This document shows, piece after piece, positions 1 to 64,000 of a stretch of DNA of 64,000 nt; within the stretch, counting starts at the first letter, position 1; every line of letters starts with the position of its first letter. This DNA is from Paenibacillus hexagrammi. GTDB lineage: Bacteria; Bacillota; Bacilli; Paenibacillales; NBRC-103111. Made by a program: the position numbers and the translations under genes. The DNA lies in assembly GCF_021513275.1 (NCBI RefSeq), contig NZ_CP090978.1, forward strand, positions 2,976,001-3,040,000, read 5' to 3'. The notes beneath the pieces are model-generated. The model saw only the letters and a program-made list of their open reading frames with translations. It was not told the origin of the DNA and did not search any database.

Positions 1-1083
1 GATGTCGACTCCGAGCTCCAAGGCGTTTGTGCTGACTACACCTAGGATTTCACCTTCCCTGAGACCACGCTCAATTTCTCTCCGCTGTTTGGGCAAATAC
101 CCGCCACGGTATCCACGAATCGACTTGGCTCCGATATCATGTTTCACTAGCTCCTGGATATGGCTTAGAATAATTTCCACTCTTACTCTGCTTCTGGCAA
201 AAACAATCGTCTGAATCTTATTTTTCAGAAATTCTTTGGCTAGACTGTTCACTTCCACCGTCGCACTTTTTCGAATGTTCAACGGCTTGTTTACGATCGG
301 GGGGTTGTAAAAAACAAAATGCTTCCGGCCGCGCGGAGCACCGTTATCGTTAATCAACCTCATCGGACTTCCTGTCAGCTGTTCGGCCAATTCCTTGGGA
401 TTCGCTATCGTGGCAGAAGTACAAATAAAGACGGGATTACTTCCGTAAAACTTGCATATACGTTTCAACCGACGGATCACATTGGCAACATGGCTTCCAA
501 AAACACCCCGATAGGTATGAAGCTCATCAATAACGATATATTTTAAATTCTCAAACAAGCTGACCCACTTGGTATGATGAGGCAAAATTGCGGAATGCAG
601 CATGTCCGGATTGGTGATGACAATGTGTCCTGCCGTTCGCACGATTTGGCGAATCGCGGGAGACGTGTCTCCGTCGTAGGTGAAGCTTTTTATATCAATA
701 CCCATTTCCTGAATGATTTCATTGAGTTCACTCTTTTGATCCTGCGCCAAAGCCTTAGTTGGAAACAAATACAGTGCACGGCTTGTTGCATCCTGAGCAA
801 CCGCCTGCAAAACAGGCAAATTGTAGCATAGCGTCTTACCTGATGCCGTAGGGGTAACGGCTACCATGCTTTCACCTTTTTGCAACGTTTCGTACGCTGT
901 ATGCTGATGGGAATACAACTCCGAGATGCCGCGTTTCTGCAGGGCCGCCTTAATTCTCTCGTCTACCGAATCCGGAATCGGCTTCGTCCTTGCATCCTGC
1001 GGCTCAAGCTCATGCCAATGGATGATATTCTCATTCCCTCGCAGCTCATGGATCAAATCTGCTAATTGCTTCTTTTTGAACAT
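1..1083 (-). CDS. mrfA: MrfA/YprA-like DEAD/DEAH-box DNA helicase, 5' part
   Basis: First 361 residues of a superfamily 2 helicase; the gene runs off the left edge. Seen: Q-motif-like N-terminus, Walker A TPTASGKT (~residues 79-86), DEAH-type box DELHTY (~171), motif III TSAT (~205), and a second RecA domain starting with IVFARSR. This arrangement matches B. subtilis MrfA (YprA), which with the exonuclease MrfB repairs mitomycin C lesions; mrfB would be expected downstream, outside the window. Start ATG at 1083 is preceded by GAGGTGG. The C-terminal zinc-binding MZB/DUF1998 part is not visible, so the exact family rests on the N-terminal half. Confidence 0.85.
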   Translation of the reverse strand, partial: MFKKKQLADLIHELRGNENIIHWHELEPQDARTKPIPDSVDERIKAALQKRGISELYSHQHTAYETLQKGESMVAVTPTASGKTLCYNLPVLQAVAQDATSRALYLFPTKALAQDQKSELNEIIQEMGIDIKSFTYDGDTSPAIRQIVRTAGHIVITNPDMLHSAILPHHTKWVSLFENLKYIVIDELHTYRGVFGSHVANVIRRLKRICKFYGSNPVFICTSATIANPKELAEQLTGSPMRLINDNGAPRGRKHFVFYNPPIVNKPLNIRKSATVEVNSLAKEFLKNKIQTIVFARSRVRVEIILSHIQELVKHDIGAKSIRGYRGGYLPKQRREIERGLREGEILGVVSTNALELGVDI

Positions 1084-1162
1084 GGTTCCACCTCGCTAGT
1101 TCCTATCTCTAGTTTAGCGAATATTTGTTCTTATGACTAGACATTCCATACAAGTTTCACAT

Positions 1163-1223
1163 AAAAAAAGACGGCTTTTCTTGGAAAAGCACGATTACTT
1201 GTCGTGCCTTCCAGTTGGCCGTC
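1163..1223 (-). terminator. Multi-stem intrinsic terminator
   Basis: On the minus strand GACGGC pairs with GCCGTC, enclosing a GCACGA/TCGTGC stem, followed by seven T. It closes the small minus-strand gene at 1271-1488 and separates it from mrfA. Confidence 0.75.
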
Positions 1224-1270
1224 CTTGCTCCTATCCCGTTTGGCGGGAATCATTGGTAAAGGGGATGTTT

Positions 1271-1488
1271 CTACATGAGGTCAGATGAATCATCATAGTC
1301 ATATCGGATTCCGTCATGACCTGCCGTGGCTGTCTGCGTATGCTGAACCAACGCTTGCTTCGCGCTCTCTTGAAGCTTGAACAGCACTTCTTTATAATCT
1401 CTAGCCTGGCGGGGTTTCCACTGTCGTGCTTGATGGCCGAACGAAGAGCGCTCTCGATGATCGCGATATCGTGGCTTGTGAACTCCAT
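1271..1488 (-). CDS. Small conserved-looking hypothetical protein, frameshifted
   Basis: Function unknown. ATG at 1488 lies behind an AGAGGTG ribosome site. The first ~23 residues (MEFTSHDIAIIESALR...) are in one frame; from about 1420 the protein-like sequence continues in the next frame (WKPRQARDYKEVLFKLQESA...) to a TAG at 1271. Adding one base near 1420 (AGTGG to AGTTGG) gives a 72-residue acidic-ended helical protein. The uninterrupted 89-residue frame beyond the shift is Cys/Ser/Arg rich and looks non-coding. Its own terminator follows. Confidence 0.5.
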
Positions 1489-1623
1489 TGTTGTCGACAC
1501 CTCTTTTTAAAGCATGATTTCATAACTTCTATCTTAACCCATTCCAAGCAGAATCATACTATTCGTATATTTCTTTCAACTGGGATAAAATACAAGAGAG
1601 ATGAATTTTAGGAGGAACCTGAC

Positions 1624-2223
1624 ATGAGTAGCTTGCCACCAGAAATCGAAACCCACCGCCAACCCGACCATGAAATTAATCCGCAATTTCTTACCCGCTG
1701 GTCTCCACGATCCTTTACGGATCAAGAGGTGACCGATGATGTGTTATTCAGCCTGTTTGAAGCAGCCCGTTGGGCGCCGTCTGGGGGCAACATGCAGCCG
1801 TGGCGCTTTATTATCGCCCGAAATCCAGAAGATCGCGCCTCCTTTCATTCTTTCATCGTTCCCGGCAATCGCGAATGGTGCGAGAAAGCCCCCGTACTGG
1901 CCCTGGTGCTTTCCCATAAACTGACTGCTAACGGAAACCCTAACACTTCGCATACGTTTGACGCGGGTACAGCTTGGGGCTATCTAGCTTTGGAAGCTGA
2001 TAATCAAGGACTTATTACGCACGCTATGGGCGGATTCGATAAGCAAAAAGCAAGAGAAACACTGCAAGTGCCGGAAGAATACGATTTGCACGCCGTCATC
2101 GCGATTGGCTACCGTGGGGCTGTCGATGCTCTGGATCCTAAGTTCCATGAGAGAGAAGTGCCTTCGGCTCGAGTTCCTTTACATCAGTTGCTCTTTGAAG
2201 GTGCATTTGGTAAAACGATGTAA
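1624..2223 (+). CDS. Nitroreductase family protein
   Basis: 199-residue FMN-dependent nitroreductase-fold protein. Seen: the N-terminal 'RWSPRSF' arginine motif followed by 'EAARWAPSGGNMQPWRF', the characteristic FMN/nicotinamide segment of the family, and a C-terminal 'AVIAIGYRG' strand. Members reduce nitro compounds, quinones or flavins with NAD(P)H; the substrate cannot be told from sequence. Start ATG 1624 has a strong AGGAGGAA site 7 bases upstream. Monocistronic; it converges on the pilus operon and shares its terminator. Confidence 0.85.
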   Translation: MSSLPPEIETHRQPDHEINPQFLTRWSPRSFTDQEVTDDVLFSLFEAARWAPSGGNMQPWRFIIARNPEDRASFHSFIVPGNREWCEKAPVLALVLSHKLTANGNPNTSHTFDAGTAWGYLALEADNQGLITHAMGGFDKQKARETLQVPEEYDLHAVIAIGYRGAVDALDPKFHEREVPSARVPLHQLLFEGAFGKTM

Positions 2224-2323
2224 ATTACATATTCATGCTCCAGCTGCACGCTTTGTCATACATAATGGTAAAATCACGAATATAAGTAGAAAAGTATGGC
2301 GAAGCAAGGAGTTTGTCCTTAAC

Positions 2324-2360
2324 AAAAAGTCCCCACTGCAAGAAAGCATTCGGGGACTTT
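2324..2360. terminator. Bidirectional terminator between nitroreductase and pilus operon
   Basis: AAAGTCCCC / GGGGACTTT hairpin; on the minus strand it is followed by TTTTTG, directly after the pilO stop codon. Confidence 0.8.
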
Positions 2361-2369
2361 AAATCGTAA

Positions 2370-2979
2370 CTAAAATGGCAAAACAACTTGATCTACTTTG
2401 TCCTTATACGAAGGATCAAAATATGCTGTAAATGTTAAACTTACCGTTAGCTTTCTGCTTGAATCTTTAGGCAGATTTCCAAAATTAACAGTATTCACAG
2501 TGATTAATCTTGGAAGCTTTTGCAACTGGGTGATGGCTTCAATAATCTCATCATAAGATCCCCCAACAGACGTTGTGACTTTAACTTCCTTTACAGATGA
2601 ATTTACGGCAGCTTTAGCGGTAGTCTTAGCGCCTTGCTGCATGTTATTGTTGTCACTGACGGAGTAGGAAATTGAAGTAAATGCTACTTTGGTATTCTTC
2701 TTAATAGATTCTAGATCCAGAGTCAATTGCTCTACATTATCCCACAGCGGAAGAGCATCCTGAACTTCTTTCATTGACGAACTTCCTTGCTGTGTATTTT
2801 CACTAATTTTCTTATTTAAAAGCTGCAATTGCTTATTTACTGTATCCATTTCAGCCTTTTGTGAACTTATCTTATCATTCGAAGGCGCAAGTAAAAGATA
2901 GTAAAATGCAAACAAAACAAGAAATAGGATTACTACACTAAGGGAGGATGAGCGTCTGTGAATTATTATTTTTTGACAT
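2370..2979 (-). CDS. pilO: Type IV pilus alignment protein PilO-like
   Basis: Bitopic inner-membrane protein expected to pair with PilN in the alignment subcomplex of type IV pili. Seen: short basic N-terminus, one membrane span (VVILFLVLFAFYYLLLA), a coiled-coil stretch (NDKISSQKAEMDTVNKQL), then a ferredoxin-like periplasmic-type domain ending FTAYFDP. ATG at 2979 has a very good GGGGGAGGAATTGG site. One A too many in the A6 run (plus-strand T at 2969-2974) breaks the frame right after the start; with five A the protein is 202 residues beginning MSKIIIHRR. The same correction ends the upstream pilN frame at 2966, supporting the call. Confidence 0.75.
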
Positions 2980-4533
2980 CCAATTCCTCCCCCTTCCTTT
3001 ACCTCTGCTTGCTTCTTGCTATTTGTATCATTCGCGGCTTCCTCTTTTTTGAATAGAATGGAGTAAGTAGCCAGATATCTCTTGTCCATGGAAATTGATG
3101 CTGTAGAATCTGAGCTTGTATTATTCGTGCCCGTTTCTGTGATAGATTGCATCATCGCATTCTCTCCAAAGGGAGCCTTCGCAGAATCATATAGGTACCT
3201 AGCTGCATCATTCAATTCTGAGGAATATGACCGTTAGTGAAATTTGACTATCAGCAGAATAAGCTAATGTATTTAACTGAGCATCGACCGGGAGTGGTTT
3301 TTTCAAGTCATTAATGATTTGCACCACATCTTTTTGACTGGCTCGCATTGCTTGAATAAACGTCCCAGGATCCGAAGCCTGCTTGGTAGGATTCTTGGTA
3401 AGCTTCCCTTCTGCAACTGTCTTCGCTTGATTCAATTGTGTCAGCCTTTGAGTGTTTAGTGAAATCTCAGAGCGGTTATTCATATAGGTGTATGATGTTA
3501 TTCCAATCCCCGCAACCCATATAATTAGCAGACCACCCAGCACGATAAATTTAATCTTAGTCTCTGTTTTCACAGTAGGCAGCAAATTAATACGTTGGGT
3601 TTGCTTATTTAACATGGATAGTCCTGTCGCTACCCTAAAATCATTTGCATTAAGAGCTGCTGAATCTTCCTTTGAGAACACACTAAAATCAACAGATTTT
3701 ACATCCAACTCCGTTAAGGTAAGCTGGAGCTCTTTAGCTAATTGATTCCTACCTTCGCCCGTTCCGGTTACCAGGATATTAGCAATTCGACTATTGCCTT
3801 CTTGAATACTGTATTGATAAAAGCTAAGCATCCTCGATAACTCAGCGATAATTTCGCCGATCTGATCGCCTGTAAGCTCATTATCTTGCGTTGCACCTTG
3901 ATCAAATAACGTTATAGTTCGCATAAAAATGGGATTCCCATTTTGAAACATGTAGACTTCAATTATCGAATGATCCAAACTAATCAGCATCGTCTCGGCG
4001 AAATGCTCTTCTTGAAAGGCCGCAATGGATCTAGCCAGTGAAGTGGCAGAAATCTCAGCTGCCCGTACGTGGAGCCCTGCATCTTCAAGCACTTTCACAT
4101 AGCTAAGGATGAGTTTCTTGGGAGCAGCAAAGACTAGAACCTGTGTACTTTCGTCGTCATGACTGATTTTAATAAAATCGTAAACAGGATCTTCAAATGG
4201 TAGTCGAAGCGCTGTCTCAACTTCCAATTCCACCAGCTGACGAAGTTCGTGTGCTTTGATACTTGGAATTCTCATTTTACGGATAATGATTTGAGAAGTA
4301 GGGATAGATAGTGTTGCCGTTGCTCCTTTCAACTTCTCTTGTTTGACCCACGCTTTTAGTTGAAGGCTCAGCGACTCGGCATTAATAATTTGATCTTCTT
4401 CAATCATCCCTTCAGGTATTGGAAGATGACCATACTTTCCGATTTCCCACGATTTTTTCTTCTTTATGGTAACATAACGCACACCCGTTTGATCAATCGT
4501 GATCCCGATTCGTTTTGAGCCTAAATCGAACAT
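2966..4533 (-). CDS. pilMN: PilM-PilN fusion, type IV pilus assembly
   Basis: About 521 residues after correction. Residues ~1-310 form an actin-like PilM ATPase domain (IGITIDQTGVRYV, later ILVTGTGE). Immediately after comes the PilN signature QRINLLP, a membrane span (IKFIVLGGLLIIWVAGIGI) and a PilN periplasmic-type domain. Free PilM normally grips the INLLP tail of PilN, so the fusion hard-wires this contact; PilMN fusions are known in Clostridioides difficile. An extra base at 3222-3223 (CC for C on the minus strand) shifts the frame from SLTVIF into SELNDAARYLYD. A second shift in the pilO start region decides the stop (TAA, 2966). Fusion is read directly, without any indel between the two domains. 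Confidence 0.78.
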
Positions 4534-4550
4534 AAGTACACCACACCTTG

Positions 4551-5307
4551 CTATCTAAATAGTGATAAATACGAATCTATCATGATCGAACCATAACCAT
4601 AGGAAAGCAAGATGCCCGCAGCCAAATATGGGCCAAATGGTATCGGTTGTTTTTTTCTTCGTTATTTTTAGCAGTAATAATCCTCCGCCTACGACGGTTC
4701 CGATGAAGCATGCTATGACAAATGCTAGAACAATATGAGGCAAGCCTACAACAAAACCGCAGACAAACAGAAGCTTGGCATCTCCCATCCCCATACCACC
4801 TTTTGATATTAAAACAATAAGCACAACAATTACATAACCGGCAATAGCTCCAAGCAGGTAACTCCACCAAGCTTGTTCATGAATGATCATTCGAAAAACT
4901 AGAACAAAAGGTAAAAAAGCCAACAAAACTTTATCCGGAATTAACATGTAAAATAAATCAGATATCGTAATAATCACAAGCAAGCTTACTAACGCTAACC
5001 CAATAACGGTCTCCCAATGATTACCGAAATGTAGGTAAATCCAAAGAAAAAGTAAAGCTGAGGTTAGCTCTCCTAACGGATAAATCGGTGACACCTTTGT
5101 CTTACAATATCGACAGCGACCAAGCGAAAATAAATAACTAACGACTGGAAACAAATCCCTAGTCTTAAGTCTTGTACCACATTTCGGACACGCTGAAGGT
5201 GGATGTACGATCGATTTTTTCTCAGGCACTCTTAGTGCCACCACGTTGAAAAATGAGCCTAGAACAAGACCAAGCAGAAAAATATAAACAGAGATTAAGA
5301 TCGTCAT
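4551..5307 (-). CDS. pilD: Type 4 prepilin peptidase (A24 family)
   Basis: Membrane aspartyl protease that cleaves and N-methylates prepilins; here it serves PilA and the minor pilins of the locus. Seen: N-terminal cytosolic domain with two CxxC pairs (CPKCG...CRYCK), then about six hydrophobic spans; catalytic aspartates in ISDLFYMLIPD and GMGDAK. The C-terminus is shifted by one extra base in an A7 run (plus-strand T at 4650-4656): restoring it gives the family ending PIPFGPYLAAG and a TAG at 4551, 251 residues. It lies between pilA and pilMN, behind a terminator that should lower its expression relative to pilA. Confidence 0.88.
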
Positions 5308-5333
5308 GTGTTTGGTCTCTTTCGTTGGATTTT

Positions 5334-5361
5334 AAAAAAGGAATCGGAATGAACCGATTCC
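5334..5361 (-). terminator. Intergenic terminator after pilA
   Basis: GGAATCGG/CCGATTCC hairpin followed on the minus strand by TTTTTT, between the pilA stop and pilD. It probably acts as a partial terminator that makes pilin mRNA more abundant than pilD-pilMN-pilO. Confidence 0.8.
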
Positions 5362-5379
5362 TTTCTCCACCATAGTATT

Positions 5380-5913
5380 TTATCTGTTTACTGGTGTTAC
5401 CGCCCCTGTACCTGCCGAGATTACATCAGCACTAAATGTCCAGGTTTGTCCAGAGCCCGCTCCACCTGTACCAGTTTGAATTACAACACTGGTTAATGTA
5501 CCATTAGCATCAAAATTCACCTGTCCACCAGTAATTACATTATTAACACTAGGCATAGTAATATTATTTTGCAAATATCCTCCGGTCATGAGGCCTAAAC
5601 CATCTTCTGCATCATCAGCAGACAAAGCTGCAGTATTAGTTCCTGGTGCGTATGCCACACCTGCTGTTCCATGAATTGGAACAGTCTCGAAAACAAAATC
5701 CGCATGATTTTCAGATGTTAAAAATAACCTTGCAGCTTCAGAAATTTGACGAGCAGTAGCTATATCTGCATTATTTCTAGATCTTTGAATAATTCCATTA
5801 ATTAGAGGAACAGCAATTGCTGCAATAATTGCTAAAATTACAATAACAGCAAGTAACTCAATTAGTGTAAATCCTTTTTCATCTTTATTTATTTTTTTCA
5901 AAATCTGTTTCAT
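5380..5913 (-). CDS. pilA: Major type IV pilin
   Basis: 177-residue prepilin. The leader MKQILKKINKDEKG is followed by FTLIELL with the conserved Glu at +5 and a 22-residue hydrophobic helix (AVIVILAIIAAIAVPLIN), the signature cut by PilD. The C-terminal domain is small, Gly/Thr/Asn-rich and without cysteines, as in many Gram-positive pilins. AGGAGG lies 8 bases before the ATG. Placement right after pilC and in front of a terminator fits the main subunit. Minor pilins are at 17.6-20.5 kb. Confidence 0.92.
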   Translation of the reverse strand: MKQILKKINKDEKGFTLIELLAVIVILAIIAAIAVPLINGIIQRSRNNADIATARQISEAARLFLTSENHADFVFETVPIHGTAGVAYAPGTNTAALSADDAEDGLGLMTGGYLQNNITMPSVNNVITGGQVNFDANGTLTSVVIQTGTGGAGSGQTWTFSADVISAGTGAVTPVNR

Positions 5914-5956
5914 ATTGAATCCTCCTAGTTATTTCTAAATAATGTATTAGTAGTAA

Positions 5957-7165
5957 CTACCCAAAATTTGCGTACATTTTAAACATAGGAACCATAATTG
6001 CAGCAACTATCGTACCTATAACAGTTGCTAAAAAAACAAGCAGTAATGGTTCTAATAATGATTTCAAGCGATCTACAGTATTTTCAACATCCATTTCATA
6101 AAAGTCTGCAACTTTTTCTAACATTTGGTCAAGTGATCCTGTTTCCTCTCCGATTGCAATCATTTGAGTAACTAGCGGCGGAAACACCCATGCTTGACGC
6201 AATGGCTCTGATAGTGGATTTCCTTGACGAAGAGAATCTGCAGAATTTTTTATAAAATCACCAATTACTTTATTTCCTACTATTTCTTCAACAATATTTA
6301 ACGATTGTAATATAGGTACAGAACTAGAGTATAAAGAAGCAAGCGTTCTTGTCATCTGTGCCAAAGCACCTTTTTGCTTCAGTTTCCCAAATATAGGAAT
6401 TTTCAATTTAATGTAGTCTATCCAATAAGCTCCACGATTTGTTCTTTTGGCGCTCAGATAGAATACAACTAGTGAAATACATCCAATTACCCATAGTAAC
6501 CATTGTGATTGAATACTATTACTTAACTTCAATACTATTCTTGTTACCATAGGTAGCTCAGCATTCATTGAAGCAAAAATATTAACAAACTGAGGGACAA
6601 CTGATTTTAATAGATATACACTCGCACCTATAGCCAGCACCCCAACGACAATCGGATAAGTCATCGCTGACTTAATCTTCTCCGTCGTCACATGCTCCTT
6701 CTCAAAAAACTTCGCTAGCCGCTCCAGCGTCCCTTCCAAATCTCCTGTTTCTTCACCGGCACGAATCATGTTCGTAAACATGGGCGGGAAAATCTTCTTA
6801 TGTTCAAGGACAGATTGGGAAAATGGGACCCCTTTTGACAAATTGGAGGCAACCTGCGTTAAAGCTTTCTTTAAAGGCTTACTTTCGGTTTGCGCCGCTA
6901 GAATGTTAGTAGCTTCGACGATATTTACGCCAGCTCGTATAAGTGTTGCGAATTGTCTGCAATACACAATGAAGTGGATCGTCTTCACAGGATTTCCGAT
7001 GTAAATATCCGTCTTCAAAGCCTTGAACTGCTCTTCTTTAACAGATAGTACAACGTAGCCCTTCCTACGAAGCTCTTCAACCGCTGAAGACTTGTCCGAT
7101 GCAGCTAATCTTCCCTTTAGCGTCTTACCTGAGCTGCTTCGAACATCATATACAAAATCAGGCAT
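5957..7165 (-). CDS. pilC: Type IV pilus inner-membrane platform protein PilC
   Basis: 402 residues, usual length. Two related T2SF domains (about 65-190 and 270-390), each with the pattern FARQFATLIRAGV / MTRTLASLYSSSVP and later GEETG, three membrane spans overall. The platform couples the PilB and PilT motors to pilin addition and removal. Its ATG (7165) overlaps the pilT stop. The first half (about 6660-7165) is noticeably richer in G+C than the second half, which may mark a recombination joint or simply local variation. Confidence 0.93.
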   Translation of the reverse strand: MPDFVYDVRSSSGKTLKGRLAASDKSSAVEELRRKGYVVLSVKEEQFKALKTDIYIGNPVKTIHFIVYCRQFATLIRAGVNIVEATNILAAQTESKPLKKALTQVASNLSKGVPFSQSVLEHKKIFPPMFTNMIRAGEETGDLEGTLERLAKFFEKEHVTTEKIKSAMTYPIVVGVLAIGASVYLLKSVVPQFVNIFASMNAELPMVTRIVLKLSNSIQSQWLLWVIGCISLVVFYLSAKRTNRGAYWIDYIKLKIPIFGKLKQKGALAQMTRTLASLYSSSVPILQSLNIVEEIVGNKVIGDFIKNSADSLRQGNPLSEPLRQAWVFPPLVTQMIAIGEETGSLDQMLEKVADFYEMDVENTVDRLKSLLEPLLLVFLATVIGTIVAAIMVPMFKMYANFG

Positions 7166-8218
7166 TAGATGCCACCGCCCTCAGCCAAGTAAGCTCTTGC
7201 TGCAAGGGGATCAATGAGTCCCTGCTGCATTTGCTCCTTAATTGACATCTCTAGCGAATGCATACCGAGATTTCGTCCTGTTTGCATGATGCTTTTGATC
7301 TGATGTATTTTCTCTGAACGGATCAAATTGGCGACGGCAGGAGTATTGATCATGATTTCCGTGGCGCATGTTCTCCCCTGCCCTCCGGGCTTCGGAAACA
7401 ATCGTTGTGAAATGACACTTACAAGCACAGCTGCCAGTTGCACTCGAATCTGTCCCTGCTGATGAGCAGGAAATGCATCAATAATCCTGTCAATTGTCTG
7501 AGGTGCATCTGTTGTATGAAGTGTCGCAAACACAAGGTGTCCGGTCTCAGCTGCAGTAACTGCTGCAGAAATAGTTTCCAAATCACGCATTTCGCCAACG
7601 AGAATCACGTCAGGGTCTTGACGCAGTGCCGCTCTTAATCCATTGGAAAAGCTCTTCGTGTCACTCCCCACTTCACGTTGATCAATAATCGAGGAAGCAT
7701 GACTATGTAAGAATTCGATAGGATCTTCGAGGGTGACAATATGCTTCTTTTCTTTGCGATTAATGAAATCAATCAACGCAGCCAGGGTTGAAGATTTACC
7801 GCTGCCAGTCGGTCCTGTCACAAGTACAAGCCCCTGTGGTTTTAATGCAAGCGAACTGATGATTGACGGAAGCTGTAGCTGCTCCAGTGACGGAATTTTC
7901 GAAGGAATGGTTCGAATCGCACACCCTCACACGATTTCGCTGTCTATATGCATTAACACGATATCGCGAAATGCCTTCCAGTTCATAGGAAAAATCTAAT
8001 TCACCAGCTTGATTAAATCTCTCAATCTGATCTGCAGTTAACATTGCCTCAGCCATAGATCGAGTGTCATTTGCACTCAAAAGCTCTGTCCCAACTTGTT
8101 GTAAGCTTCCATGTACACGTAAAACTGGTGTAGAGCCAACAGAGAGATGCAAGTCAGATGCTTTGATTTCATGTGCTTTTCGAAGCAACCCTTCAATCCT
8201 CAACAACGCTTCAGTCAT
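7165..8218 (-). CDS. pilT: Type IV pilus retraction ATPase PilT (one frameshift)
   Basis: Hexameric ATPase that depolymerises pili and drives twitching. N-terminal part: KASDLHLSVGSTPVLRVHG. C-terminal part: Walker A GPTGSGKS, Asp box, Walker B-like DPDVILVGEMRD, and the AIRNLIR-like element ANLIRSEKIHQIKS with later MHSLEMS. The frame changes between about 7919 and 7942: RYRVNAYRQRNRVRV should run into AIRTIPSKIPSL. Removing one base gives 350 residues, the normal length. ATG 8218 follows an AGGAGGTAAAC site. If the indel were real, the cell would have pili it cannot retract. Confidence 0.88.
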
Positions 8219-8236
8219 CGTTTACCTCCTCTCCTC

Positions 8237-9901
8237 TTAGTGAGCGACTGTCTCTCGAATTACTTCCTGCAGGGTCGTAATCCCTTTGGTCACTTTATCA
8301 ATGCCATCATCCAAAAGCTGGATCATGCCTTGCTCCATGGCAGCTTGACGCAAATCATGTACGGAGGCTGTGTCACTAATCAATTGACGCATCCGGTCAT
8401 TGACAACAAGCACTTCATGAATGGCTACCCTGCCGCGGTAACCTGTTCGGTTACATGCTCCACAGCCCGCCCCTTTATGGAGTTTATCGGCTTCAATTCC
8501 GCGATTTTGCATGAAAATAATTTCCTGCTCGGTTGGCGAATATGCCGTCTTACATTCGTTACAAATTCTTCGAACCAGACGCTGCGCGACGACTCCAATC
8601 AGTGATGAAGCTATTAGATACGGCTCAACTCCCATATCCCGAAAACGAGTAATCGTACTCACAGAATCGTTGGTATGGAGCGTTGATAATACCATGTGCC
8701 CAGTTAGTGAAGCACGAATAGCGATTTCGGCTGTTTCCGCATCCCTGATCTCTCCGACCATCACAATATTAGGATCCTGCCGTAAAATGGAACGAAGTCC
8801 CGCCGCAAAGGTAAGCCCTATCGTTGAGTTAACATGCACTTGGTTAATGCCCTCAAGCTGGTACTCAACGGGATCTTCAATGGTGATGATATTGGCATTT
8901 TCTTGATTTAAATGATTGAGTGCGGAGTACAGTGTGGTTGTTTTTCCGCTTCCTGTTGGTCCCGTAATAAGGATAATTCCGTATGGCTGCTCAATCATTC
9001 CTTTAAACTCATCAATGTTATGACGATTAAACCCCAATTGATCGATTGGTTTGACTCCTGTTGATAAATCGAGAATTCGCAGAACGATTTTCTCACCATG
9101 TATAGTAGGAAGCGAAGAAACCCGAATATCAACATGCTTGTGATCAACCATCATCTTAATCCGACCATCTTGAGGCAGCCTGCGTTCTGCGATATTAAGC
9201 TTGGCCATAATTTTTAACCTCGCTGTAATAAAGCCTTGCATTTGCTTAGGTATGACCCTTTCATTCCGCAAATGACCATCGATCCGATACCGTATTACGA
9301 GATTCGCCTCACCAGGATCCACATGAATATCCGACACACGCAATTGCACTGCTTGCTGGATCATTTGGTTGACCAGACGAACAATCGGTGAATCTTCATC
9401 CGTAATTTCGGTTTCTTTAATGTCATCCGTGGTGGGCATATCCGTCATCATCTGACTCATGGAATCTTGTAGTCCATAGTGGCGTGCGATAGCTCTTTGA
9501 AGCTCATCTCGGCTAGATATAGCCGGTTCGATCCGAAAGCCCGTACTCATTCGCATTTCTTCGATAGCGAAATAATCCAGGGGATCCGCCATGGCTACCA
9601 TCAGCTTGCCGCCTTCTTTATGAAGAGGGATGGCTTGATAGCGTCTTGCCATGCTTTCAGGGATGATTTTTGTGATTTCAGGATCTATCTGATACTTAAA
9701 CAAGCTAACATGCGGAATGCCTAATTGAAATTCCAGCACTTCGATTAATTGCTGCTCTGTAATATATCCTTGGGTGATTAATAGATCCCCTAGCTTTTGC
9801 TTGGTCTTGCTTTGCTCCTTCAGTGCTTCTTGTAACTGATCTTCAGAAATAATTCCGCTCTCGACCAATAAATCGCCTAATCTCTTCCTTACAAGAGCCA
9901 T
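8237..9901 (-). CDS. pilB: Type IV pilus extension ATPase PilB
   Basis: 554 residues. N-terminal MshEN-type domain (KRLGDLLVESGIISEDQL and KLGDLLITQGYITEQQL, two copies, which in relatives can bind c-di-GMP), then the secretion ATPase domain with Walker A GPTGSGKT (~313), GEIRDAETAEIA Walker B region, His box, and a four-Cys zinc site (CNECK...CGACNRTGYRG, ~449-482). It energises pilin polymerisation. First gene of the operon; the next gene, pilT, starts 18 bases later. ATG at 9901 preferred over the adjoining GTG at 9904. Confidence 0.94.
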   Translation of the reverse strand: MALVRKRLGDLLVESGIISEDQLQEALKEQSKTKQKLGDLLITQGYITEQQLIEVLEFQLGIPHVSLFKYQIDPEITKIIPESMARRYQAIPLHKEGGKLMVAMADPLDYFAIEEMRMSTGFRIEPAISSRDELQRAIARHYGLQDSMSQMMTDMPTTDDIKETEITDEDSPIVRLVNQMIQQAVQLRVSDIHVDPGEANLVIRYRIDGHLRNERVIPKQMQGFITARLKIMAKLNIAERRLPQDGRIKMMVDHKHVDIRVSSLPTIHGEKIVLRILDLSTGVKPIDQLGFNRHNIDEFKGMIEQPYGIILITGPTGSGKTTTLYSALNHLNQENANIITIEDPVEYQLEGINQVHVNSTIGLTFAAGLRSILRQDPNIVMVGEIRDAETAEIAIRASLTGHMVLSTLHTNDSVSTITRFRDMGVEPYLIASSLIGVVAQRLVRRICNECKTAYSPTEQEIIFMQNRGIEADKLHKGAGCGACNRTGYRGRVAIHEVLVVNDRMRQLISDTASVHDLRQAAMEQGMIQLLDDGIDKVTKGITTLQEVIRETVAH

Positions 9902-9904
9902 CAC

Positions 9905-10284
9905 GTGTCAACTCCATCGTTTGAATCTAGCAACAATACAATAGGTAAATGTACCTACTATTCATGAGACTATATACCCGGTTTCCGTTACAATTAAGAT
10001 ATATTATACAGTTCCGGCTCCATTTTGTATATAATTTCACAGATTTGATCATCTTCGAGCTAGTCACTTTCCTAATTCGACTTTCTCAACAAGCAATTCT
10101 ATGTCGAATAGTCAAATTCCTTTTAAAAACATAACTTGATTTTATGTAAATTTCGTCAATTTCCTAACATTGTTCTAATTTTTTTTCGATATAATGTACA
10201 CAAAGTGTATATTTCACCATGCAAAAAGTAGTAAAATAGTCTTATACCAATAAGACAAGGTATTGATTAATAGGAGGAGAAAAC
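9905..10284. promoter_or_regulatory. Divergent promoter region between pilB and the giant surface protein
   Basis: 380 bases with no gene. Plus strand: a TATAAT at 10190-10195 followed at once by an inverted repeat TACAC-AAA-GTGTA (10197-10209) placed over the likely start site, hence a candidate operator. Further down the leader, GTCTTAT-ACCA-ATAAGAC (10239-10256) forms a small hairpin 28 bases before the ATG. For pilB no clear sigma-A pair could be picked. No c-di-GMP riboswitch motif was recognised. Confidence 0.45.
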
Positions 10285-13200
10285 ATGCACAATTCAAAAC
10301 AAAAAAAGATCAGTCTCATGCTGATCGTATCCTTACTGCCTCTCTGTTTGGTTTTGCCGGGATTCCCCTAGCACAGCGCTAGCCGATGCCGCCGCCACGA
10401 TGACCATCGCATTAAAATCAAAGGCCACTGATATGTATGTTACAACATCTAATGGAACCAATTCATTGAAGGCAAATGTTACTTCCGCTGGTACTAACGA
10501 GTTCTTTGATATGTATCTACAAAGCGATGGAAGATATGCAATGAAATCAAAAGCCAGCGGCAACTTTGCTGACTGCAGGCAACAGCCAGAATAGCGCGTT
10601 GGTTCCTAATAAAGATGATCTTAATGACGCTGAATTGTTTGAAATCATATATAACGGTGACGGAACTATTTCATTGAAAACCACATCTTCAAGAACGAAT
10701 GAGTCATTTTATGTTCATGTTGAATCAAATCAACTTAACAAACCGATTAAAGCGAATAGCGCAAGGACTTATGGAGATGAAGAAAAATTCTATCTGAATT
10801 TCTTTGATTTTTACGAAACCGATTAAAGTATTAGAAATCAAAGATATCGAAAAGCCTTCGAGCGGATCTGATCCAACTGATGTAACGTCAGATTTGAAGA
10901 GTTTATTTCTGAACAACAATTTCATTCAGATTGAAACCATGAGCATGAAAAAGTTTGTTTCGCTTCGTGAGGAACTTGACGGGAAATATGACGCTATCTA
11001 TTTTGGAAAGAGCTTATTTAACCCGGAACATCCTGTAGATAAGCCAAGTAATACTTCAGACCAAGCTCCACTGAATACCAGATATCTCGAGAATGATATA
11101 ACCAATCTAAAAGCTAATGAAATTACAAGCGCTTATATCAACAAAGGACTTCCTGTTATTGTGTTCAGTGACAGCAATACAGATAACATAAGTAATAATA
11201 AGCGCGGGGCTATATATCAAGGCAAGATTTCTAATGGAAATTGGGTGCAAAACAGAGGTAAACTGTATAATCTATTCAAACCGTATTACCCATCTGTCAA
11301 AGACAATGTTATCTTTGTAAATACATCCGATATAAGTTCGTTAGATTCATTTTTGTCAAAGACAAATTTGTATGTCCGAGGTAATGTTCGCCCACAGCTT
11401 ACAATGACGAATACACCTTATAATTATTCCACAAGTAGTTTAAGAAATGATCCTTTTAACGAAAGTTCTACTGCGTACAATCAACAAATTTATCATTCTG
11501 GAGATACGCTTAATTTTGATTTTAAAGTTACCAATGTAAAGAATATTGACCAACGCAACCTAGTAGCAAATCTATACATTGGTAAAGATAGCGTGCTTGC
11601 CTATGATGCAACTCAACTCGTAGATTCCGTACCAGTGAAATCATTAACAAATAACAGACTTAAGTTCACGCTGCCACATGGATACTCTGGTCTTTATTAT
11701 TATAAAATCGAGTTAGTTGACCAAACGAGTGTAGGAAAATTAAAGGATATTTATACCGGCGTATTTCGACTTCAGGATCAAGCTCCTGTAATTAAGGTCC
11801 TTCAGGTCATCCCGAAGAGTCAAAAGAGCCAACAAACAAGTAGCTTATTGAAGTCTTCTAACCTTAATCAAAGCTATTTAAAAACGAAGGACTATGACAT
11901 CCAAATTACTGTAACGGATTTTGAGACTTTCAATCAGACTGGCTATCAAACTTTGAATAGTATCTATGACATGTTGATCTTCGGATTTAATGATGACTAT
12001 AACAAAACTTCTCGGGACTTCGGTGTAGAAGCCGCCCAAGCGATTGAGCAATTTATACAAACCGGTCAGGGTGTAATGTTTACGCATGACACGATACATA
12101 ACAGTGGACCAATGTGGCTCACTTATTTCAAAGATGATACCGGACAAACAGGAGTTAACACAGAGTTTGGTAGAAATGCAAAATCGACATCTACCAAAAC
12201 CAAAAAAGTCAATGAAGGCTTGCTGACACAGTTCCCGTTCTACATTAGTGACCTTACACCAACGGTTGCAGAGACCCACAGCCAAAACTTCGGACTAGAC
12301 CTAGAAGACCCTAAAGTAGTTCCATGGTATACAATTGATAACAGCCTTCGAGACACTGATGACAGCTGGTACCATTATTACACGTATTCCAAAGGCAACG
12401 TAACGTACTCTGGTACAGGTCATTTATTTATTGACACAAGCCTTCGCAGCGGCGGAAGCTTTCCTGATTGGGAACAAAAATTATTAGTCAACACAATGTA
12501 TCGGGCATTTATTGGTTCTAATCATAAGCCAACTTTAGAAATTCTTTCTCCTGAGCCATTTTCAAGTTCAGCTAGAAACTACATCGCTTCAAGCAGCGAC
12601 ATATCCGTTAGCTACAAGGCAGATGATCTAGACTTAACTGATAAGGATGTCACAACATCTATCGCATTTAAATATAAAAACAGCAATGGCTCAGATATTA
12701 CTCAAACTGTATTGGATAATTTCAACTCACCTAAAGGTGAAACAATTAATAAAACATTCAGCAACCCATTAGCTGCCAGCGGTGGTGATCTTACTATCGT
12801 GGTTTCTACGAAAGATGCAAGTGGTGCGATGGAAGTAAAAGAAGTGGCTGTGAAGGTCTTATCCTCAACCCAATTAACACCGAATCGCAACATATCTTCC
12901 GAAAAAGTTGAGAAAAATGGTATCGTCACCTTGAGCTATTCGATTGACCCAACTGCTAGAAATTATAGCGCCGCCGTAGATGCAAATGATCTTACGATTA
13001 CAGGTCTTCACTTTAAAGAGAAGTTTCCTGCAAATCTAGATATCATTTCTATTCCATCTGGGTTTACTAGATCAGGTTCTTTATCATCAGGTTTTACTTT
13101 AGAAGGAAACTTGCAAGACATTCCTTATAAAAAAGTCGGAAATAAGTTTGTTGCAGATAGTTCAACGTTTACAATCACGGTGAGACCGACAAAGAATGGC

Positions 13201-16200
13201 GACTACTCGCTCTCTAACTCGAATTTATCATACAACGACTATACTAGCGGCCAGCAAAATGTATTATTTAGCAACAAAGTAATAACAGCCTATACGAAGC
13301 TCACGTCCCTTGCTTTGTCTAATGTAACCATCGCAAAGGGCGACAAAACTAAGCTGCTGCCAACCTACGCACCAGACGATGCAACTTATCACAATAACGA
13401 GCATTTCACTTGGTCCTCAGATGCTCCTAGCATTGTGACAGTAAATAGTAATGGAGAAATTACAGGTGTGTCTGCGGGAACTGCCAAAGTGACAGCGACA
13501 GCGAATGACGGAAGTGGACTTCGAGCTACAGCTACTGTATCTGTTATTCAACCTGGACTTAACATAACTGGACCTACCGAAGTAGCAGTTAATGCAAGCA
13601 TTCAGTTGCAAGCTGCCCTGGTAACAGCCAATGAAAAAGTCACTTCAATTCAATGGACTTCTTCGGATCCAACAATTGCATCATTTACAGACGGCAACAA
13701 AATTACAGGCGTTCTTGCTGGTTTGAACCCTGGAGAAGTGACAATCTCTTTAAGCATCCAAACTGATCAGGGTCATACTTATTCAGCAACTTACACAGTA
13801 AATGTCGTCAAACCATTAACGACTTTGAGCTTACAAGACAAGGTAATACGAGTTAACGAAACATCGGTATTGAGCCCTACGTTTGCTCCACTAGATGCGA
13901 CGAATACTAGGTTTACTTGGAATTCAAGTGATGCGAGTACTGTTACAGTTGATAGTAATGGTAACATCAAAGGTTTGAAAACAGGCCAAGCAACCATTAC
14001 AGTAAGTGCCACTGATAGCAGCGGATTGGTTGGAAAAGCTGTTGTAACAGTGAAACAGCCTACTTTCATAGTAACAGGACCCTCTTTACTAGCAGTCGGA
14101 GGATCGAACATCACCCTAGAAGGCTTATTGGACACCGCTAATGAAACGGCTACAATCGTAGATTGGAACGTTTCAGATGATGATCAGAAAAAGCCGGATT
14201 TGCTTATAACGGTGATATGAAAAGAACTCTGACAGGATTGTATCCAGGAACTGTAACTGGCACAGTGAAAGTAACAACAGACAAGGGCAACGAATATTCC
14301 AGCTCGTTCACTGTTAACGTGTATGCTCCTTTAACATCATTGGGTATCACAGACAAGAAGATTCGAGATGACGAATTGGGTACTATCATCCCTGCATTCG
14401 CTCCAACCTTTGCAAGCAATACACAGTTCAATTGGAGCTCTACGAATCGCAATGTAGTGGATATTGATTCAAACGGAAAAATCATTAAGCTTAGTCCAGG
14501 TACTTCTTCCATTACTATTGTTTCAACAGATGGTACAAATTTAACAAGTACTGCAAATTACACGGTTATTCATCCGAATGTCACAGTAAATGGTTCTACA
14601 TCAGCTAACATAAACATGCCATTTACTCTTGAAGCTTTATTAAATACGGTAAACGAAAATCAAAAATCGGTAACTTGGAATCTTAGTGACTCTAAAATTA
14701 CAACGACACCGGACGGTGATAATAAGTTAATTGTTACTGGTAAACAGAAAGGAACGGTCACTGGTAGCGTAACGATCACAACAGATAAGGATCATTCATA
14801 CACCACTCCTATTACCGTAGCGTTCACAATCATTCCTGTAAGCTCTGTATCTATCGATGATGCAACGATTAGAACTGGTGAAACAGTCTCACTGCCAACT
14901 GTGGTCTTGCCTAATGATGCGAGCATCCCTCAACTGGAGTGGGAATCGAATCATCCAGAAATCGTGAGTGTGGACTCGAATGGAAATATTGTCGGCAATG
15001 CTGCTGGTGAAGCTATCATTACTACTAGGTCAACAGATGGTACAAACACAGTTGATACGGCAGTTGTGACAGTAGTACAACCTACCCTATCAATAAACGG
15101 TCCGACTCGATTAGACGTTGGTGGGGCAACTATTACACTATCCGCGGACCTTCGGACTACGAATGAAACTCCTGTTACCTATGAATGGGATGTACCACTC
15201 GAAGAACAAAGAAAAGCAAGCTTTATCACCGACGGTGATTCCAAGAGAATACTTGCAGGATTACTTCCAGGTACGGTAAGAGGAACTGTAAAAGTAACAA
15301 CAGACAAGGGCAATGATTATTCCAGTTCATTCACTGTAGAGGTGTATGCTCCATTAACATCATTAGGTATCACAGACAAGAAAATTCGAGATGATGAATT
15401 GGGTACGATCATTCCTGATTTCGCTCCAACCTTTGCAAGCAACACACAGTTTAATTGGAGCTCTACGAATCGCAATGTAGTGGACATGGATTCGAATGGA
15501 AAAATCATTAAGCTTAGTCCAGGTACTTCTTCCGTTACTGTATCTTCAACAGATGGTACAAATTTATCAAGCACAGCGAATTACACGGTTATTCATCCGA
15601 GTGTCACAGTAAATGGATCTACATCAGTTAACATCAACACTCCATTTACTCTAGAAGCTATATTAGATACAGTAAACGAAAATCAAAAATCGGTAACTTG
15701 GAATCTTAGCGACTCTAAAGTTACAACGACTCCGGACGGTGATAATAAGTTAATTGTTACTGGTAAACAGAAAGGAACGGTCACTGGTAGCGTAACGATC
15801 ACAACAGATAAGGATCATTCATACACCACTCCTATTACCGTAGCGCTCACAATCATTCCTGTAAGCTCTGTATCTATCGATGATGCAACGATTAGAACTG
15901 GTGAAACAGTCTCACTGCCAACTGTGGTCTTGCCTAATGATGCAAGCATCCCTCAACTGGAGTGGGAATCGAATCATCCAGAAATCGTGAGTGTGGACTC
16001 GAATGGAAATATTGTCGGCAATGCTGCTGGTGAAGCTATCATTACTGCTAGGTCAACAGATGGAAGCAACAAAACAGATACAGCTAAAGTAGTAGTCATT
16101 CAACCTAGCTTTACTATTGAGGGAGCAAAACCGCTTCAAATCGGCGGACCAGATATCACTCTAGAAGCAAAGCTTGATTCAGTGAATGAAGTGATTACAA

Positions 16201-17513
16201 CAGTGACATGGGACGTATCCGATGAAGATAAAACCGAGGCGTTATTTAGAACTGATGGTGATTCTAAACGAATCTTGACGGGGAATAAGCCAGGTGAAGT
16301 CCAAGGAACAGTGACTCTTAAAACGGATAAAAATGAATACAAAGCATCATTTGATCTAACTGTGTTCTCCTTGACTTTGCCGGATACGAGAGTTGATCTT
16401 AACAAAACTCAAACGATTGTACCTGACATTCAACCAAACGGCGCTATCGGCGACAGCTTTAAGTGGGAAATCACCCCTTCCGATAATTCGATAGCTAGCC
16501 TAGTGAGTGACGGAAAAGTTAAAGGAAATGCGGTTGGAACAGCTACAGTCAAGATTACATCTTTGCAGGATCCAGCTTGGACTGCATCGGCCAATGTTAC
16601 TGTCATTCAACCAGGTATTATCATTAATCCAGTAGATCCAACTGATCCCGAGGATCAAACAAATGGACTAAATATTGATGGCAGTTATACGGTAAACGTA
16701 GGTGAGAAAATCACATTACAAGCGAACCTTGATACTGCAAATGAGCACGCTGAAGCCGCTACATGGATGATTCCAGCAAATGATTATCTCTCTGCTAATG
16801 AGAATTCGGACAACCAAGTTGAAATTGAAGGTAAGTCTGTAGGGCAAGTCATGGGATCGGTAACCATTTCTACGGATGAGCATGACTACACCAAACAATT
16901 CACAATTAACGTAATTAATCCCGTCCAATCAGTAGATATAGTTAGAAGTGGTATCGATGAAGAAGACACCAATCAAACGATTTCCATTCTGAAGGGCAGC
17001 TCCGTAGATCTGACTGCAAAAATCACACGATCGGATGCGACCCATGATGGCTTCCACTGGTTTATTATTCAGGAAGGAACAACAGGTGAAGCGTCATTCA
17101 ATACTACGTACCAACAAGATGTAACCCTAACCACCTCAAAGAAAGGAACCATCGTCGTTCAAGTGTTGGTAGGTGGTAAATCTGATACTAGAAAAATTGA
17201 AGTTACTCAGAATTTGACAGACATCAATTTACCTGAAGGGCCTATTCGCCTAACTGTCGGAACCAACAATGACACCTATGATCTAGGTAATGAATTGCAG
17301 GTCTCCCCTGAAAACAGTTGGAAAGATGAGTTCATGTCTGATTTTGTTTGGTCATCTGATGATCAAACAATTGCCACTGTAGATCACCAAGGAAATGTTA
17401 AGGCTCATGCAAAAGGAGCTACAACAATTCGAGTCAAATACACAGATGGAGATGCTGTATTAGAAGACACTGTCAGAGTTATTGTTTCACAGCAATTTGA
17501 AAACAGATATTAA
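10285..17513 (+). CDS. Giant secreted multi-domain protein: fascin-like trefoil, DUF5057-like region, Ig-like repeats
   Basis: One locus of ~2,408 residues, read in five pieces because of four apparent indels (10365-10368 extra C; ~10569 extra C; 10808-10812 extra T; 14188-14192 missing A). Start ATG 10285 behind AGGAGGAG. Order: signal peptide ending STALA; fascin/actin-cross-linker-like trefoil (~40-170, repeats of 'ALKSKA...YVT', 'TAGNSQNSAL'); a ~570-residue region resembling DUF5057 proteins with two amidotransferase-like folds (IEQFIQTGQGVMFTHD); linker domains; then about 16 alternating Ig-like units (BIG_2 type, FTWSSDAPSIVTVNSNGEITG). No SLH, LPxTG or membrane anchor at the end. It sits opposite to and inside the pilus locus, so a pilus-associated or matrix adhesin is inferred. 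Confidence 0.72.
14235..16068 (+). repeat. Two ~810-bp near-identical direct repeats, offset 1,023 bp
   Basis: About 14235-15045 and 15258-16068 are almost the same at the DNA level, exactly 341 codons apart, each covering four Ig-like units (APLTSLGITDKKIRDDELG... to ...GEAIIT). The high identity shows a recent in-frame duplication or gene conversion; copy number could change by recombination. Confidence 0.85.
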
Positions 17514-17519
17514 TCTATG

Positions 17520-17550
17520 GTCACCCGTTTCTTACAACGGGTGACTTTTT
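17520..17550 (+). terminator. Terminator of the giant protein gene
   Basis: GTCACCCGTT / AACGGGTGAC with a six-base loop and TTTTT, 7 bases after the stop codon. Confidence 0.92.
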
Positions 17551-17556
17551 CTGCAC

Positions 17557-17594
17557 AAAAAAAGCAAGGCGCCTTTATAAGGAGTCCTCGCTTT
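17557..17594 (-). terminator. Terminator of the minor pilin operon
   Basis: On the minus strand AAGCGAGG pairs with CCTTGCTT (one G-T) and is followed by seven T, just after the 17612 stop. Back to back with the plus-strand terminator. Confidence 0.75.
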
Positions 17595-17611
17595 TCATTC
17601 TACATAGTATT

Positions 17612-19390
17612 CTATTTCACCAGTACCTTCTTCCCTCTTTTAAGATTGACTCCTTTCACCCTAGGCAGCCCGGCATTTTGATTCGTAAATATATCTTTAT
17701 TATAGTCAATAACAAATCGTGAACGAACATTAGATATGGTGGAAGCGGAGCCATCCTCAAAGGTAATTTCTTTTTCGCCAGTCTCACTATTTACGATCTC
17801 TTCTTGCGTATTTCCCCTAACTGCATTAATCATTAGATCTCCTTTTGCGAAAAAGCCGCCTCTGATCCAGAACACAGACCCTACACCATATAATTCTGCA
17901 TTTGAATCCGTATAAAAGAAAGCATCTAGTCGAGTTATATCACCATTTACTCTATCCCCATTATATCCTGTGTCTGGAATATCTTTAAATGAATTTACTC
18001 GAGTAATTAATATCTCACCTTTTGACAAAAGGACCAGCTCTTTAATTTGATTGCTATCGAAACTTGATGGTAAGCCCACAATACTGCCATCTGTGATACT
18101 TGTACTGCCTAATACAAAAATCGTTGAATCCATCGAGACATTTCCTGTAATATTCAAATTACCAGTCACTAAAATGTTTCCTCTTATTTCAATAGGATCC
18201 GAAGCGATGTTTTCTATATTTAAATCACCATTGACAATAAACCATGTACTTCGATAGTAGTGAGTGTCAAGAATTTCCGTACGGGTATTTTTGACTGTTT
18301 CGTCATAGATGAGCTGTTTATACTCACCGCTAGCACCAATATTAAAGTTTCCGTTATAAATGTATGATTTTTGCAGGTCACTTGTATTGACTACATCACT
18401 AAATGGTGGAATATCATCATCTTCCTTATCCGGAAATTGGACATCGAAGTATCTCTCGTTCTGATCTCCACTCAAATATGCAATCAACTCAGGTATACCT
18501 TGATTGAACTTATTCTTGACTTCAGTACGAATGTTCGCAGTCCCTTCAATCGCCTCCGTCACTTTATCTATAAAGGACTCATCTATATTTAATTGCACAA
18601 AATCTTCTTCAGGTTTAAATTGAACATTCTCTTTTTCCGTTCCAAGTACCGTTGGAATCGTTGTAACACCGATGTCACTAGTGGAATTAATGTCCTTATA
18701 CGCATTTTCTGTACAAACTGATTCCTCTCTGCTGTCACAGTACTTAAAGTTATCTAAAGATTGAACATATGCTTTACCATCGAGATAGGGATACCCTACG
18801 TTAACTGTGCTGTTTTTACCATCTGCACTATTGTAGATATACTCTGCTTGATTTTTGATTAATAATTTATTCCCTGCATACAAATCCCCATTCATAAAGT
18901 AAGGCGCGCCGTTAATAATTAAATTCCCTTCCGAACCCGCGGCATAATTAAGTACGTCAGGAAATGTGTTCACACTTATTTCTTGCTCTAAAGTTCGAAT
19001 GACACCGTCAATATTAGCAGTTACCTTTACAACAATTACTGGAGGATTACCTGGATTAACGGTAGCTGTCGTAACTGGATTAGCATTTCCAATTGATTGG
19101 CTGACGTTATTGTTTCGAACTATAGGTAGAATTTCTGTATTTAACTTTTCCTCTAAAAGGTCAACATTGATATCATCTTCCCCGTCCAGCTCCGCTTTAA
19201 TAATAGCCACTGATTCATTCAGAGCTTTTTCAGCCAAGTGCAAGGTCTGAACATCCTTTTGTTTTGTTTGACTTCTGATTGCTCCACCTAAGCTTGCACT
19301 TAATACAGCCATTCCTAATAATGTAAAAATAACTATCATAAATAAAACAAGCAGCAGCGCATAGCCTTTCTCTTCTTTCATTTTGTTCAA
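17612..19390 (-). CDS. PilX-type minor pilin / pilus-associated protein, large
   Basis: 592 residues. N-terminus MNKMKEEKGYALLLVLFMIVIFTLLGMAVLSAS is typical for PilX-like minor pseudopilins: short basic leader, Gly, then a hydrophobic helix without the usual E5. The rest is a long beta-rich domain with repeated 'GNL/GDLNI' steps (NGDLNIENI, GNILVTGNLNITGN), suggesting a beta-solenoid carried at the pilus tip. Two Cys are close together (KYCDSREESVC). Last gene of the block 20471-17612. Probable role: tip or priming subunit; adhesive function is inference. Confidence 0.72.
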   Translation of the reverse strand: MNKMKEEKGYALLLVLFMIVIFTLLGMAVLSASLGGAIRSQTKQKDVQTLHLAEKALNESVAIIKAELDGEDDINVDLLEEKLNTEILPIVRNNNVSQSIGNANPVTTATVNPGNPPVIVVKVTANIDGVIRTLEQEISVNTFPDVLNYAAGSEGNLIINGAPYFMNGDLYAGNKLLIKNQAEYIYNSADGKNSTVNVGYPYLDGKAYVQSLDNFKYCDSREESVCTENAYKDINSTSDIGVTTIPTVLGTEKENVQFKPEEDFVQLNIDESFIDKVTEAIEGTANIRTEVKNKFNQGIPELIAYLSGDQNERYFDVQFPDKEDDDIPPFSDVVNTSDLQKSYIYNGNFNIGASGEYKQLIYDETVKNTRTEILDTHYYRSTWFIVNGDLNIENIASDPIEIRGNILVTGNLNITGNVSMDSTIFVLGSTSITDGSIVGLPSSFDSNQIKELVLLSKGEILITRVNSFKDIPDTGYNGDRVNGDITRLDAFFYTDSNAELYGVGSVFWIRGGFFAKGDLMINAVRGNTQEEIVNSETGEKEITFEDGSASTISNVRSRFVIDYNKDIFTNQNAGLPRVKGVNLKRGKKVLVK

Positions 19391-19402
19391 GCGAAGCTCC
19401 TC

Positions 19403-19948
19403 CTAGAAACCAAATCTACTTTCCATTTGTAACTGATGCTTTTGGCCCTGCTGGTCAATTTGTTCAAGAACCAACGTAACAGCAATGAGCCCGTCTCTGC
19501 AGCTTGTTGCATTCCCGCAATCTAGTTCAATGGAAGAGCCATCAGCTAATTCCGACTTTAAGTCCCCTATTTTTCCTGAAGACTCAACTTCTGAAGAATC
19601 CATAATGTAAAGCGCATGATTCTGTATTTTGATCTGCTTGGCAGGAAGTGTGTTACCGTCTAAAGGATCTGTACGCTCCATTTCAATTCCATTCTCATTA
19701 GCAATCGATGTTACAAGATCAGGTCCATACGTATATAACTGAGTCATGATGGAAGACATTAATATATCTGCTTCATCCCTCAATGAATTCTCCACGGTTA
19801 CTTTGTTGTAAGCTTTAAATCCGAATGAAATTACACCATAGATTCCTCCAATAACAAGTGAAAGAATCGACAAAGTAGCTATTAATTCAATTAGAGAAAA
19901 ACCCTGTTCTTGTTTAAGAACATTAGCGAATCTTTTCATCCAAAACAT
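19403..19948 (-). CDS. PilW-like minor prepilin
   Basis: 181 residues with the prepilin signature QEQGFSLIELIATLSILSLVIGG, so a PilD substrate. The body is about 150 residues with a likely disulfide (DCGNATSC). Its start overlaps the end of the upstream prepilin by 26 bases, showing tight translational coupling. In other systems such PilW/GspJ-like proteins form the tip complex that primes assembly. Confidence 0.83.
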   Translation of the reverse strand: MFWMKRFANVLKQEQGFSLIELIATLSILSLVIGGIYGVISFGFKAYNKVTVENSLRDEADILMSSIMTQLYTYGPDLVTSIANENGIEMERTDPLDGNTLPAKQIKIQNHALYIMDSSEVESSGKIGDLKSELADGSSIELDCGNATSCRDGLIAVTLVLEQIDQQGQKHQLQMESRFGF

Positions 19949-20471
19949 ACCCTTCTACTACGGTTTGATTTCGCAAGCTATTATCAGCATTTAAGGTTTG
20001 AACGGAAACTTGAATAGGAATTAAATATTGGCTGACATTCGCATTATTTTTTTCTAAATTACTCTGATAAGTCACGGTAATATCATAGGTTCTTCCATTT
20101 ACTTGTGGGTGAAGAACGTTATAGATTCCTTGAAATCGATTCAATAGTGGCACCTTGTTACCATTGGTACAGCTCAAAGATTCTGCAACCAGGTTACAAT
20201 CGTTTACTGTGATGTAAGCATTTTCTCCACGATGTTCAACTTCGTTACTTGCAAAATAATCCGCTACATCGCTGAACCGCTGCTTTTCCATATAGAACAA
20301 AGCATTTCTGGCTAGGTTAACCATTACCGTTTTATTTTGATTGCTTTTATTATAAGACATTGCCTGCAAGAAGAACGCCATCATGGCCAAGCTCACCACC
20401 GACAAAATCACCGTAGCGGCCAAAACCTCAATCAGCGTAAACCCTTCTTCACCATCCAATTTCCTTCTCAT
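19923..20471 (-). CDS. PilV-like minor prepilin
   Basis: 182 residues from ATG 20471 (AGGGG eight bases upstream; an alternative ATG at 20492 adds seven residues). Leader MRRKLDGEEG then FTLIEVLAATVILSVVSLAMMAFF, a clear class III signal with E5. Two Cys in NDCNLVAESLSC. First gene of the three-gene minor pilin block, which is separated from the core pil genes by the oppositely oriented giant protein gene. Confidence 0.85.
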   Translation of the reverse strand: MRRKLDGEEGFTLIEVLAATVILSVVSLAMMAFFLQAMSYNKSNQNKTVMVNLARNALFYMEKQRFSDVADYFASNEVEHRGENAYITVNDCNLVAESLSCTNGNKVPLLNRFQGIYNVLHPQVNGRTYDITVTYQSNLEKNNANVSQYLIPIQVSVQTLNADNSLRNQTVVEGYVLDEKIR

Positions 20472-20642
20472 TAGCCAAACCCCTATATCCATAATTTTAT
20501 ATAATCCTCGAAAGCATATAGTTCAATTGTACCATATTTTCGACATTCAGAGGGTTATTCCCTTTCACAAAAATGACAATCCCCCTCCCAAAGTGTGCCA
20601 ATGTTCAAGGACAATACGAGCATCCACTACAAATGTAAACAT

Positions 20643-20667
20643 AAAAAAACCGCTCCAGTCAGAGCGG
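20643..20667 (-). terminator. Terminator downstream of the YfhP-like gene
   Basis: CCGCTC/GAGCGG hairpin followed by TTTTTTT on the minus strand, 24 bases past the stop at 20691. Confidence 0.9.
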
Positions 20668-20690
20668 ATCTGCAGTATTACACAACCTAC

Positions 20691-21679
20691 CTACACATAA
20701 GGCGGGTCCCACGCCTTTTTATTCCAACCTAGCGTGTCACTCACTACGTTCATATCACGGTCAAGCCTCACATCAACGCCGAAGGGCAGCTTATGGTTGT
20801 GCCAGAAGCGAACGTCCCTCCACTGCACTTCGTAGCCATCTTGCTTCTCCTTCCAGCACACATGGACTCGTTGGGCAAAATGCAGAAAGGATCGCACACC
20901 GTCTGTGCTCATGGTCGCTTTCACGATCGGATGCATATTCACCTGATTACCGTCTGCTTTCTCATACTCCTCTTGTACCTCTACCTTGCTTCGATGAATC
21001 ATGCCGATGTAGAAACGCTCGTCTTGCTCCAGTACAAAATGCCAGCGAAACCAGTGCAAGCCTGGAATCACATGACACTGCCCTTCTCTCTGGAGCTGCC
21101 ACTTGATCATTCGGATCAGCGCTTTGCGTTGAAGATAGCGGATCCCTATATATATAAAAGTTAACGCATACATCCAAGCAAACATCCATCCGGTCATATG
21201 TCCTGTAACAAGGCCGCTTATCCAAGCAATAGCCCCTATTGCGTGAACGCCAAACAAAAACGGCTCGTAAAGACAAAGCGTATCTAGATGGTTCCATTTT
21301 TTTGAAAATGGGCGGAAGCACTGAACACCATATACGTTGAAGAGATCCAAAAATACATGAAAAACAACCGCCGCCATGGTCCAAAGAAACAAGCTCACAA
21401 CATGATCCCATACACCAAAGATGGCCGCAAGGGGGACACTTAGTATCACCGGCCAGACCACGAGTGCAGGCAGTGAATGCGTCACACCTCTGTGAACCCT
21501 TACGTACGTAGAAGTACCCCCTTCAATCTTGTTACGGTATCGAAGTCCGGAGCATGGGAGCCGATCAGTGTACCGGCCAGTATGGCATGGGCTAGTGCAG
21601 GCTCATGCACAATCGCAGGCTCTAAGCAAGCTAAACCGGCAAGAGTCACTCCAAACAATAAGTGGCTGCCTGTATCCAT
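20691..21679 (-). CDS. YfhP-like membrane-bound metal-dependent hydrolase (one frameshift)
   Basis: N-terminal part MDTGSHLLFGVTLAGLA...SHAPDFDTVTRLKG and, in the next frame, TSTYVRVHRGVTHSLPAL plus four membrane spans and a ~120-residue soluble tail. HRGVTHS and the DTGSH/HAPDFD motifs carry the metal ligands of the YdjM/DUF457 family. One G is missing in a G5 run (plus-strand C at 21517-21521); with six the protein is 329 residues. ATG 21679 has GGGGAGAAG upstream. Lies 32 bases after the acyltransferase gene, probably the same transcript. The biochemical activity of the family is poorly defined. Confidence 0.78.
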
Positions 21680-21710
21680 GTTGCTTCTCCCCTTTCGTTC
21701 CTCTGACCCA

Positions 21711-22703
21711 TTAAACTGCGAGTTCAGGGACTTGTTGCTCTTGTTGCTCTTGTTGCTCTTGTTGCTCTTGTTGCTCTTGTTGCTCTTGTTGCTCTTTCGT
21801 CTCCGATTCCCAGCGCTCATCTGCGTTAAACCAATAGAACCACTCGGAAGGATGTTCCTTAATAACCTTCTCCATAAAGCCGTTAAGCAGCAGATTTGCT
21901 TCACTTTTCTGATTGCGATGAAACATCTCATAAAGATGTACTGGTTTTTCAAAGATCATTTGATGACGAAATAAGCCGGTGCGGTATCCATAAAAAGGGA
22001 CGATCGGCACTTGATCCGTTAGCCCCAGCATCGCGGCGCCTTCTGGCGTTCGAGTCGTTCTGCCAAACAACTTCGATAACGGGAAGTTCGGACGCCAAAA
22101 GTCTCCGAGGATAAAGACGATACCTCCCCCAGCTAGATGACGTTTTAAAGTTCGGTACATCTCAAGCGGAGGGGTACTATCGTAGTCCAATCCATTGCAG
22201 CCCATCTGCTGAAATTTACGGTATAACGGATACAACTCCTGACTCCCTGCGGAGGCAACAGTCAAGCAATCATACCGTCTGGACAAGTACCAATAGTAAT
22301 AGAAAAAATTCCCTACATGAGGTGTATACACGATGCATCCGGTATTGCGATTTGGGACAAACAATGCTTGCTCCAGATTCTCTTCGCCCTGGACATCGAA
22401 CCAACCCGTTCCTTCTTTTCCCAAACGATCCGAACCGATCAAGATCTCATACATGGTTAATGCCAGATTTGCGAAATACTGCCTGCTCACGCTTTGAATG
22501 ATTCCCGCATCTGAATAGGCTAACAAATCCGTCATATTTCGCTGAATCCGAGCTCGCGTGGCGTCACTTGCCATCCACCATAGCAACCTGCCCATTGTTT
22601 GGCAGAACCCGGCTTGCAGCCACCTTGGTATCCATTTGCAAAGCAATGAAACCAATCGCTTTGCATGTGAATCGGCAGTCAGTCTGCCTATGAATTCATA
22701 CAC
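21711..22703 (-). CDS. LpxL/HtrB-like lysophospholipid acyltransferase
   Basis: 330 residues, GTG start behind GGAGGCAGGA. The family acylates lipid A precursors in Gram-negatives; Gram-positives lack lipid A, so another lysolipid acceptor is implied. Seen: N-terminal hydrophobic stretch, IQRNMTDLLAY, a TPHVGNFF block at the place of the catalytic HX4(D/E), and the conserved FGRTTRTPEGAAMLG region. The acidic member of HX4(D/E) reads Phe here, so activity is uncertain. The tail holds seven EQQ repeats. Its partner just upstream is an OlsB-like N-acyltransferase, which suggests a two-step synthesis of an acylated amino lipid (inference). Confidence 0.72.
   Translation of the reverse strand: MYEFIGRLTADSHAKRLVSLLCKWIPRWLQAGFCQTMGRLLWWMASDATRARIQRNMTDLLAYSDAGIIQSVSRQYFANLALTMYEILIGSDRLGKEGTGWFDVQGEENLEQALFVPNRNTGCIVYTPHVGNFFYYYWYLSRRYDCLTVASAGSQELYPLYRKFQQMGCNGLDYDSTPPLEMYRTLKRHLAGGGIVFILGDFWRPNFPLSKLFGRTTRTPEGAAMLGLTDQVPIVPFYGYRTGLFRHQMIFEKPVHLYEMFHRNQKSEANLLLNGFMEKVIKEHPSEWFYWFNADERWESETKEQQEQQEQQEQQEQQEQQEQQVPELAV
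21731..21793 (-). repeat. Seven 9-bp tandem repeats coding (EQQ)7
   Basis: Perfect 9-bp unit (plus strand CTTGTTGCT) repeated seven times near the 3' end of the LpxL-like gene. Because the unit is a multiple of three, copy changes alter only the length of the acidic/Gln tail. Confidence 0.95.
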
Positions 22704-22739
22704 ACTCCTGCCTCCTTTCCCAACGAAGCCTTCAAGCCT

Positions 22740-23510
22740 TTATTGTTTTAAAAAGTGTTTTCTGTAGCGTTTGGTTACACGGTCTTTTTGCAAAATAATC
22801 AAATAATCAACCGTATCAAAAAGCTCATCATAGGCCGGTTCTCCACCGATCTCAGCGCCAAGCCATCCATACCCTTTCATGAGCGGCGGAAGGGATCGAA
22901 ACAGCATCTTTTCATCAATAGCCGTATCCAACATCCGTAACCCATGAATCCTGTGCGTAGGCAGGGGTTGAATTCCGTATTGATCCGTGATCATTTGTTT
23001 GTGTCGAAGCAGCGTGTACATTAAGTTCAGCTCCTGCAAACTGCTAACATGGACACTGGCGCAGCCAATCAGGTTGGTATAATCTCGCTCTGCGATATAT
23101 GTAGCAATCCCTTCCCACAACAGCTGAATGGCTCTGCCTCCCCGGTATGCGGGATGTACGCAGCTTCGTCCGAGCTCTAAGGTTTTTGCTTTGTAGGCTT
23201 CATATGTACGTAAATCAAATTCCGTCTCCGAGTAAAATCCAATGGACCCAAGTACTCTGTCGCCCGGCAGCAGTCTATAAGTACCAACAACCTGATCGGT
23301 GTCCAAATCCTTGACAATCAAGTGATCACAGTATGCATCGTACGAATCCGTTTCCAAGCCTTCATCATTTTTCAAAAGAGAATTTTGTTCTTCTTCCACA
23401 AAAATTTGATACCTCAGCCGCAGTGCTTGCTCCAGTTCGTTGGATCCGATTGCTAAACGTACTTGCAAATTGGAATGCTGCTGTGCCGATTGAGCCTGAC
23501 CGTGAATCAT
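22740..23510 (-). CDS. OlsB-like GNAT N-acyltransferase
   Basis: 256 residues from ATG 23510 (GAGAGGG ten bases before). GNAT fold of the acyl-homoserine-lactone-synthase/OlsB branch: LRLRYQIFVEEEQ near the N-terminus, DHLIVKD, VVGTYRLLPGD, ELGRSCVHPAYRGGRAIQLLWEGIA, IGCASV. OlsB transfers a 3-hydroxyacyl group from acyl-ACP to ornithine. The next gene, 36 bases on, is an acyltransferase suited to add a second chain. The amino acceptor cannot be read from sequence; 'hemolysin-like GNAT' is the usual automatic name. Confidence 0.72.
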   Translation of the reverse strand: MIHGQAQSAQQHSNLQVRLAIGSNELEQALRLRYQIFVEEEQNSLLKNDEGLETDSYDAYCDHLIVKDLDTDQVVGTYRLLPGDRVLGSIGFYSETEFDLRTYEAYKAKTLELGRSCVHPAYRGGRAIQLLWEGIATYIAERDYTNLIGCASVHVSSLQELNLMYTLLRHKQMITDQYGIQPLPTHRIHGLRMLDTAIDEKMLFRSLPPLMKGYGWLGAEIGGEPAYDELFDTVDYLIILQKDRVTKRYRKHFLKQ

Positions 23511-23660
23511 GCTAGACACACCCTCTCAACAGGAATGTTATGCTAGCTACAACGGTAACAGAGCTCTATTCGGGCATCGTTTTCGTGGTTTTAAGGTTTT
23601 GTAAGCTTCTCTGTAAACACAGTAGAGTAAGACGGGGGATTACTCCCCCGGACTCCTCAT

Positions 23661-23695
23661 CAAACCGTGCATGCGGATTTCCCGCACACGGCTTT
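23661..23695 (-). ncRNA. Group II intron domain V catalytic hairpin
   Basis: 35-base hairpin AAAGCCGTGTGCG-GGAAAT-CCGCATGCACGGTTTG with the AGC catalytic triad at its base and a GNRA-like loop. The following GGGGG/CCCCC stem is domain VI. Confidence 0.85.
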
Positions 23696-23767
23696 CCTTC
23701 GTCAGTTCCCCATCTTCAGGAGTGAGTCGTCTTCACCCGTCACCGGATTGCAAATTTCACTGCTGAA

Positions 23768-24933
23768 TTAGAAACGTGTGGTGAGTAAGTTTGTTAGAAA
23801 TACCATCCCTGCTTCTTCCAATACTTTGTTTGGAATAAGCCGGTTTGAAACCGTAGACTTCTTTTTCCGCATAAAAGCTCGCACTCTCATGCGTGTCCAT
23901 TCGTCTAGGCGTTGAAACTTTTTCTTTACGTTCCCAATCCCAAAATAGTTACCAAACCCGCGTGACACTTCATTTAGCTTCTTCATCATTTCGTTAAGGT
24001 TGTTACCTTGCTGCCTTCGGGTGATCTTGTGGACTTTCTCTTTGTACTTCTTCACTTTTGCGTCCGGCAAGATGAGATATTCTTTCCAGAAGTCAAATCC
24101 TAGAAAACGGAATCCTTCATCGAATTGCACCACTTTCGTTTTCTCTGGATGCATTCTCAGCTGAAGTTCCCCTTCTAAGATGGTTTTTGCCGTTTGGTAT
24201 GCTTCTTCTGCTCGCTCCTTTGTTTTGCAAAGAATAACTGCATCATCTGCATATCTGACCACAGCAAACCCCTTCTCCTTCATACTCCAGTCGAAATGAT
24301 TCAGATATAGATTCGCAAGTAATGGACTGATGACCCCGCCTTGTGGGGACCCGACTAACGTTTCATGGAACTGATCATCTTCCATGACTCCTGCGGTGAG
24401 CCATCCGCGAATGAGCGTCAGCACTTTACCGTCGGTTATTCGTTCACGAACCTTTTCCATCAGCAGTTCATGCGGAATTTCATCGAAAAAGGATATAATG
24501 TCGAGGTCTACCACATAGTCGTATCCGCCGCGCTTTGCTCGTCGAATCGTGTTTATTGCTTGATGCGCAGAGTATCCAGGTCGGAAGCCAAAGCTGTAGT
24601 AGTAGAAGTCTTGCTCAAAGATCGGCTCGATGATTTGACGTACAGCCTGCTGGCATACGCGATCTCGGATTGTGGGAATGCCTAACGGTCTTAACTTCCG
24701 TTTTCCTTCTCGATGAAATGTCGCCTGACAGGGTCGGGTTTGTACCGATCTTGTTGCAGTAGCCTTTGGATTTCCTTTAGGTTGATGCCTATGTTCTTCT
24801 CGAACATACCAATGCTTACCCCATCAATTCCGCCACTTCCTTGATTCTTCTTTACTGCCAGCCAGGCTTCATTCAGATTGTCCATTTGATATATTTTGTC
24901 GATCAGGGAGTAGTATCGTCGTTTCGGTTTCAT
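23768..24933 (-). CDS. ltrA: Group II intron reverse transcriptase/maturase (one frameshift)
   Basis: 388 residues after correction. Seen in order: RT0-1 region (AWLAVKKNQGSGGIDGVS), KLRPLGIPTIRDRV, YSFGFRPGYSAHQAI, DLDIISFFDEI, GSPQGGVISPLLANLYL, the catalytic YADD (VVRYADDAVIL), then a maturase X domain (LNEVSRGFGNYFGIGN). No HNH endonuclease follows, so mobility should use single-stranded DNA or forks as in class C. One base is missing at 24696-24697 (GGAAG for GGAAAG), splitting N-terminal 80 residues from the rest. AGGTGG precedes the ATG. Encoded in ribozyme domain IV. Confidence 0.9.
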
Positions 24934-25792
24934 TGGTGTTTCACCACCTTTACCTGCTACTCACCAAGCTGATCTTGTTCGCGCTACAGATGATCGATTC
25001 CTTACTCGTTCTACCTCATGCAACCGCGTGTTAGAAAAAAATTTTTTTTCAATCGCTCCTGTTGCCTGAGGTGTACTCAGGTCGCCAGTTTGCCTCTATC
25101 CCCAAGCGCTATCTCGCTCTCGGCGGGACGCACCCTCTTGGTCATACCCTCTCTGGTTTAAGGCGCTTACGATCTCCACTCACTTGAACTCACAGTCTTT
25201 GACGAAGCACGTTCCCTTTGCCTCTGTCTTCCCTCTTTTGAAGTGGAAGCAGGTTATGCGACTAAGAATATTTTTTTTCCCCACGCGCATACTCATCCGA
25301 GTTTTCCCCTCTAGACTGTTACCAGCTTTCATCGGCTCAGACTTATTCGCTACTACGGAACGATCCGCCATCTCGCAGTTCATCGATTTGGCTTTCCCCT
25401 TAGGGTTATACCTTGCCTACCTCACACGCGTTTGCGCAGAGGAAACTACGAGACTTCCCTCAGTTATCTGCACATTCTGTTCCATCCATCCTGACCCTAA
25501 TCACGTAGATGAGCCTTGCAGGTCATATCCCTTTCGCGCTTTCCTGCAAGATATGCCTATGGCATAGATTTCCCCGTTTTTCCGGCGGGTCATCCAACAT
25601 CTCCGCCACCTCTGGTTCACCGCATTCCGGGCTGGACTTTGCCTGCAGGCCCTTCGGATTCCCCCTCGCGAGAGACACCCTGCCAATCCTTCTCCTACTG
25701 GAGTTAGGACTTCTGCTTCGGCTACGGCACTTTAAAGGGTAAAGTTACCGAGTGGATTTGAACCACTTAGATTGTGCGACTGTGAGGCGCAC

Positions 25793-25823
25793 AAAAAAAC
25801 AGAACCCGTCTAGGCTCTGTTTT
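25793..25823 (-). terminator. lrgB terminator and group II intron insertion target
   Basis: AACAGAGCC...GGGTTCTGTT hairpin followed by seven T on the minus strand; the lrgB stop codon overlaps it and the intron begins at the very next base. Confidence 0.92.
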
Positions 25824-26511
25824 ACCCAACCCATATGTAAACCGGAATGAATAACAACGATGTCAGAATGCCGCAAAGGGCCATCGATAGCCCGCTAAAG
25901 CTGCCTTGTACCTCCGAATCCTTTAGTACCTTAGCTGTTCCGATTCCGTGCGCCGCGGCTCCCATCGCAATGCCGATGGAGATATCATCCTTGATCCGCA
26001 GCCTGCGAAGGATTTGAGTGCCAAACATACTTCCAAATAAGCCCGTCATGGTCGTCAGCACAGCTGTTAATTCAGGTACGCCGCCGAGATGTTGGGATAT
26101 CTCGATTGCGATTGGCGAGCTTACGGATTTTGGCATCATGCTAAGCACGATGGATTTGCTCCCGCCGAGTAAGCCTACTATGGCAGCACTACAAGTAATG
26201 CCCGCAATGGAACCGGCTAGAACGCTGACACCGATTCGGCGCAGGTTGCTTCGAATTAAATGTGCGTACTTATATAGAGGAACACCTAGCGCTACTGTAG
26301 CCGGACCCAACAGAATGGTCAGGAAATCCGCACCCTTTTTATAATCCTCAAATGGGATATGCAAAGTGATGAGAACAAAAATAATCAAGGCGGAACACAC
26401 GAATAGCGGATGCATGAAACGCCACCTGCGCTGCAAAAGCAGTCCTGCGCCATAAGCAACCACACTTAAGGTTAAGCCACACAAAGGCTGCTGCAATAGA
26501 CTAAGCTCCAC
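25822..26511 (-). CDS. lrgB: LrgB/CidB family membrane protein
   Basis: 229 residues, about seven membrane spans. Family motifs: ILLGPATVALGVPLYK, KSVSSPIAIEI, GAAAHGIGTAKVL. LrgB/CidB proteins act with LrgA/CidA as holin/antiholin-like or small-acid transporters affecting murein hydrolase export and pyruvate or acetate handling. GTG start overlaps the end of lrgA by 11 bases, so they are coupled. Confidence 0.92.
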   Translation of the reverse strand: MELSLLQQPLCGLTLSVVAYGAGLLLQRRWRFMHPLFVCSALIIFVLITLHIPFEDYKKGADFLTILLGPATVALGVPLYKYAHLIRSNLRRIGVSVLAGSIAGITCSAAIVGLLGGSKSIVLSMMPKSVSSPIAIEISQHLGGVPELTAVLTTMTGLFGSMFGTQILRRLRIKDDISIGIAMGAAAHGIGTAKVLKDSEVQGSFSGLSMALCGILTSLLFIPVYIWVG

Positions 26512-26857
26512 GGCTCATATCCCCCTCTTCCGCTTGAAATTGGGAGGACACCCATCCTGTCACGATAATAACCGCAGTAGTCCCTCCCACAATCCCTCCA
26601 AGAATGGATAATACATTCGCTCCTATAAGCGGAAAGAATACGACAACGCCTACGACAAATGGTGTGAAAAACAGCATCATGTGCCGGGTCATCAGACTCG
26701 CAGCTTGTTCCACCCATTCTAACTTGACAATTTTCGCAAATAGTGCAGCGACAAACAAAATGAGTCCTATCACATTGCCCGGAAGCGGTATGTGTAGACT
26801 CATTTGCAGTGCGTAGCCGATAAAATTAAATAAAAGCAAAATTGCAAATCCAATCAT
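26501..26857 (-). CDS. lrgA: LrgA/CidA family holin-like protein
   Basis: 118 residues, four membrane spans, with IPLPGNVIGLILFVAAL and LFFTPFVVGVV typical of the CidA/LrgA family. Works with the overlapping lrgB. ATG 26857 behind GGAGATC. Two paralog groups exist (Cid, Lrg) and sequence alone does not tell which; no LytR-type regulator is visible nearby. Confidence 0.9.
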   Translation of the reverse strand: MIGFAILLLFNFIGYALQMSLHIPLPGNVIGLILFVAALFAKIVKLEWVEQAASLMTRHMMLFFTPFVVGVVVFFPLIGANVLSILGGIVGGTTAVIIVTGWVSSQFQAEEGDMSRGA

Positions 26858-26869
26858 CTGATCTCCATT

Positions 26870-26995
26870 CTAGCTGCGAGGATTCCCATCTTCGTTACGA
26901 GAATCTGATCGAGCATGCATAATTTCCCTCAACATAACATAAAAAATGGCCGACATAAAGATAGAAATGAGCACCTCAGCTAACATAACATCCAT
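26870..26995 (-). CDS. Small membrane protein upstream of lrgAB
   Basis: 41 residues, not recognised as a known family. ATG 26995 has an AGGTGAGGTG ribosome site; the sequence MDVMLAEVLISIFMSAIFYVM is one membrane span, followed by a charged tail (LREIMHARSDSRNEDGNPRS). The stop lies 12 bases before the lrgA ATG, so it looks like the first gene of an lrg operon. The good ribosome site, spacing and amphipathic composition support that it is translated; a regulator or partner of LrgA is only a guess. Confidence 0.6.
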   Translation of the reverse strand: MDVMLAEVLISIFMSAIFYVMLREIMHARSDSRNEDGNPRS

Positions 26996-27140
26996 GACCG
27001 CACCTCACCTAGAAGGAGTTTCTACTAGTATATGTCTCCTAAGAAAGAAACTTTCACGAATGTGTGCCGCATATTCCAGCAGCAGCAGTGGAATTGTATT
27101 AGAGGCTTCACATTACAAATCGATTTGGAGGCGAAATTTC

Positions 27141-27356
27141 ATGGCTAAACCGGACAATCGCGCAGACAACGAAGTTCACTTGCAAAATGCTATTGACAAC
27201 ACCATGGCTAATATTAACGAGGCTGAGGACTATCTAGACGAACACGCGGATGAAATTTCTGCAACGGACAAACAAGCGATCGAAGCTAAAAACCAACGTC
27301 GCAGACAAAGCATTCAAGGTTTTATTGAAGAAAAGAAAGACGAAGCTAATCAGTAA
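27141..27356 (+). CDS. tlp: Small acid-soluble spore protein Tlp
   Basis: 71 residues, MAKPDNRADNEVHLQNAIDNT... , thioredoxin-like SASP made in the forespore. ATG 27141 follows TTGGAGG; longer in-frame extension upstream lacks a ribosome site. Upstream TGGAAT-N16-CATTACA (about 27090-27118) resembles a sigma-G promoter. Confirms a spore-forming host. Confidence 0.93.
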   Translation: MAKPDNRADNEVHLQNAIDNTMANINEAEDYLDEHADEISATDKQAIEAKNQRRRQSIQGFIEEKKDEANQ

Positions 27357-27407
27357 GATGAACCTGTATCGAGGTCTTCGATAACGATCGGCCGCGTATA
27401 CAGGCAC

Positions 27408-27446
27408 AAAAAAAGCCTCTTCCGAATCCGAATGGAAGGGGCTTTC
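27408..27446. terminator. Shared terminator of tlp and rnz
   Basis: AGCCTCTTCC / GGAAGGGGCT hairpin with A-run on one side and T-run on the other; serves both converging genes. Confidence 0.85.
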
Positions 27447-27452
27447 CCATAT

Positions 27453-28381
27453 TTATGATTTTTTTGGAATATCAAAGCTCCAGAAATCTTTGGCAATATG
27501 ACTATCCGCATGGATGGCCATGGCCTCCTGTAGCAGTAAATCCGTGTCATCTCCTTGATACCGTGAACTAATATGCGTCATGATAAGTGTCTTAGCACCC
27601 ATCTCTTGGGCAGTACGCGCTGCATCCACAGATGTGGCATGATCAAAGGCGTAAGCGAGCTCTTGTTTGCTCATTGCAAATGTCGCTTCGTGAACTAAGA
27701 CATCTGCATGCTGAGCAAGCTGGAGTGACCCTTTGCAGTATTTGGTATCTCCAAGGATAGTTACAATACGACCAGGAATCGGAGAACCGACGAAATCAGC
27801 CCCATGAAGTGTTCTTCCATCCTCCAGCACCACGTCTTGCCCCTGCTTTAGCTTTCCGTAGATAGGCCCTGCTGGCACTTTAAGCTCCGCAAGCTTATCA
27901 AGCTGGAGTTTACCCGGCTGATCCTTTTCAATGATTCGGTAACCAAAGCATTCCACTCGATGCTCAAGACGTGCTGTTTCAACCCGAAACGTCTCGTCCT
28001 CACATATAACGCCTTCATCCGCAATCTCCACAATGTGAAGCTGATATGTCAAATGTGCATCACTTACCGATAATGCAGTTTCAATAAAACTCTTAATCCC
28101 CGGTGGCCCATACACCGTAAGCGGCGTATCTCCTCCCAGATAAGAACGGCTCGTTAACATGCCCGGTATGCCATAAATATGATCACCATGCAGGTGAGTA
28201 ATAAACAATTTTTCGGTACGGCCCAGCTTAACAGGAGAATGCAGAATTTGCTGTTGGGTTCCTTCCCCGCAATCGAACAGCCAATAGAAGCCTCTCTCAT
28301 CAAGCAGATTCAGGGCAATTGAGGTAACATTACGCTGCTTGGACGGCATTCCCGCACCAGTCCCTAAAAATATAACTCCAC
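27453..28381 (-). CDS. rnz: Ribonuclease Z
   Basis: tRNA 3'-processing endonuclease, metallo-beta-lactamase fold. Seen: [14 protein letters not shown], metal motif HLHGDH, GDTKYC, HEATF, and the C-terminal MTHISSRY. The likely start is GTG 28381, nine bases behind GGAG, which would read VELYFLGTGAG if the T5 run (plus-strand A at 28366-28370) had six T; that gives 309 residues, close to the B. subtilis enzyme (307). As read, the frame is open from ATG 28400 with an unusual Cys-containing N-terminus. Confidence 0.92.
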
Positions 28382-28556
28382 AAGCACAAGCTCCATTCAT
28401 TCAATAAATTATTCCAACGAAGTACCTTTTCACAAAATCCTATAGCAATTGCAAACAGAAGTCAAACTTCTTTCAAGCTTGATGTATGCAAAAGCCGGTT
28501 CAGTAAATTCTATAGAAGTACTTACATTCCGACCATCAGGAGGATATCCTCAGACG

Positions 28557-29693
28557 ATGAAAGCTGCTACTTATCAAGGACCGAAGAACGTTGAAGTCAA
28601 GGAAGTCAAAGACCCATCTATTGAAAAGAAAGACGATATCATCGTCAGAATTACGAGTACAGCCATTTGCGGATCCGATCTTCATCTAGTACATGGACTC
28701 ATTCCTAATATGCCTACCGACTATATCATTGGACATGAGCCAATGGGGATTGTAGAGGATGTAGGACCCGAGGTTACTCGCGTTAAAAAAGGCGACCGTG
28801 TCGTGATCCCATTTAATGTGTCCTGCGGCCAATGCTTCTTCTGTCAGAATCAATTGGAAAGCCAGTGTGACAACTCAAATCCGCATGGAGAAGCCGGCGG
28901 CTATCTTGGCTATTCGGAAACCTTCGGAGGCTACGCCGGGGGACAGGCCGAACTTCTTCGAGTGCCCTACGGAAACTTTGTCCCATTTGTTGTTCCTGAG
29001 TCGTGCGAATTAGAAGATGAGAAGCTTTTATTTCTCTCCGATATTATCCCGACAGCTTACTGGGGCGTTGATTACGGCGGCGTTAAACCAGGTGATACCG
29101 TCATTGTTCTTGGTTGCGGTCCGGTCGGACTACTCGCTCAGAAGTTCGCGTGGCTTAAAGGGGCTAAAAGGGTCATTGCCGTTGATTATATCGGATATCG
29201 TCTGGAGCACGCTAAGCAAGTCAATCGGGTTGAAACTTTTAACTTTGAGGACACCGACAACCTGGGTAGCTACTTAAAAGAAATTACGCACGGGGGAGCA
29301 GATGTAGTTATAGACTGCGTCGGCCTAGATGGAAAGAAAACCTTCATAGAAAAGGTTGAAACAGCACTCATGCTGCAAGGCGGGGCGATGGGCGCGATTA
29401 ACATAGCTTCACAGTGTGTACGCAAATGCGGTACGGTCATGATGATCGGTGTCTATGGATTGCGGTATAACGCCTTCCCGCTTGGAGATTTCTTCGCTCG
29501 TAATATTACGCTAAAAATGGGACAAGCCCCTGTCATACACTATATGCCGGATCTGTTCCGTATGATCAGTGAACAAAAATTTGATCCCACCGACATCATC
29601 ACCCACCGCCTACCGCTAAGTCAGGCTTCACATGGTTACGAAGTGTTTGATGAGAAGAAGGATGGCTGCATCAAAGTCATATTGAAGCCTTAA
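28557..29693 (+). CDS. Zinc-dependent alcohol/formaldehyde dehydrogenase-like protein
   Basis: 378 residues from ATG 28557 (AGGAGG 13 bases upstream). Medium-chain dehydrogenase: catalytic zinc Cys in AICGSDLH, GHEPMG, four structural-zinc Cys in CGQCFFCQNQLESQC, Rossmann motif VLGCGPVGLLAQ. The inserted segments and 'GYSETFGGYAGGQAE' are like glutathione-independent formaldehyde dehydrogenases. Substrate undetermined. Monocistronic with its own terminator. Confidence 0.88.
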   Translation: MKAATYQGPKNVEVKEVKDPSIEKKDDIIVRITSTAICGSDLHLVHGLIPNMPTDYIIGHEPMGIVEDVGPEVTRVKKGDRVVIPFNVSCGQCFFCQNQLESQCDNSNPHGEAGGYLGYSETFGGYAGGQAELLRVPYGNFVPFVVPESCELEDEKLLFLSDIIPTAYWGVDYGGVKPGDTVIVLGCGPVGLLAQKFAWLKGAKRVIAVDYIGYRLEHAKQVNRVETFNFEDTDNLGSYLKEITHGGADVVIDCVGLDGKKTFIEKVETALMLQGGAMGAINIASQCVRKCGTVMMIGVYGLRYNAFPLGDFFARNITLKMGQAPVIHYMPDLFRMISEQKFDPTDIITHRLPLSQASHGYEVFDEKKDGCIKVILKP

Positions 29694-29701
29694 ACCCAAA
29701 G

Positions 29702-29745
29702 AAAAGCGAGACAAGATCCGCTCCCGGACACCTGTCTCGCTTTTT
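29702..29745. terminator. Terminator between the dehydrogenase and metH
   Basis: AAAAGCGAGACA / TGTCTCGCTTTTT, a long perfect stem usable in both directions. Confidence 0.92.
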
Positions 29746-29788
29746 CCATTCTCGTTCAAAGCTTTGGATATACCTTCTATAAGTACGA

Positions 29789-32700
29789 TTAGCTTCTATC
29801 CACGTTAAAATAACGCGCTTCAGGATGAGCAAATACGACGGCCGATACCGAAGCCTCCGGCTCCATCATAAAGGATTCCGTCAGCTCTACCCCGATGTCT
29901 TCCGGTTTCAGCAATGCGAACAGCTTCTCTTGATCCTCGAGGTTCGGACATGCCGGGTAACCGAAAGAGAACCGCTGTCCAATATACTTAGCCCCAAAAC
30001 GCTCTTGCATAGACATTTGGGGAGCATCCGGAATTCCCCACACATCACGCATAATATGGTGAATCCGCTCCGCCATCCCCTCCGCGACTTCGAGCGCTGT
30101 CGCTTGTAGCGCGTGGGATTTCAAGTAATCCCCGTTATCGCGCCATTCTTTTGCCAGCTCGTTGATGCCATGACCAGCCGTTACCAGCAAGAAGCCAATA
30201 TAATCCATTTGTCCACTGTCCACTGACTTCAGATAATCGGCCAAGCACAAGTATGGCTCTACTTCCTGACGAGGGAATGTGAATATCTGAAGCACTTTGC
30301 TATGATCCTGCGGATCGTACACAATCACATCGTCGCCACTGGATTGTGCCGGGAAGAATCTGTACATGGCATGAGCTTTGATAATGCCGTCTTTTTGGGC
30401 CGAGTACAGGATTGAATCAACAGTATCCTTCAGCTGCATAGCTTTAGCATCTTTATTGCCAAGCAGTTGCTCAACCTTCCCCTTAAGTCCTAGATGATGA
30501 CCCAGCAGCATCTGCATGTTGACATAAGGCATCACATGGCTGATCGGGTAGTCACGCAGCACATGCCGCTCAAGATCCGGCGGCACCTGCACAGCAACAT
30601 CCTTGGAAACGCTGGAGGATTTTACACGGGTCAGCTTTGGCAGCTGTTCCTCCTTCTTTCCGGCTTCCATGACATCAGATTCTTTGCTTTCTCTCAGCTC
30701 TTCGACAAGCCGCTGACGCTGCTCCGGATCGCTGAGACGGTTCGCGATGTCCAGACCATCCATCGCATCCTTCGCATACAGAACCAACCCATCGTACTCC
30801 GGTGAGATACGAGTCTTCGTGAACTTTCTTGTCAGCGCGGCGCCACCGACTAGAATCGGCACATCAACGCCTGCATTGCGCAAGTCTTGTGCGGTAACAA
30901 CCATTTGCTGAGCAGATTTCACAAGAAGCCCTGACAAACCGATCGCATCCGGCTTTTCCTTGCGGTAAGCCTCGATTAATTGCTCCGGCGGTACTTTAAT
31001 ACCTAGGTTCACGATTTGGTAGCCGTTATTGGAAAGGATGATTTCGACCAGATTTTTACCAATATCGTGCACGTCGCCTTTTACCGTAGCCAGGATGATT
31101 TTCCCTTTAATAGCTGACTCCGACTTTTCCATGAATTGTTCAAGGAATGTAACAGAAGCCTTCATGACCTCCGCACTTTGCAGTACCTCCGCCACGATCA
31201 GTTCATTATTATTAAAGAGACGTCCGACTTCCTCCATACCTTTCATGAGAGGCCCGTTGATGACTTCTAGCGGCGCATATACCTTCAGAGCTTCTTCAAG
31301 ATCTGGCAGCAGCCCTTCCTTTGTTCCTTCCACAACATACGAAGCAAGCCGCTCTTCCAACGTCAGGTTGGAAATTTTTTCTTTCTTCTCAACCTTTTTC
31401 TCACGGAAATGCGCCACAAATTTAGCAAGTGTCTCATCATTCGTGTTGTAAATCAGATCCTCAGCAAGCTGGCGCTCCGCCTCAGAAATGGATGCATAGC
31501 GTTCCAGCTTCTCCGTGTTCACAATCGCGTAATCCAGGCCCGCTTTCGTACAGTGGTAGAGATACACAGAGTTTAACACTTCACGGCCCGCATCCGGCAA
31601 ACCAAATGAAATATTACTCAAACCGAGGATCGTCTTTGCTTTCGGATATTTCTCCTTAATCATCCGTATTCCTTCGATCGTTTCGACGGCGGAACCGATG
31701 TACTGCGGGTCACCGGAACCAATCGGGAACATGTTAGGGTCGAAAATAATATCCTCAGGATTCATTCCGTATTTACCTGTGAGGAGTTCGTACGAACGTG
31801 TAGCTACTTCCATCTTGGCTTCTCTGGAAACGGCCTGCCCCGCTCGTCAATCAAAATACACACGACAGCCGCACCGTATTTATGAATAAGCGGAAGAATA
31901 TTTTGGAATTTGGTTTCACCATCTTCAAGATTGATCGAGTTAATAATTGCTTTGCCCTGCGAATATTTTAAACCAAGTTCAATAATATGATCATAGGTAG
32001 AATCAATCATGAGAGGAACTTTGACCTTCTTAACCACTTGCTGCATAAATTGCTCGGTCGCATAGGCTTCGTCAATATCTGTATCCTGTAAGTTGATATC
32101 GATGATATGAGCACCGTTTTTCACTTGATTTCTGGCAATCTCTGAGCCTTCCTCAAACTTGCCTTCCTTAATCAAACGCTTAAACTTACGGGAACCGGAG
32201 ATATTCGTACGTTCACCAACCATGATTGGGCGGTTTTCAGGCTCGATATAAACAGTCTCAATACCCGATACTGCAGGCGGATGAGTTCCATAAGCGCTGC
32301 GAGGCGCATATTGACTTAAAGTTTCCACTAAAGCACGAATGTGGTCAGGAGTTGTTCCGCAGCAACCACCGGCAATATTAAGCCAGCCCTGTTCAGCAAA
32401 ACCTGCCATTTTCTTCGCCAAAGATTCCGGCGATTCATGATAGTTACCATTCTCATCAGGTAGACCGGCATTTGGATAACAGCTGATGGCCGTCTCAGCA
32501 ATGACCGAAAGCGTTCGAATATGATCACGCATGAACTCCGGACCGGTCGCACAGTTAAGTCCGATAGAGATGGGCTTTAGATGCTCAAGCGAAATATAGA
32601 AGGACTCGATGTTTTGTCCAGCTAGGGTTGTCCCCATTGGCTCAATGGTACCGGAAATCATAATTGGGAGCTGCACCCCAAGAGTTTCATACGCCCGGCG

Positions 32701-33231
32701 AATACCAATGCTGCCCGCTTTCACATTCAGGGTATCCTGAGAGGTTTCCAGGAGCAATGCATCCACGCCTGCTTCTACCAATGCCAGGGCTTGCTCATAA
32801 TAGCTTTCTTCCAATTGTTCAAATGTTACACCACCGGTAACGGACAGTGTCTTGGTTGTTGGCCCCATTGCGCCTACAACGTAGCGAGGCCACTCGGGCG
32901 TCGAATACTTCTCCGCTGCAGCAATCGCCAGCTTGGCCGCTGCCAGATTGATCTCACGGTGACGGTCCTGCAGATCATACTCCGCTAACACGACACTAGT
33001 TGATCCAAATGTATTCGTTTCTATCATATCGGCGCCTGCTGCGAAGTAAGCTTCATGAATTTTCTGAAGCACATCAGGACGAGTCAAGGCGAGAATTTCG
33101 TTACATCCGTCCAGTTCCTCGCCACCAAAGTCCTCCGGTGTTAAGTTCTCCTGTTGAAGCATAGTACCCATAGCACCGTCGAGGATCATAATTTTTTTCT
33201 TAAGTTGTTCTTGAATCGGTGGTTTGATCAT
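29789..33231 (-). CDS. metH: Cobalamin-dependent methionine synthase (one frameshift)
   Basis: Transfers the methyl group of 5-methyltetrahydrofolate to homocysteine. Domains: homocysteine-binding with zinc Cys GGCCGT (~294), pterin-binding ([17 protein letters not shown]), B12 cap and B12 domain ([15 protein letters not shown], ~722), C-terminal SAM reactivation domain ([12 protein letters not shown], ~1090). A G is missing in a G4 run (plus-strand C at 31838-31841): ILIDERG must continue as [19 protein letters not shown]. Corrected length ~1,147 residues from ATG 33231 (GGGAG ten bases before). Divergent from mtnD, another methionine-cycle gene. No SAM riboswitch was found in the leader. 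Confidence 0.95.
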
Positions 33232-33313
33232 GTAAGTGAGACTCCCTTTCAACTTGGCTAAACAATGAAAAAAACAAGTTTTATCGACAAAATCAGTTAT
33301 GTTTTAGTGTACC

Positions 33314-33342
33314 AGAATAGCGTTAGTATGAAAAGATTTCAA
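33314..33342 (-). promoter_or_regulatory. Candidate metH sigma-A promoter
   Basis: Minus strand TTGAAA (33342-33337), 17-base spacer, TATTCT (33319-33314). Confidence 0.5.
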
Positions 33343-33391
33343 TTTATCAATAATTCCTATGGTTTATGTAGGATTTAATTATTAGATCTCA

Positions 33392-33420
33392 TCGACATCC
33401 TCTGTTATTTCCTCTATAAT
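33392..33420 (+). promoter_or_regulatory. mtnD sigma-A promoter
   Basis: TCGACA (33392-33397), 17-base spacer, TATAAT (33415-33420), 33 bases before the GTG start. Confidence 0.75.
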
Positions 33421-33452
33421 ATATGTAGTTTACTGAGAAAGAGGGATTAGCG

Positions 33453-33995
33453 GTGGCACAAATTCGAATCCGTAACACCAATGAACGCATAGAAGATCAG
33501 GAGCAGGTTAAAGCATTTCTTGATGCTCAGCACGTGCTTTTCGAACACTGGGAACCAGCAAAACTGCCTGTAGAGCTGCGGGAAAAATTTGCACTCAACG
33601 ATGAAGAAAAAGCACAAATTTTAAGCGTATATGACGAAGAGATTCGCGACCTGGCTGCAAGACGCGGCTATGAGATTTGGGATGTTATCTCTTTATCGGA
33701 TGCTACACCAAACATTGAAGAGCTGCTGAAAAAGTTCGAGCAGGTACATACACATACGGAAGATGAGATTCGCGCCATTGTTGCAGGCAAAGGAATCTTC
33801 ATTATCAAAGGTGAAGGCGAAGTCGGATATTTTGACGTTGAGCTAGAAGCCGGTGATGTGATTTCGGTACCGGAGAACACGAACCACTTCTTCACACTGA
33901 TGGATAACAAGCAAATCGTAGCTGTTCGACTCTTTATCGAAAAAGACGGCTGGATCGCCTTCAATGTAGAAGACCCTGAATTTATTAAGGCCTAG
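33453..33995 (+). CDS. mtnD: Acireductone dioxygenase (ARD)
   Basis: 180 residues, cupin. Metal ligands in HTHTEDE and the second motif NTNHFF. Converts acireductone to the keto acid precursor of methionine in the methylthioadenosine salvage pathway (or, with Ni, to CO and short acids). GTG start with AGAGGGA eight bases before. The other mtn genes are not in the window, so it stands alone here, back to back with metH. Confidence 0.93.
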   Translation: MAQIRIRNTNERIEDQEQVKAFLDAQHVLFEHWEPAKLPVELREKFALNDEEKAQILSVYDEEIRDLAARRGYEIWDVISLSDATPNIEELLKKFEQVHTHTEDEIRAIVAGKGIFIIKGEGEVGYFDVELEAGDVISVPENTNHFFTLMDNKQIVAVRLFIEKDGWIAFNVEDPEFIKA

Positions 33996-34104
33996 TGTTC
34001 AGTACCATCCTTTCGAAAAAACTCAATAGATCTGTATTCCTATGAAAATCTACTGAAGATCAGGGTGGACCCTAATTTAGCAACAAACTCAGATTTTCAT
34101 TTCG

Positions 34105-34163
34105 AAAAGCTCCCTCAAAGATCTCAAGCGATTGTAGCAGCCTGAGATCCGAGGGGCTTTTCC
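34105..34163. terminator. Terminator between mtnD and the HAD gene
   Basis: AAAGCTCCCTC...GAGGGGCTTTT with an inner ATCTCA/TGAGAT stem; serves both converging genes. Confidence 0.88.
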
Positions 34164-34173
34164 CTATTAATAT

Positions 34174-34966
34174 CTAGCAACCTTCAATAATCGGCAGGAT
34201 TTCTTGCAGCCTCGAAACTTCATAGGTAGGTACGATTTCGTCACTGCGCTTGACACCGTGATGATTGATCCAGATATTGCGCATTCCCACACTGCCGGAA
34301 CCAAGAATATCGGTCGTAAGCTTGTCCCCGATCATAATACCCTCGTTAACCTCGATTTCTAATAAGCTCAGAGCATGTTTGAAGATAGAAGCTGCTGGCT
34401 TCCCTTCCCCAAATTGTCCAGAAATAATAATATGATCGAAATAAGGAGCAATCTCAGGTACACCGGCTAATTTTTCCATTTGCAAATCTGGAGATCCATT
34501 TGTAAGCAGTAACAGTTTGTAAGAACCTTTCAATGTGTCCAGGACACGGAACGTCTCCTCATACACATGTGGACGGCGGCGGCGTTCAGCTGGAAACATC
34601 TCACCGAGTTTGTAACCTAATTCCTTGTCCTCTACACCAAGCGCTTTTAGACCTCTTGTCCAAGATTGAGTGCGATAGTCTGGGACTAATTGTTCCAGCT
34701 TGCGGAAATGCTCTTGCTCTCCTTGCGTAAAGTTCCCCCATAGCCCTTCAAACGGATTAATTCCAATCATTTTTGTGAAAGGAAATGTTTCATAGGACTC
34801 ATAGAGCTCTCTCGCTTCCTTTCGAACCGCCTCTTCTACTGCTGCTGGGTCCAGCTGCGGATAATGCTTGGATGCTTCCACAAGTCGCTTCAAAAGCTTC
34901 CTTGACACTGCGGTCATCCCATAACAAAGTATCATCCAAATCAAATAAAACAGCTTTCAATGACAT
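34174..34966 (-). CDS. HAD-superfamily hydrolase (YneB/YjjG-like), one frameshift
   Basis: 263 residues after correction. Motif I FDLDDTLL is encoded from ATG 34966 (AAGGGGAAA upstream); an extra base in CC at 34878-34879 then shifts the frame (EATCEASKHYPQL). Motif II LLTNGS, motif III Lys (GKPAASIFKHAL), motif IV GDKLTTDILG. Likely phosphatase on a small phosphorylated metabolite, such as a pyrimidine nucleotide as for YjjG, but substrate is open. Confidence 0.85.
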
Positions 34967-35005
34967 GTTCGTTTCCCCTTTAACTTAAATCTATGTAATT
35001 GTGGA

Positions 35006-35197
35006 TTACTTCTCTTCTTCTTCGTCCGCAAACTTAATGGAATCCAACTGGACCTTAAGCGAGCTGCGGAATGCCTGGATGTACTTCTTTCGCAGTTCAT
35101 TTCGTTCGTCAATCTCTTCATCGGTCAAACCAATCGTTTTTGCTTTACGGGCAAGCTCGTTGATTCGTTCTATGTTTTGTTCCATATTATCGCTCAT
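35006..35197 (-). CDS. ynzC: DUF896 small protein YnzC
   Basis: 63 residues, MSDNMEQNIERINELARKAK..., two-helix DUF896 protein. AGGGAGGATTTTC precedes ATG 35197. In B. subtilis ynzC belongs to the LexA-controlled yneA-yneB-ynzC operon; here it also follows yneA on the same strand, but ~310 bases away and without yneB. Function unknown. Confidence 0.88.
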   Translation of the reverse strand: MSDNMEQNIERINELARKAKTIGLTDEEIDERNELRKKYIQAFRSSLKVQLDSIKFADEEEEK

Positions 35198-35519
35198 GAA
35201 AATCCTCCCTGCGTTCGTCATACTGACTACTTTGCCATCCCCTATTAAGAAAGTCAAGGCAAGAAGATGCATTTCGATCATAAAAATATAAACCAAATAA
35301 GACTCCAGCATAACGCCGAGTCTTTAAGATCGTAACAAATTGTCAAACAAGTACGGAAGCATCTGAGATTAGAATATATGCATCTACTTATCAGATATAC
35401 CGGTGACGTGTAATACCATATGAGTGTAAATCTCAATACCCATATTCCAAACGAAATTAGAACGTGTGTTCTATATTTTTTCTCATATTCTTATATGGCA
35501 TATGTTCGACTAATGGATT

Positions 35520-35963
35520 CTAAGGAAGGATTAACACTTGCCCTTCGTGAAGGATCGCTGAATCAAGTCGGTTCAACACCTTCAACTCTTTAATATAAAA
35601 ACGAATATCCTCCTCTCGCTCCATATGGGATGAAGCTATCGACCAGAGAGTATCTCCTCGAGATACAACGACCTTCCCAGAGATTGGCTTTAAGCTGGCT
35701 ATAACAGTACTGTTCGAGTTTACAGATTCAATAGTTAAGTCAGAAGTCTTTAGAAGTGAAGAAGAACTGCCTTCACCTGCGTATGCGTGTACGATAGCGC
35801 CAAAAGAAAAAACCAACACAAGGACAATTGCTGACAATATAAATTTTAAAGAGATCTTCGCGAGCCCTTTAGTTGGAATCTCTGTATGTGCAGACTGTGA
35901 TGTTAGTTGTTTATTTCTTAAGTAGCCGCTGGAATTGTGATCTCCTGAATATGCTATGTACAT
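35520..35963 (-). CDS. yneA: YneA-like SOS cell-division inhibitor with LysM domain
   Basis: 147 residues from ATG 35963 (GGGGG nine bases upstream). One membrane span ([23 protein letters not shown]) and a C-terminal LysM domain ([13 protein letters not shown]...[18 protein letters not shown]). In B. subtilis YneA blocks septation when DNA is damaged. Its start faces lexA across four LexA boxes, which fits tight SOS control. Confidence 0.85.
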
Positions 35964-35976
35964 AAGATTCATCCCC

Positions 35977-36063
35977 CAAACATTTGTTCTGTTATTAATT
36001 TAACACGAACAAATGTTTGTGTCAATGTATTTTCGAACTTATGTTTGTACGAACTCCGGTTCT
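35977..36063. promoter_or_regulatory. Four LexA (SOS) boxes between yneA and lexA
   Basis: Gram-positive consensus CGAACRNRYGTTYG. Matches at 35977-35990 (CAAACATTTGTTCT), 36006-36019 (CGAACAAATGTTTG), 36034-36047 (CGAACTTATGTTTG) and 36050-36063 (CGAACTCCGGTTCT). The last overlaps the lexA promoter spacer, the first lies next to the yneA ribosome site. Confidence 0.9.
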
Positions 36064-36073
36064 GTGTTATAAT
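36045..36073 (+). promoter_or_regulatory. lexA sigma-A promoter
   Basis: TTGTAC (36045-36050), 17-base spacer holding a LexA box, TATAAT (36068-36073). Confidence 0.8.
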
Positions 36074-36107
36074 TTGGTTACTGATTCCTTTCATTGGAGT
36101 GATACTA

Positions 36108-36725
36108 TTGAGTAAGATTTCCCAACGGCAGCAAGCGATATTGGAATTTATTAAGAATGAAGTGAAAGATAAGGGATATCCGCCTTCCGTACGAGAAATT
36201 GGCGAGGCAGTTGGACTAGCATCAAGCTCCACCGTACATGGACACTTGGAACGTCTGGAGAAGAAAGGCTTAATCCGCAGAGACCCGACCAAGCCTAGAG
36301 CCATTGAGATTTTAGGCTTAGACGGTGCAGAAAGCAATTTCGCCGTTTCTGTTGCACGGGTACCGCTAGTCGGTAAAGTTACTGCAGGAGTTCCGATCAC
36401 AGCTACGGAGAATATCGAAGATTATTTCCCGCTTCCTTCGCACAAAGTCGGCGATAATAACGTTTTCATGCTAAGCGTTTCTGGTGACAGTATGATTGAA
36501 GCCGGTATTCATAACGGTGACTATGTGATCGTAAAGCAGCAGCAAACTGCGAACAATGGAGATATCGTAGTGGCGATGACAGAGGATGATGAAGCAACGG
36601 TTAAGCGATTCTACAAGGAACGCGACCATATTCGTCTTCAACCGGAAAACTCAGCTTTAAAGCCAATTCTCCTAAAGCACGTTACGATTCTCGGACGAGT
36701 TATTGGCTTGTTTCGGGATATCTAG
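36108..36725 (+). CDS. lexA: SOS repressor LexA
   Basis: 205 residues. TTG start at 36108, behind TTGGAGTGA, gives the family N-terminus [14 protein letters not shown]. Winged-helix DNA reader ([27 protein letters not shown]), self-cleavage Ala-Gly in VTAGVP, catalytic Ser in SGDSM and Lys in EATVKR. RecA-stimulated autocleavage would relieve repression of itself and yneA. Longer in-frame starts upstream lie inside the promoter and are rejected. Confidence 0.96.
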
Positions 36726-36735
36726 ATTCCAAGGT

Positions 36736-36821
36736 AAAAACCACCCTTTCTGAATGTGGCAACTCCAACTTTAGATGACGTCTAATAGTCGAGAGAGCCG
36801 TGCGTTCATGGGTGGTTTTTT
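36736..36821 (+). terminator. lexA terminator with long internal structure
   Basis: AAAACCACCC pairs with GGGTGGTTTTTT; about 65 bases between the arms probably fold into a second stem. Confidence 0.7.
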
Positions 36822-37047
36822 GTTTTCATGGACATCTTCGCTGCGTAGAACGAGCAACTTCCCTATCTGTATACTGGCCACCTGAGACTATCCAATAGAA
36901 AGATGACCTCTCCTGCATACTTGAACATGGGTATCGTATAGAAAATTGTTCGTATTTTCTTACCTGTTTACGAAAGATCCATACGCCAAGCTTCGAAGAG
37001 CTGTTTATTCTCGAGCTATAGGTACGTCGATGGAAGGAATGTTATTT

Positions 37048-37608
37048 ATGAGAGACAAAGTAGAATTTCATAATACTCACATAGTCCTTGAAATGCCTTC
37101 ACATATTACAAAACAAATTATATCAATCAGGAAACAACAAAAAGACGATTTCAGAGCATCCTTACCTGTCGAGATAACTTTGGCAGGTTCAAGTGGAGTC
37201 GGTGTTTTGGAACCCAAACAGGATTCAGATAAAGTATTCTCAAAGCTGCATTCCATTGCATTAAGAACCGCGCCAATTAAAGCTGCTTTCGGCAAAGTAT
37301 TGAGGTTTCCAAATACGGATATTTTTGCTTTTACTATAAAAGATGAAGGTCCATTTCATCGGTTGCACGAACAGATTGCTGATTCAGGTATATTCTTTTT
37401 AAGAAGCCCCTATCCTTATACTCCTCATTGCACACTGAGAAGTCGTTCTTTAGTAACAGAAATTGAAGCTAATGAGTTATTCGGCCTTCAAATTCCTGAC
37501 GAATTCGTTTTAGATACGATGTCGGTTCTTTCTTTATACCAAGATTCATCTACTGGTGAAATATCTGTTCCTGTGCTTCATAAAGTGAAATTAAGTGGAA
37601 CGATCTAA
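37048..37608 (+). CDS. 2H phosphoesterase (2'-5' RNA ligase-like)
   Basis: 186 residues from ATG 37048 (AAGGA ten bases upstream). Two 2H motifs: THIVLE near the N-terminus and PHCTLRS near the C-terminus; the first lacks the usual Thr/Ser at the third place. LPVEITLAGSSGVGVLE is the conserved core strand. Family members hydrolyse cyclic phosphodiesters or ligate RNA ends; the substrate is unknown. More A+T-rich than its neighbours and without an operon partner. Confidence 0.7.
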   Translation: MRDKVEFHNTHIVLEMPSHITKQIISIRKQQKDDFRASLPVEITLAGSSGVGVLEPKQDSDKVFSKLHSIALRTAPIKAAFGKVLRFPNTDIFAFTIKDEGPFHRLHEQIADSGIFFLRSPYPYTPHCTLRSRSLVTEIEANELFGLQIPDEFVLDTMSVLSLYQDSSTGEISVPVLHKVKLSGTI

Positions 37609-37703
37609 GATTCATTCAGCGGGAAGCTTAATTACGTAACCAACGCCACAAAGTGGGGCTTTGATTCCAAGCCGACTTGTTGCTGTACGAGAAGCCCCTT
37701 TCA

Positions 37704-37745
37704 TAAAAAAACAGAACCCCCCAACACTTAGAGCGCCAGGGGGTT
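37704..37745 (-). terminator. glnA terminator
   Basis: AACCCCCT...GGGGGGTTCTGT followed by TTTTTTT on the minus strand, just past the glnA stop. Confidence 0.88.
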
Positions 37746-37751
37746 GAGCTA

Positions 37752-39089
37752 TTAATATAGGGACAGATACTGATCGCGTTCCCAAGGGTGAACTTGAGTA
37801 CGGTACATATCCCACTCGATTTCTTTCAATTCATAAAAGTGTGCCAGAGCATGCTCCCCAAGAATATCGCAGATGACATCGTTGCGGATCATTTCATCGA
37901 GCGCCGTCTTCAAGTTGACAGGTAAGCTTGGAATGCCCTGCTCTTCTCTCTCTTCTTCCGTCATCACGTAGATGTTACGGTCTGTCGGAGGAGGCAGCTG
38001 CATTTTGTTCTTAATACCGTCAAGACCTGCTGCCAGCATAACAGCAAGCGCCAGGTAAGGATTGGCCGCAGGATCCGGGTTACGAACTTCAATACGTGTG
38101 CTGAGACCGCGGGAAGCCGGGATCCGAATCATCGGACTGCGGTTGCTTGCCGACCACGCCACATAGCATGGTGCCTCGTAGCCTGGAACCAGGCGTTTAT
38201 AGGAGTTTACTGTAGGATTCGTAATAGCCGCAAAAGCGCGAGCGTGGCGAAGCACGCCGGCCATGTAGTGTCTGGCCACATTACTCAGACCTAACTTATC
38301 ACTCTCTTCGTAAAATGCATTGACATCGCCTTTGAACAAGGATTGATGGCAGTGCATACCTGAACCGTTCATACCGAACAGAGGCTTCGGCATGAATGTT
38401 GCATGCAGACCGTGCTGTCTGGCAATGGTTTTCACCACAAGCTTAAACGTCTGAATTTGATCGGCTGCTTTCATAGCATCCGCGTATTTAAAGTCGATCT
38501 CATGCTGTCCAGGAGCAACCTCGTGATGGGATGCTTCGATTTCAAAACCCATCTCTTCCAAAGTCAATACGATGTCACGACGGCAGTTTTCACCCAAGTC
38601 CATAGGAGCCAAGTCAAAATATCCGCCTTGATCGTTCAGTTCCATGGTCGGGTTGCCCTTCTCATCCGTTTTGAATAAGAAAAACTCCGGTTCAGGTCCT
38701 ACGTTCATCGCTGTAAAGCCCATCTCCTCAGCTTGCTGCAGCGCTCTCTTCAGAATGCCGCGCGGGTCGCCTGGGAATGGACGGCCGTCCGGGAGGTAGA
38801 TATCGCAAATCAAACGAGCTACCTTACCCTCTGTCACCCAAGGAAAAATAACCCAAGTGCTGAGGTCCGGGTATAAATACATGTCGGATTCTTCAATTCG
38901 AACGTAGCCTTCGATGGAAGAACCGTCAAACATCATCTTATTATCAAGTGCTTTCTCCAATTGACTTAGAGGAATTTCAACGTTTTTGACACTGCCCATC
39001 AAATCAGTAAATTGCAAACGGATAAAACGGACATTCTCTTCATTGGCAATACGCAGAATGTCTTCTTTCGTGTAATTCGTATAACTCAC
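37752..39089 (-). CDS. glnA: Glutamine synthetase, type I-alpha
   Basis: 445 residues from GTG 39089 (AGAGGAG seven bases upstream; ATG 39095 is too close to it). Motifs: [18 protein letters not shown] latch/loop, [22 protein letters not shown], and the feedback-control Glu/Arg region [13 protein letters not shown]. No adenylylation loop, as expected for GSI-alpha controlled by feedback inhibition and GlnR. Cotranscribed with glnR, 30 bases upstream. Confidence 0.96.
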
Positions 39090-39119
39090 GACCATTCTCC
39101 TCTCTATTTACGAAACGTT

Positions 39120-39531
39120 TTAGTGAAAAAATCGGGACAGCTCGCCTTGAATCAGTGAAACTTGACCTGGACGTTTGCCGCCGCCGATCAGTTGCTGCTT
39201 CAGCATTTTGTGCAGTTGAGAGTCCGTAAGCTCCTTACGCTTGACCTCAGTGGCTTCATTGATAACGGTTGCATCTTCGGAATCTTTAGAGACTGGCAAT
39301 AGTACTTGCTTAATGCCGGCGATATTGACGCCTTTCTCAATCAAATCCCTTAATCTCGAGCAAACGCTCTACATCGTTAAAAGAATACAAACGCTGGTTG
39401 CCTGAGGTTCTGGCCGGTATCACTAACTCATGCTGTTCGTAATATCGAATTTGTCTTGCCGTCAAATCGGTAAGCTTCATCACGATGCCGATAGGGAAGA
39501 GCGCCATGTTGCGGCGTATGTCATCACTCAT
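39120..39531 (-). CDS. glnR: MerR-family nitrogen regulator GlnR (one frameshift)
   Basis: 136 residues after correction. Winged-helix part [49 protein letters not shown] is canonical, then an extra base in CCC at 39347-39349 (plus strand) shifts [18 protein letters not shown] out of frame. The short C-terminal tail ([14 protein letters not shown]) is the part that senses feedback-inhibited GlnA. ATG 39531 has CAGGAG nine bases upstream. No clear TGTNAN7TNACA operator was found in the short leader. Confidence 0.93.
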
Positions 39532-39565
39532 GCTAATCACTCCTGGTCAGTAAGTACCTAAGCTT

Positions 39566-39594
39566 ATTGTACCTTTGCCAGTAAAATGTGTCAA
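39566..39594 (-). promoter_or_regulatory. glnRA sigma-A promoter
   Basis: Minus strand TTGACA (39594-39589), 17-base spacer, TACAAT (39571-39566), 35 bases before the glnR ATG. Confidence 0.82.
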
Positions 39595-39626
39595 GGAGTG
39601 TTAGGTTTGTTCACAGTTCCATTTTT

Positions 39627-40856
39627 TCAAATCAAACCCTTGTCCACCATATGTTGGATGGCGGTTAGCACCCCTAACTTGCAGTGCGAGTACGTTAAAC
39701 CGCCTTGCATGTAGGCAATATACGGTTCGCGGATCGGCGCGTCGGCAGACAATTCCAGGCTGCCGCCTTGAATGAACGTGCCTGCGGCCATGATGACGGG
39801 ATGCTCGTAGCCCGGCATATCCCATGGCTCTGGCACGACATGTGAGTCCACAGCGGCAGCCTTCTGGATGCCCTGTACGAACGTGATCAGATGATCCGCG
39901 GACGTGAAGCGGATCGCCTGGATCAGGTCCGTGCGCGGCTGCTGCCAGAGCGGACTGCTTTCAAAGCCGAGGTCTTCGAACAGCGCCGCTGCGAAGACCG
40001 AGCCCTTGACCGCTTGCCCCACCAGGTGAGGGGCAAGGAACAGCCCTTGAAACATGGCTCGCGTAGCGCCGAGCATGGCACCCACCTCGCCCCCGATACC
40101 GGGGGCGGTCAGCCGGTAGGCGGCGAGCTCGACAAGGTCGCGCCGCCCGGCAATATAGCCCCCGGACGGGGCGATGCCGCCGCCGGGGTTCTTGATCAGC
40201 GAGCCCGCCATCAAATCGACGCCTACCTGCGTCGGCTCCTGCAGCTCGGTAAATTCGCCGTAGCAGTTATCGACGAAGACGATAACGTCCGGCTTGACTT
40301 CTTTGACAAATCGGACCATCTCTCCGATTTGCTCGACCGTAAAGGAAGGCCGCCAGTCATAGCCTCGGGATCGCTGGATCCCGATCACCTTCGTGTTCGG
40401 TTGAATTGCTGCAGCAATGCCTTCCCAGTCAGGCGCACCGTCTGACGTTAAGGCAACCTCCCCATACCCGATGCCGAAGTCCTGAAGAGACCCTGTACCG
40501 TCTCCCGGCTTGCCAATCACCTTGTGCAACGTATCATAAGGCTTACCCGTTATGTAAAGAAGATGTTCGCCAGGACGAAGGACACCGAATAGTGCGGTCC
40601 CAATGGTATGTGTCCCAGAAACAAAGTGAGGCCGCACGAGCGCCGACTCAGCGCCCAATGCGTCCGCGTAGACCAGGTCCAGCACTTCGCGGCCGCGGTC
40701 GTTATACCCGTAACCGGTTGAGCTCGCGAAGTGAAAATCACTGACCTGATGCTTTTGAAAGGCTTGAATCACCTTCCATTGATTCTGATCAATTGTTGTT
40801 TCAATTGCACGAAAAGCCGGAGCGGCCTTTAGCTCGGCCCGGTCCATCAGCGCCAT
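39627..40856 (-). CDS. ynbB: YnbB: methionine gamma-lyase family / 'aluminum resistance' PLP protein
   Basis: 409 residues from ATG 40856 (GGGGAA six bases upstream). Fold-type I PLP enzyme: TGYGYNDRGREVLD, SGTHTIGTALFGVLRPGE, FVDNCYGEF, and the lysine in GSLIKNPGGG. Sits between hflX and glnR as in B. subtilis. Automatic names differ (methionine gamma-lyase, aluminium resistance); no activity is established for YnbB to my knowledge. Region is more G+C-rich than surroundings. Confidence 0.88.
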   Translation of the reverse strand: MALMDRAELKAAPAFRAIETTIDQNQWKVIQAFQKHQVSDFHFASSTGYGYNDRGREVLDLVYADALGAESALVRPHFVSGTHTIGTALFGVLRPGEHLLYITGKPYDTLHKVIGKPGDGTGSLQDFGIGYGEVALTSDGAPDWEGIAAAIQPNTKVIGIQRSRGYDWRPSFTVEQIGEMVRFVKEVKPDVIVFVDNCYGEFTELQEPTQVGVDLMAGSLIKNPGGGIAPSGGYIAGRRDLVELAAYRLTAPGIGGEVGAMLGATRAMFQGLFLAPHLVGQAVKGSVFAAALFEDLGFESSPLWQQPRTDLIQAIRFTSADHLITFVQGIQKAAAVDSHVVPEPWDMPGYEHPVIMAAGTFIQGGSLELSADAPIREPYIAYMQGGLTYSHCKLGVLTAIQHMVDKGLI

Positions 40857-40878
40857 GACTTTTCCCCGAATTGCATCT

Positions 40879-42198
40879 CTAGAAGTTCTCTCCCTGTTCT
40901 TCCCCTGCTGCACGTTGTTGATCGTAGGCGGCTAGCAGGTAACCCATTTTCTGATAATCGTCTTTGTTGACGCGAACCTGAAACACCATGTCTTCCCCAT
41001 CAACTTCATTCTGGAGGACATCGCCAATTCGGTAAATGAGAGAAATCATATCTCCCTTATCTGCTGGAATGCGGAATTCCTTGCTTTCCCCCATCAGCTT
41101 CTCTTGAATGACGATCTTCAGTCGCTCAAGATCTTGATCATTGTAAGCGGAAATTTTCAAGAAATCCCCCTCCGTAGAGAGCATCTCTTGCTCATGAATG
41201 GAGCACAGATCAACTTTATTGAACACCGTCAGCTGTTCTTTCTGATGAGCGCCAAGCTCCTCCAGGACTTCAGCCACGACACGCATCTGCTCGCTCCTCA
41301 TGTCTGTTGCGCTGTCCACGACATGAAGAATCAGATCAGCCTCATTCGCTTCCTCCAGCGTCGCTCTAAAGGCAGCAATCAGATCATGTGGCAGGTTCTG
41401 GATGAAACCGACCGTGTCCGTCAGGACAATCTCTTTGCCGCTTGGCAGCTCCATGGTTCGTGAAGTCGGATCTAATGTCGCAAAGAGCTGATTCTCGACG
41501 TAGACATCCGCATCCGTCAACTGCTTCAGCAAGGTCGACTTGCCCGCATTCGTATAGCCCACCAGCGCCACTTGGAACACGCCTGTTTTCTTCCTGCGCT
41601 CCCGATGAAGCGTACGATGCCTCACCACTTCTTCCAGCTGCGCTTTTAGCTCGCCGATACGGTCGCGGATATGCCTGCGGTCCGTCTCCAGCTTGGTTTC
41701 CCCTGGACCTCTCGTACCGATCCCGCCGCCAAGACGTGATAAGTTCTTCCTTGCCCGGATAGTCTAGGGAGCAGATAGCTCAGCTGTGCCAGCTCGACCT
41801 GGATAATCCCCCTCACGGGTCTTCGCCCTTTGAGCAAAAATATCGAGAATGAGCTGTGTACGGTCGATGATTTTCACATCCAACGCGGCTTCTAGGTTGC
41901 GAACCTGTGCTCCGGACAGCTCCTGATCGAATATCGCGGTGTTTCCGCCGTGCTGCTCAATGAGCGCTTTCAGCTCCTCAACCTTGCCTTTCCCAATAAA
42001 CCACTTCGTATCTGCCGATTCCTTATTTTGCGTCATCGTATCTAAGACAAGCACACCTGCAGTTTCAGCCAGCTTGACCAGCTCCTGCAAGGAATATTCA
42101 GCAAGCTCTTCATTCTTTCTCTGCATGCCTGTCACTAAGCTGACCAATACAGCTCTGTCTTGTACATCACCTTGTACTTCATGTGAAGTTGGTTTCAT
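40879..42198 (-). CDS. hflX: GTPase HflX (two compensating frameshifts)
   Basis: Ribosome-associated GTPase, 439 residues from ATG 42198 (GAGGGGGAG upstream). N-terminal HflX domain (WFIGKGKVEELKALI, IFDQELSGAQVRNLE), G domain with GYTNAGKSTLL, DTVGFIQNLPH, NKVD. An extra G in a G5 run (plus-strand C 41808-41812) pushes the frame off after AKTREG, and a missing A near 41747-41748 restores it before NLSRLGGGIGTRGPGETKLE; in between, an in-frame stop appears. The total length is unchanged, so the protein is normal if both are errors. Overlaps no neighbour; ynbB follows. Confidence 0.92.
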
Positions 42199-42315
42199 CC
42201 CATACTCCCCCTCTAATCCAACCAAATAATGAATGGCCACATACAGCCCACCATCATTGTGGATGAAAAAGGAGGGAAAGTCAATTTACCCGCCGCGGAG
42301 AGATCGGTTATAACG

Positions 42316-42350
42316 AAATAACCCGCCAAGCGGCTGCTCAGCGGGCTATA
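42316..42350 (-). terminator. Weak terminator after efeB
   Basis: AGCCCGC/GCGGGTT hairpin followed by a short T-rich stretch on the minus strand. Confidence 0.5.
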
Positions 42351-42360
42351 TACCCCATAT

Positions 42361-43643
42361 TTATGCACCAAAAAGGCTCTGTCCCAGGTACGAATTTTTG
42401 TCAGCAACACCAGGCAATACAGCAAAATAGCCTCCACCTGTTGTTTCCGTGTATGCCAACATCTGATCCGGCATTTTCGGATTGGTCAGCCTCTTTTGTA
42501 TGGATTCAAACTGGGTTTGAATATTGCGGTTAAAGCAAATAAACAGTAATCCTGCATTCATCCGTCCAACCTGATCCAGGTTCTCCATGAAGTTATAACC
42601 TCGCCGTAAAATTCGCTCTCTTTCAGAGGCTTCGCCTGTTCGCGGGTTGGATAGACGGATGTGCGAGTCCAGAGCTGTCTTCTTCCCTTCCGGATCTGCG
42701 GCAAAATTAGGCTGTTCGAACTCGCCTTGACCATCCATTGGTGCGCCCGATACTTTTTGACGCCCAATGATACCCTCTTGGTCTCCATAGGGTTGTTGGT
42801 CCCAAGTTTCAATCCGCATATTGATGCGCCTCACAACCATGTAGCTGCCTCCGGCGAGCCAAGGCGAGCCATCCGCTGCGTCAATCCAAATGTTATTCTT
42901 CATAAACATTTCGTCGTTGAGCGCCGGATTGTTAGTTCCATCCTTGAAGCCGAATAAATTGCGCTTCGTGCCGTCAGCTTTAATGCTCATCTGGCCGGTC
43001 TGCTGCCATCGTAAATGAGCAACCCCGCGCGCCGCTTTGGCTAAATTCCGAATCGCATGAAAACAAATGGTGGGGTCATCCGCGCATGCTTGAATGATCA
43101 AATCTCCATGCGTAAGCTGATCCTGCAGTGAATCCGCGTGGAAAATAGGCATCTGAGTGAGACCGGCTGGTTTTCGCGCCCGAAGGCCGAATCGGTCCGT
43201 ACCATCCTTCTCAAACAGCGAGGCGCCTACTGCAAAGGTAAGCGTCAGCTTGCTGCTCGCGATTCCGAGTTGCTCGCCCGTATCCGTTGGTGGAAACTTG
43301 GCCTGCTGCGGTTCTTCCGCAAGAGGCTTTCCTTCCATTAAAAGTGCGGCCATCTCGGTCCATTTTTGTAAAAGCTCCTTCAATTCCTTCACATCGTCCG
43401 TCGTGACATCAAATGCCGCAACATTGGAAAAATTTTGCTGGGGAGTCAAGATCCCCGATTGATGAGCTCCATAAAAAGAGACATGCTCAGCAGCTTGAGC
43501 CTGTTCTTGTGAGGCCGCACCCGATGCAGGCAGCTGAGAATGCGATTTTTCTTGAGCCTTGCCGATAAAGTCGCCTAGTACCAGCCCAGCCGCTCCGCGG
43601 CTGTCATGCCGAGAAAAGAACGACGGCTTAGCTTATCCGTCAA
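42361..43643 (-). CDS. efeB: Dyp-type heme peroxidase EfeB (one frameshift in Tat signal)
   Basis: 427 residues after correction. N-terminus TDKLSRRSFLGM carries a twin-arginine signal; a missing base at 43595-43596 (CC for CCC) then shifts into AAGAAGLVLGDFIGKA. Mature part: family motif GFKDGTNNP, the proximal heme region and GLLFICFNRNIQTQFE. In EfeUOB-type systems it oxidises ferrous iron or handles heme outside the membrane. TTG start at 43643 ten bases after AAAGGG is preferred. Last gene of efeUOB. Confidence 0.92.
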
Positions 43644-43697
43644 TCTCTTCACACCCTTTCCGATTCCTATGTTCTATGAAACTATTATAAACGGAAA

Positions 43698-44906
43698 TTA
43701 CTGTCCTAGGGTACCAGGCATTTTTACCAGAGGCTCCGCCAACGCTTCCAGCTTATTCTTCAGATCCACTTGCTTGGATTGCTCCAATTTGCCAAAATCA
43801 TTCCAAGTAGTTCCAACCGGAGACAGAACATTCATTTGATCAATAACCGCAGTTAAGCTTTTATTGATTTTCTCATCCAACGCTGCGTCTTTCTTTTTCA
43901 ATTCGTCCTTAACCAGTGTGTATATTTCTTGCGCACCTTCCACGTTCGCCCGAATAACGGGAACCGTCGCACCACTCCAGCGCTCTTCTTCACCTGTAAT
44001 TTTGGAGGATTGAGCTTCTTCCATCAGTTCGCCGACACCAGTGACGAAATCTGTGGCTTCGATATTGGTTGCTGCGATGCTTTGCTGCATTTTTTTGCCG
44101 TCTTCCAGCAGTCTTGCTGCGAAAGGCTCAGCATCTTTGACTGTTTTCTTCACAAATAAGATGTGCTCAATGCGGTGGTAGCCTGTGAACTCCGGATCGT
44201 CTTCGTTCTTGAAGTCATCCACACGCGCATCCATCACACCGTCCAGCTCGGCAAATCTTTCGATGACAGGCTCAATGCGCTCATACGGCATGCGCGCTTG
44301 CACATAAGCTTCTTGGGCTTTTTTCAAGTCACCGCTCTTCACCGCTGCATCCAATTGCTCCAACAGAGTGACCAGCTGCTTGCCTTGATCTTGAACATAT
44401 TCGTTATAGGCTTTCGTAGCTGCTTGGAGTTCTTTGGAAGAAGTAATCGCATCGCTATTCACTGCGCCTTTGTTGTCTTCCAGAGAGGTGCTCAGTTCCT
44501 TCACAACGTTAACCAGTTCATCGTTCAGCTTGCCAAGAGCTGTGAAATCCAACGTGCTTTGCTTCAGACCCGCTTCTACAGGTGTAAGGTATTTCTCTAC
44601 TTTTACGTATAGCTCTGGATATTTAGGTTTGACTTCATCTTCAAAGCTCGCCCATACTTCGTCCAGCTTACCGGAAATCTTCTTGCCATCGTCAACTTTC
44701 TTTTGATCTAGCTGTTGTTTCAGATCTTCTACAGATTTCAGCAGAGCTGCGGAGCCTTCTTTGGCAGGTACTTTCGCTACATCCGGTGTAGGGCTGGCCG
44801 CTGTTGCGGCTGTTGTTGCTGCCGGAGCCGTTTCAGATTTGGCGCATCCGGCCATTGTTAATGCAGCTGCTGCTGCGAATACGATTACTTTGAATTGCGT
44901 TTTCAT
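43698..44906 (-). CDS. efeO: EfeO/EfeM iron-uptake lipoprotein
   Basis: 402 residues. Lipobox TMAGC at residue ~21, an Ala/Thr/Pro linker, then two related helical parts; the C-terminal imelysin-like (M75) domain has the metal motif GYHRIEHILF (HxxE). Delivers iron to EfeU. Between efeU and efeB, 54 bases from each neighbour. Confidence 0.9.
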   Translation of the reverse strand: MKTQFKVIVFAAAAALTMAGCAKSETAPAATTAATAASPTPDVAKVPAKEGSAALLKSVEDLKQQLDQKKVDDGKKISGKLDEVWASFEDEVKPKYPELYVKVEKYLTPVEAGLKQSTLDFTALGKLNDELVNVVKELSTSLEDNKGAVNSDAITSSKELQAATKAYNEYVQDQGKQLVTLLEQLDAAVKSGDLKKAQEAYVQARMPYERIEPVIERFAELDGVMDARVDDFKNEDDPEFTGYHRIEHILFVKKTVKDAEPFAARLLEDGKKMQQSIAATNIEATDFVTGVGELMEEAQSSKITGEEERWSGATVPVIRANVEGAQEIYTLVKDELKKKDAALDEKINKSLTAVIDQMNVLSPVGTTWNDFGKLEQSKQVDLKNKLEALAEPLVKMPGTLGQ

Positions 44907-44960
44907 GAATGATTTCCCCCGTTATCCATATTTATTTATGTTTATATCAAAGCTATATCT

Positions 44961-46433
44961 CTAAGCTGCTTGATTGCGAAGTTTGAAGCTTTGTGTCATG
45001 TCTTTCAATGCCGCAAATAGAGCGACAATCAGCAATACAAGCTGTGGCAAGGCACTTTCTAAGGATGGATAGAGCGCAATAGCGTCCCAGGTTGGCAGCC
45101 AGGAGGCTGTAGTCGCCGGAAGAATACCTGCCAGCTGAAGTCCATGAATGCCCATCCCAGTAAATTTAAAGCAAAGATAGAAAACGAATATGCTGGAAAT
45201 CAGGAAGAACGGACGCATTGGTATGCGTAAACCGATTTTCAGTATTAAATAAGCGATGATAACCAGCAGCACAACACCAATGACAATGCCGCTAAGCAGC
45301 GAACTGAGCGAGATGGAAGAAGCCATTCCGATCATAAAAAGGACTGTCTCCGTACCTTCGCGGAATACGGCTAGAAACGCAAGCACACTGAGTGAAACCA
45401 GACTGCCGGTTGCTAGTGCTTTTACACTTTGGTTGCGAATATACTGCTGCCAATTGGAAATACTGGATTTACTATGAAGCCAATAGCTCATATAGAGCAG
45501 CATGACTGCTGCAAATACACCTGTGCATCCTGCGATCAGGAAATTGTTGTTACCGAATGCACTTGAAGAAAACAGCTGTTGAACGATAATACCTAGGATG
45601 ATGCTGACCAGCAGCCCCGCTCCAACCCCGTACCAGATCCACTTACGCTTCTCAGCGTGTCCTGATTTGTTTAAGAAGCCTAGCAGTGCTATGACTACTA
45701 GCAGAGCCTCCAAACCTTCTCTTAACAAAATCGTAGTGGCATCTAGCATCGTGTAGCTCGTTTTCCCTGCCAAAGGTTCAAGTGATGCATGCATTCTTGC
45801 AATTGTAGCTGCTGCATCCGACACCTTAGGCGGATTAGAGGAAAGCTGAGCATAAGCTGTAACCATGTCTCTTTCCATCGATTGGTAGACTTCCGTGGAT
45901 TGTGTGAGCACAATTCCTTCAATGTCCAGCCAAGAGCTGCGAAGCTTTTCTACATTCGCCTTGGCGCCATCGATATCGCTGCTAGACAATTGATCCGAAG
46001 CCGTCTCAAGCAAGGTAACTAACGAACCAATCGTTACTTTTTCAGTTGACTCTGTAACGGTTCCGAAAACGTCCATTTTGCCTTCAACAAAAGCTGTATT
46101 CAAGTTATGTAAGTTTTGTAAGGTTTCGATAAGCTTAGCAGCATCAACAGGCTCTCTCACAGTCTCAAAGGAGACCTCCCCCATCGCACCCTCAATCTTC
46201 TGATAAGCTGCCGCTGAACGTTCCTTCACGCCATCCTCATAGCTGAGCCAATTGGTTTGGAACGTATCAAACTCCTTCGTTACGTCATCCAGCTTGTTAT
46301 CCTTAGCAGCTTGGATTGCTCTTTGTATACCTTCATCCGCTTGCTTCAGGTCATCCTCGGCCTTAGCGAACAAAACTGCCGGAAATGTGAGAAGCAGCAA
46401 TAATATCATGGTAGATAGGATTAATTTTCGCAC
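44961..46433 (-). CDS. efeU: EfeU/FTR1-family iron permease with extended N-terminus
   Basis: 490 residues from GTG 46433. Signal-like helix, a ~220-residue extracytoplasmic helical domain (imelysin/EfeO-N-like), then seven membrane spans with both REXXE iron motifs: LLREGLEALL and FREGTETVLF. High-affinity ferric iron uptake. First gene of efeUOB, directly under a Fur box. Confidence 0.9.
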   Translation of the reverse strand: MRKLILSTMILLLLLTFPAVLFAKAEDDLKQADEGIQRAIQAAKDNKLDDVTKEFDTFQTNWLSYEDGVKERSAAAYQKIEGAMGEVSFETVREPVDAAKLIETLQNLHNLNTAFVEGKMDVFGTVTESTEKVTIGSLVTLLETASDQLSSSDIDGAKANVEKLRSSWLDIEGIVLTQSTEVYQSMERDMVTAYAQLSSNPPKVSDAAATIARMHASLEPLAGKTSYTMLDATTILLREGLEALLVVIALLGFLNKSGHAEKRKWIWYGVGAGLLVSIILGIIVQQLFSSSAFGNNNFLIAGCTGVFAAVMLLYMSYWLHSKSSISNWQQYIRNQSVKALATGSLVSLSVLAFLAVFREGTETVLFMIGMASSISLSSLLSGIVIGVVLLVIIAYLILKIGLRIPMRPFFLISSIFVFYLCFKFTGMGIHGLQLAGILPATTASWLPTWDAIALYPSLESALPQLVLLIVALFAALKDMTQSFKLRNQAA

Positions 46434-46454
46434 AATCAACCGCCCCCTTTAGCG

Positions 46455-46530
46455 AGAATTATTATCATTGATAATCATAATCATTATCATCACACTTTTT
46501 TTATTCTACTCGATTCCTCCATCTTGTCAA
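46455..46530 (-). promoter_or_regulatory. efeUOB promoter with Fur box
   Basis: Minus strand TTGACA (46530-46525), 16-base spacer, TAGAAT (46508-46503), then at 46490-46455 the sequence TGATAATGATTATGATTAT...TGATAATAATTC, two overlapping 7-1-7 Fur boxes (TGATAATNATTATCA). Iron repression is expected. Confidence 0.85.
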
Positions 46531-46548
46531 TGCAAAAATAATGTATCA

Positions 46549-46583
46549 GAAAAAAGAACCCCTTTCCTTTCGGAAGAGATTCT
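46549..46583 (-). terminator. glpX terminator
   Basis: Minus strand AGAATCTCTTCC-gaaa-GGAAAGGGGTTCT followed by TTTTTT; stem includes G-T pairs. Confidence 0.7.
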
Positions 46584-46611
46584 CCATGATTCTTCGATTG
46601 TCAGCCGCCTG

Positions 46612-47578
46612 TTACTTGTTCAAGAACGGCTTGTTAGGCAAATAATGCAGCGTTCTAATGTGCCGAATTGTCCGGGTCTTTGCCCGCATGACAATCGAAT
46701 GCGTCTCCGCTCTTTCCCCGGGCAAATACCTCACGCCGCCAAGAAACTCTCCGGGAGTCACACCTGTAGCTGCAAAAATCACATCGTCCTTGCCGATCAT
46801 ATCATCCATTCTCAGAATTTGATAAGGATCGCTGATTCCCATATGGACGCAGCGCTGATATTCGTTACCGTCCGCAGGCATGAGTCTGCCGGATTAATTC
46901 ACCGCCCAAACAGCGCAGTGCAGCCGCTGCCAGAACGCCTTCAGGGGCGCCGCCGGAGCCGACGTACAGATCAATCCCCGCTTCCGGGAATGCTGGCGCC
47001 ATCGCGCCCGCGACATCTCCGTCGGACAGGAATTTGATCCGTACACCCACTTTTCTGAGTGTCTTGATGATCGTTTCATGGCGGGCCCGATCCAGAATCA
47101 TTACGGTCAGATCAGAAACTTTCTTATTAAGCGCTTCAGCGGCTTTGCGCAGCGTAACTTCCATCGGATCGGTGATATCCAGCTTGCCTGCGAGCGCCGG
47201 CCCTACTGCCAGCTTCTCCATGTACATATCCGGAGCGTGCAGCAAATTCCCCTTGTCCGCAATGGCGATCACAGACATCGCGTTATTTAAGCCTTTTGCA
47301 ACGATATCCGTGCCCTCTAGAGGATCCACAGCCACATCGACCTCAGGACCGTTCATACTCCCCACTTCTTCTCCAATATAAAGCATCGGAGCTTCATCCA
47401 TTTCCCCTTCTCCGATCACCACTGTACCGCGAATCGATACCGAATCAAACATAGCTCTCATCGCCGAAGTTGCCGCACCGTCTGCGCTGTTTTTATCTCC
47501 TCTGCCAAGCCAAGGCGCGGATGCCAATGCCGCCAATTCAGTGACGCGAACGACTTCCAATGACAATTCTCTTTCCAT
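46612..47578 (-). CDS. glpX: Class II fructose-1,6-bisphosphatase (one frameshift)
   Basis: 321 residues after correction, usual size. Metal/substrate motifs [55 protein letters not shown]. An extra base in GG at 46891-46892 (plus strand) shifts [17 protein letters not shown] out of frame. Gluconeogenic enzyme; its place behind lutCBA-lutR fits growth on lactate. Confidence 0.93.
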
Positions 47579-47610
47579 GTAAATCTCCCCTTAGAATCCA
47601 CAGCTTCGTC

Positions 47611-48318
47611 CTACAAATATTTGAATAATATCTGTTCCACATGCTCTAGATGTGCTTTCATATGGTGTGAAGCTTCTGCTCGATGACTGCGTCTAACCGC
47701 ATCATAAATAGCCAGATGCTCCTGGTACAGACGCCTTGCAACCGATGAGTTAGCATACAGCTCTACCCGCCTGGTTTCCTTGATCGCCATTTCCATCGGA
47801 CTCATGATCGAATCCAGCATGTTGACCATTAAGGAATTATGGGTGGACTTTACTAAGGTGAGATGAAACAGCAGGTCCGTCCTTTCCCCTTCTTCTTCAT
47901 TGCCAATGGCCAGCTCCATCTCCCGGACCAATCGGCTGAGCGTTTCGAGATCTTCATCCGTTCTTTTCTCTGCGGCTAAAGCTGCGTTGGAAATCTCCAA
48001 AGCTTTTCTCGCTTCCATCAGCTCCAGAAGAATCGTCCTATTCAAGCGCAGGACTTGGAGCTTAGGCACTTCAATCTCAGTTGGCGCACTGCTCACGACC
48101 GTACAGCCGCCGCCCTGACGAATATCGATGAGTCCCATCGCGCGAAGCGCGCTTAACGCTTCTCTCATCGTTGATCTGCCTACACCGAAGCGTTCGGAGA
48201 GCTCCTTCGTAGAAGGCAGCTTATCCCCAGCCTGAAGCCTCCCCTGAACGATCAATTGCTTCAATTGCTGTGTGATTTCCTCGTAATGATTCCGCTTCGT
48301 CAGCTTTGTAACTTCCAT
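47611..48318 (-). CDS. lutR: GntR/FadR-family regulator LutR
   Basis: 235 residues: N-terminal winged helix (LPSTKELSERFGVGRSTMREALSALRAMGLIDIRQGGG) and a C-terminal all-helical FCD ligand domain with metal-binding His. Last gene of the lut cluster, 17 bases after lutC. By analogy with B. subtilis LutR it should repress lutABC until lactate is present. Confidence 0.85.
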   Translation of the reverse strand: MEVTKLTKRNHYEEITQQLKQLIVQGRLQAGDKLPSTKELSERFGVGRSTMREALSALRAMGLIDIRQGGGCTVVSSAPTEIEVPKLQVLRLNRTILLELMEARKALEISNAALAAEKRTDEDLETLSRLVREMELAIGNEEEGERTDLLFHLTLVKSTHNSLMVNMLDSIMSPMEMAIKETRRVELYANSSVARRLYQEHLAIYDAVRRSHRAEASHHMKAHLEHVEQILFKYL

Positions 48319-48335
48319 CAGCTCCGTCAGCTCCT

Positions 48336-49061
48336 CTAACCTACCAGAAGCGCGTAAACGATTCCCGGGCCGTGTACACCTATGGTGAGATCATTTTCGA
48401 TATCCGCAGAACGGCTTGGGCCCGAGATAAAGTGGATCCCTGCCGGCAAATGCGCTCTTCCTGCCTGGTCAAAATTCACGAGAATTTCCCCTAAGCGCGT
48501 ATGCAGCTTCTCTAGCGGGATAATGGCGAACAGCACCGTCGGCAGGAGGCTGACCGAACGCCCTTTATTTTCCGCTGACAAGACCGTAATCGAGCCCGTA
48601 TACGCTGCCGCATAATCGGCCATCACAACGCCAAAGTCCGCTTCAGCGGCGCGCGCCTTCCAATGCTCATCATGATCACTGTTCCATACGGAAACCGTGG
48701 AATGAGGGAGCGCAGCTTCCAGGCCAAGCTGCTCAAGCTCTGGCTGGTCCTGGCGGATTACATACTTCGCACTCATTTCCTCCGCTTTCGCCGTAATGAA
48801 CTGCTTAACAACCTCTAAGCTGGAAAGACGGCTGACATGACCGCCGGCACTTTGAAAATTCGTCGTGAACTTCTGAATCCGTTCTTCAAGCCCCCACTCA
48901 AACTCATTCCAAAAATCAGGCGCCCCCCGAAAAGGCCGTTCCGGCTTTTCGAGCACCCTCGGACGCTTCAGCTTCTTCGCAATACCGTTCATGAAAGCTT
49001 CTTGCTTGGCTTTGGACTCCGCTTCCAGCTGCGCCAGCCACTCTTGATGCGTGTCACCCAT
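48336..49061 (-). CDS. lutC: LutC, lactate utilisation protein
   Basis: 241 residues from ATG 49061 with AGGAGGG eight bases upstream. LUD domain protein: SAKYVIRQD, VVMADYAAAYTGSI, LLPTVLFAIIPLEKLHTRLGEIL, FISGPSRSADIENDLTIGVHGPG. With LutA and LutB it forms the iron-sulfur L-lactate oxidase complex. As read the frame is continuous with lutB (see lutB), but the good ribosome site argues for a separate protein. Confidence 0.88.
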   Translation of the reverse strand: MGDTHQEWLAQLEAESKAKQEAFMNGIAKKLKRPRVLEKPERPFRGAPDFWNEFEWGLEERIQKFTTNFQSAGGHVSRLSSLEVVKQFITAKAEEMSAKYVIRQDQPELEQLGLEAALPHSTVSVWNSDHDEHWKARAAEADFGVVMADYAAAYTGSITVLSAENKGRSVSLLPTVLFAIIPLEKLHTRLGEILVNFDQAGRAHLPAGIHFISGPSRSADIENDLTIGVHGPGIVYALLVG

Positions 49062-50566
49062 GTGAGTGCCCTCCTCCTGCTTCCGTTTGTTCGCAATCTC
49101 TTCCATACGCTGCTTCATCGCAGGATCCATTTCCTTCAGATCCCTCTGAATCTCCTCGGCAAAGGTCCCCCACTGCTCCCGGAATGATTCCTTAGGCAAG
49201 GCAGGCGTAACCCGATAGCTGTTCCAACCTTTTAATGGTCCTAATTTCAATCTGATCTCCCCATTGCGGGCAACCAGCTTCTGACCTAATTTGCCAAGCT
49301 TAAGCACACCGCCAAACCGCCCGGAGCTGCCCGTTAACGTAGAGAAGCCCTTCATGCCGAACGATTCGAGCTTGTTGCCGTACCCTCTCTCTACCTTGCG
49401 GCGCCGCAAAGAAACCAGCATGTCATGCAGAGGAATCTTCACCGGACACGCCTCATAGCAGGCTCCGCATAGGCTGGACGCATTGGCGATATCGTCCCAT
49501 TCGGCGACATTTTTGTTCAGCGCAGGCGTGAGCACCGCTCAATCGGACCGCTGTAGGTACCGCCGTAAGCATGGCCCCCGATGTGACGGTAAACCGGGCA
49601 AGCGTTCAGGCACGCCCCGCAGCGAATGCAGTTGAGCAGCTCTTGGAACTCCGGATCGCCAAGCTGCAGAGAACGGCCGTTATCTACGATGATGATATGC
49701 ATTTCGTCCGGGCCATCTGCATCCTCGGTTCGGCGGGGGCCTGTAATGCCTGACATGTAGACAGTCAGCTTCTGACCTGTAGCAGACCTAGGCAGCAGCG
49801 TCGCCATGACCTCCAAATCACTCCACGAAGGAATAATCCTTTCCATTCCCATCAGCGTGATCTGTGTTTTGGGCACCGTCGTGACCATGCGTGCGTTGCC
49901 CTCATTCTCGAAAAGCACCATCGAGCCTGTCTCGGCGATCGCAAAGTTGCAGCCGGTCATGCCGATATCGGCTTCAAGGAACTTTTCGCGCAACTTCTTG
50001 CGCACGAAGCCTGCCAGGACAGAGGTATCTGGCGGCAAGGTTTCTCCTGCTTCCTTCGACAGTAGCTCGGCGATCTGATAACGGTTCTTATGAATAGCCG
50101 GAATAATAATATGGGAAGGCGTCTCGCCGGCTAATTGAATGATATATTCACCCAAGTCCGTTTCAACCGCTTCCACCCCGATTGATTCCAGAGCATGATT
50201 CAGATGCAGCTCCTCCGTAACCATGGATTTGGATTTCACCACGGATTTCGCCGACTTTCGTTCAGCGATGGATAGAGCGACTTTGACAGCATCTGCAGCG
50301 GTATCTGCAAAATGAACATGTACCCCATTCGCTCTCGCGTTGTTAACAAATTCGTTCAAGTAGTAATCCAAATGAGCGATCGTATGCAGCCGGATCTGAC
50401 GTCCGCGCTCGCGCCACTCGTCCCAGTTGCCATGTTCTTCGGCAGCGTTCTTCTTTCCGCCCCGAAGCCGCTCTGTCGTAAAACGGACCGCCTTGCGTAA
50501 AAACTCATCATTCAGCGCCAGCTCTGCCCGTTCCTTTACCGTATCAGCCGTATGCTCTCCACTCAT
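49054..50566 (-). CDS. lutB: LutB, iron-sulfur lactate utilisation protein (one or two frameshifts)
   Basis: ~504 residues. LUD domain (IGMTGCNFAIAETGSMVLFENEGN) and two 4Fe-4S clusters: CIRCGACLNACPVYRH and SSLCGACYEACPVKIP. A base is missing at 49540 (GPIGAVLTP is broken). The frame then runs into lutC without a stop; one more missing base in CCC at 49069-49071 would give ...EEGHSHG and a TGA overlapping the lutC start, so either a true LutB-LutC fusion or a second indel. Starts by ATGA overlap with lutA. Confidence 0.9.
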
Positions 50567-51291
50567 TTCAAATTCACCCCTTCACACAGCAGCTCAGCTA
50601 AATGCATCACTCTTACTTTCTCTCCGCGATAGCGTAAATTACCCGCGATATTCATCATACAAGCCATATCCAAGCCTACAAGCACTTCCGCTTCCGTCTC
50701 TTTAATGTGATCGACCTTCTCCGTTACCATCGCCCCCGAAATATGCGCCATCTTTACAGCAAACGTTCCGCCGAAGCCGCAGCAATCTTCCGCAAATGGC
50801 AACGGAACGAATTCCAGACCCTTGACGTTCTCCAGCAGCTTCATCGGCTCTTCCTTTACTCCGAGCAGCCTGCTGCCGTGGCAGGACGGATGATAGGTCA
50901 CTCTGTGAGGGAACTCAGCTCCAACATCCGTAACGCCAAGCACTTGCACCAGAAATTGGGTAAATTCGTAGGTTTTGCTTTGGAGTGCCTCTGCCTTGCT
51001 AAGCAGAACAGGATCATCTTTAAATAATTCCGGATAGTGATGAATCATATAGGTGCATGAGCCCGAGGGCGATACAACAAAGTCGCTGTCATCAAAGGCT
51101 TCGAGAATGGTCTTCGCCGATGCTCTGGCATCATCCCAATAACCGCTGTTGTAGGCTGGCTGACCGCAGCAGGTTTGAACCTTTGGAAACTCAAGCTCTA
51201 CGCCGTATTGGGCCAGCAAACGAACCATAGATTGCCCCACACGAGGGTATATGGCATCGCTTAAACATGTAATAAATAAAGAGACCTTCAT
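50563..51291 (-). CDS. lutA: LutA, CCG-domain lactate utilisation protein
   Basis: 242 residues, two cysteine-rich CCG domains: TCCGQPAYNSGY and EDCCGFGGTFAVK, with further Cys in GSCTYM and PSCHGSRLLG. Subunit of the LutABC complex; likely binds the noncanonical 4Fe-4S cluster seen in this family. AGAGGTG precedes ATG 51291. First gene of lutABC-lutR. Confidence 0.92.
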   Translation of the reverse strand: MKVSLFITCLSDAIYPRVGQSMVRLLAQYGVELEFPKVQTCCGQPAYNSGYWDDARASAKTILEAFDDSDFVVSPSGSCTYMIHHYPELFKDDPVLLSKAEALQSKTYEFTQFLVQVLGVTDVGAEFPHRVTYHPSCHGSRLLGVKEEPMKLLENVKGLEFVPLPFAEDCCGFGGTFAVKMAHISGAMVTEKVDHIKETEAEVLVGLDMACMMNIAGNLRYRGEKVRVMHLAELLCEGVNLK

Positions 51292-51339
51292 AAGTCACCT
51301 CTTAAAGAATAGAGTCATTAAAATTTATTTCAAATCAAT

Positions 51340-51354
51340 TTGTCAGGTTGTCAG
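51340..51354 (-). promoter_or_regulatory. Candidate lut operator
   Basis: Two TTGTCAG heptamers (51340-51346, 51348-51354) eight bases apart, followed by ACATG, about 50 bases before lutA. Repeats rich in TGTC/GACA are usual for FadR-type regulators; assignment to LutR is inference. Confidence 0.4.
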
Positions 51355-51376
51355 ACATGTTAACCGTATAGGAAAA

Positions 51377-51600
51377 ACCTAGCTGCTACACTAGGTTTAA
51401 GTTTGTTGATAAAGCTGAGGCCAATACGAGCTTCAGTAGCTTTTCTCCGATTGCTGTTGACATTTTGTTATTCGATTAAAATAAAAGCTCTTAAGGTGAT
51501 AACAAAACTGTCAAAGGCAACCGCTGCGCTTCTCCGAAAACTACTGAGCTCTTCACTTCCTCTTTATCAATAGTCTGAACCTAGCTGCTACACTAGGTTT
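51377..51600. repeat. 224-bp fold-back element with identical 23-bp ends
   Basis: 51377-51399 and 51578-51600 are the same 23 bases (AACCTAG...CTAGGTTT, itself a hairpin). Between them, the two halves are imperfectly inverted: TTGATAAAG with CTTTATCAA, AGCTTCAGTAG with CTACTGAGCT, TTGACATTTTGTTAT with ATAACAAAACTGTCAA. It fills the otherwise gene-free gap of 320 bases between lutA and the rhamnose regulator. Could be a MITE-like or REP-like element, or a pair of terminators with a structured RNA. No target duplication is evident. Confidence 0.7.
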
Positions 51601-51611
51601 CATTTATGTTT

Positions 51612-52378
51612 TTAAACTATATGGTACGGAATGCCCCTCTCATCGAGCGCTTCCTTCATTTCAGGCGAAATTCGGCTGTCGGTGAACAAGACATCCACCT
51701 CCTGAAAATCGGCAACATGCGTAAAAGCTCTGACGCCAAACTTACTGGAGTCCGCCAATAAAATGACCTCTTCCGCAATTTGGATCATCTTCTGCTTCAC
51801 CCTGCCCTGCAGCTCGTTGGATTCGCTGATTCCTTTATCGAAGTGTACGCCTTTACTCGAAAGAAAGGCTCTATCCACGTGATAGCTGTCTAGAGAACGT
51901 TCCGCTAACGGTCCTACATAAGATAAAGACCTTTTGGCCAGCTGACCGCCGGTCGAAATCACTTCAATCTTTTCCTTGCCGCTGAGCTCGGTGGCAACTT
52001 TAATCGAATTCGTCAAAACAGTAAGCGGAATGTCCGGTAGAAAAGAAGCCATGTACCAAGCGGTCGTGCTGGCATCCAGGATAATCCGGTCATGTGGCTG
52101 AATCAGACTCACTGCGGCTTGCGCGATCCTCCGCTTCTCCTCGGCATCCGTCACTTCACGCTCGAAAAAGGAGTCTCTGTCTGCTGTTCCTTCACATCCT
52201 TGATGCTGACCGCTCCGCCATGAGAACGGCGTAGCCTGCCCGCTTGCTCCAGCCGATCCAGATCCCGGCGAATGGTCTCCTCCGTCACCTGGCATAGGTC
52301 ACTCAGCTCGGATACCCGGATGCTTCCTCTTTCGTTGACTACCTGCACAATTTTCTCGTAGCGTTCCGCGACCAACAT
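51612..52378 (-). CDS. DeoR-family regulator of the rhamnose operon (one frameshift)
   Basis: 255 residues after correction. N-terminal winged helix (IRVSELSDLCQVTEETIRRDLDRLEQAGRLRRSHGGAV), then the sugar-phosphate sensor domain (IILDASTTAWYMA, VLTNSIKVATEL, DSSKFG). A T is missing in a T5 run (plus-strand A 52165-52169): ETPFFEREVTDAEEKRRI. Last gene of the rha operon; likely a repressor binding the phased repeats before rhaEW, with L-rhamnulose-1-phosphate as plausible inducer. Confidence 0.88.
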
Positions 52379-52393
52379 CCGCTAACCTCTCCT

Positions 52394-53872
52394 CTATCGA
52401 TATTCAGTAAGTCCGGTCACGTGAAGAAAACGACCGTAAGCCTCGTTCCAAATCTCTTGCTGCTCAGGCTCATACACAGTGACAGGGAACGAATCTGCAA
52501 TGACTTTTCGCGCTTCCCATATGCTCGAGAACACGTCTTGCGCCATCCACTGAACGATCAAATTGCCGATTGCGCTTCCTTCCGCAGGACCGGCCCAGAC
52601 CGGCTTGCCGATTGCATTTGCCGTCCACTGGCAAAGCAGTAGATTCTGAATGCCTCCGCCCACCATATGAAGCCCGTTAAATTGTTGACTGGAAACTTGT
52701 TCCGTTAACTTGAGCACATATCGATATTTTAAAGCCAAGCTTTCTAAAATACAACGAACAACCTCACCTGGCTGCTCAGGAGCCTTTTGCCCCGTTTGCC
52801 GGCAATACTGCTGAATTCGTGGCAGCATATCTCCTGCATGCAAGAATAAAGGATCATCAGGATCGATGCAGCTGCCAAAAGCCGGAGCTTCCTCAGCAAG
52901 CTTCACCAATTCAGGGAATGAGTAGGTGACCCCTGCTCGTTCCCATTCGCGCCTTAGCTCTTGCAGAATCCAAAGCCCCATAATATTTTTGAGCAGCCTG
53001 AACGTATGACCAACACCGCCCTCATTGGTGAAATTGAGCTTAAGCGCCAATTCATTGATGACAGGTTCGTCTACTTCCGTACCCATTAATGACCAGGTGC
53101 CGCAGCTTAGGTAGGCGAACGACTTTTGCAGTGCCGGTACAGCGGCAACAGCCGATCCGGTATCATGTTCTGCAACAGCAATAACAGGAATAGACGGAAC
53201 GCCGAGCTCCGAGCTCACCGAATTCAGCAGCTGTCCGGCACATGCTCCTGGATGTACGATTTGGCCAAACAGCCCCTCGGAGATTCCGACAGCTCTTAGC
53301 AGGTCCTGGTCCCACTGACCTCTGAGCGGATTATAGAGCTGCGTTGTCGTTACGTTGGAAAACTCGTTCAACATTTCGCCTGTCAAGAAATACCTCAGCA
53401 GATCGGGAATCATTAAAAATCGTTCCGCCTGCTGAAGCAGCGGAGAACCCGCTTCTTTCAAAGCCTTCAATTGATAAATCGTATTAAATGGAAGAAACTG
53501 AATGCCCGTTCTCTCAAAAATATAAGACGGGGACAGCTCCTTCATCATGTTCTCCATGATGCCTTCTGTGTGAAGATCCCGGTAATGATAAGGGTTGCCC
53601 AGCAATTCGCCGTTCCCCGCGACCAAACCGAAATCTACAGCCCAAGAGTCGATCGCCATGCTTTGCACTTGAACGCCTTGGTGCTTCGCTTTTAATAAGC
53701 CTTGTTTGATTTCATGGTACAGTCTGAGAATATCCCATTGCAGCCGGCTTCCGACCTGCACAGGGTCGTTCGAGAAGCGGTGGATTTCCTGCGTCTCGAT
53801 CTTGTTATCGGTAAGCCGGCCGAGCAGCGCCCTTCCGCTGCTCGCCCCTAAGTCATATGCGAGAATGCTCAC
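52394..53872 (-). CDS. rhaB: Rhamnulokinase
   Basis: 492 residues, FGGY carbohydrate kinase. N-terminal DLGASSGRALLG phosphate loop, SWAVDFGLV, AEHDTGSAVAAVP, C-terminal HMVGGGIQNLLLCQWTANAIG characteristic of RhaB. Phosphorylates L-rhamnulose. ATG overlaps the rhaA stop (ATGA). Confidence 0.94.
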   Translation of the reverse strand: MSILAYDLGASSGRALLGRLTDNKIETQEIHRFSNDPVQVGSRLQWDILRLYHEIKQGLLKAKHQGVQVQSMAIDSWAVDFGLVAGNGELLGNPYHYRDLHTEGIMENMMKELSPSYIFERTGIQFLPFNTIYQLKALKEAGSPLLQQAERFLMIPDLLRYFLTGEMLNEFSNVTTTQLYNPLRGQWDQDLLRAVGISEGLFGQIVHPGACAGQLLNSVSSELGVPSIPVIAVAEHDTGSAVAAVPALQKSFAYLSCGTWSLMGTEVDEPVINELALKLNFTNEGGVGHTFRLLKNIMGLWILQELRREWERAGVTYSFPELVKLAEEAPAFGSCIDPDDPLFLHAGDMLPRIQQYCRQTGQKAPEQPGEVVRCILESLALKYRYVLKLTEQVSSQQFNGLHMVGGGIQNLLLCQWTANAIGKPVWAGPAEGSAIGNLIVQWMAQDVFSSIWEARKVIADSFPVTVYEPEQQEIWNEAYGRFLHVTGLTEYR

Positions 53873-55088
53873 CAGCTCGCACCGCCCTTGCCTCTCGCCA
53901 AGATATCTTTCCCATAGCTGCTGTCCAGATAGGCTTTCATCGGATCAACCGGCAAGCCTTGCTCTTCGCGAAGCGCATGCAGCAGAGGAGTCACGTCGAA
54001 TTCAAAGGCTCTTCGAACCGCATTTTCTGCACCAAGCACGTCCCCGCGCTCCTGCGCTTCTTCTACTTCAGCATGGTTAATCAGCAGCGCTTTCGCAAAT
54101 TGCGTTTGTACATTCAATACAGAACGGATCATCGCAGGAATCTTCTGCTCAATATTGTGCGATTGATCGATCATATATGCGATATTAGCTACGTTTTCAC
54201 GTACAGCCACATCAGCATCGTTAGCCGCATTCAAAATTTGATAGAAAATCAAGAACAGTTCATATGGATTCACCGAACCGACAATCAAATCGTCGTCAGC
54301 GTACTTGCGGCTGTTAAAGTGGAATCCGCCCAGACGCTTTTCATCCAGCAAGTAAGCTACAATATGCTCGATGTTAGCTCCAGGAAGATGATGTCCTGTA
54401 TCCACCAGCACCTCTGCTTGAGGACCCAATTTCAATGCGTAGTTGTAAGCCATGCCCCAATCAGCCAAATCGGTATGATAGAAAGCAGGCTCGAAGCATT
54501 TGTACTCGATCAGCATGCGCATCTCAGGAGTCATGGCATTATACATCGTGCTGAGCGCTTCCAGCATCCAAGCTTTGCGCTTCCGAATATCTCCTTGACC
54601 CGGATAGTTCGTACCGTCTGCAAACCAGAGGCTTACATCACGGGAGCCTGTTTCCTTCGCGATATCTACACACTCCAGCAAATGGTTAGTAGCTTTGCGG
54701 CGAATGGCTTCATCGGTATTGGTCACACTGCCCAGCATATAGTCTTCATCTTGGAACAAGTTCGGGTTGACAGCGCCGATTTTCAAGCCTAGATTCTCGG
54801 CATGGCTGCGAAGCCTCCATAATTATCTACTTTATCCCAAGGGATATGGATGGCAACGGATGGACACAATCCAGTTACGGCATGCACCTGCGCAGCATCG
54901 TCAAATTTCTCGAAAGGATTGCGCGGAACGCCGACCTTCTGAAATGTTTTGAATCTCGTACCTGAATCCCCGTAGCCCCAAGAAGGGGTTTCAATTTTGA
55001 GCGCTTTCAAAGCCGCCTTGACTTGCTCCAAGTTTATTCCTCTAGCCTGCTGTTGTTCTTCAAATAACGCGTAGGCACGATCCGTCAC
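53869..55088 (-). CDS. rhaA: L-rhamnose isomerase (one frameshift)
   Basis: 406 residues after correction. TIM-barrel isomerase: ETPSWGYGDSGTRFKTF, SVAIHIPWDK, KIGAVNPNLFQDEDY, VSLWFADGTNYPGQGD, LVDTGHHLPGANIEHIVA, GGFHFNSRKYADDDL carry the metal ligands. A base is missing at ~54813-54814 (YGGLRSHAENLGLK is broken). Belongs to the RhaI-like branch (Pseudomonas/Bacillus type) rather than the E. coli RhaA branch, as judged by the DTGHHLPGANIE motif. Converts L-rhamnose to L-rhamnulose. Confidence 0.92.
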
Positions 55089-55118
55089 AACTATGCACCC
55101 TTTCTAAGATCAATTCGT

Positions 55119-55490
55119 TTATTTAACGGCAAAAGCCATCGTAGACATTAAGGTATTCTCCGCTTGTGTCGAATCCAAACGGCTATACTGCACAATAATC
55201 GGAATATCGCTTTGCACTTCGATAGCGTAAGGAACGCCGATGGGAATCGGCGCTCCGTCTTTCATGAGACTGCTGGTACGAATATGTCTGGTGCGTCTGG
55301 CAGGTACCACATGCAGGATGTCCTCCATCGGTTCCCGGTCCTCGAAAAAGATCGTGAAACGCAGCAGCGCTTCATCGGAAGAGGTGTTCAGCACGCACAC
55401 AGACTCATGGCTGGTCAGCTCTCCGGAGCTCTTCTCCGGAATGTAGCCGTCAGGAATAAACCAGTATTTTTCACCTCTTGCTTTATACAT
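55119..55490 (-). CDS. Sensory rhodopsin transducer (ASRT) family protein
   Basis: 123 residues. Matches the pattern of the Anabaena sensory rhodopsin transducer family: WFIPDGYIPEKSSGE, LTSHESVCVLNTS, TIFFEDREP, VPARRTRHIRTSSL, GVPYAIEVQSDIPIIVQYSRLDSTQAENTLMSTMAFA. Members form small beta-barrel tetramers; non-photosynthetic bacteria carry them beside sugar catabolism genes. No rhodopsin gene is in the window. Between rhaEW and rhaA, so a role in rhamnose metabolism or sensing is inferred. Confidence 0.82.
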   Translation of the reverse strand: MYKARGEKYWFIPDGYIPEKSSGELTSHESVCVLNTSSDEALLRFTIFFEDREPMEDILHVVPARRTRHIRTSSLMKDGAPIPIGVPYAIEVQSDIPIIVQYSRLDSTQAENTLMSTMAFAVK

Positions 55491-55509
55491 AGGACACTAC
55501 TCCCCTCTA

Positions 55510-57579
55510 TTATCGAGTAAAGGCAGCCGGTACGCCGCCGTCAATCGTCAACATGCAGCCGGTCGTTTTGTCGGACTTGGAGGATGCGAAGAACGCAATT
55601 CCTTCCGCGATATCTTTAGGATAAATATTGACAAGCAGCGTTGTGCGCTTACGGTAGTATTCTTCCAATTGGTCCGGTTCAATTCCGTAAGCAGCCGCAC
55701 GTTCATTTCTCCAGCTGCCGTTCCAAATCGCGGAACCTTGAAGAATGGCATCAGGCAGAATCGTATTGACACGGATGCCGAACTCGCCGCCTTCTGCTGC
55801 GATGCAGCGCGCAAGGTGCGCTTCAAGTGCTTTTGCTGCGCTGTAAGCAGTGGCATTTTTACCAGCATATACGGAGTTCTTGGAGCCGATAAATACCATG
55901 TTACCGCCAATGGATTGAACCTTCATCAATTTAAACGCTTCGCGGGCAACCAGGAAATAACCTGTTCCCAGGACGTTCATATTCAGGTTCCATTCTTTCA
56001 GCGATGTCTCATCAAACGGACTGGAGGTCGCTAGACCTGCGTTATTGACGATAATATCAACACCGCCATAAGCAAGAGCCGTTTCCGCATATGCCGCTTT
56101 GACCATTTCTTCGCTGGTTACATCCATTTTCACTGCAATTGCGCGATTTTCACCATACTTCGCGTTGATTTCGTCCGCTACCTTCTGTGCGCCCTCTAAA
56201 TTCAAGTCGGCAAGCACAACGTGTGCGCCTTCGGATACGAGACGTCTTGCCGTTTCGCTGCCGATGCCGCCCGCTCCGCCTGTGATGAAGGCTACCTTAC
56301 GGGAGAACTCAGCTTCTGCAGGGGCAAGCGTCAATTTATAAAGCTCCAGAGGCCAATACTCTACATTATAGGACTCGTTCTCACTCAGCGAGACGAACTC
56401 TCCCAGAGCTGTAGCGCCTCTCATTACGGCGATAGCTCGGTGGTATAAAGCTCCGCTCACTTTGGACATAGCCCAGCTTTTACCTGTGTTGATCATCCCT
56501 ACGCCAGGGATCAGAATGACGCGTGGAGCTGCTTCGAACATCACGTCGCCTTCATTTTTGTTGCGGTCGAAATAAGCCTTGTACTGTTCTTTATAAGCAG
56601 CAACGCCTTCTTTCAGCTTTGCTTTCAGTCCTTCAATATCATCTGCATTCGGCTCCCAGTTGATGAAGAGAGGAACTACCTTGGTATGTACCAGGTGATC
56701 CGGGCACGCAGCACCGACTTGGGATAAAGCCGGGGAGTTTTGGCCGCTTACAAAAGCCAGCACATCCGCTTCGTCGTCGAAGGTCAGAATCATTTTCTTC
56801 ACGTCGCTAACCGCGCCGCGAATCGTCGGCATGACTTCCGCTGCAATCGCACGGCGCACATCAGCAGGCAGGACCTCATACTTCGCTCCGCCGAACAATT
56901 TGTCTTCTTGAACGCGAGCTTCGATGTAGCTTTCTGCCTCGGAGATGATTTTAATCGTTTGCGCGTAGCAAGCGTCTGATGTTTCTCCCCAAGTAACCAG
57001 ACCGTGCTTCTCCATCAGCACAAGCTCAGCATTCGGATTAGCCAGCACACCTTCTGCAATCATTTTCGATAGCGTAAAGCCAGGGCGTACATAGGGAACC
57101 CATACGAAACGGTCTCCGAAAATTTCTTTTGCAATCTCTTTTCCGTTATCCGCACAGCAAAGGCTGATGATGGCATCCGGATGTGTATGGTCAACGTGTT
57201 TGAACGGTAAAAATGCATGCAGCAGTGTTTCGATGGAAGCGCGAGGGTGCTTGGAATCGATCATGCAGTGTGTCAGGTATCCGACCATTTCCTCATCGGT
57301 CATCTCCGGCTTCTCAAACAGAGGACGAATATCTTCCATGCGAAGGCCTGTGAAATTGCCCGCTTTCATCGTAGCCAAATCGGAGCCGCTTCCTTTAACG
57401 TACATGACTTCTACATCACGGCCGCGGAAATCTTTCACGGTCGTTTTGCTGGATGTGTTTCCTCCGCCCCAGTTACACACCCGACGGTCTGAACCGATAA
57501 TATTCGAACGATAGACCAGCTGATCCAGTCCGCTTTGCAATTCAGAAGCTTTCGTGTTGTCCCACAAACTTTGTACCAT
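55510..57579 (-). CDS. rhaEW: Bifunctional rhamnulose-1-phosphate aldolase / short-chain dehydrogenase
   Basis: 689 residues. N-terminal class II aldolase domain (~20-420) with zinc-type HVDHTHPDAI and EKHGLVTWG; C-terminal SDR (~430-689) with ITGGAGGIG, NNAGLA, and YSAAK. Splits rhamnulose-1-phosphate to DHAP and L-lactaldehyde and oxidises the lactaldehyde to lactate. That lactate could feed the neighbouring lut genes. First gene of the rha operon; resembles B. subtilis YuxG. Confidence 0.93.
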   Translation of the reverse strand: MVQSLWDNTKASELQSGLDQLVYRSNIIGSDRRVCNWGGGNTSSKTTVKDFRGRDVEVMYVKGSGSDLATMKAGNFTGLRMEDIRPLFEKPEMTDEEMVGYLTHCMIDSKHPRASIETLLHAFLPFKHVDHTHPDAIISLCCADNGKEIAKEIFGDRFVWVPYVRPGFTLSKMIAEGVLANPNAELVLMEKHGLVTWGETSDACYAQTIKIISEAESYIEARVQEDKLFGGAKYEVLPADVRRAIAAEVMPTIRGAVSDVKKMILTFDDEADVLAFVSGQNSPALSQVGAACPDHLVHTKVVPLFINWEPNADDIEGLKAKLKEGVAAYKEQYKAYFDRNKNEGDVMFEAAPRVILIPGVGMINTGKSWAMSKVSGALYHRAIAVMRGATALGEFVSLSENESYNVEYWPLELYKLTLAPAEAEFSRKVAFITGGAGGIGSETARRLVSEGAHVVLADLNLEGAQKVADEINAKYGENRAIAVKMDVTSEEMVKAAYAETALAYGGVDIIVNNAGLATSSPFDETSLKEWNLNMNVLGTGYFLVAREAFKLMKVQSIGGNMVFIGSKNSVYAGKNATAYSAAKALEAHLARCIAAEGGEFGIRVNTILPDAILQGSAIWNGSWRNERAAAYGIEPDQLEEYYRKRTTLLVNIYPKDIAEGIAFFASSKSDKTTGCMLTIDGGVPAAFTR

Positions 57580-57589
57580 ATTTACAACC

Positions 57590-57660
57590 TCCAGATTTGT
57601 TTGTTTATCTTTGTTTTTCTTTGTTTTTAGTCTATCACGCCTTTGTTTGTTTGTATATAA
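57590..57660 (-). promoter_or_regulatory. rha operator: phased TTTGTTT repeats
   Basis: Plus-strand CTTTGTTT starts at 57609, 57619 and 57641, with a further TTTGTTTG at 57596; the first two are exactly ten bases apart. Phased direct repeats are typical DeoR-family operators. They lie just before the rhaEW ATG, over the probable start region. Confidence 0.65.
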
Positions 57661-57688
57661 AAATATTTAAAACAAAATGTACAAAAAC

Positions 57689-57722
57689 AAAAAGACCCGG
57701 ACTCCTAGAATCCAAGGTCTTT
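57689..57722 (-). terminator. Terminator of the transglutaminase-like gene
   Basis: Minus strand AAAGACC...GGGTCTTTTTG hairpin right after the stop at 57730. Confidence 0.8.
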
Positions 57723-57729
57723 GCATCAT

Positions 57730-58856
57730 TTAATAGGTAAAAGTAACGGTGATTAGTTGATCGTTGTTCACTGTCCTCGTGTAAGCTGCGGATGAATAGC
57801 TGATCCCCTTCACGCCGCTAAGCTCAGACATCGCTTTTTTCAAATCCGACTTCAGTGAAGCTCCGCGCGCATAGCGCAGGGTCACTTCATTGTCTCCCGC
57901 ATCAACTGCCGCTTGGAGCTTGGAAGTTAGTTCTTTTCTGTCCTTGGCGGTATAATCGCCCTGTACATACTTGTAGCCAAGCAGCGTATACATGTCATGA
58001 TAAAAGTCCGCATTGTCCGTATCTTGATCAGCAAGTGTGAGCAGGGTTTGATCAAAAGAGACCTTGGCTGCCGGATATTTGATCGTCCACACATGATCGG
58101 CACGCAGCTGGGCATCTGTCAAATTGAAGTAATCATACTGCACTCTCCGGGAATATCCGGTACAGGGTCATCCCACGTACAGTCCAGCTGGTACCAGGCG
58201 CCATCCAATTGGACAAGATTCCAGGCATGCGCTTGCCCCCGTGCTCTGCCTTCTTCAATTTTGACGGGAATCCCTGCTTGGCTAAGCATTTCATAGGCGA
58301 GCAGGGCGTAACCCTGACAGACGGTTGATCCAAGCATCAAACCATCATAGGCCGAATGAGACTTCAGCGAGGTATCGTACGCGATATGGCTGACAATCCA
58401 GTCGTGAATGGCTTTTTCCTTTTGGTAATCGTTCATTCCTTCGTCTATGATACCGGATAGGATTTCTGAAACCTTTACCTTTACGGCGCTGGTCTGCTCA
58501 GCGGTTTCCCAGTATGTAAAATGAAAGGTAATGACGGAATGACCTGATGAAGTAATCGCCTTATAGCTGTAAGATTTTACAATATAATGCGTGTAGTCGT
58601 CTTCATCGATAGCGGCTTGAAGGATGCGGTTCACATCTCTTTTCAAGGTTGCCGCATTGCCCGAATAGGACACTTCGAGATCGGCGAGCCGATTCCCTAG
58701 CGCTTGTCCGATTTGGTTTTGCAAGTCAGTTGCGGCAGAGGTTGTTTGCGCAGTTGAAGCAGCCATCGCAAACCCTGGAGCACTCACCAGGCTGCCTAAG
58801 GTTAAAAAACTCGCAATCGTTGTTGTACCAATCATTCTGTTCAGCAGCTTTTTCAT
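57730..58856 (-). CDS. Secreted transglutaminase-like protein (one frameshift)
   Basis: 375 residues after correction. Signal peptide MKKLLNRMIGTTTIASFLTLGSLVSAPGFAMA, then two copies of a small domain (~45-140 and the C-terminus: TLKRDVNRIL... and LKSDLKKAM...) flanking a transglutaminase core with catalytic Cys (GSTVCQGYALL), His (GQAHAWNLV) and Asp (YQLDCTWDDP). A base is missing at 58147-58148, breaking DIPGRVQYDYFNLT. Probably acts on cell-wall or surface proteins as a protease or cross-linker. ATG 58856 behind TTCAAGGT. Confidence 0.82.
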
Positions 58857-58971
58857 ACCTTGAACGCCCTTTCTTTGTGCCGTCATGCTATCATCTATCA
58901 GCCTATCAATCGTAATATAACGCTACTATATCACAGCTATCGATCATTTTCGACACTTGTGAATCAGACGC

Positions 58972-59010
58972 AAAAAAGAGCATACGCTCTAGTCTTTCGA
59001 GCATATGCTC
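58972..59010 (-). terminator. spoVK terminator
   Basis: GAGCATATGCTC...GAGCGTATGCTC followed by TTTTTT on the minus strand. Confidence 0.85.
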
Positions 59011-59015
59011 CTGGA

Positions 59016-59972
59016 TCATTTTATTTTCAAATCTTCAGGCCTTATCGACATCAGTTCATGCTTCGAAGGCGTCTGCACATACTGGCTTAACAATCTGACA
59101 GCTTGATGCCGCATGGCTTTCTCCAAAATATTCCGCACATAACGTGCGTTGCTAAAAGCTTTCCAGCTCATGGCCTTCTCATCCGCCAAATGCTGTTTTA
59201 GTTTCATGATTGCTTGTGGAAGCAGCACATATTCTCTCTCTTTAGCCATTTGTTCCATAATAAGTATAAGCTGTTCGACGCTGTAATCCTCAAAATCTAC
59301 CTGAATCGGAAACCTGGACGGTAATCCCGGATTGGTAGCAAGAAATTGATCCATCTCGTCCGAATAACCTGCCAGAATCAGGATAAAATCGTTCTTCTTA
59401 TCTTCCATCCCTTTCACCAGGCAATCGATCGCTTCTTTGCCAAAATCCTTGTCGCCGCCACGGGCCAAGCTATAGGCTTCATCAATAAACAGGACACCGC
59501 CCATTGCTTTCTTCATCAATTCCCGAGTCTTGAGCGCCGTATGTCCGATGTATTCCCCAACCAGGTCCGCTCGTTCCACTTCGGTAAAATGCCCTTTGCT
59601 CAGCACCCCCATCGCATGAAACATGCGGCCCATCAATCGTGCGACGGTTGTTTTACCGGTACCCGGACTTCCTTTAAAAATCATGTGATACACGTGCGCA
59701 TTACTTAGGAGCCCAGCTTCCGCGCGATACTGCGAAATCTGCAAGAGCGCATAAATCTCATGTACAAGATCCTTCACATTCTGAAGGCCAATCAATTGAT
59801 TCAGCTCTTTGAAAATGTCCGATAAGGGACCTTCTTGCGGGCTTCTCTTAGGCATCAATTGAGGTTCCGCATCCGAGATAGGCTGCGGCTCACTGTTACG
59901 CAGCACAATGTTGATTTGGCGTGATGGCACCGTGCTGCTTCGCTGATCCTTTGTAATGACTCGACCACTCAT
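59016..59972 (-). CDS. spoVK: Stage V sporulation protein K (AAA ATPase)
   Basis: 318 residues from ATG 59972 (GAGGTG upstream). CbxX/CfqX-type AAA+: Walker A GSPGTGKT, Walker B VLFIDEAY, sensor ILAGYSDEM, arginine-finger region LPSRFPIQVDFEDY, C-terminal SNARYVRNILEKAMRHQA. In B. subtilis SpoVK is needed late in spore maturation and its gene adjoins hflX; here it is 17 kb away, next to a His-rich protein gene. Confidence 0.92.
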   Translation of the reverse strand: MSGRVITKDQRSSTVPSRQINIVLRNSEPQPISDAEPQLMPKRSPQEGPLSDIFKELNQLIGLQNVKDLVHEIYALLQISQYRAEAGLLSNAHVYHMIFKGSPGTGKTTVARLMGRMFHAMGVLSKGHFTEVERADLVGEYIGHTALKTRELMKKAMGGVLFIDEAYSLARGGDKDFGKEAIDCLVKGMEDKKNDFILILAGYSDEMDQFLATNPGLPSRFPIQVDFEDYSVEQLILIMEQMAKEREYVLLPQAIMKLKQHLADEKAMSWKAFSNARYVRNILEKAMRHQAVRLLSQYVQTPSKHELMSIRPEDLKIK

Positions 59973-60225
59973 GAGTATCACCTCGTTTTCTAGGTGTTAT
60001 CAGTATACGCATCTGCCCAGAAGAAAGTTACATGATCCCTTACAGCAGCGAATGGTTGCGGTAATCCTTGTCGATACTTGTTTAGTCACACCTATAACCT
60101 ACCTTCATCATATGAGGGGCTGATGCTATTTATGTAGCTTTTCTGCCCAATCTTTATAGTCAAGCATCCAAATTTCTTCTGCGCTCATAGGTTGTTGTAT
60201 CTATCGCTTAGGAGGAGATTTATTC

Positions 60226-60474
60226 ATGGGTTACCAACATTATCCGATTGCTCATTATCCCCATCCGCAGCCTTACCATCCACCACATCATCCTTACATG
60301 CACCATCATCCTATTTATGTTGTTCCTCATCCGCATCATTATCCCCACCATGCACCACATCACTGGCATACCGGACAGTGGCATAGCGGACACGGTCAAA
60401 GCAATTGGAATGGACAGCACGACCATCAACATTGGCACAACCATACTCACAGTCAATATCCGGGCCTGAAATAA
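60226..60474 (+). CDS. Histidine-rich small protein, possible spore coat or metal-binding protein
   Basis: 82 residues, 25 of them His, plus many Pro, Tyr and Trp (YPHPQPYHPPHHPYMHHHP). No hydrophobic signal. ATG 60226 follows a strong AGGAGG. Composition like His/Tyr-rich coat proteins of Bacilli; strong Ni/Zn/Cu binding is likely. Divergent from spoVK by 250 bases of otherwise featureless DNA, so sporulation-time expression is plausible but no sigma-E/K promoter was identified with confidence. Confidence 0.65.
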   Translation: MGYQHYPIAHYPHPQPYHPPHHPYMHHHPIYVVPHPHHYPHHAPHHWHTGQWHSGHGQSNWNGQHDHQHWHNHTHSQYPGLK

Positions 60475-60565
60475 CTAGCTATACTAACAATCCCCACAAA
60501 ATGGAACCTAAGCTTCTGAGCTGCTACAGGTACTGCGGGGAGCCTCTCGTATTCGTGTCTATGAC

Positions 60566-60604
60566 AAAAGCCTTCAACGTCCAGTGGACGTGAAGGCTTT
60601 TTTT
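60566..60604. terminator. Shared terminator of the His-rich gene and lplA
   Basis: AAAGCCTTCA...TGAAGGCTTTTTTT with an inner CGTCC/GGACG stem; strong in both directions. Confidence 0.9.
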
Positions 60605-60626
60605 CATTTGACAATTCCCTTATTCA

Positions 60627-61634
60627 TCATGCATCGTGGAGCAGCAGCAGAGTGAGGAAATCACTCTTATCCAGCGCTCCAAAGTATTCTTTCAATTCAA
60701 CATCCTTGAGTCTCTCCTGAAGAGCCTGCTCCTCATAACGGCAGCCAACCAGCTTTTGCTCCAGCTCATGTACATCCTTCGTACCGAAGAAGTCCCCGTA
60801 AATCTTCAAATGGGCAATGGTTCCTTCGACCAATTCAATTCGTACATCGATCGATCCCACGCCTTCAAATCGTTTAGAATGCTGTATCGAGCTCTTCGGG
60901 GATTTCCCGTAATTCCAGTCCCAGTTCTGATAACGTTCCATTGACAGCTCGTTAATGTTCTCCCAATCTTCATCGGTAAGGTTGTATCGAGGTACCTCCG
61001 ATTCATTGACCCCGAAAATGGATTCCAGCAGCTTGGAGCGAAATTCTGCAATTGAAATAGGTGTGTCTAGGAACTCCGAAATATTGGCTACACGGCTTCG
61101 AATGGATTTGATGCCTTTGGATTGAATCTTGTCCGCTTTCACCTTGAGCGCAGAAACTACACTCTCGATCTCGGAATCAAACAGCAGCGTTCCATGACTG
61201 AACATACGGCCTTTCGTAGCAAATTGGGCGTTGCCTGATATTTTCCGTTCTCCTACCTGAATGTCATTGCGCCCAGTCAATGCGGCTTCAACACCCATCT
61301 TTCTCAGGGCCTCGACAACCGGCTCGGTGAACTTTTGAAAATTGTGAAAAGAGTTGCCGTCATCTTTCGTGATAAAACTGAAATTGAGGTTGCCCAAATC
61401 GTGATAAACCGCCCCGCCGCCTGACAGCCTTCTCACCACGTGTAGTCCCTGCTGCTTGACGTACTCGGGGTTGATCTCTTCGATCGTATTTTGATTTTTG
61501 CCGATAATGATGGACGGCTCGTTGATATAAAATAATAGATAGCTTTCATCTGCCGGCAAATTGCGAAGCGCGTATTCTTCGATAGCCAGATTGATTCTTG
61601 GGTCTGTGATGCCTTCGTTATCAATAAACAACAT
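60627..61634 (-). CDS. lplA: Lipoate-protein ligase
   Basis: 335 residues from ATG 61634 (AAAGGAGAG upstream). LplJ-like: MLFIDNEGITDPRINLAIEEY, SIIIGKNQNTIEEIN, RRLSGGGAVYHDLGNLNFSF, GRNDIQVGERKISGNAQ (catalytic Lys), C-terminal accessory domain FEGVGSIDVRIELVEG. Attaches scavenged lipoate to E2 or GcvH proteins. Starts 8 bases after a GNAT gene and is coupled to it. Confidence 0.94.
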   Translation of the reverse strand: MLFIDNEGITDPRINLAIEEYALRNLPADESYLLFYINEPSIIIGKNQNTIEEINPEYVKQQGLHVVRRLSGGGAVYHDLGNLNFSFITKDDGNSFHNFQKFTEPVVEALRKMGVEAALTGRNDIQVGERKISGNAQFATKGRMFSHGTLLFDSEIESVVSALKVKADKIQSKGIKSIRSRVANISEFLDTPISIAEFRSKLLESIFGVNESEVPRYNLTDEDWENINELSMERYQNWDWNYGKSPKSSIQHSKRFEGVGSIDVRIELVEGTIAHLKIYGDFFGTKDVHELEQKLVGCRYEEQALQERLKDVELKEYFGALDKSDFLTLLLLHDA

Positions 61635-61641
61635 ACGTAAG

Positions 61642-62136
61642 TTACTCTCCTTTATTGTCAGGTGCGCCAATCTCGGTCGTTAAAGTCCGTTGCAGGGTAA
61701 CAAGCCCTAATGATCGGTAAAATTGGAGGGCTTTCTCGTTAAACTCCCATACGTTCAGTTCGAGACTCGACGCGCCCTTCTCCCTTGCCCATTTCAGTGA
61801 TGCTTGATAGAGCGCCGTTCCGATCCCTCGTCGCTGATAATTCCGCGCAACTGCAAGTTCATTCATGTAGGCATACGTTCGTGGAACCAGCGCAGCGTAT
61901 GGCGGGCTTTGCTTCATTTCGAGCATGGCAACCCCCGCAACGATGCCGCTGACCTCCGCGATCAGAATGACTTTGTTCTCCTTATCGGAAAAGCTGCGGT
62001 ACCATCCCATCGCCACAACTCTGTCGAGTCTGGCAAATAGGTTCGGAAGCGCCTCGGCATGCTCCTCCTGCCCTTCACGGATGATCGCATTGACCGCATC
62101 ATAATCTTCCGCCGCAGCCATACGAATTTGCAACAT
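61642..62136 (-). CDS. GNAT N-acetyltransferase
   Basis: 164 residues. Acetyl-CoA motif A NYQRRGIGTALYQASLKWA, preceded by TYAYMNELAV and followed by ELNVWEFNEKALQFYRSLG. RimI-like; substrate unknown. ATG 62136 is preferred; the longer frame to 62163 lacks a ribosome site. Coupled to lplA. Confidence 0.85.
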   Translation of the reverse strand: MLQIRMAAAEDYDAVNAIIREGQEEHAEALPNLFARLDRVVAMGWYRSFSDKENKVILIAEVSGIVAGVAMLEMKQSPPYAALVPRTYAYMNELAVARNYQRRGIGTALYQASLKWAREKGASSLELNVWEFNEKALQFYRSLGLVTLQRTLTTEIGAPDNKGE

Positions 62137-62271
62137 CAGCTCAGTCCATCCTTTCTTTTTCAACTAGCTTACCTTAATTAACGTTGATTTTCCACCGGGC
62201 AGGATTGTATTTTTATGCATTTCGATGTATTTTAATAGATAAAGGTAAACAAAGGACGTGAAACGAACAAC

Positions 62272-63054
62272 ATGCATAATCAGAATGTACCCAGCAAGGA
62301 GCTGGACCAAATTGCGGCTAGAACATGGCCTGCCGAGGAAACCGCTTATATGGGGAGTTGGTGCTTAAGAGCATCACGAGGCGTTACCAAACGCGGCAAC
62401 AGCGTGTATGCTGCTGGGGAGTATCCCCCGGATTCGAACTGGCTGAGTAACATCGAACAGTTTTATCGTGATCGGTCTCTGCCGGCGGTCTTTCATGTCG
62501 CAGCGGGTGCACCGGAAGGCTTGGATGAAGCGTTGGCTCAGAACGGATACTCCATTGAAGCTCCATGTCTAGTCATGACCGCGTGCAGTCAAGAGGTAGA
62601 GGACACAACGCTCAATCTCCTTTTGCTCAAAACATGGAAGGGCTGCGAGGTCATCTTACACGACACAGCAAAGGAAGATTGGGTCCATGACTTTATCAGC
62701 ATGGAGCAATTTCCACTTTCACGGAAGCCGTTTTATGACGGATTATTTGAAAGAATGCCTGAACCCCGTGCATTTCTATCCATCCGTTTCGGCGGCGAAA
62801 CGATCGCTGCCGGAGTCTCCATCGTAGAAGGCAAGTGGGCCGGTTTTGTAAGCATCGTGGTCAGAGAGGACTTCCGCGGACGCGGCATCAGCTACCTGCT
62901 TATGCATCATTTGACCAAGTGGAGCCTCGAACAAGGCGCTTCCTGCCAATATCTCCAGGTGATGGCGGAAAATGAAACGGCCAGAAAGCTGTATGAAAAG
63001 CTTGGCTACAAGCCGTTATTCGAATATCACTACAGATGCAAGTATGATTTATAG
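62272..63054 (+). CDS. GNAT N-acetyltransferase with two GNAT halves
   Basis: 260 residues. N-terminal half (TWPAEETAYMGSWCLRASRGVTKRGNSVYA) is a degenerate GNAT found in this family; the C-terminal half is the active type with VREDFRGRGISYLLMHHL and NETARKLYEKLGY. Substrate unknown. Start ATG 62272; only a weak ribosome site (ACGTGAA) is seen. Upstream neighbour reads the other way; the SDR gene follows 53 bases later. Confidence 0.83.
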   Translation: MHNQNVPSKELDQIAARTWPAEETAYMGSWCLRASRGVTKRGNSVYAAGEYPPDSNWLSNIEQFYRDRSLPAVFHVAAGAPEGLDEALAQNGYSIEAPCLVMTACSQEVEDTTLNLLLLKTWKGCEVILHDTAKEDWVHDFISMEQFPLSRKPFYDGLFERMPEPRAFLSIRFGGETIAAGVSIVEGKWAGFVSIVVREDFRGRGISYLLMHHLTKWSLEQGASCQYLQVMAENETARKLYEKLGYKPLFEYHYRCKYDL

Positions 63055-63106
63055 CAGGTTGCATCATCCTACGTAGGTATACTTAGGATGAAAAGGAGCA
63101 ATCTAC

Positions 63107-63975
63107 ATGGCGACAGCTACCGAAACCAAGCCTGCATTCCCGCGCAGCATCAGGATCAGCAGCCGGGTATTGAATCACTCATGAATCCGCTGCCTCAATT
63201 TAAAGATTCCGCTTATAAAGCAGCCGGCAAATTAAAGGACAAGGTCGCGATCATTACCGGCGGAGACAGCGGCATCGGCCGCGCCGTTGCGGTCACGTTC
63301 GCCAAGGAAGGTGCTGACGTCGTCCTTGTGTACTTGAGCGAGCATGGAGATGCAGAAGAAACACATCGGCAGGTCGAGCAGGAAGGACGCAAGTGCTTGC
63401 ACGTATCCGGAGACATCGGCGACGAGAACTTCTGCAAGCAGCTCATCGGGCAGGTCGTTCAGCAATTCGGCAAGCTTGATATCCTCGTTAACAACGCAGC
63501 CGAGCAGCATCCTCAGAAGAAAATCGAGGATATTACTTCTCAGCAGCTGGAACGAACATTTCGAACCAATATCTTCTCTATGTTCTATCTCACTCAGGCA
63601 GCGCTACCGCATCTCAAGCCTGGAAGTGCGATCGTTAACACCGCTTCGATCACCGCCTATCACGGGCATGAGCAGCTTGTAGATTATTCGGCAACGAAGG
63701 GAGCGATTGTCAGCTTTACCCGTTCGCTTGCGCTGCAATTGAACGGCCGCGGCATCCGAGTCAACGGCGTAGCTCCCGGTCCGATCTGGACCCCGCTCAT
63801 TCCATCAACCTTTACCGCTGAGGAAGTCGCCAAGTTCGGCTCTGATACACCGATGAAACGCGCCGGCCAAACCAAGGAATTGGCGCCGAGCTATGTATTC
63901 CTTGCTTGTGACGATTCCTCCTATATGTCCGGGCAAATTCTCCATGTGAACGGCGGAACGATTGTCAACGGTTAA
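63107..63975 (+). CDS. Short-chain dehydrogenase (general-stress GSP39/YhdF-like), one frameshift
   Basis: 289 residues after correction. ATG 63107 behind AAAAGGAG begins MATATETKPAFP; a missing C in CCC at 63139-63141 shifts it into AQHQDQQPGIESLMNPLPQF. SDR motifs: TGGDSGIGRA cofactor loop, LVNNAAEQHP, catalytic Tyr/Lys in YSATKGA, VAPGPIWTPL. The long N-terminal extension with QHQ..PG.ES.M.P is typical of the YhdF/GSP39 branch. NAD(P)-dependent; substrate unknown. Confidence 0.9.
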
Positions 63976-64000
63976 GCTGACAAAGCACAAGACTTTAATA

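Follow-up and report, generated by a model that had tools for sequence, protein, structure and literature searches.

A giant gene inside a pilus locus

The stretch of DNA analysed here (the window, 64,000 nucleotides of the Paenibacillus hexagrammi contig NZ_CP090978.1) carries a type IVa-like pilus gene set, comprising PilB, PilT, PilC, PilD, PilM, PilO and prepilins, with several of the models matched under their curated cut-offs. Profile matches bear out the preliminary description in placing the core genes on the minus strand at 9.9-2.4 kb, in the order pilB-pilT-pilC-pilA-pilD-pilM-pilN/O, and three minor-pilin genes, PilV-, PilW- and PilX-like, on the same strand at 20.5-17.6 kb. Between both blocks, on the plus strand, lies the giant gene (10285-17513), divergent from pilB and convergent with pilX (Table 1). 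The pilB product scores 78.2 bits against the MshEN model, where the cut-off is 38, and PilC shares 72-82% identity with the pilC products of relatives. A promoter scan of the gap between pilB and the giant gave 2 sites, as compared with 2.3 in shuffles, and hence no signal.

Table 1. Features of the pilus locus and its giant gene, in window coordinates
Feature	Position	Strand	Basis or remark
PilO-like	2370-3215	-	PF04350 above cut-off; start out of frame with pilM/N near 3.22 kb
PilM	3208-4533	-	PF11104 above cut-off; TIGR01175 below cut-off
PilD prepilin peptidase	4555-5307	-	PF06750 and PF01478 above cut-off; frame change near 4.67 kb (near 3' end)
Major prepilin	5380-5913	-	GFxxxE model above cut-off
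PilC platform protein	5957-7165	-	PilC/GspF models E 1.5e-113 and 1.5e-107, under curated cut-offs
PilT retraction ATPase	7165-8218	-	TIGR01420 above cut-off; one frame change near 7.92 kb
PilB assembly ATPase, MshEN-type c-di-GMP-binding domain	8237-9904	-	TIGR02538 E 5.8e-195, slightly under curated cut-off
Intergenic gap between divergent pilB and giant	9905-10284	.	Sequence reading
Giant: start, Sec-type signal peptide (by eye), first frame	10285-10380	+	Direct reading; intact relatives begin alike
Giant: beta-trefoil piece A (fascin/lectin-like), second frame	10370-10591	+	DUF7910/Fascin/RicinB weak, below cut-off; aligned to intact relatives
Giant: beta-trefoil piece B, third frame	10566-10823	+	tblastn with intact relative L023; no Pfam match of its own
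Giant: main piece, N-terminal alpha/beta, DUF5057 (PF16480), ThuA-like, two Ig-type, first Big_2 units	10804-14220	+	
Giant: C-terminal piece, 8 Big_2 units and tail ...ENRY	14217-17513	+	Pfam, translation, tail statistics of relatives
PilX-like large minor prepilin, without Glu5	17612-19390	-	Beta-solenoid before last strand; ComZ-like model
PilW-like minor prepilin, Glu5 present	19403-19948	-	N_methyl above cut-off
PilV-like minor prepilin, Glu5 present	19923-20492	-	GFxxxE and N_methyl above cut-off; TIGR02523 pilV below

At 2,409 codons the giant has the size of about 2,400 residues first given for it, but it is not one open reading frame, as in this assembly its coding sequence shifts frame roughly four times, near 10.36, 10.57, 10.81 and 14.2 kb. 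Frames are also broken in pilT, pilD and pilM/N, and metH and hflX (both named by eye) are split; at the giant's place, the 11 other DUF5057 genomes of the genus all have open frames, of 1,525-2,241 aa. With further window genes interrupted as well, and with the relatives' giants intact, we favour indels of the assembly over a pseudogene.

The DUF5057 domain reported earlier is a firm match (PF16480, E 3.6e-23, 83.0 bits against a cut-off of 27.9; residues 97-429 in the first of the long pieces), whereas the Ig-like units, put at about 16, come to 11 Big_2 units by Pfam (3 + 8). The fascin-like trefoil is weak in the window's own copy, but is found above cut-off in the three intact relatives tested (two by Fascin, one by RicinB_lectin_2); the N-terminal trefoil part is absent in relatives L029, L034, L035 and L046-L048. 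In the predicted structure of the core, residues about 317-572 adopt a ThuA-like fold, shared with the ThuA-like proteins 1t0b and 4pxy but placed here as a domain within a secreted protein. It is also the most conserved portion of the giant, a pattern that a fixed ligand or an enzyme would explain no less well than a diversifying adhesin. The alignments cover the window with 15 of 20 relatives (A1), 55 of 77 usable loci for the core and 44 of 73 for PilX.

The core alignment gave 0 matches in a PDB sequence search, and Foldseek with the whole core model put transglutaminase-like chains on top, at TM 0.1-0.2 and an rmsd of mostly about 30, which we read as stacked sandwiches and set aside. Tandem Repeats Finder reported no array within the gene. 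By eye the giant has no prepilin leader, and the N-terminal pieces of three intact relatives gave no N_methyl match at E 0.1.

Linkage to the pilus genes

How faithfully does the giant accompany these pilus genes? We asked this at several taxonomic depths, taking order and class to be the groups of the search database itself and reading the Paenibacillus order from named relatives. In the genus, DUF5057 occurs in 12 of 30 genomes and a close pilM in the same 12, five more having weak pilM matches only. In the order sample, DUF5057 is found in 80 of 296 genomes and a close pilB in 82 of 296, where close means at least 73% identity (the next match stands at 67%, and ten genomes at 63-67% fall outside the set). 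In all 80 DUF5057 genomes the domain match and the close pilB are divergent and separated by 669-1,749 bp, so the co-occurrence proposed across Paenibacillus holds (12/12 in the genus, 80/80 in the order sample), and giants lying far from pil loci, which would have spoken against the proposal, do not appear among these genomes. These counts, with 80 genomes common to both sets, rule out a chance neighbour; related loci share ancestry, so they should be read as non-independent events.

The best 80 of 137 confirmed loci were used for named comparisons, and the genera represented include Paenibacillus, Cohnella, Saccharibacillus, Fontibacillus, Anoxybacillus, Bacillus, Neobacillus, Jeotgalibacillus, Peribacillus and Alkalihalobacillus. 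At 78 of these 80, pil genes are directly visible in the flanks (ORFs and blastp), and pilX was seen at 74. The genomes of the remaining two, L087 and L124, both hold pilX; judged by coordinates, and provided that the contig numbers refer to identical records, it adjoins the giant in L087 and lies about 12 kb off in L124. The Anoxybacillus, Bacillus and Jeotgalibacillus loci keep the giant on the plus strand and pilX-W-V on the minus strand, and pilB, where visible, lies beyond pilV on the plus strand. Further afield, DUF5057 is found in 7 of 398 genomes of the phylum sample, the window's included, and prepilin genes lie by the giant in the six others. The class of one of these matches, presumably Clostridia, has 8 matches in 391 genomes, 7 of them above cut-off; all seven have prepilin genes on the same strand, adjoining or within two genes, and the eighth, the outlier G727 (a 651-aa ORF, below cut-off), has no pil genes nearby.

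The arrangement of giant and pil genes is thus real and conserved across the window's order. That the giant is dedicated to this pilus type, as first supposed, is well supported by genomic linkage, with the divergent pilB in all 80 genomes and a head-swapped protein at the site in the remaining 2.

Other pilus loci in the family

Whether pil loci commonly do without the giant has a divided answer: they do where other kinds of T4P locus are concerned, but not for the close-pilB kind (80 of 82 with DUF5057). In the family, DUF5057 is found in 15 of 104 genomes and PilT above cut-off in 40 of 104, and by our own count the family's PilT list resolves into 47 places, 15 near DUF5057, 12 of a second locus type and 20 of a third.

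The second type has pilB about 5.5 kb upstream, and 11 of its 12 places were examined, one being at a contig edge. Each of these loci encodes a protein of ~400-450 aa (with SLH in the one tested) and then, directly upstream of pilV, a secreted protein of 786-1,117 aa. Pfam finds VWA in both of the secreted proteins tested, the rest being their relatives, and the VWA head is nearest to 7b7p by sequence. At eight of the 20 third-type places (L130, L131, L134-L137, L140 and L141) no large secreted protein adjoins the minor prepilins. In L140, an ORF of 984 aa lies some 3 kb past the minor prepilins.

A conserved ending under exchangeable heads

Among the named loci (the best 80 of 137), every one of the 78 complete giants has an aromatic last residue, and 66 of them close with a polar residue followed by [RK][YW]. 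The count leaves out L121 (contig end) and L120 (another ending, perhaps a frame change); for L063 and L089, whose giants are split, it takes the second half. Residues further inside are diverse. Among 1,055 control ORFs of at least 150 aa, some of which are surely not genes, only 3 carry even a looser form of the pattern, and two of these are the split halves of L063 and L089. A further 19 Ig-like ORFs were taken from three genomes, using a home-made Ig-like pattern that recovers 57 of 80 giants and was applied to 20 stretches chosen from a longer list; none of the 19 ends in -[RK][YW]. Judged from these alignments and controls, the extreme C-terminal tail of the giant is conserved, mostly as -[D/N]-[R/K]-[Y/W]. 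The -[RK]Y tail is absent in all 7 giants of the other class, presumably Clostridia.

The two genomes with a close pilB and no DUF5057 (L240 and L241) are instructive here. At the giant's site, on the strand opposite to pilX-W-V, both encode a secreted protein that has no DUF5057 match and carries PF20597, named a 'putative ice-binding-like adhesive domain'; the two proteins end KNGDLY and NKDKY. A protein search with the L241 head, in which 7,999 candidates were scored, returned 18 matches including the query's own. We read 13 of these as giant-type proteins, every one of which ends in -[RK]Y; the remaining five are unrelated PF20597 proteins and lack that ending. A DUF5057-type core, as recognised by a sequence pattern, is present in 7 of the 13, and so PF20597 is an extra domain in some giants and the sole head in others. 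Comparison of these sequences shows that the head has been exchanged while the tail was retained.

The VWA-type proteins give a more mixed picture. In 13 of them (the 11 above and two relatives from other families), five tails are -[RK][YW], two are -NR[NS] and six are -[NY]NN, so that a final aromatic residue is absent in 8 of 13; the six -[NY]NN proteins are all from the window's genus. The five matching tails lend support to a shared docking tail, though one that is far from universal.

A candidate partner and known systems

The predicted structure of the window's PilX has a long first helix and a beta-solenoid before the last strand, and the protein has no Glu5, which together make it ComZ-like. 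The same three traits would link it to ComZ, the proposed tip pilin of Thermus thermophilus, from which it differs in sequence (14% identity) and in occurring with a giant partner. The PilX model matches ComZ; ice-binding proteins and tapirins match the beta-solenoid too, and our literature search on tapirins had no match.

The closest parallel for the giant is the PilY1/PilC tip adhesin of diderm T4P. Both are large secreted non-pilins with a variable head, encoded with pilV-W-X minor pilins; the giant differs in having an Ig-like stalk, a conserved tail of its own and, in the window's order, a divergent pilB, and in lacking the PilY1 beta-propeller PF05567, of which neither long piece has a match at E 0.05, nor the intact giant of L125 (1,146 aa) one at E 0.01. 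For that reason we rejected the idea that the giant is PilY1 by homology. In M. xanthus, the last residues of PilY1 have been modelled as a strand addition to PilX (PMC11046646), and the PilY1 head is described as varying over a conserved C-terminal part (PMC13190605). The modular adhesive pilins PilB and PilC of S. sanguinis are alike in serving tip adhesion of a monoderm T4P and in the 7b7p likeness of the VWA head of the second locus type, but in those pilins head and prepilin form one protein, whereas here the head belongs to a separate protein with a Sec-type signal. One review remarks that how T4P adhere is not well understood and points to monoderms for an answer (PMC6916266); adhesive pilins have since been described in S. 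sanguinis. Another lists PilC1/PilC2, PulA and TcpF as non-pilin tip effectors (PMC10191384).

Closer to the window's organism, a T4P cluster has been tied to virulence in clinical isolates of P. thiaminolyticus (PMC9765702); the cluster table of that paper has no such giant, but a figure legend mentions hypothetical proteins within the cluster. Gram-positive pil operons are the subject of PMC3244431, in whose main text the word Paenibacillus is absent. Our search for the word DUF5057 returned no paper, and searches on T4P with ThuA, Ig-like domains, Bacillales VWA or monoderm PilY1 found nothing on the giant protein.

How might the giant work?

In our view the giant is probably a non-pilin protein that serves as the dedicated tip of a type IVa-like pilus in Bacillota, working, by analogy, in the manner of PilY1, though without the propeller by which PilY1 is defined, and docked by its C-terminal tail. 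It would be exported by Sec, going by the signal peptide read by eye, and its conserved extreme C-terminal tail would then dock, perhaps by strand addition, on the minor-pilin tip complex, most likely on the large ComZ-like PilX, for which the conservation of the tail is indirect support. The V-W-X complex would start the filament, so that the giant would ride the tip during PilB-driven extension and PilT-driven retraction, with the Ig-like repeats as a stalk whose length varies; it would meet a surface or ligand with its N-terminal head (DUF5057 and the ThuA-like domain, with or without the beta-trefoil, or else PF20597). The tip location, the docking on PilX and the role in adhesion we infer. 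This reading is weakened by the missing propeller, the patchy tail of the VWA-type proteins, the absence of -[RK]Y in the other class, the conservation of the ThuA-like domain, the shared ancestry behind the linkage counts and the broken frames of the window's own copy.

A broader version is, we think, possible at somewhat less than an even chance: the tip of monoderm T4P would be a plug-in site, at which unrelated secreted heads (DUF5057/ThuA-like, with or without trefoil, PF20597, and VWA in the second locus type) share a -[D/N/K]-[R/K]-[Y/W]-COOH docking tail that is read by a Glu5-less, ComZ-like PilX, and lineages would swap heads to alter what their pili hold on to.

Several other roles deserve consideration. 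The giant might be a secreted cargo, with the pilus machine acting like a type II secretion system that frees it by a piston movement and the tail serving as an export tag. Similar C-terminal endings on unrelated heads would suit this, as would the statement that minor pseudopilins of the T2SS contact secreted effectors (PMC10191384), and no SLH or other anchoring domain is found among the Pfam matches of the giant's pieces at E 0.05. However, monoderms have no outer membrane to cross, the retraction ATPase PilT is kept in the locus, and a long Ig-like stalk would better suit a tethered than a diffusible protein, so we regard export of a cargo as unlikely. The missing anchor tells the other way for a wall-side scaffold that guides the pilus through thick peptidoglycan and is no tip protein at all. 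Monoderms have no secretin, and the wall could be bridged by a long Ig stalk, but no comparable protein adjoins the minor prepilins at the eight third-type places (the ORF of L140 lying off them as described), and we consider such a scaffold highly improbable.

The conserved ThuA-like domain brings to mind a pilus-tip enzyme that acts on a glycan, the pilus drawing it over its substrate. Our analysis found no known activity, however, and the PF20597 or VWA-type heads at like sites mean that enzyme action cannot be the general role, which leaves this a distinctly doubtful proposal. The likeness of the PilX model to ComZ, a proposed tip DNA receptor, might instead suggest a DNA-uptake pilus in which the giant helps DNA capture, but a fold match carries no function, the solenoid also matches ice-binding proteins and tapirins, and the names of the head domains point to lectins or adhesion, so that DNA uptake seems very unlikely to be the answer.

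Significance for the DUF5057 family

What emerges is a family without known function that accompanies a single pilus type in 80 of 80 genomes and combines a head that can be exchanged with a short ending that stays fixed. If the giant is indeed a tip protein, DUF5057 gains a function, and further tip proteins could be found by their tail and position; if the plug-in version also holds, DUF5057 would be a phylum-wide family of non-pilin tips in Bacillota.

The Ig-like region of the giant, the large secreted protein encoded between the pil genes and the minor prepilin genes, contains a direct repeat, the two 300-nt copies of which are 87% identical at a spacing of 1,023 nt. The surrounding region, made up of the giant's gene and the minor pilin genes, is AT-rich (35–41% GC in 2-kb steps, as against about 45–50% over much of the window). 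Elsewhere lies an ORF, truncated at its start, that resembles by eye a partial reverse transcriptase/maturase. Frame changes split many conserved genes, among them pilT, pilD, pilM/N and, as named by eye, metH and hflX, which suggests that the assembly is indel-prone.

Positions of the features discussed
Feature	Location	Coordinates
PilB with MshEN-type domain	window	8237-9904
AT-rich region	window	10001-20000
Direct repeat	window	14209-14508 and 15232-15531
Reverse transcriptase-like ORF	window	23768-24514
Frame changes	window	2370-42240
Paired large secreted proteins	L045	6632-16368

Within the family there is also a second type of T4P locus (relatives' loci L132, L133, L138, L139 and L142-L148), in which the stretch between pilT and pilV-W-X encodes two proteins, one of SLH type and the other secreted and of VWA type. 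At one locus from another bacterial class, L045, two large secreted proteins with differing domains are adjacent; their endings, KLPSLD and KLKSLD, are almost identical, and this shared ending could perhaps be a docking tail of that lineage.

Finally, PilB scores above cut-off for an MshEN-type c-di-GMP-binding domain, so that the window's pilus may, judging from this domain, be under c-di-GMP control.
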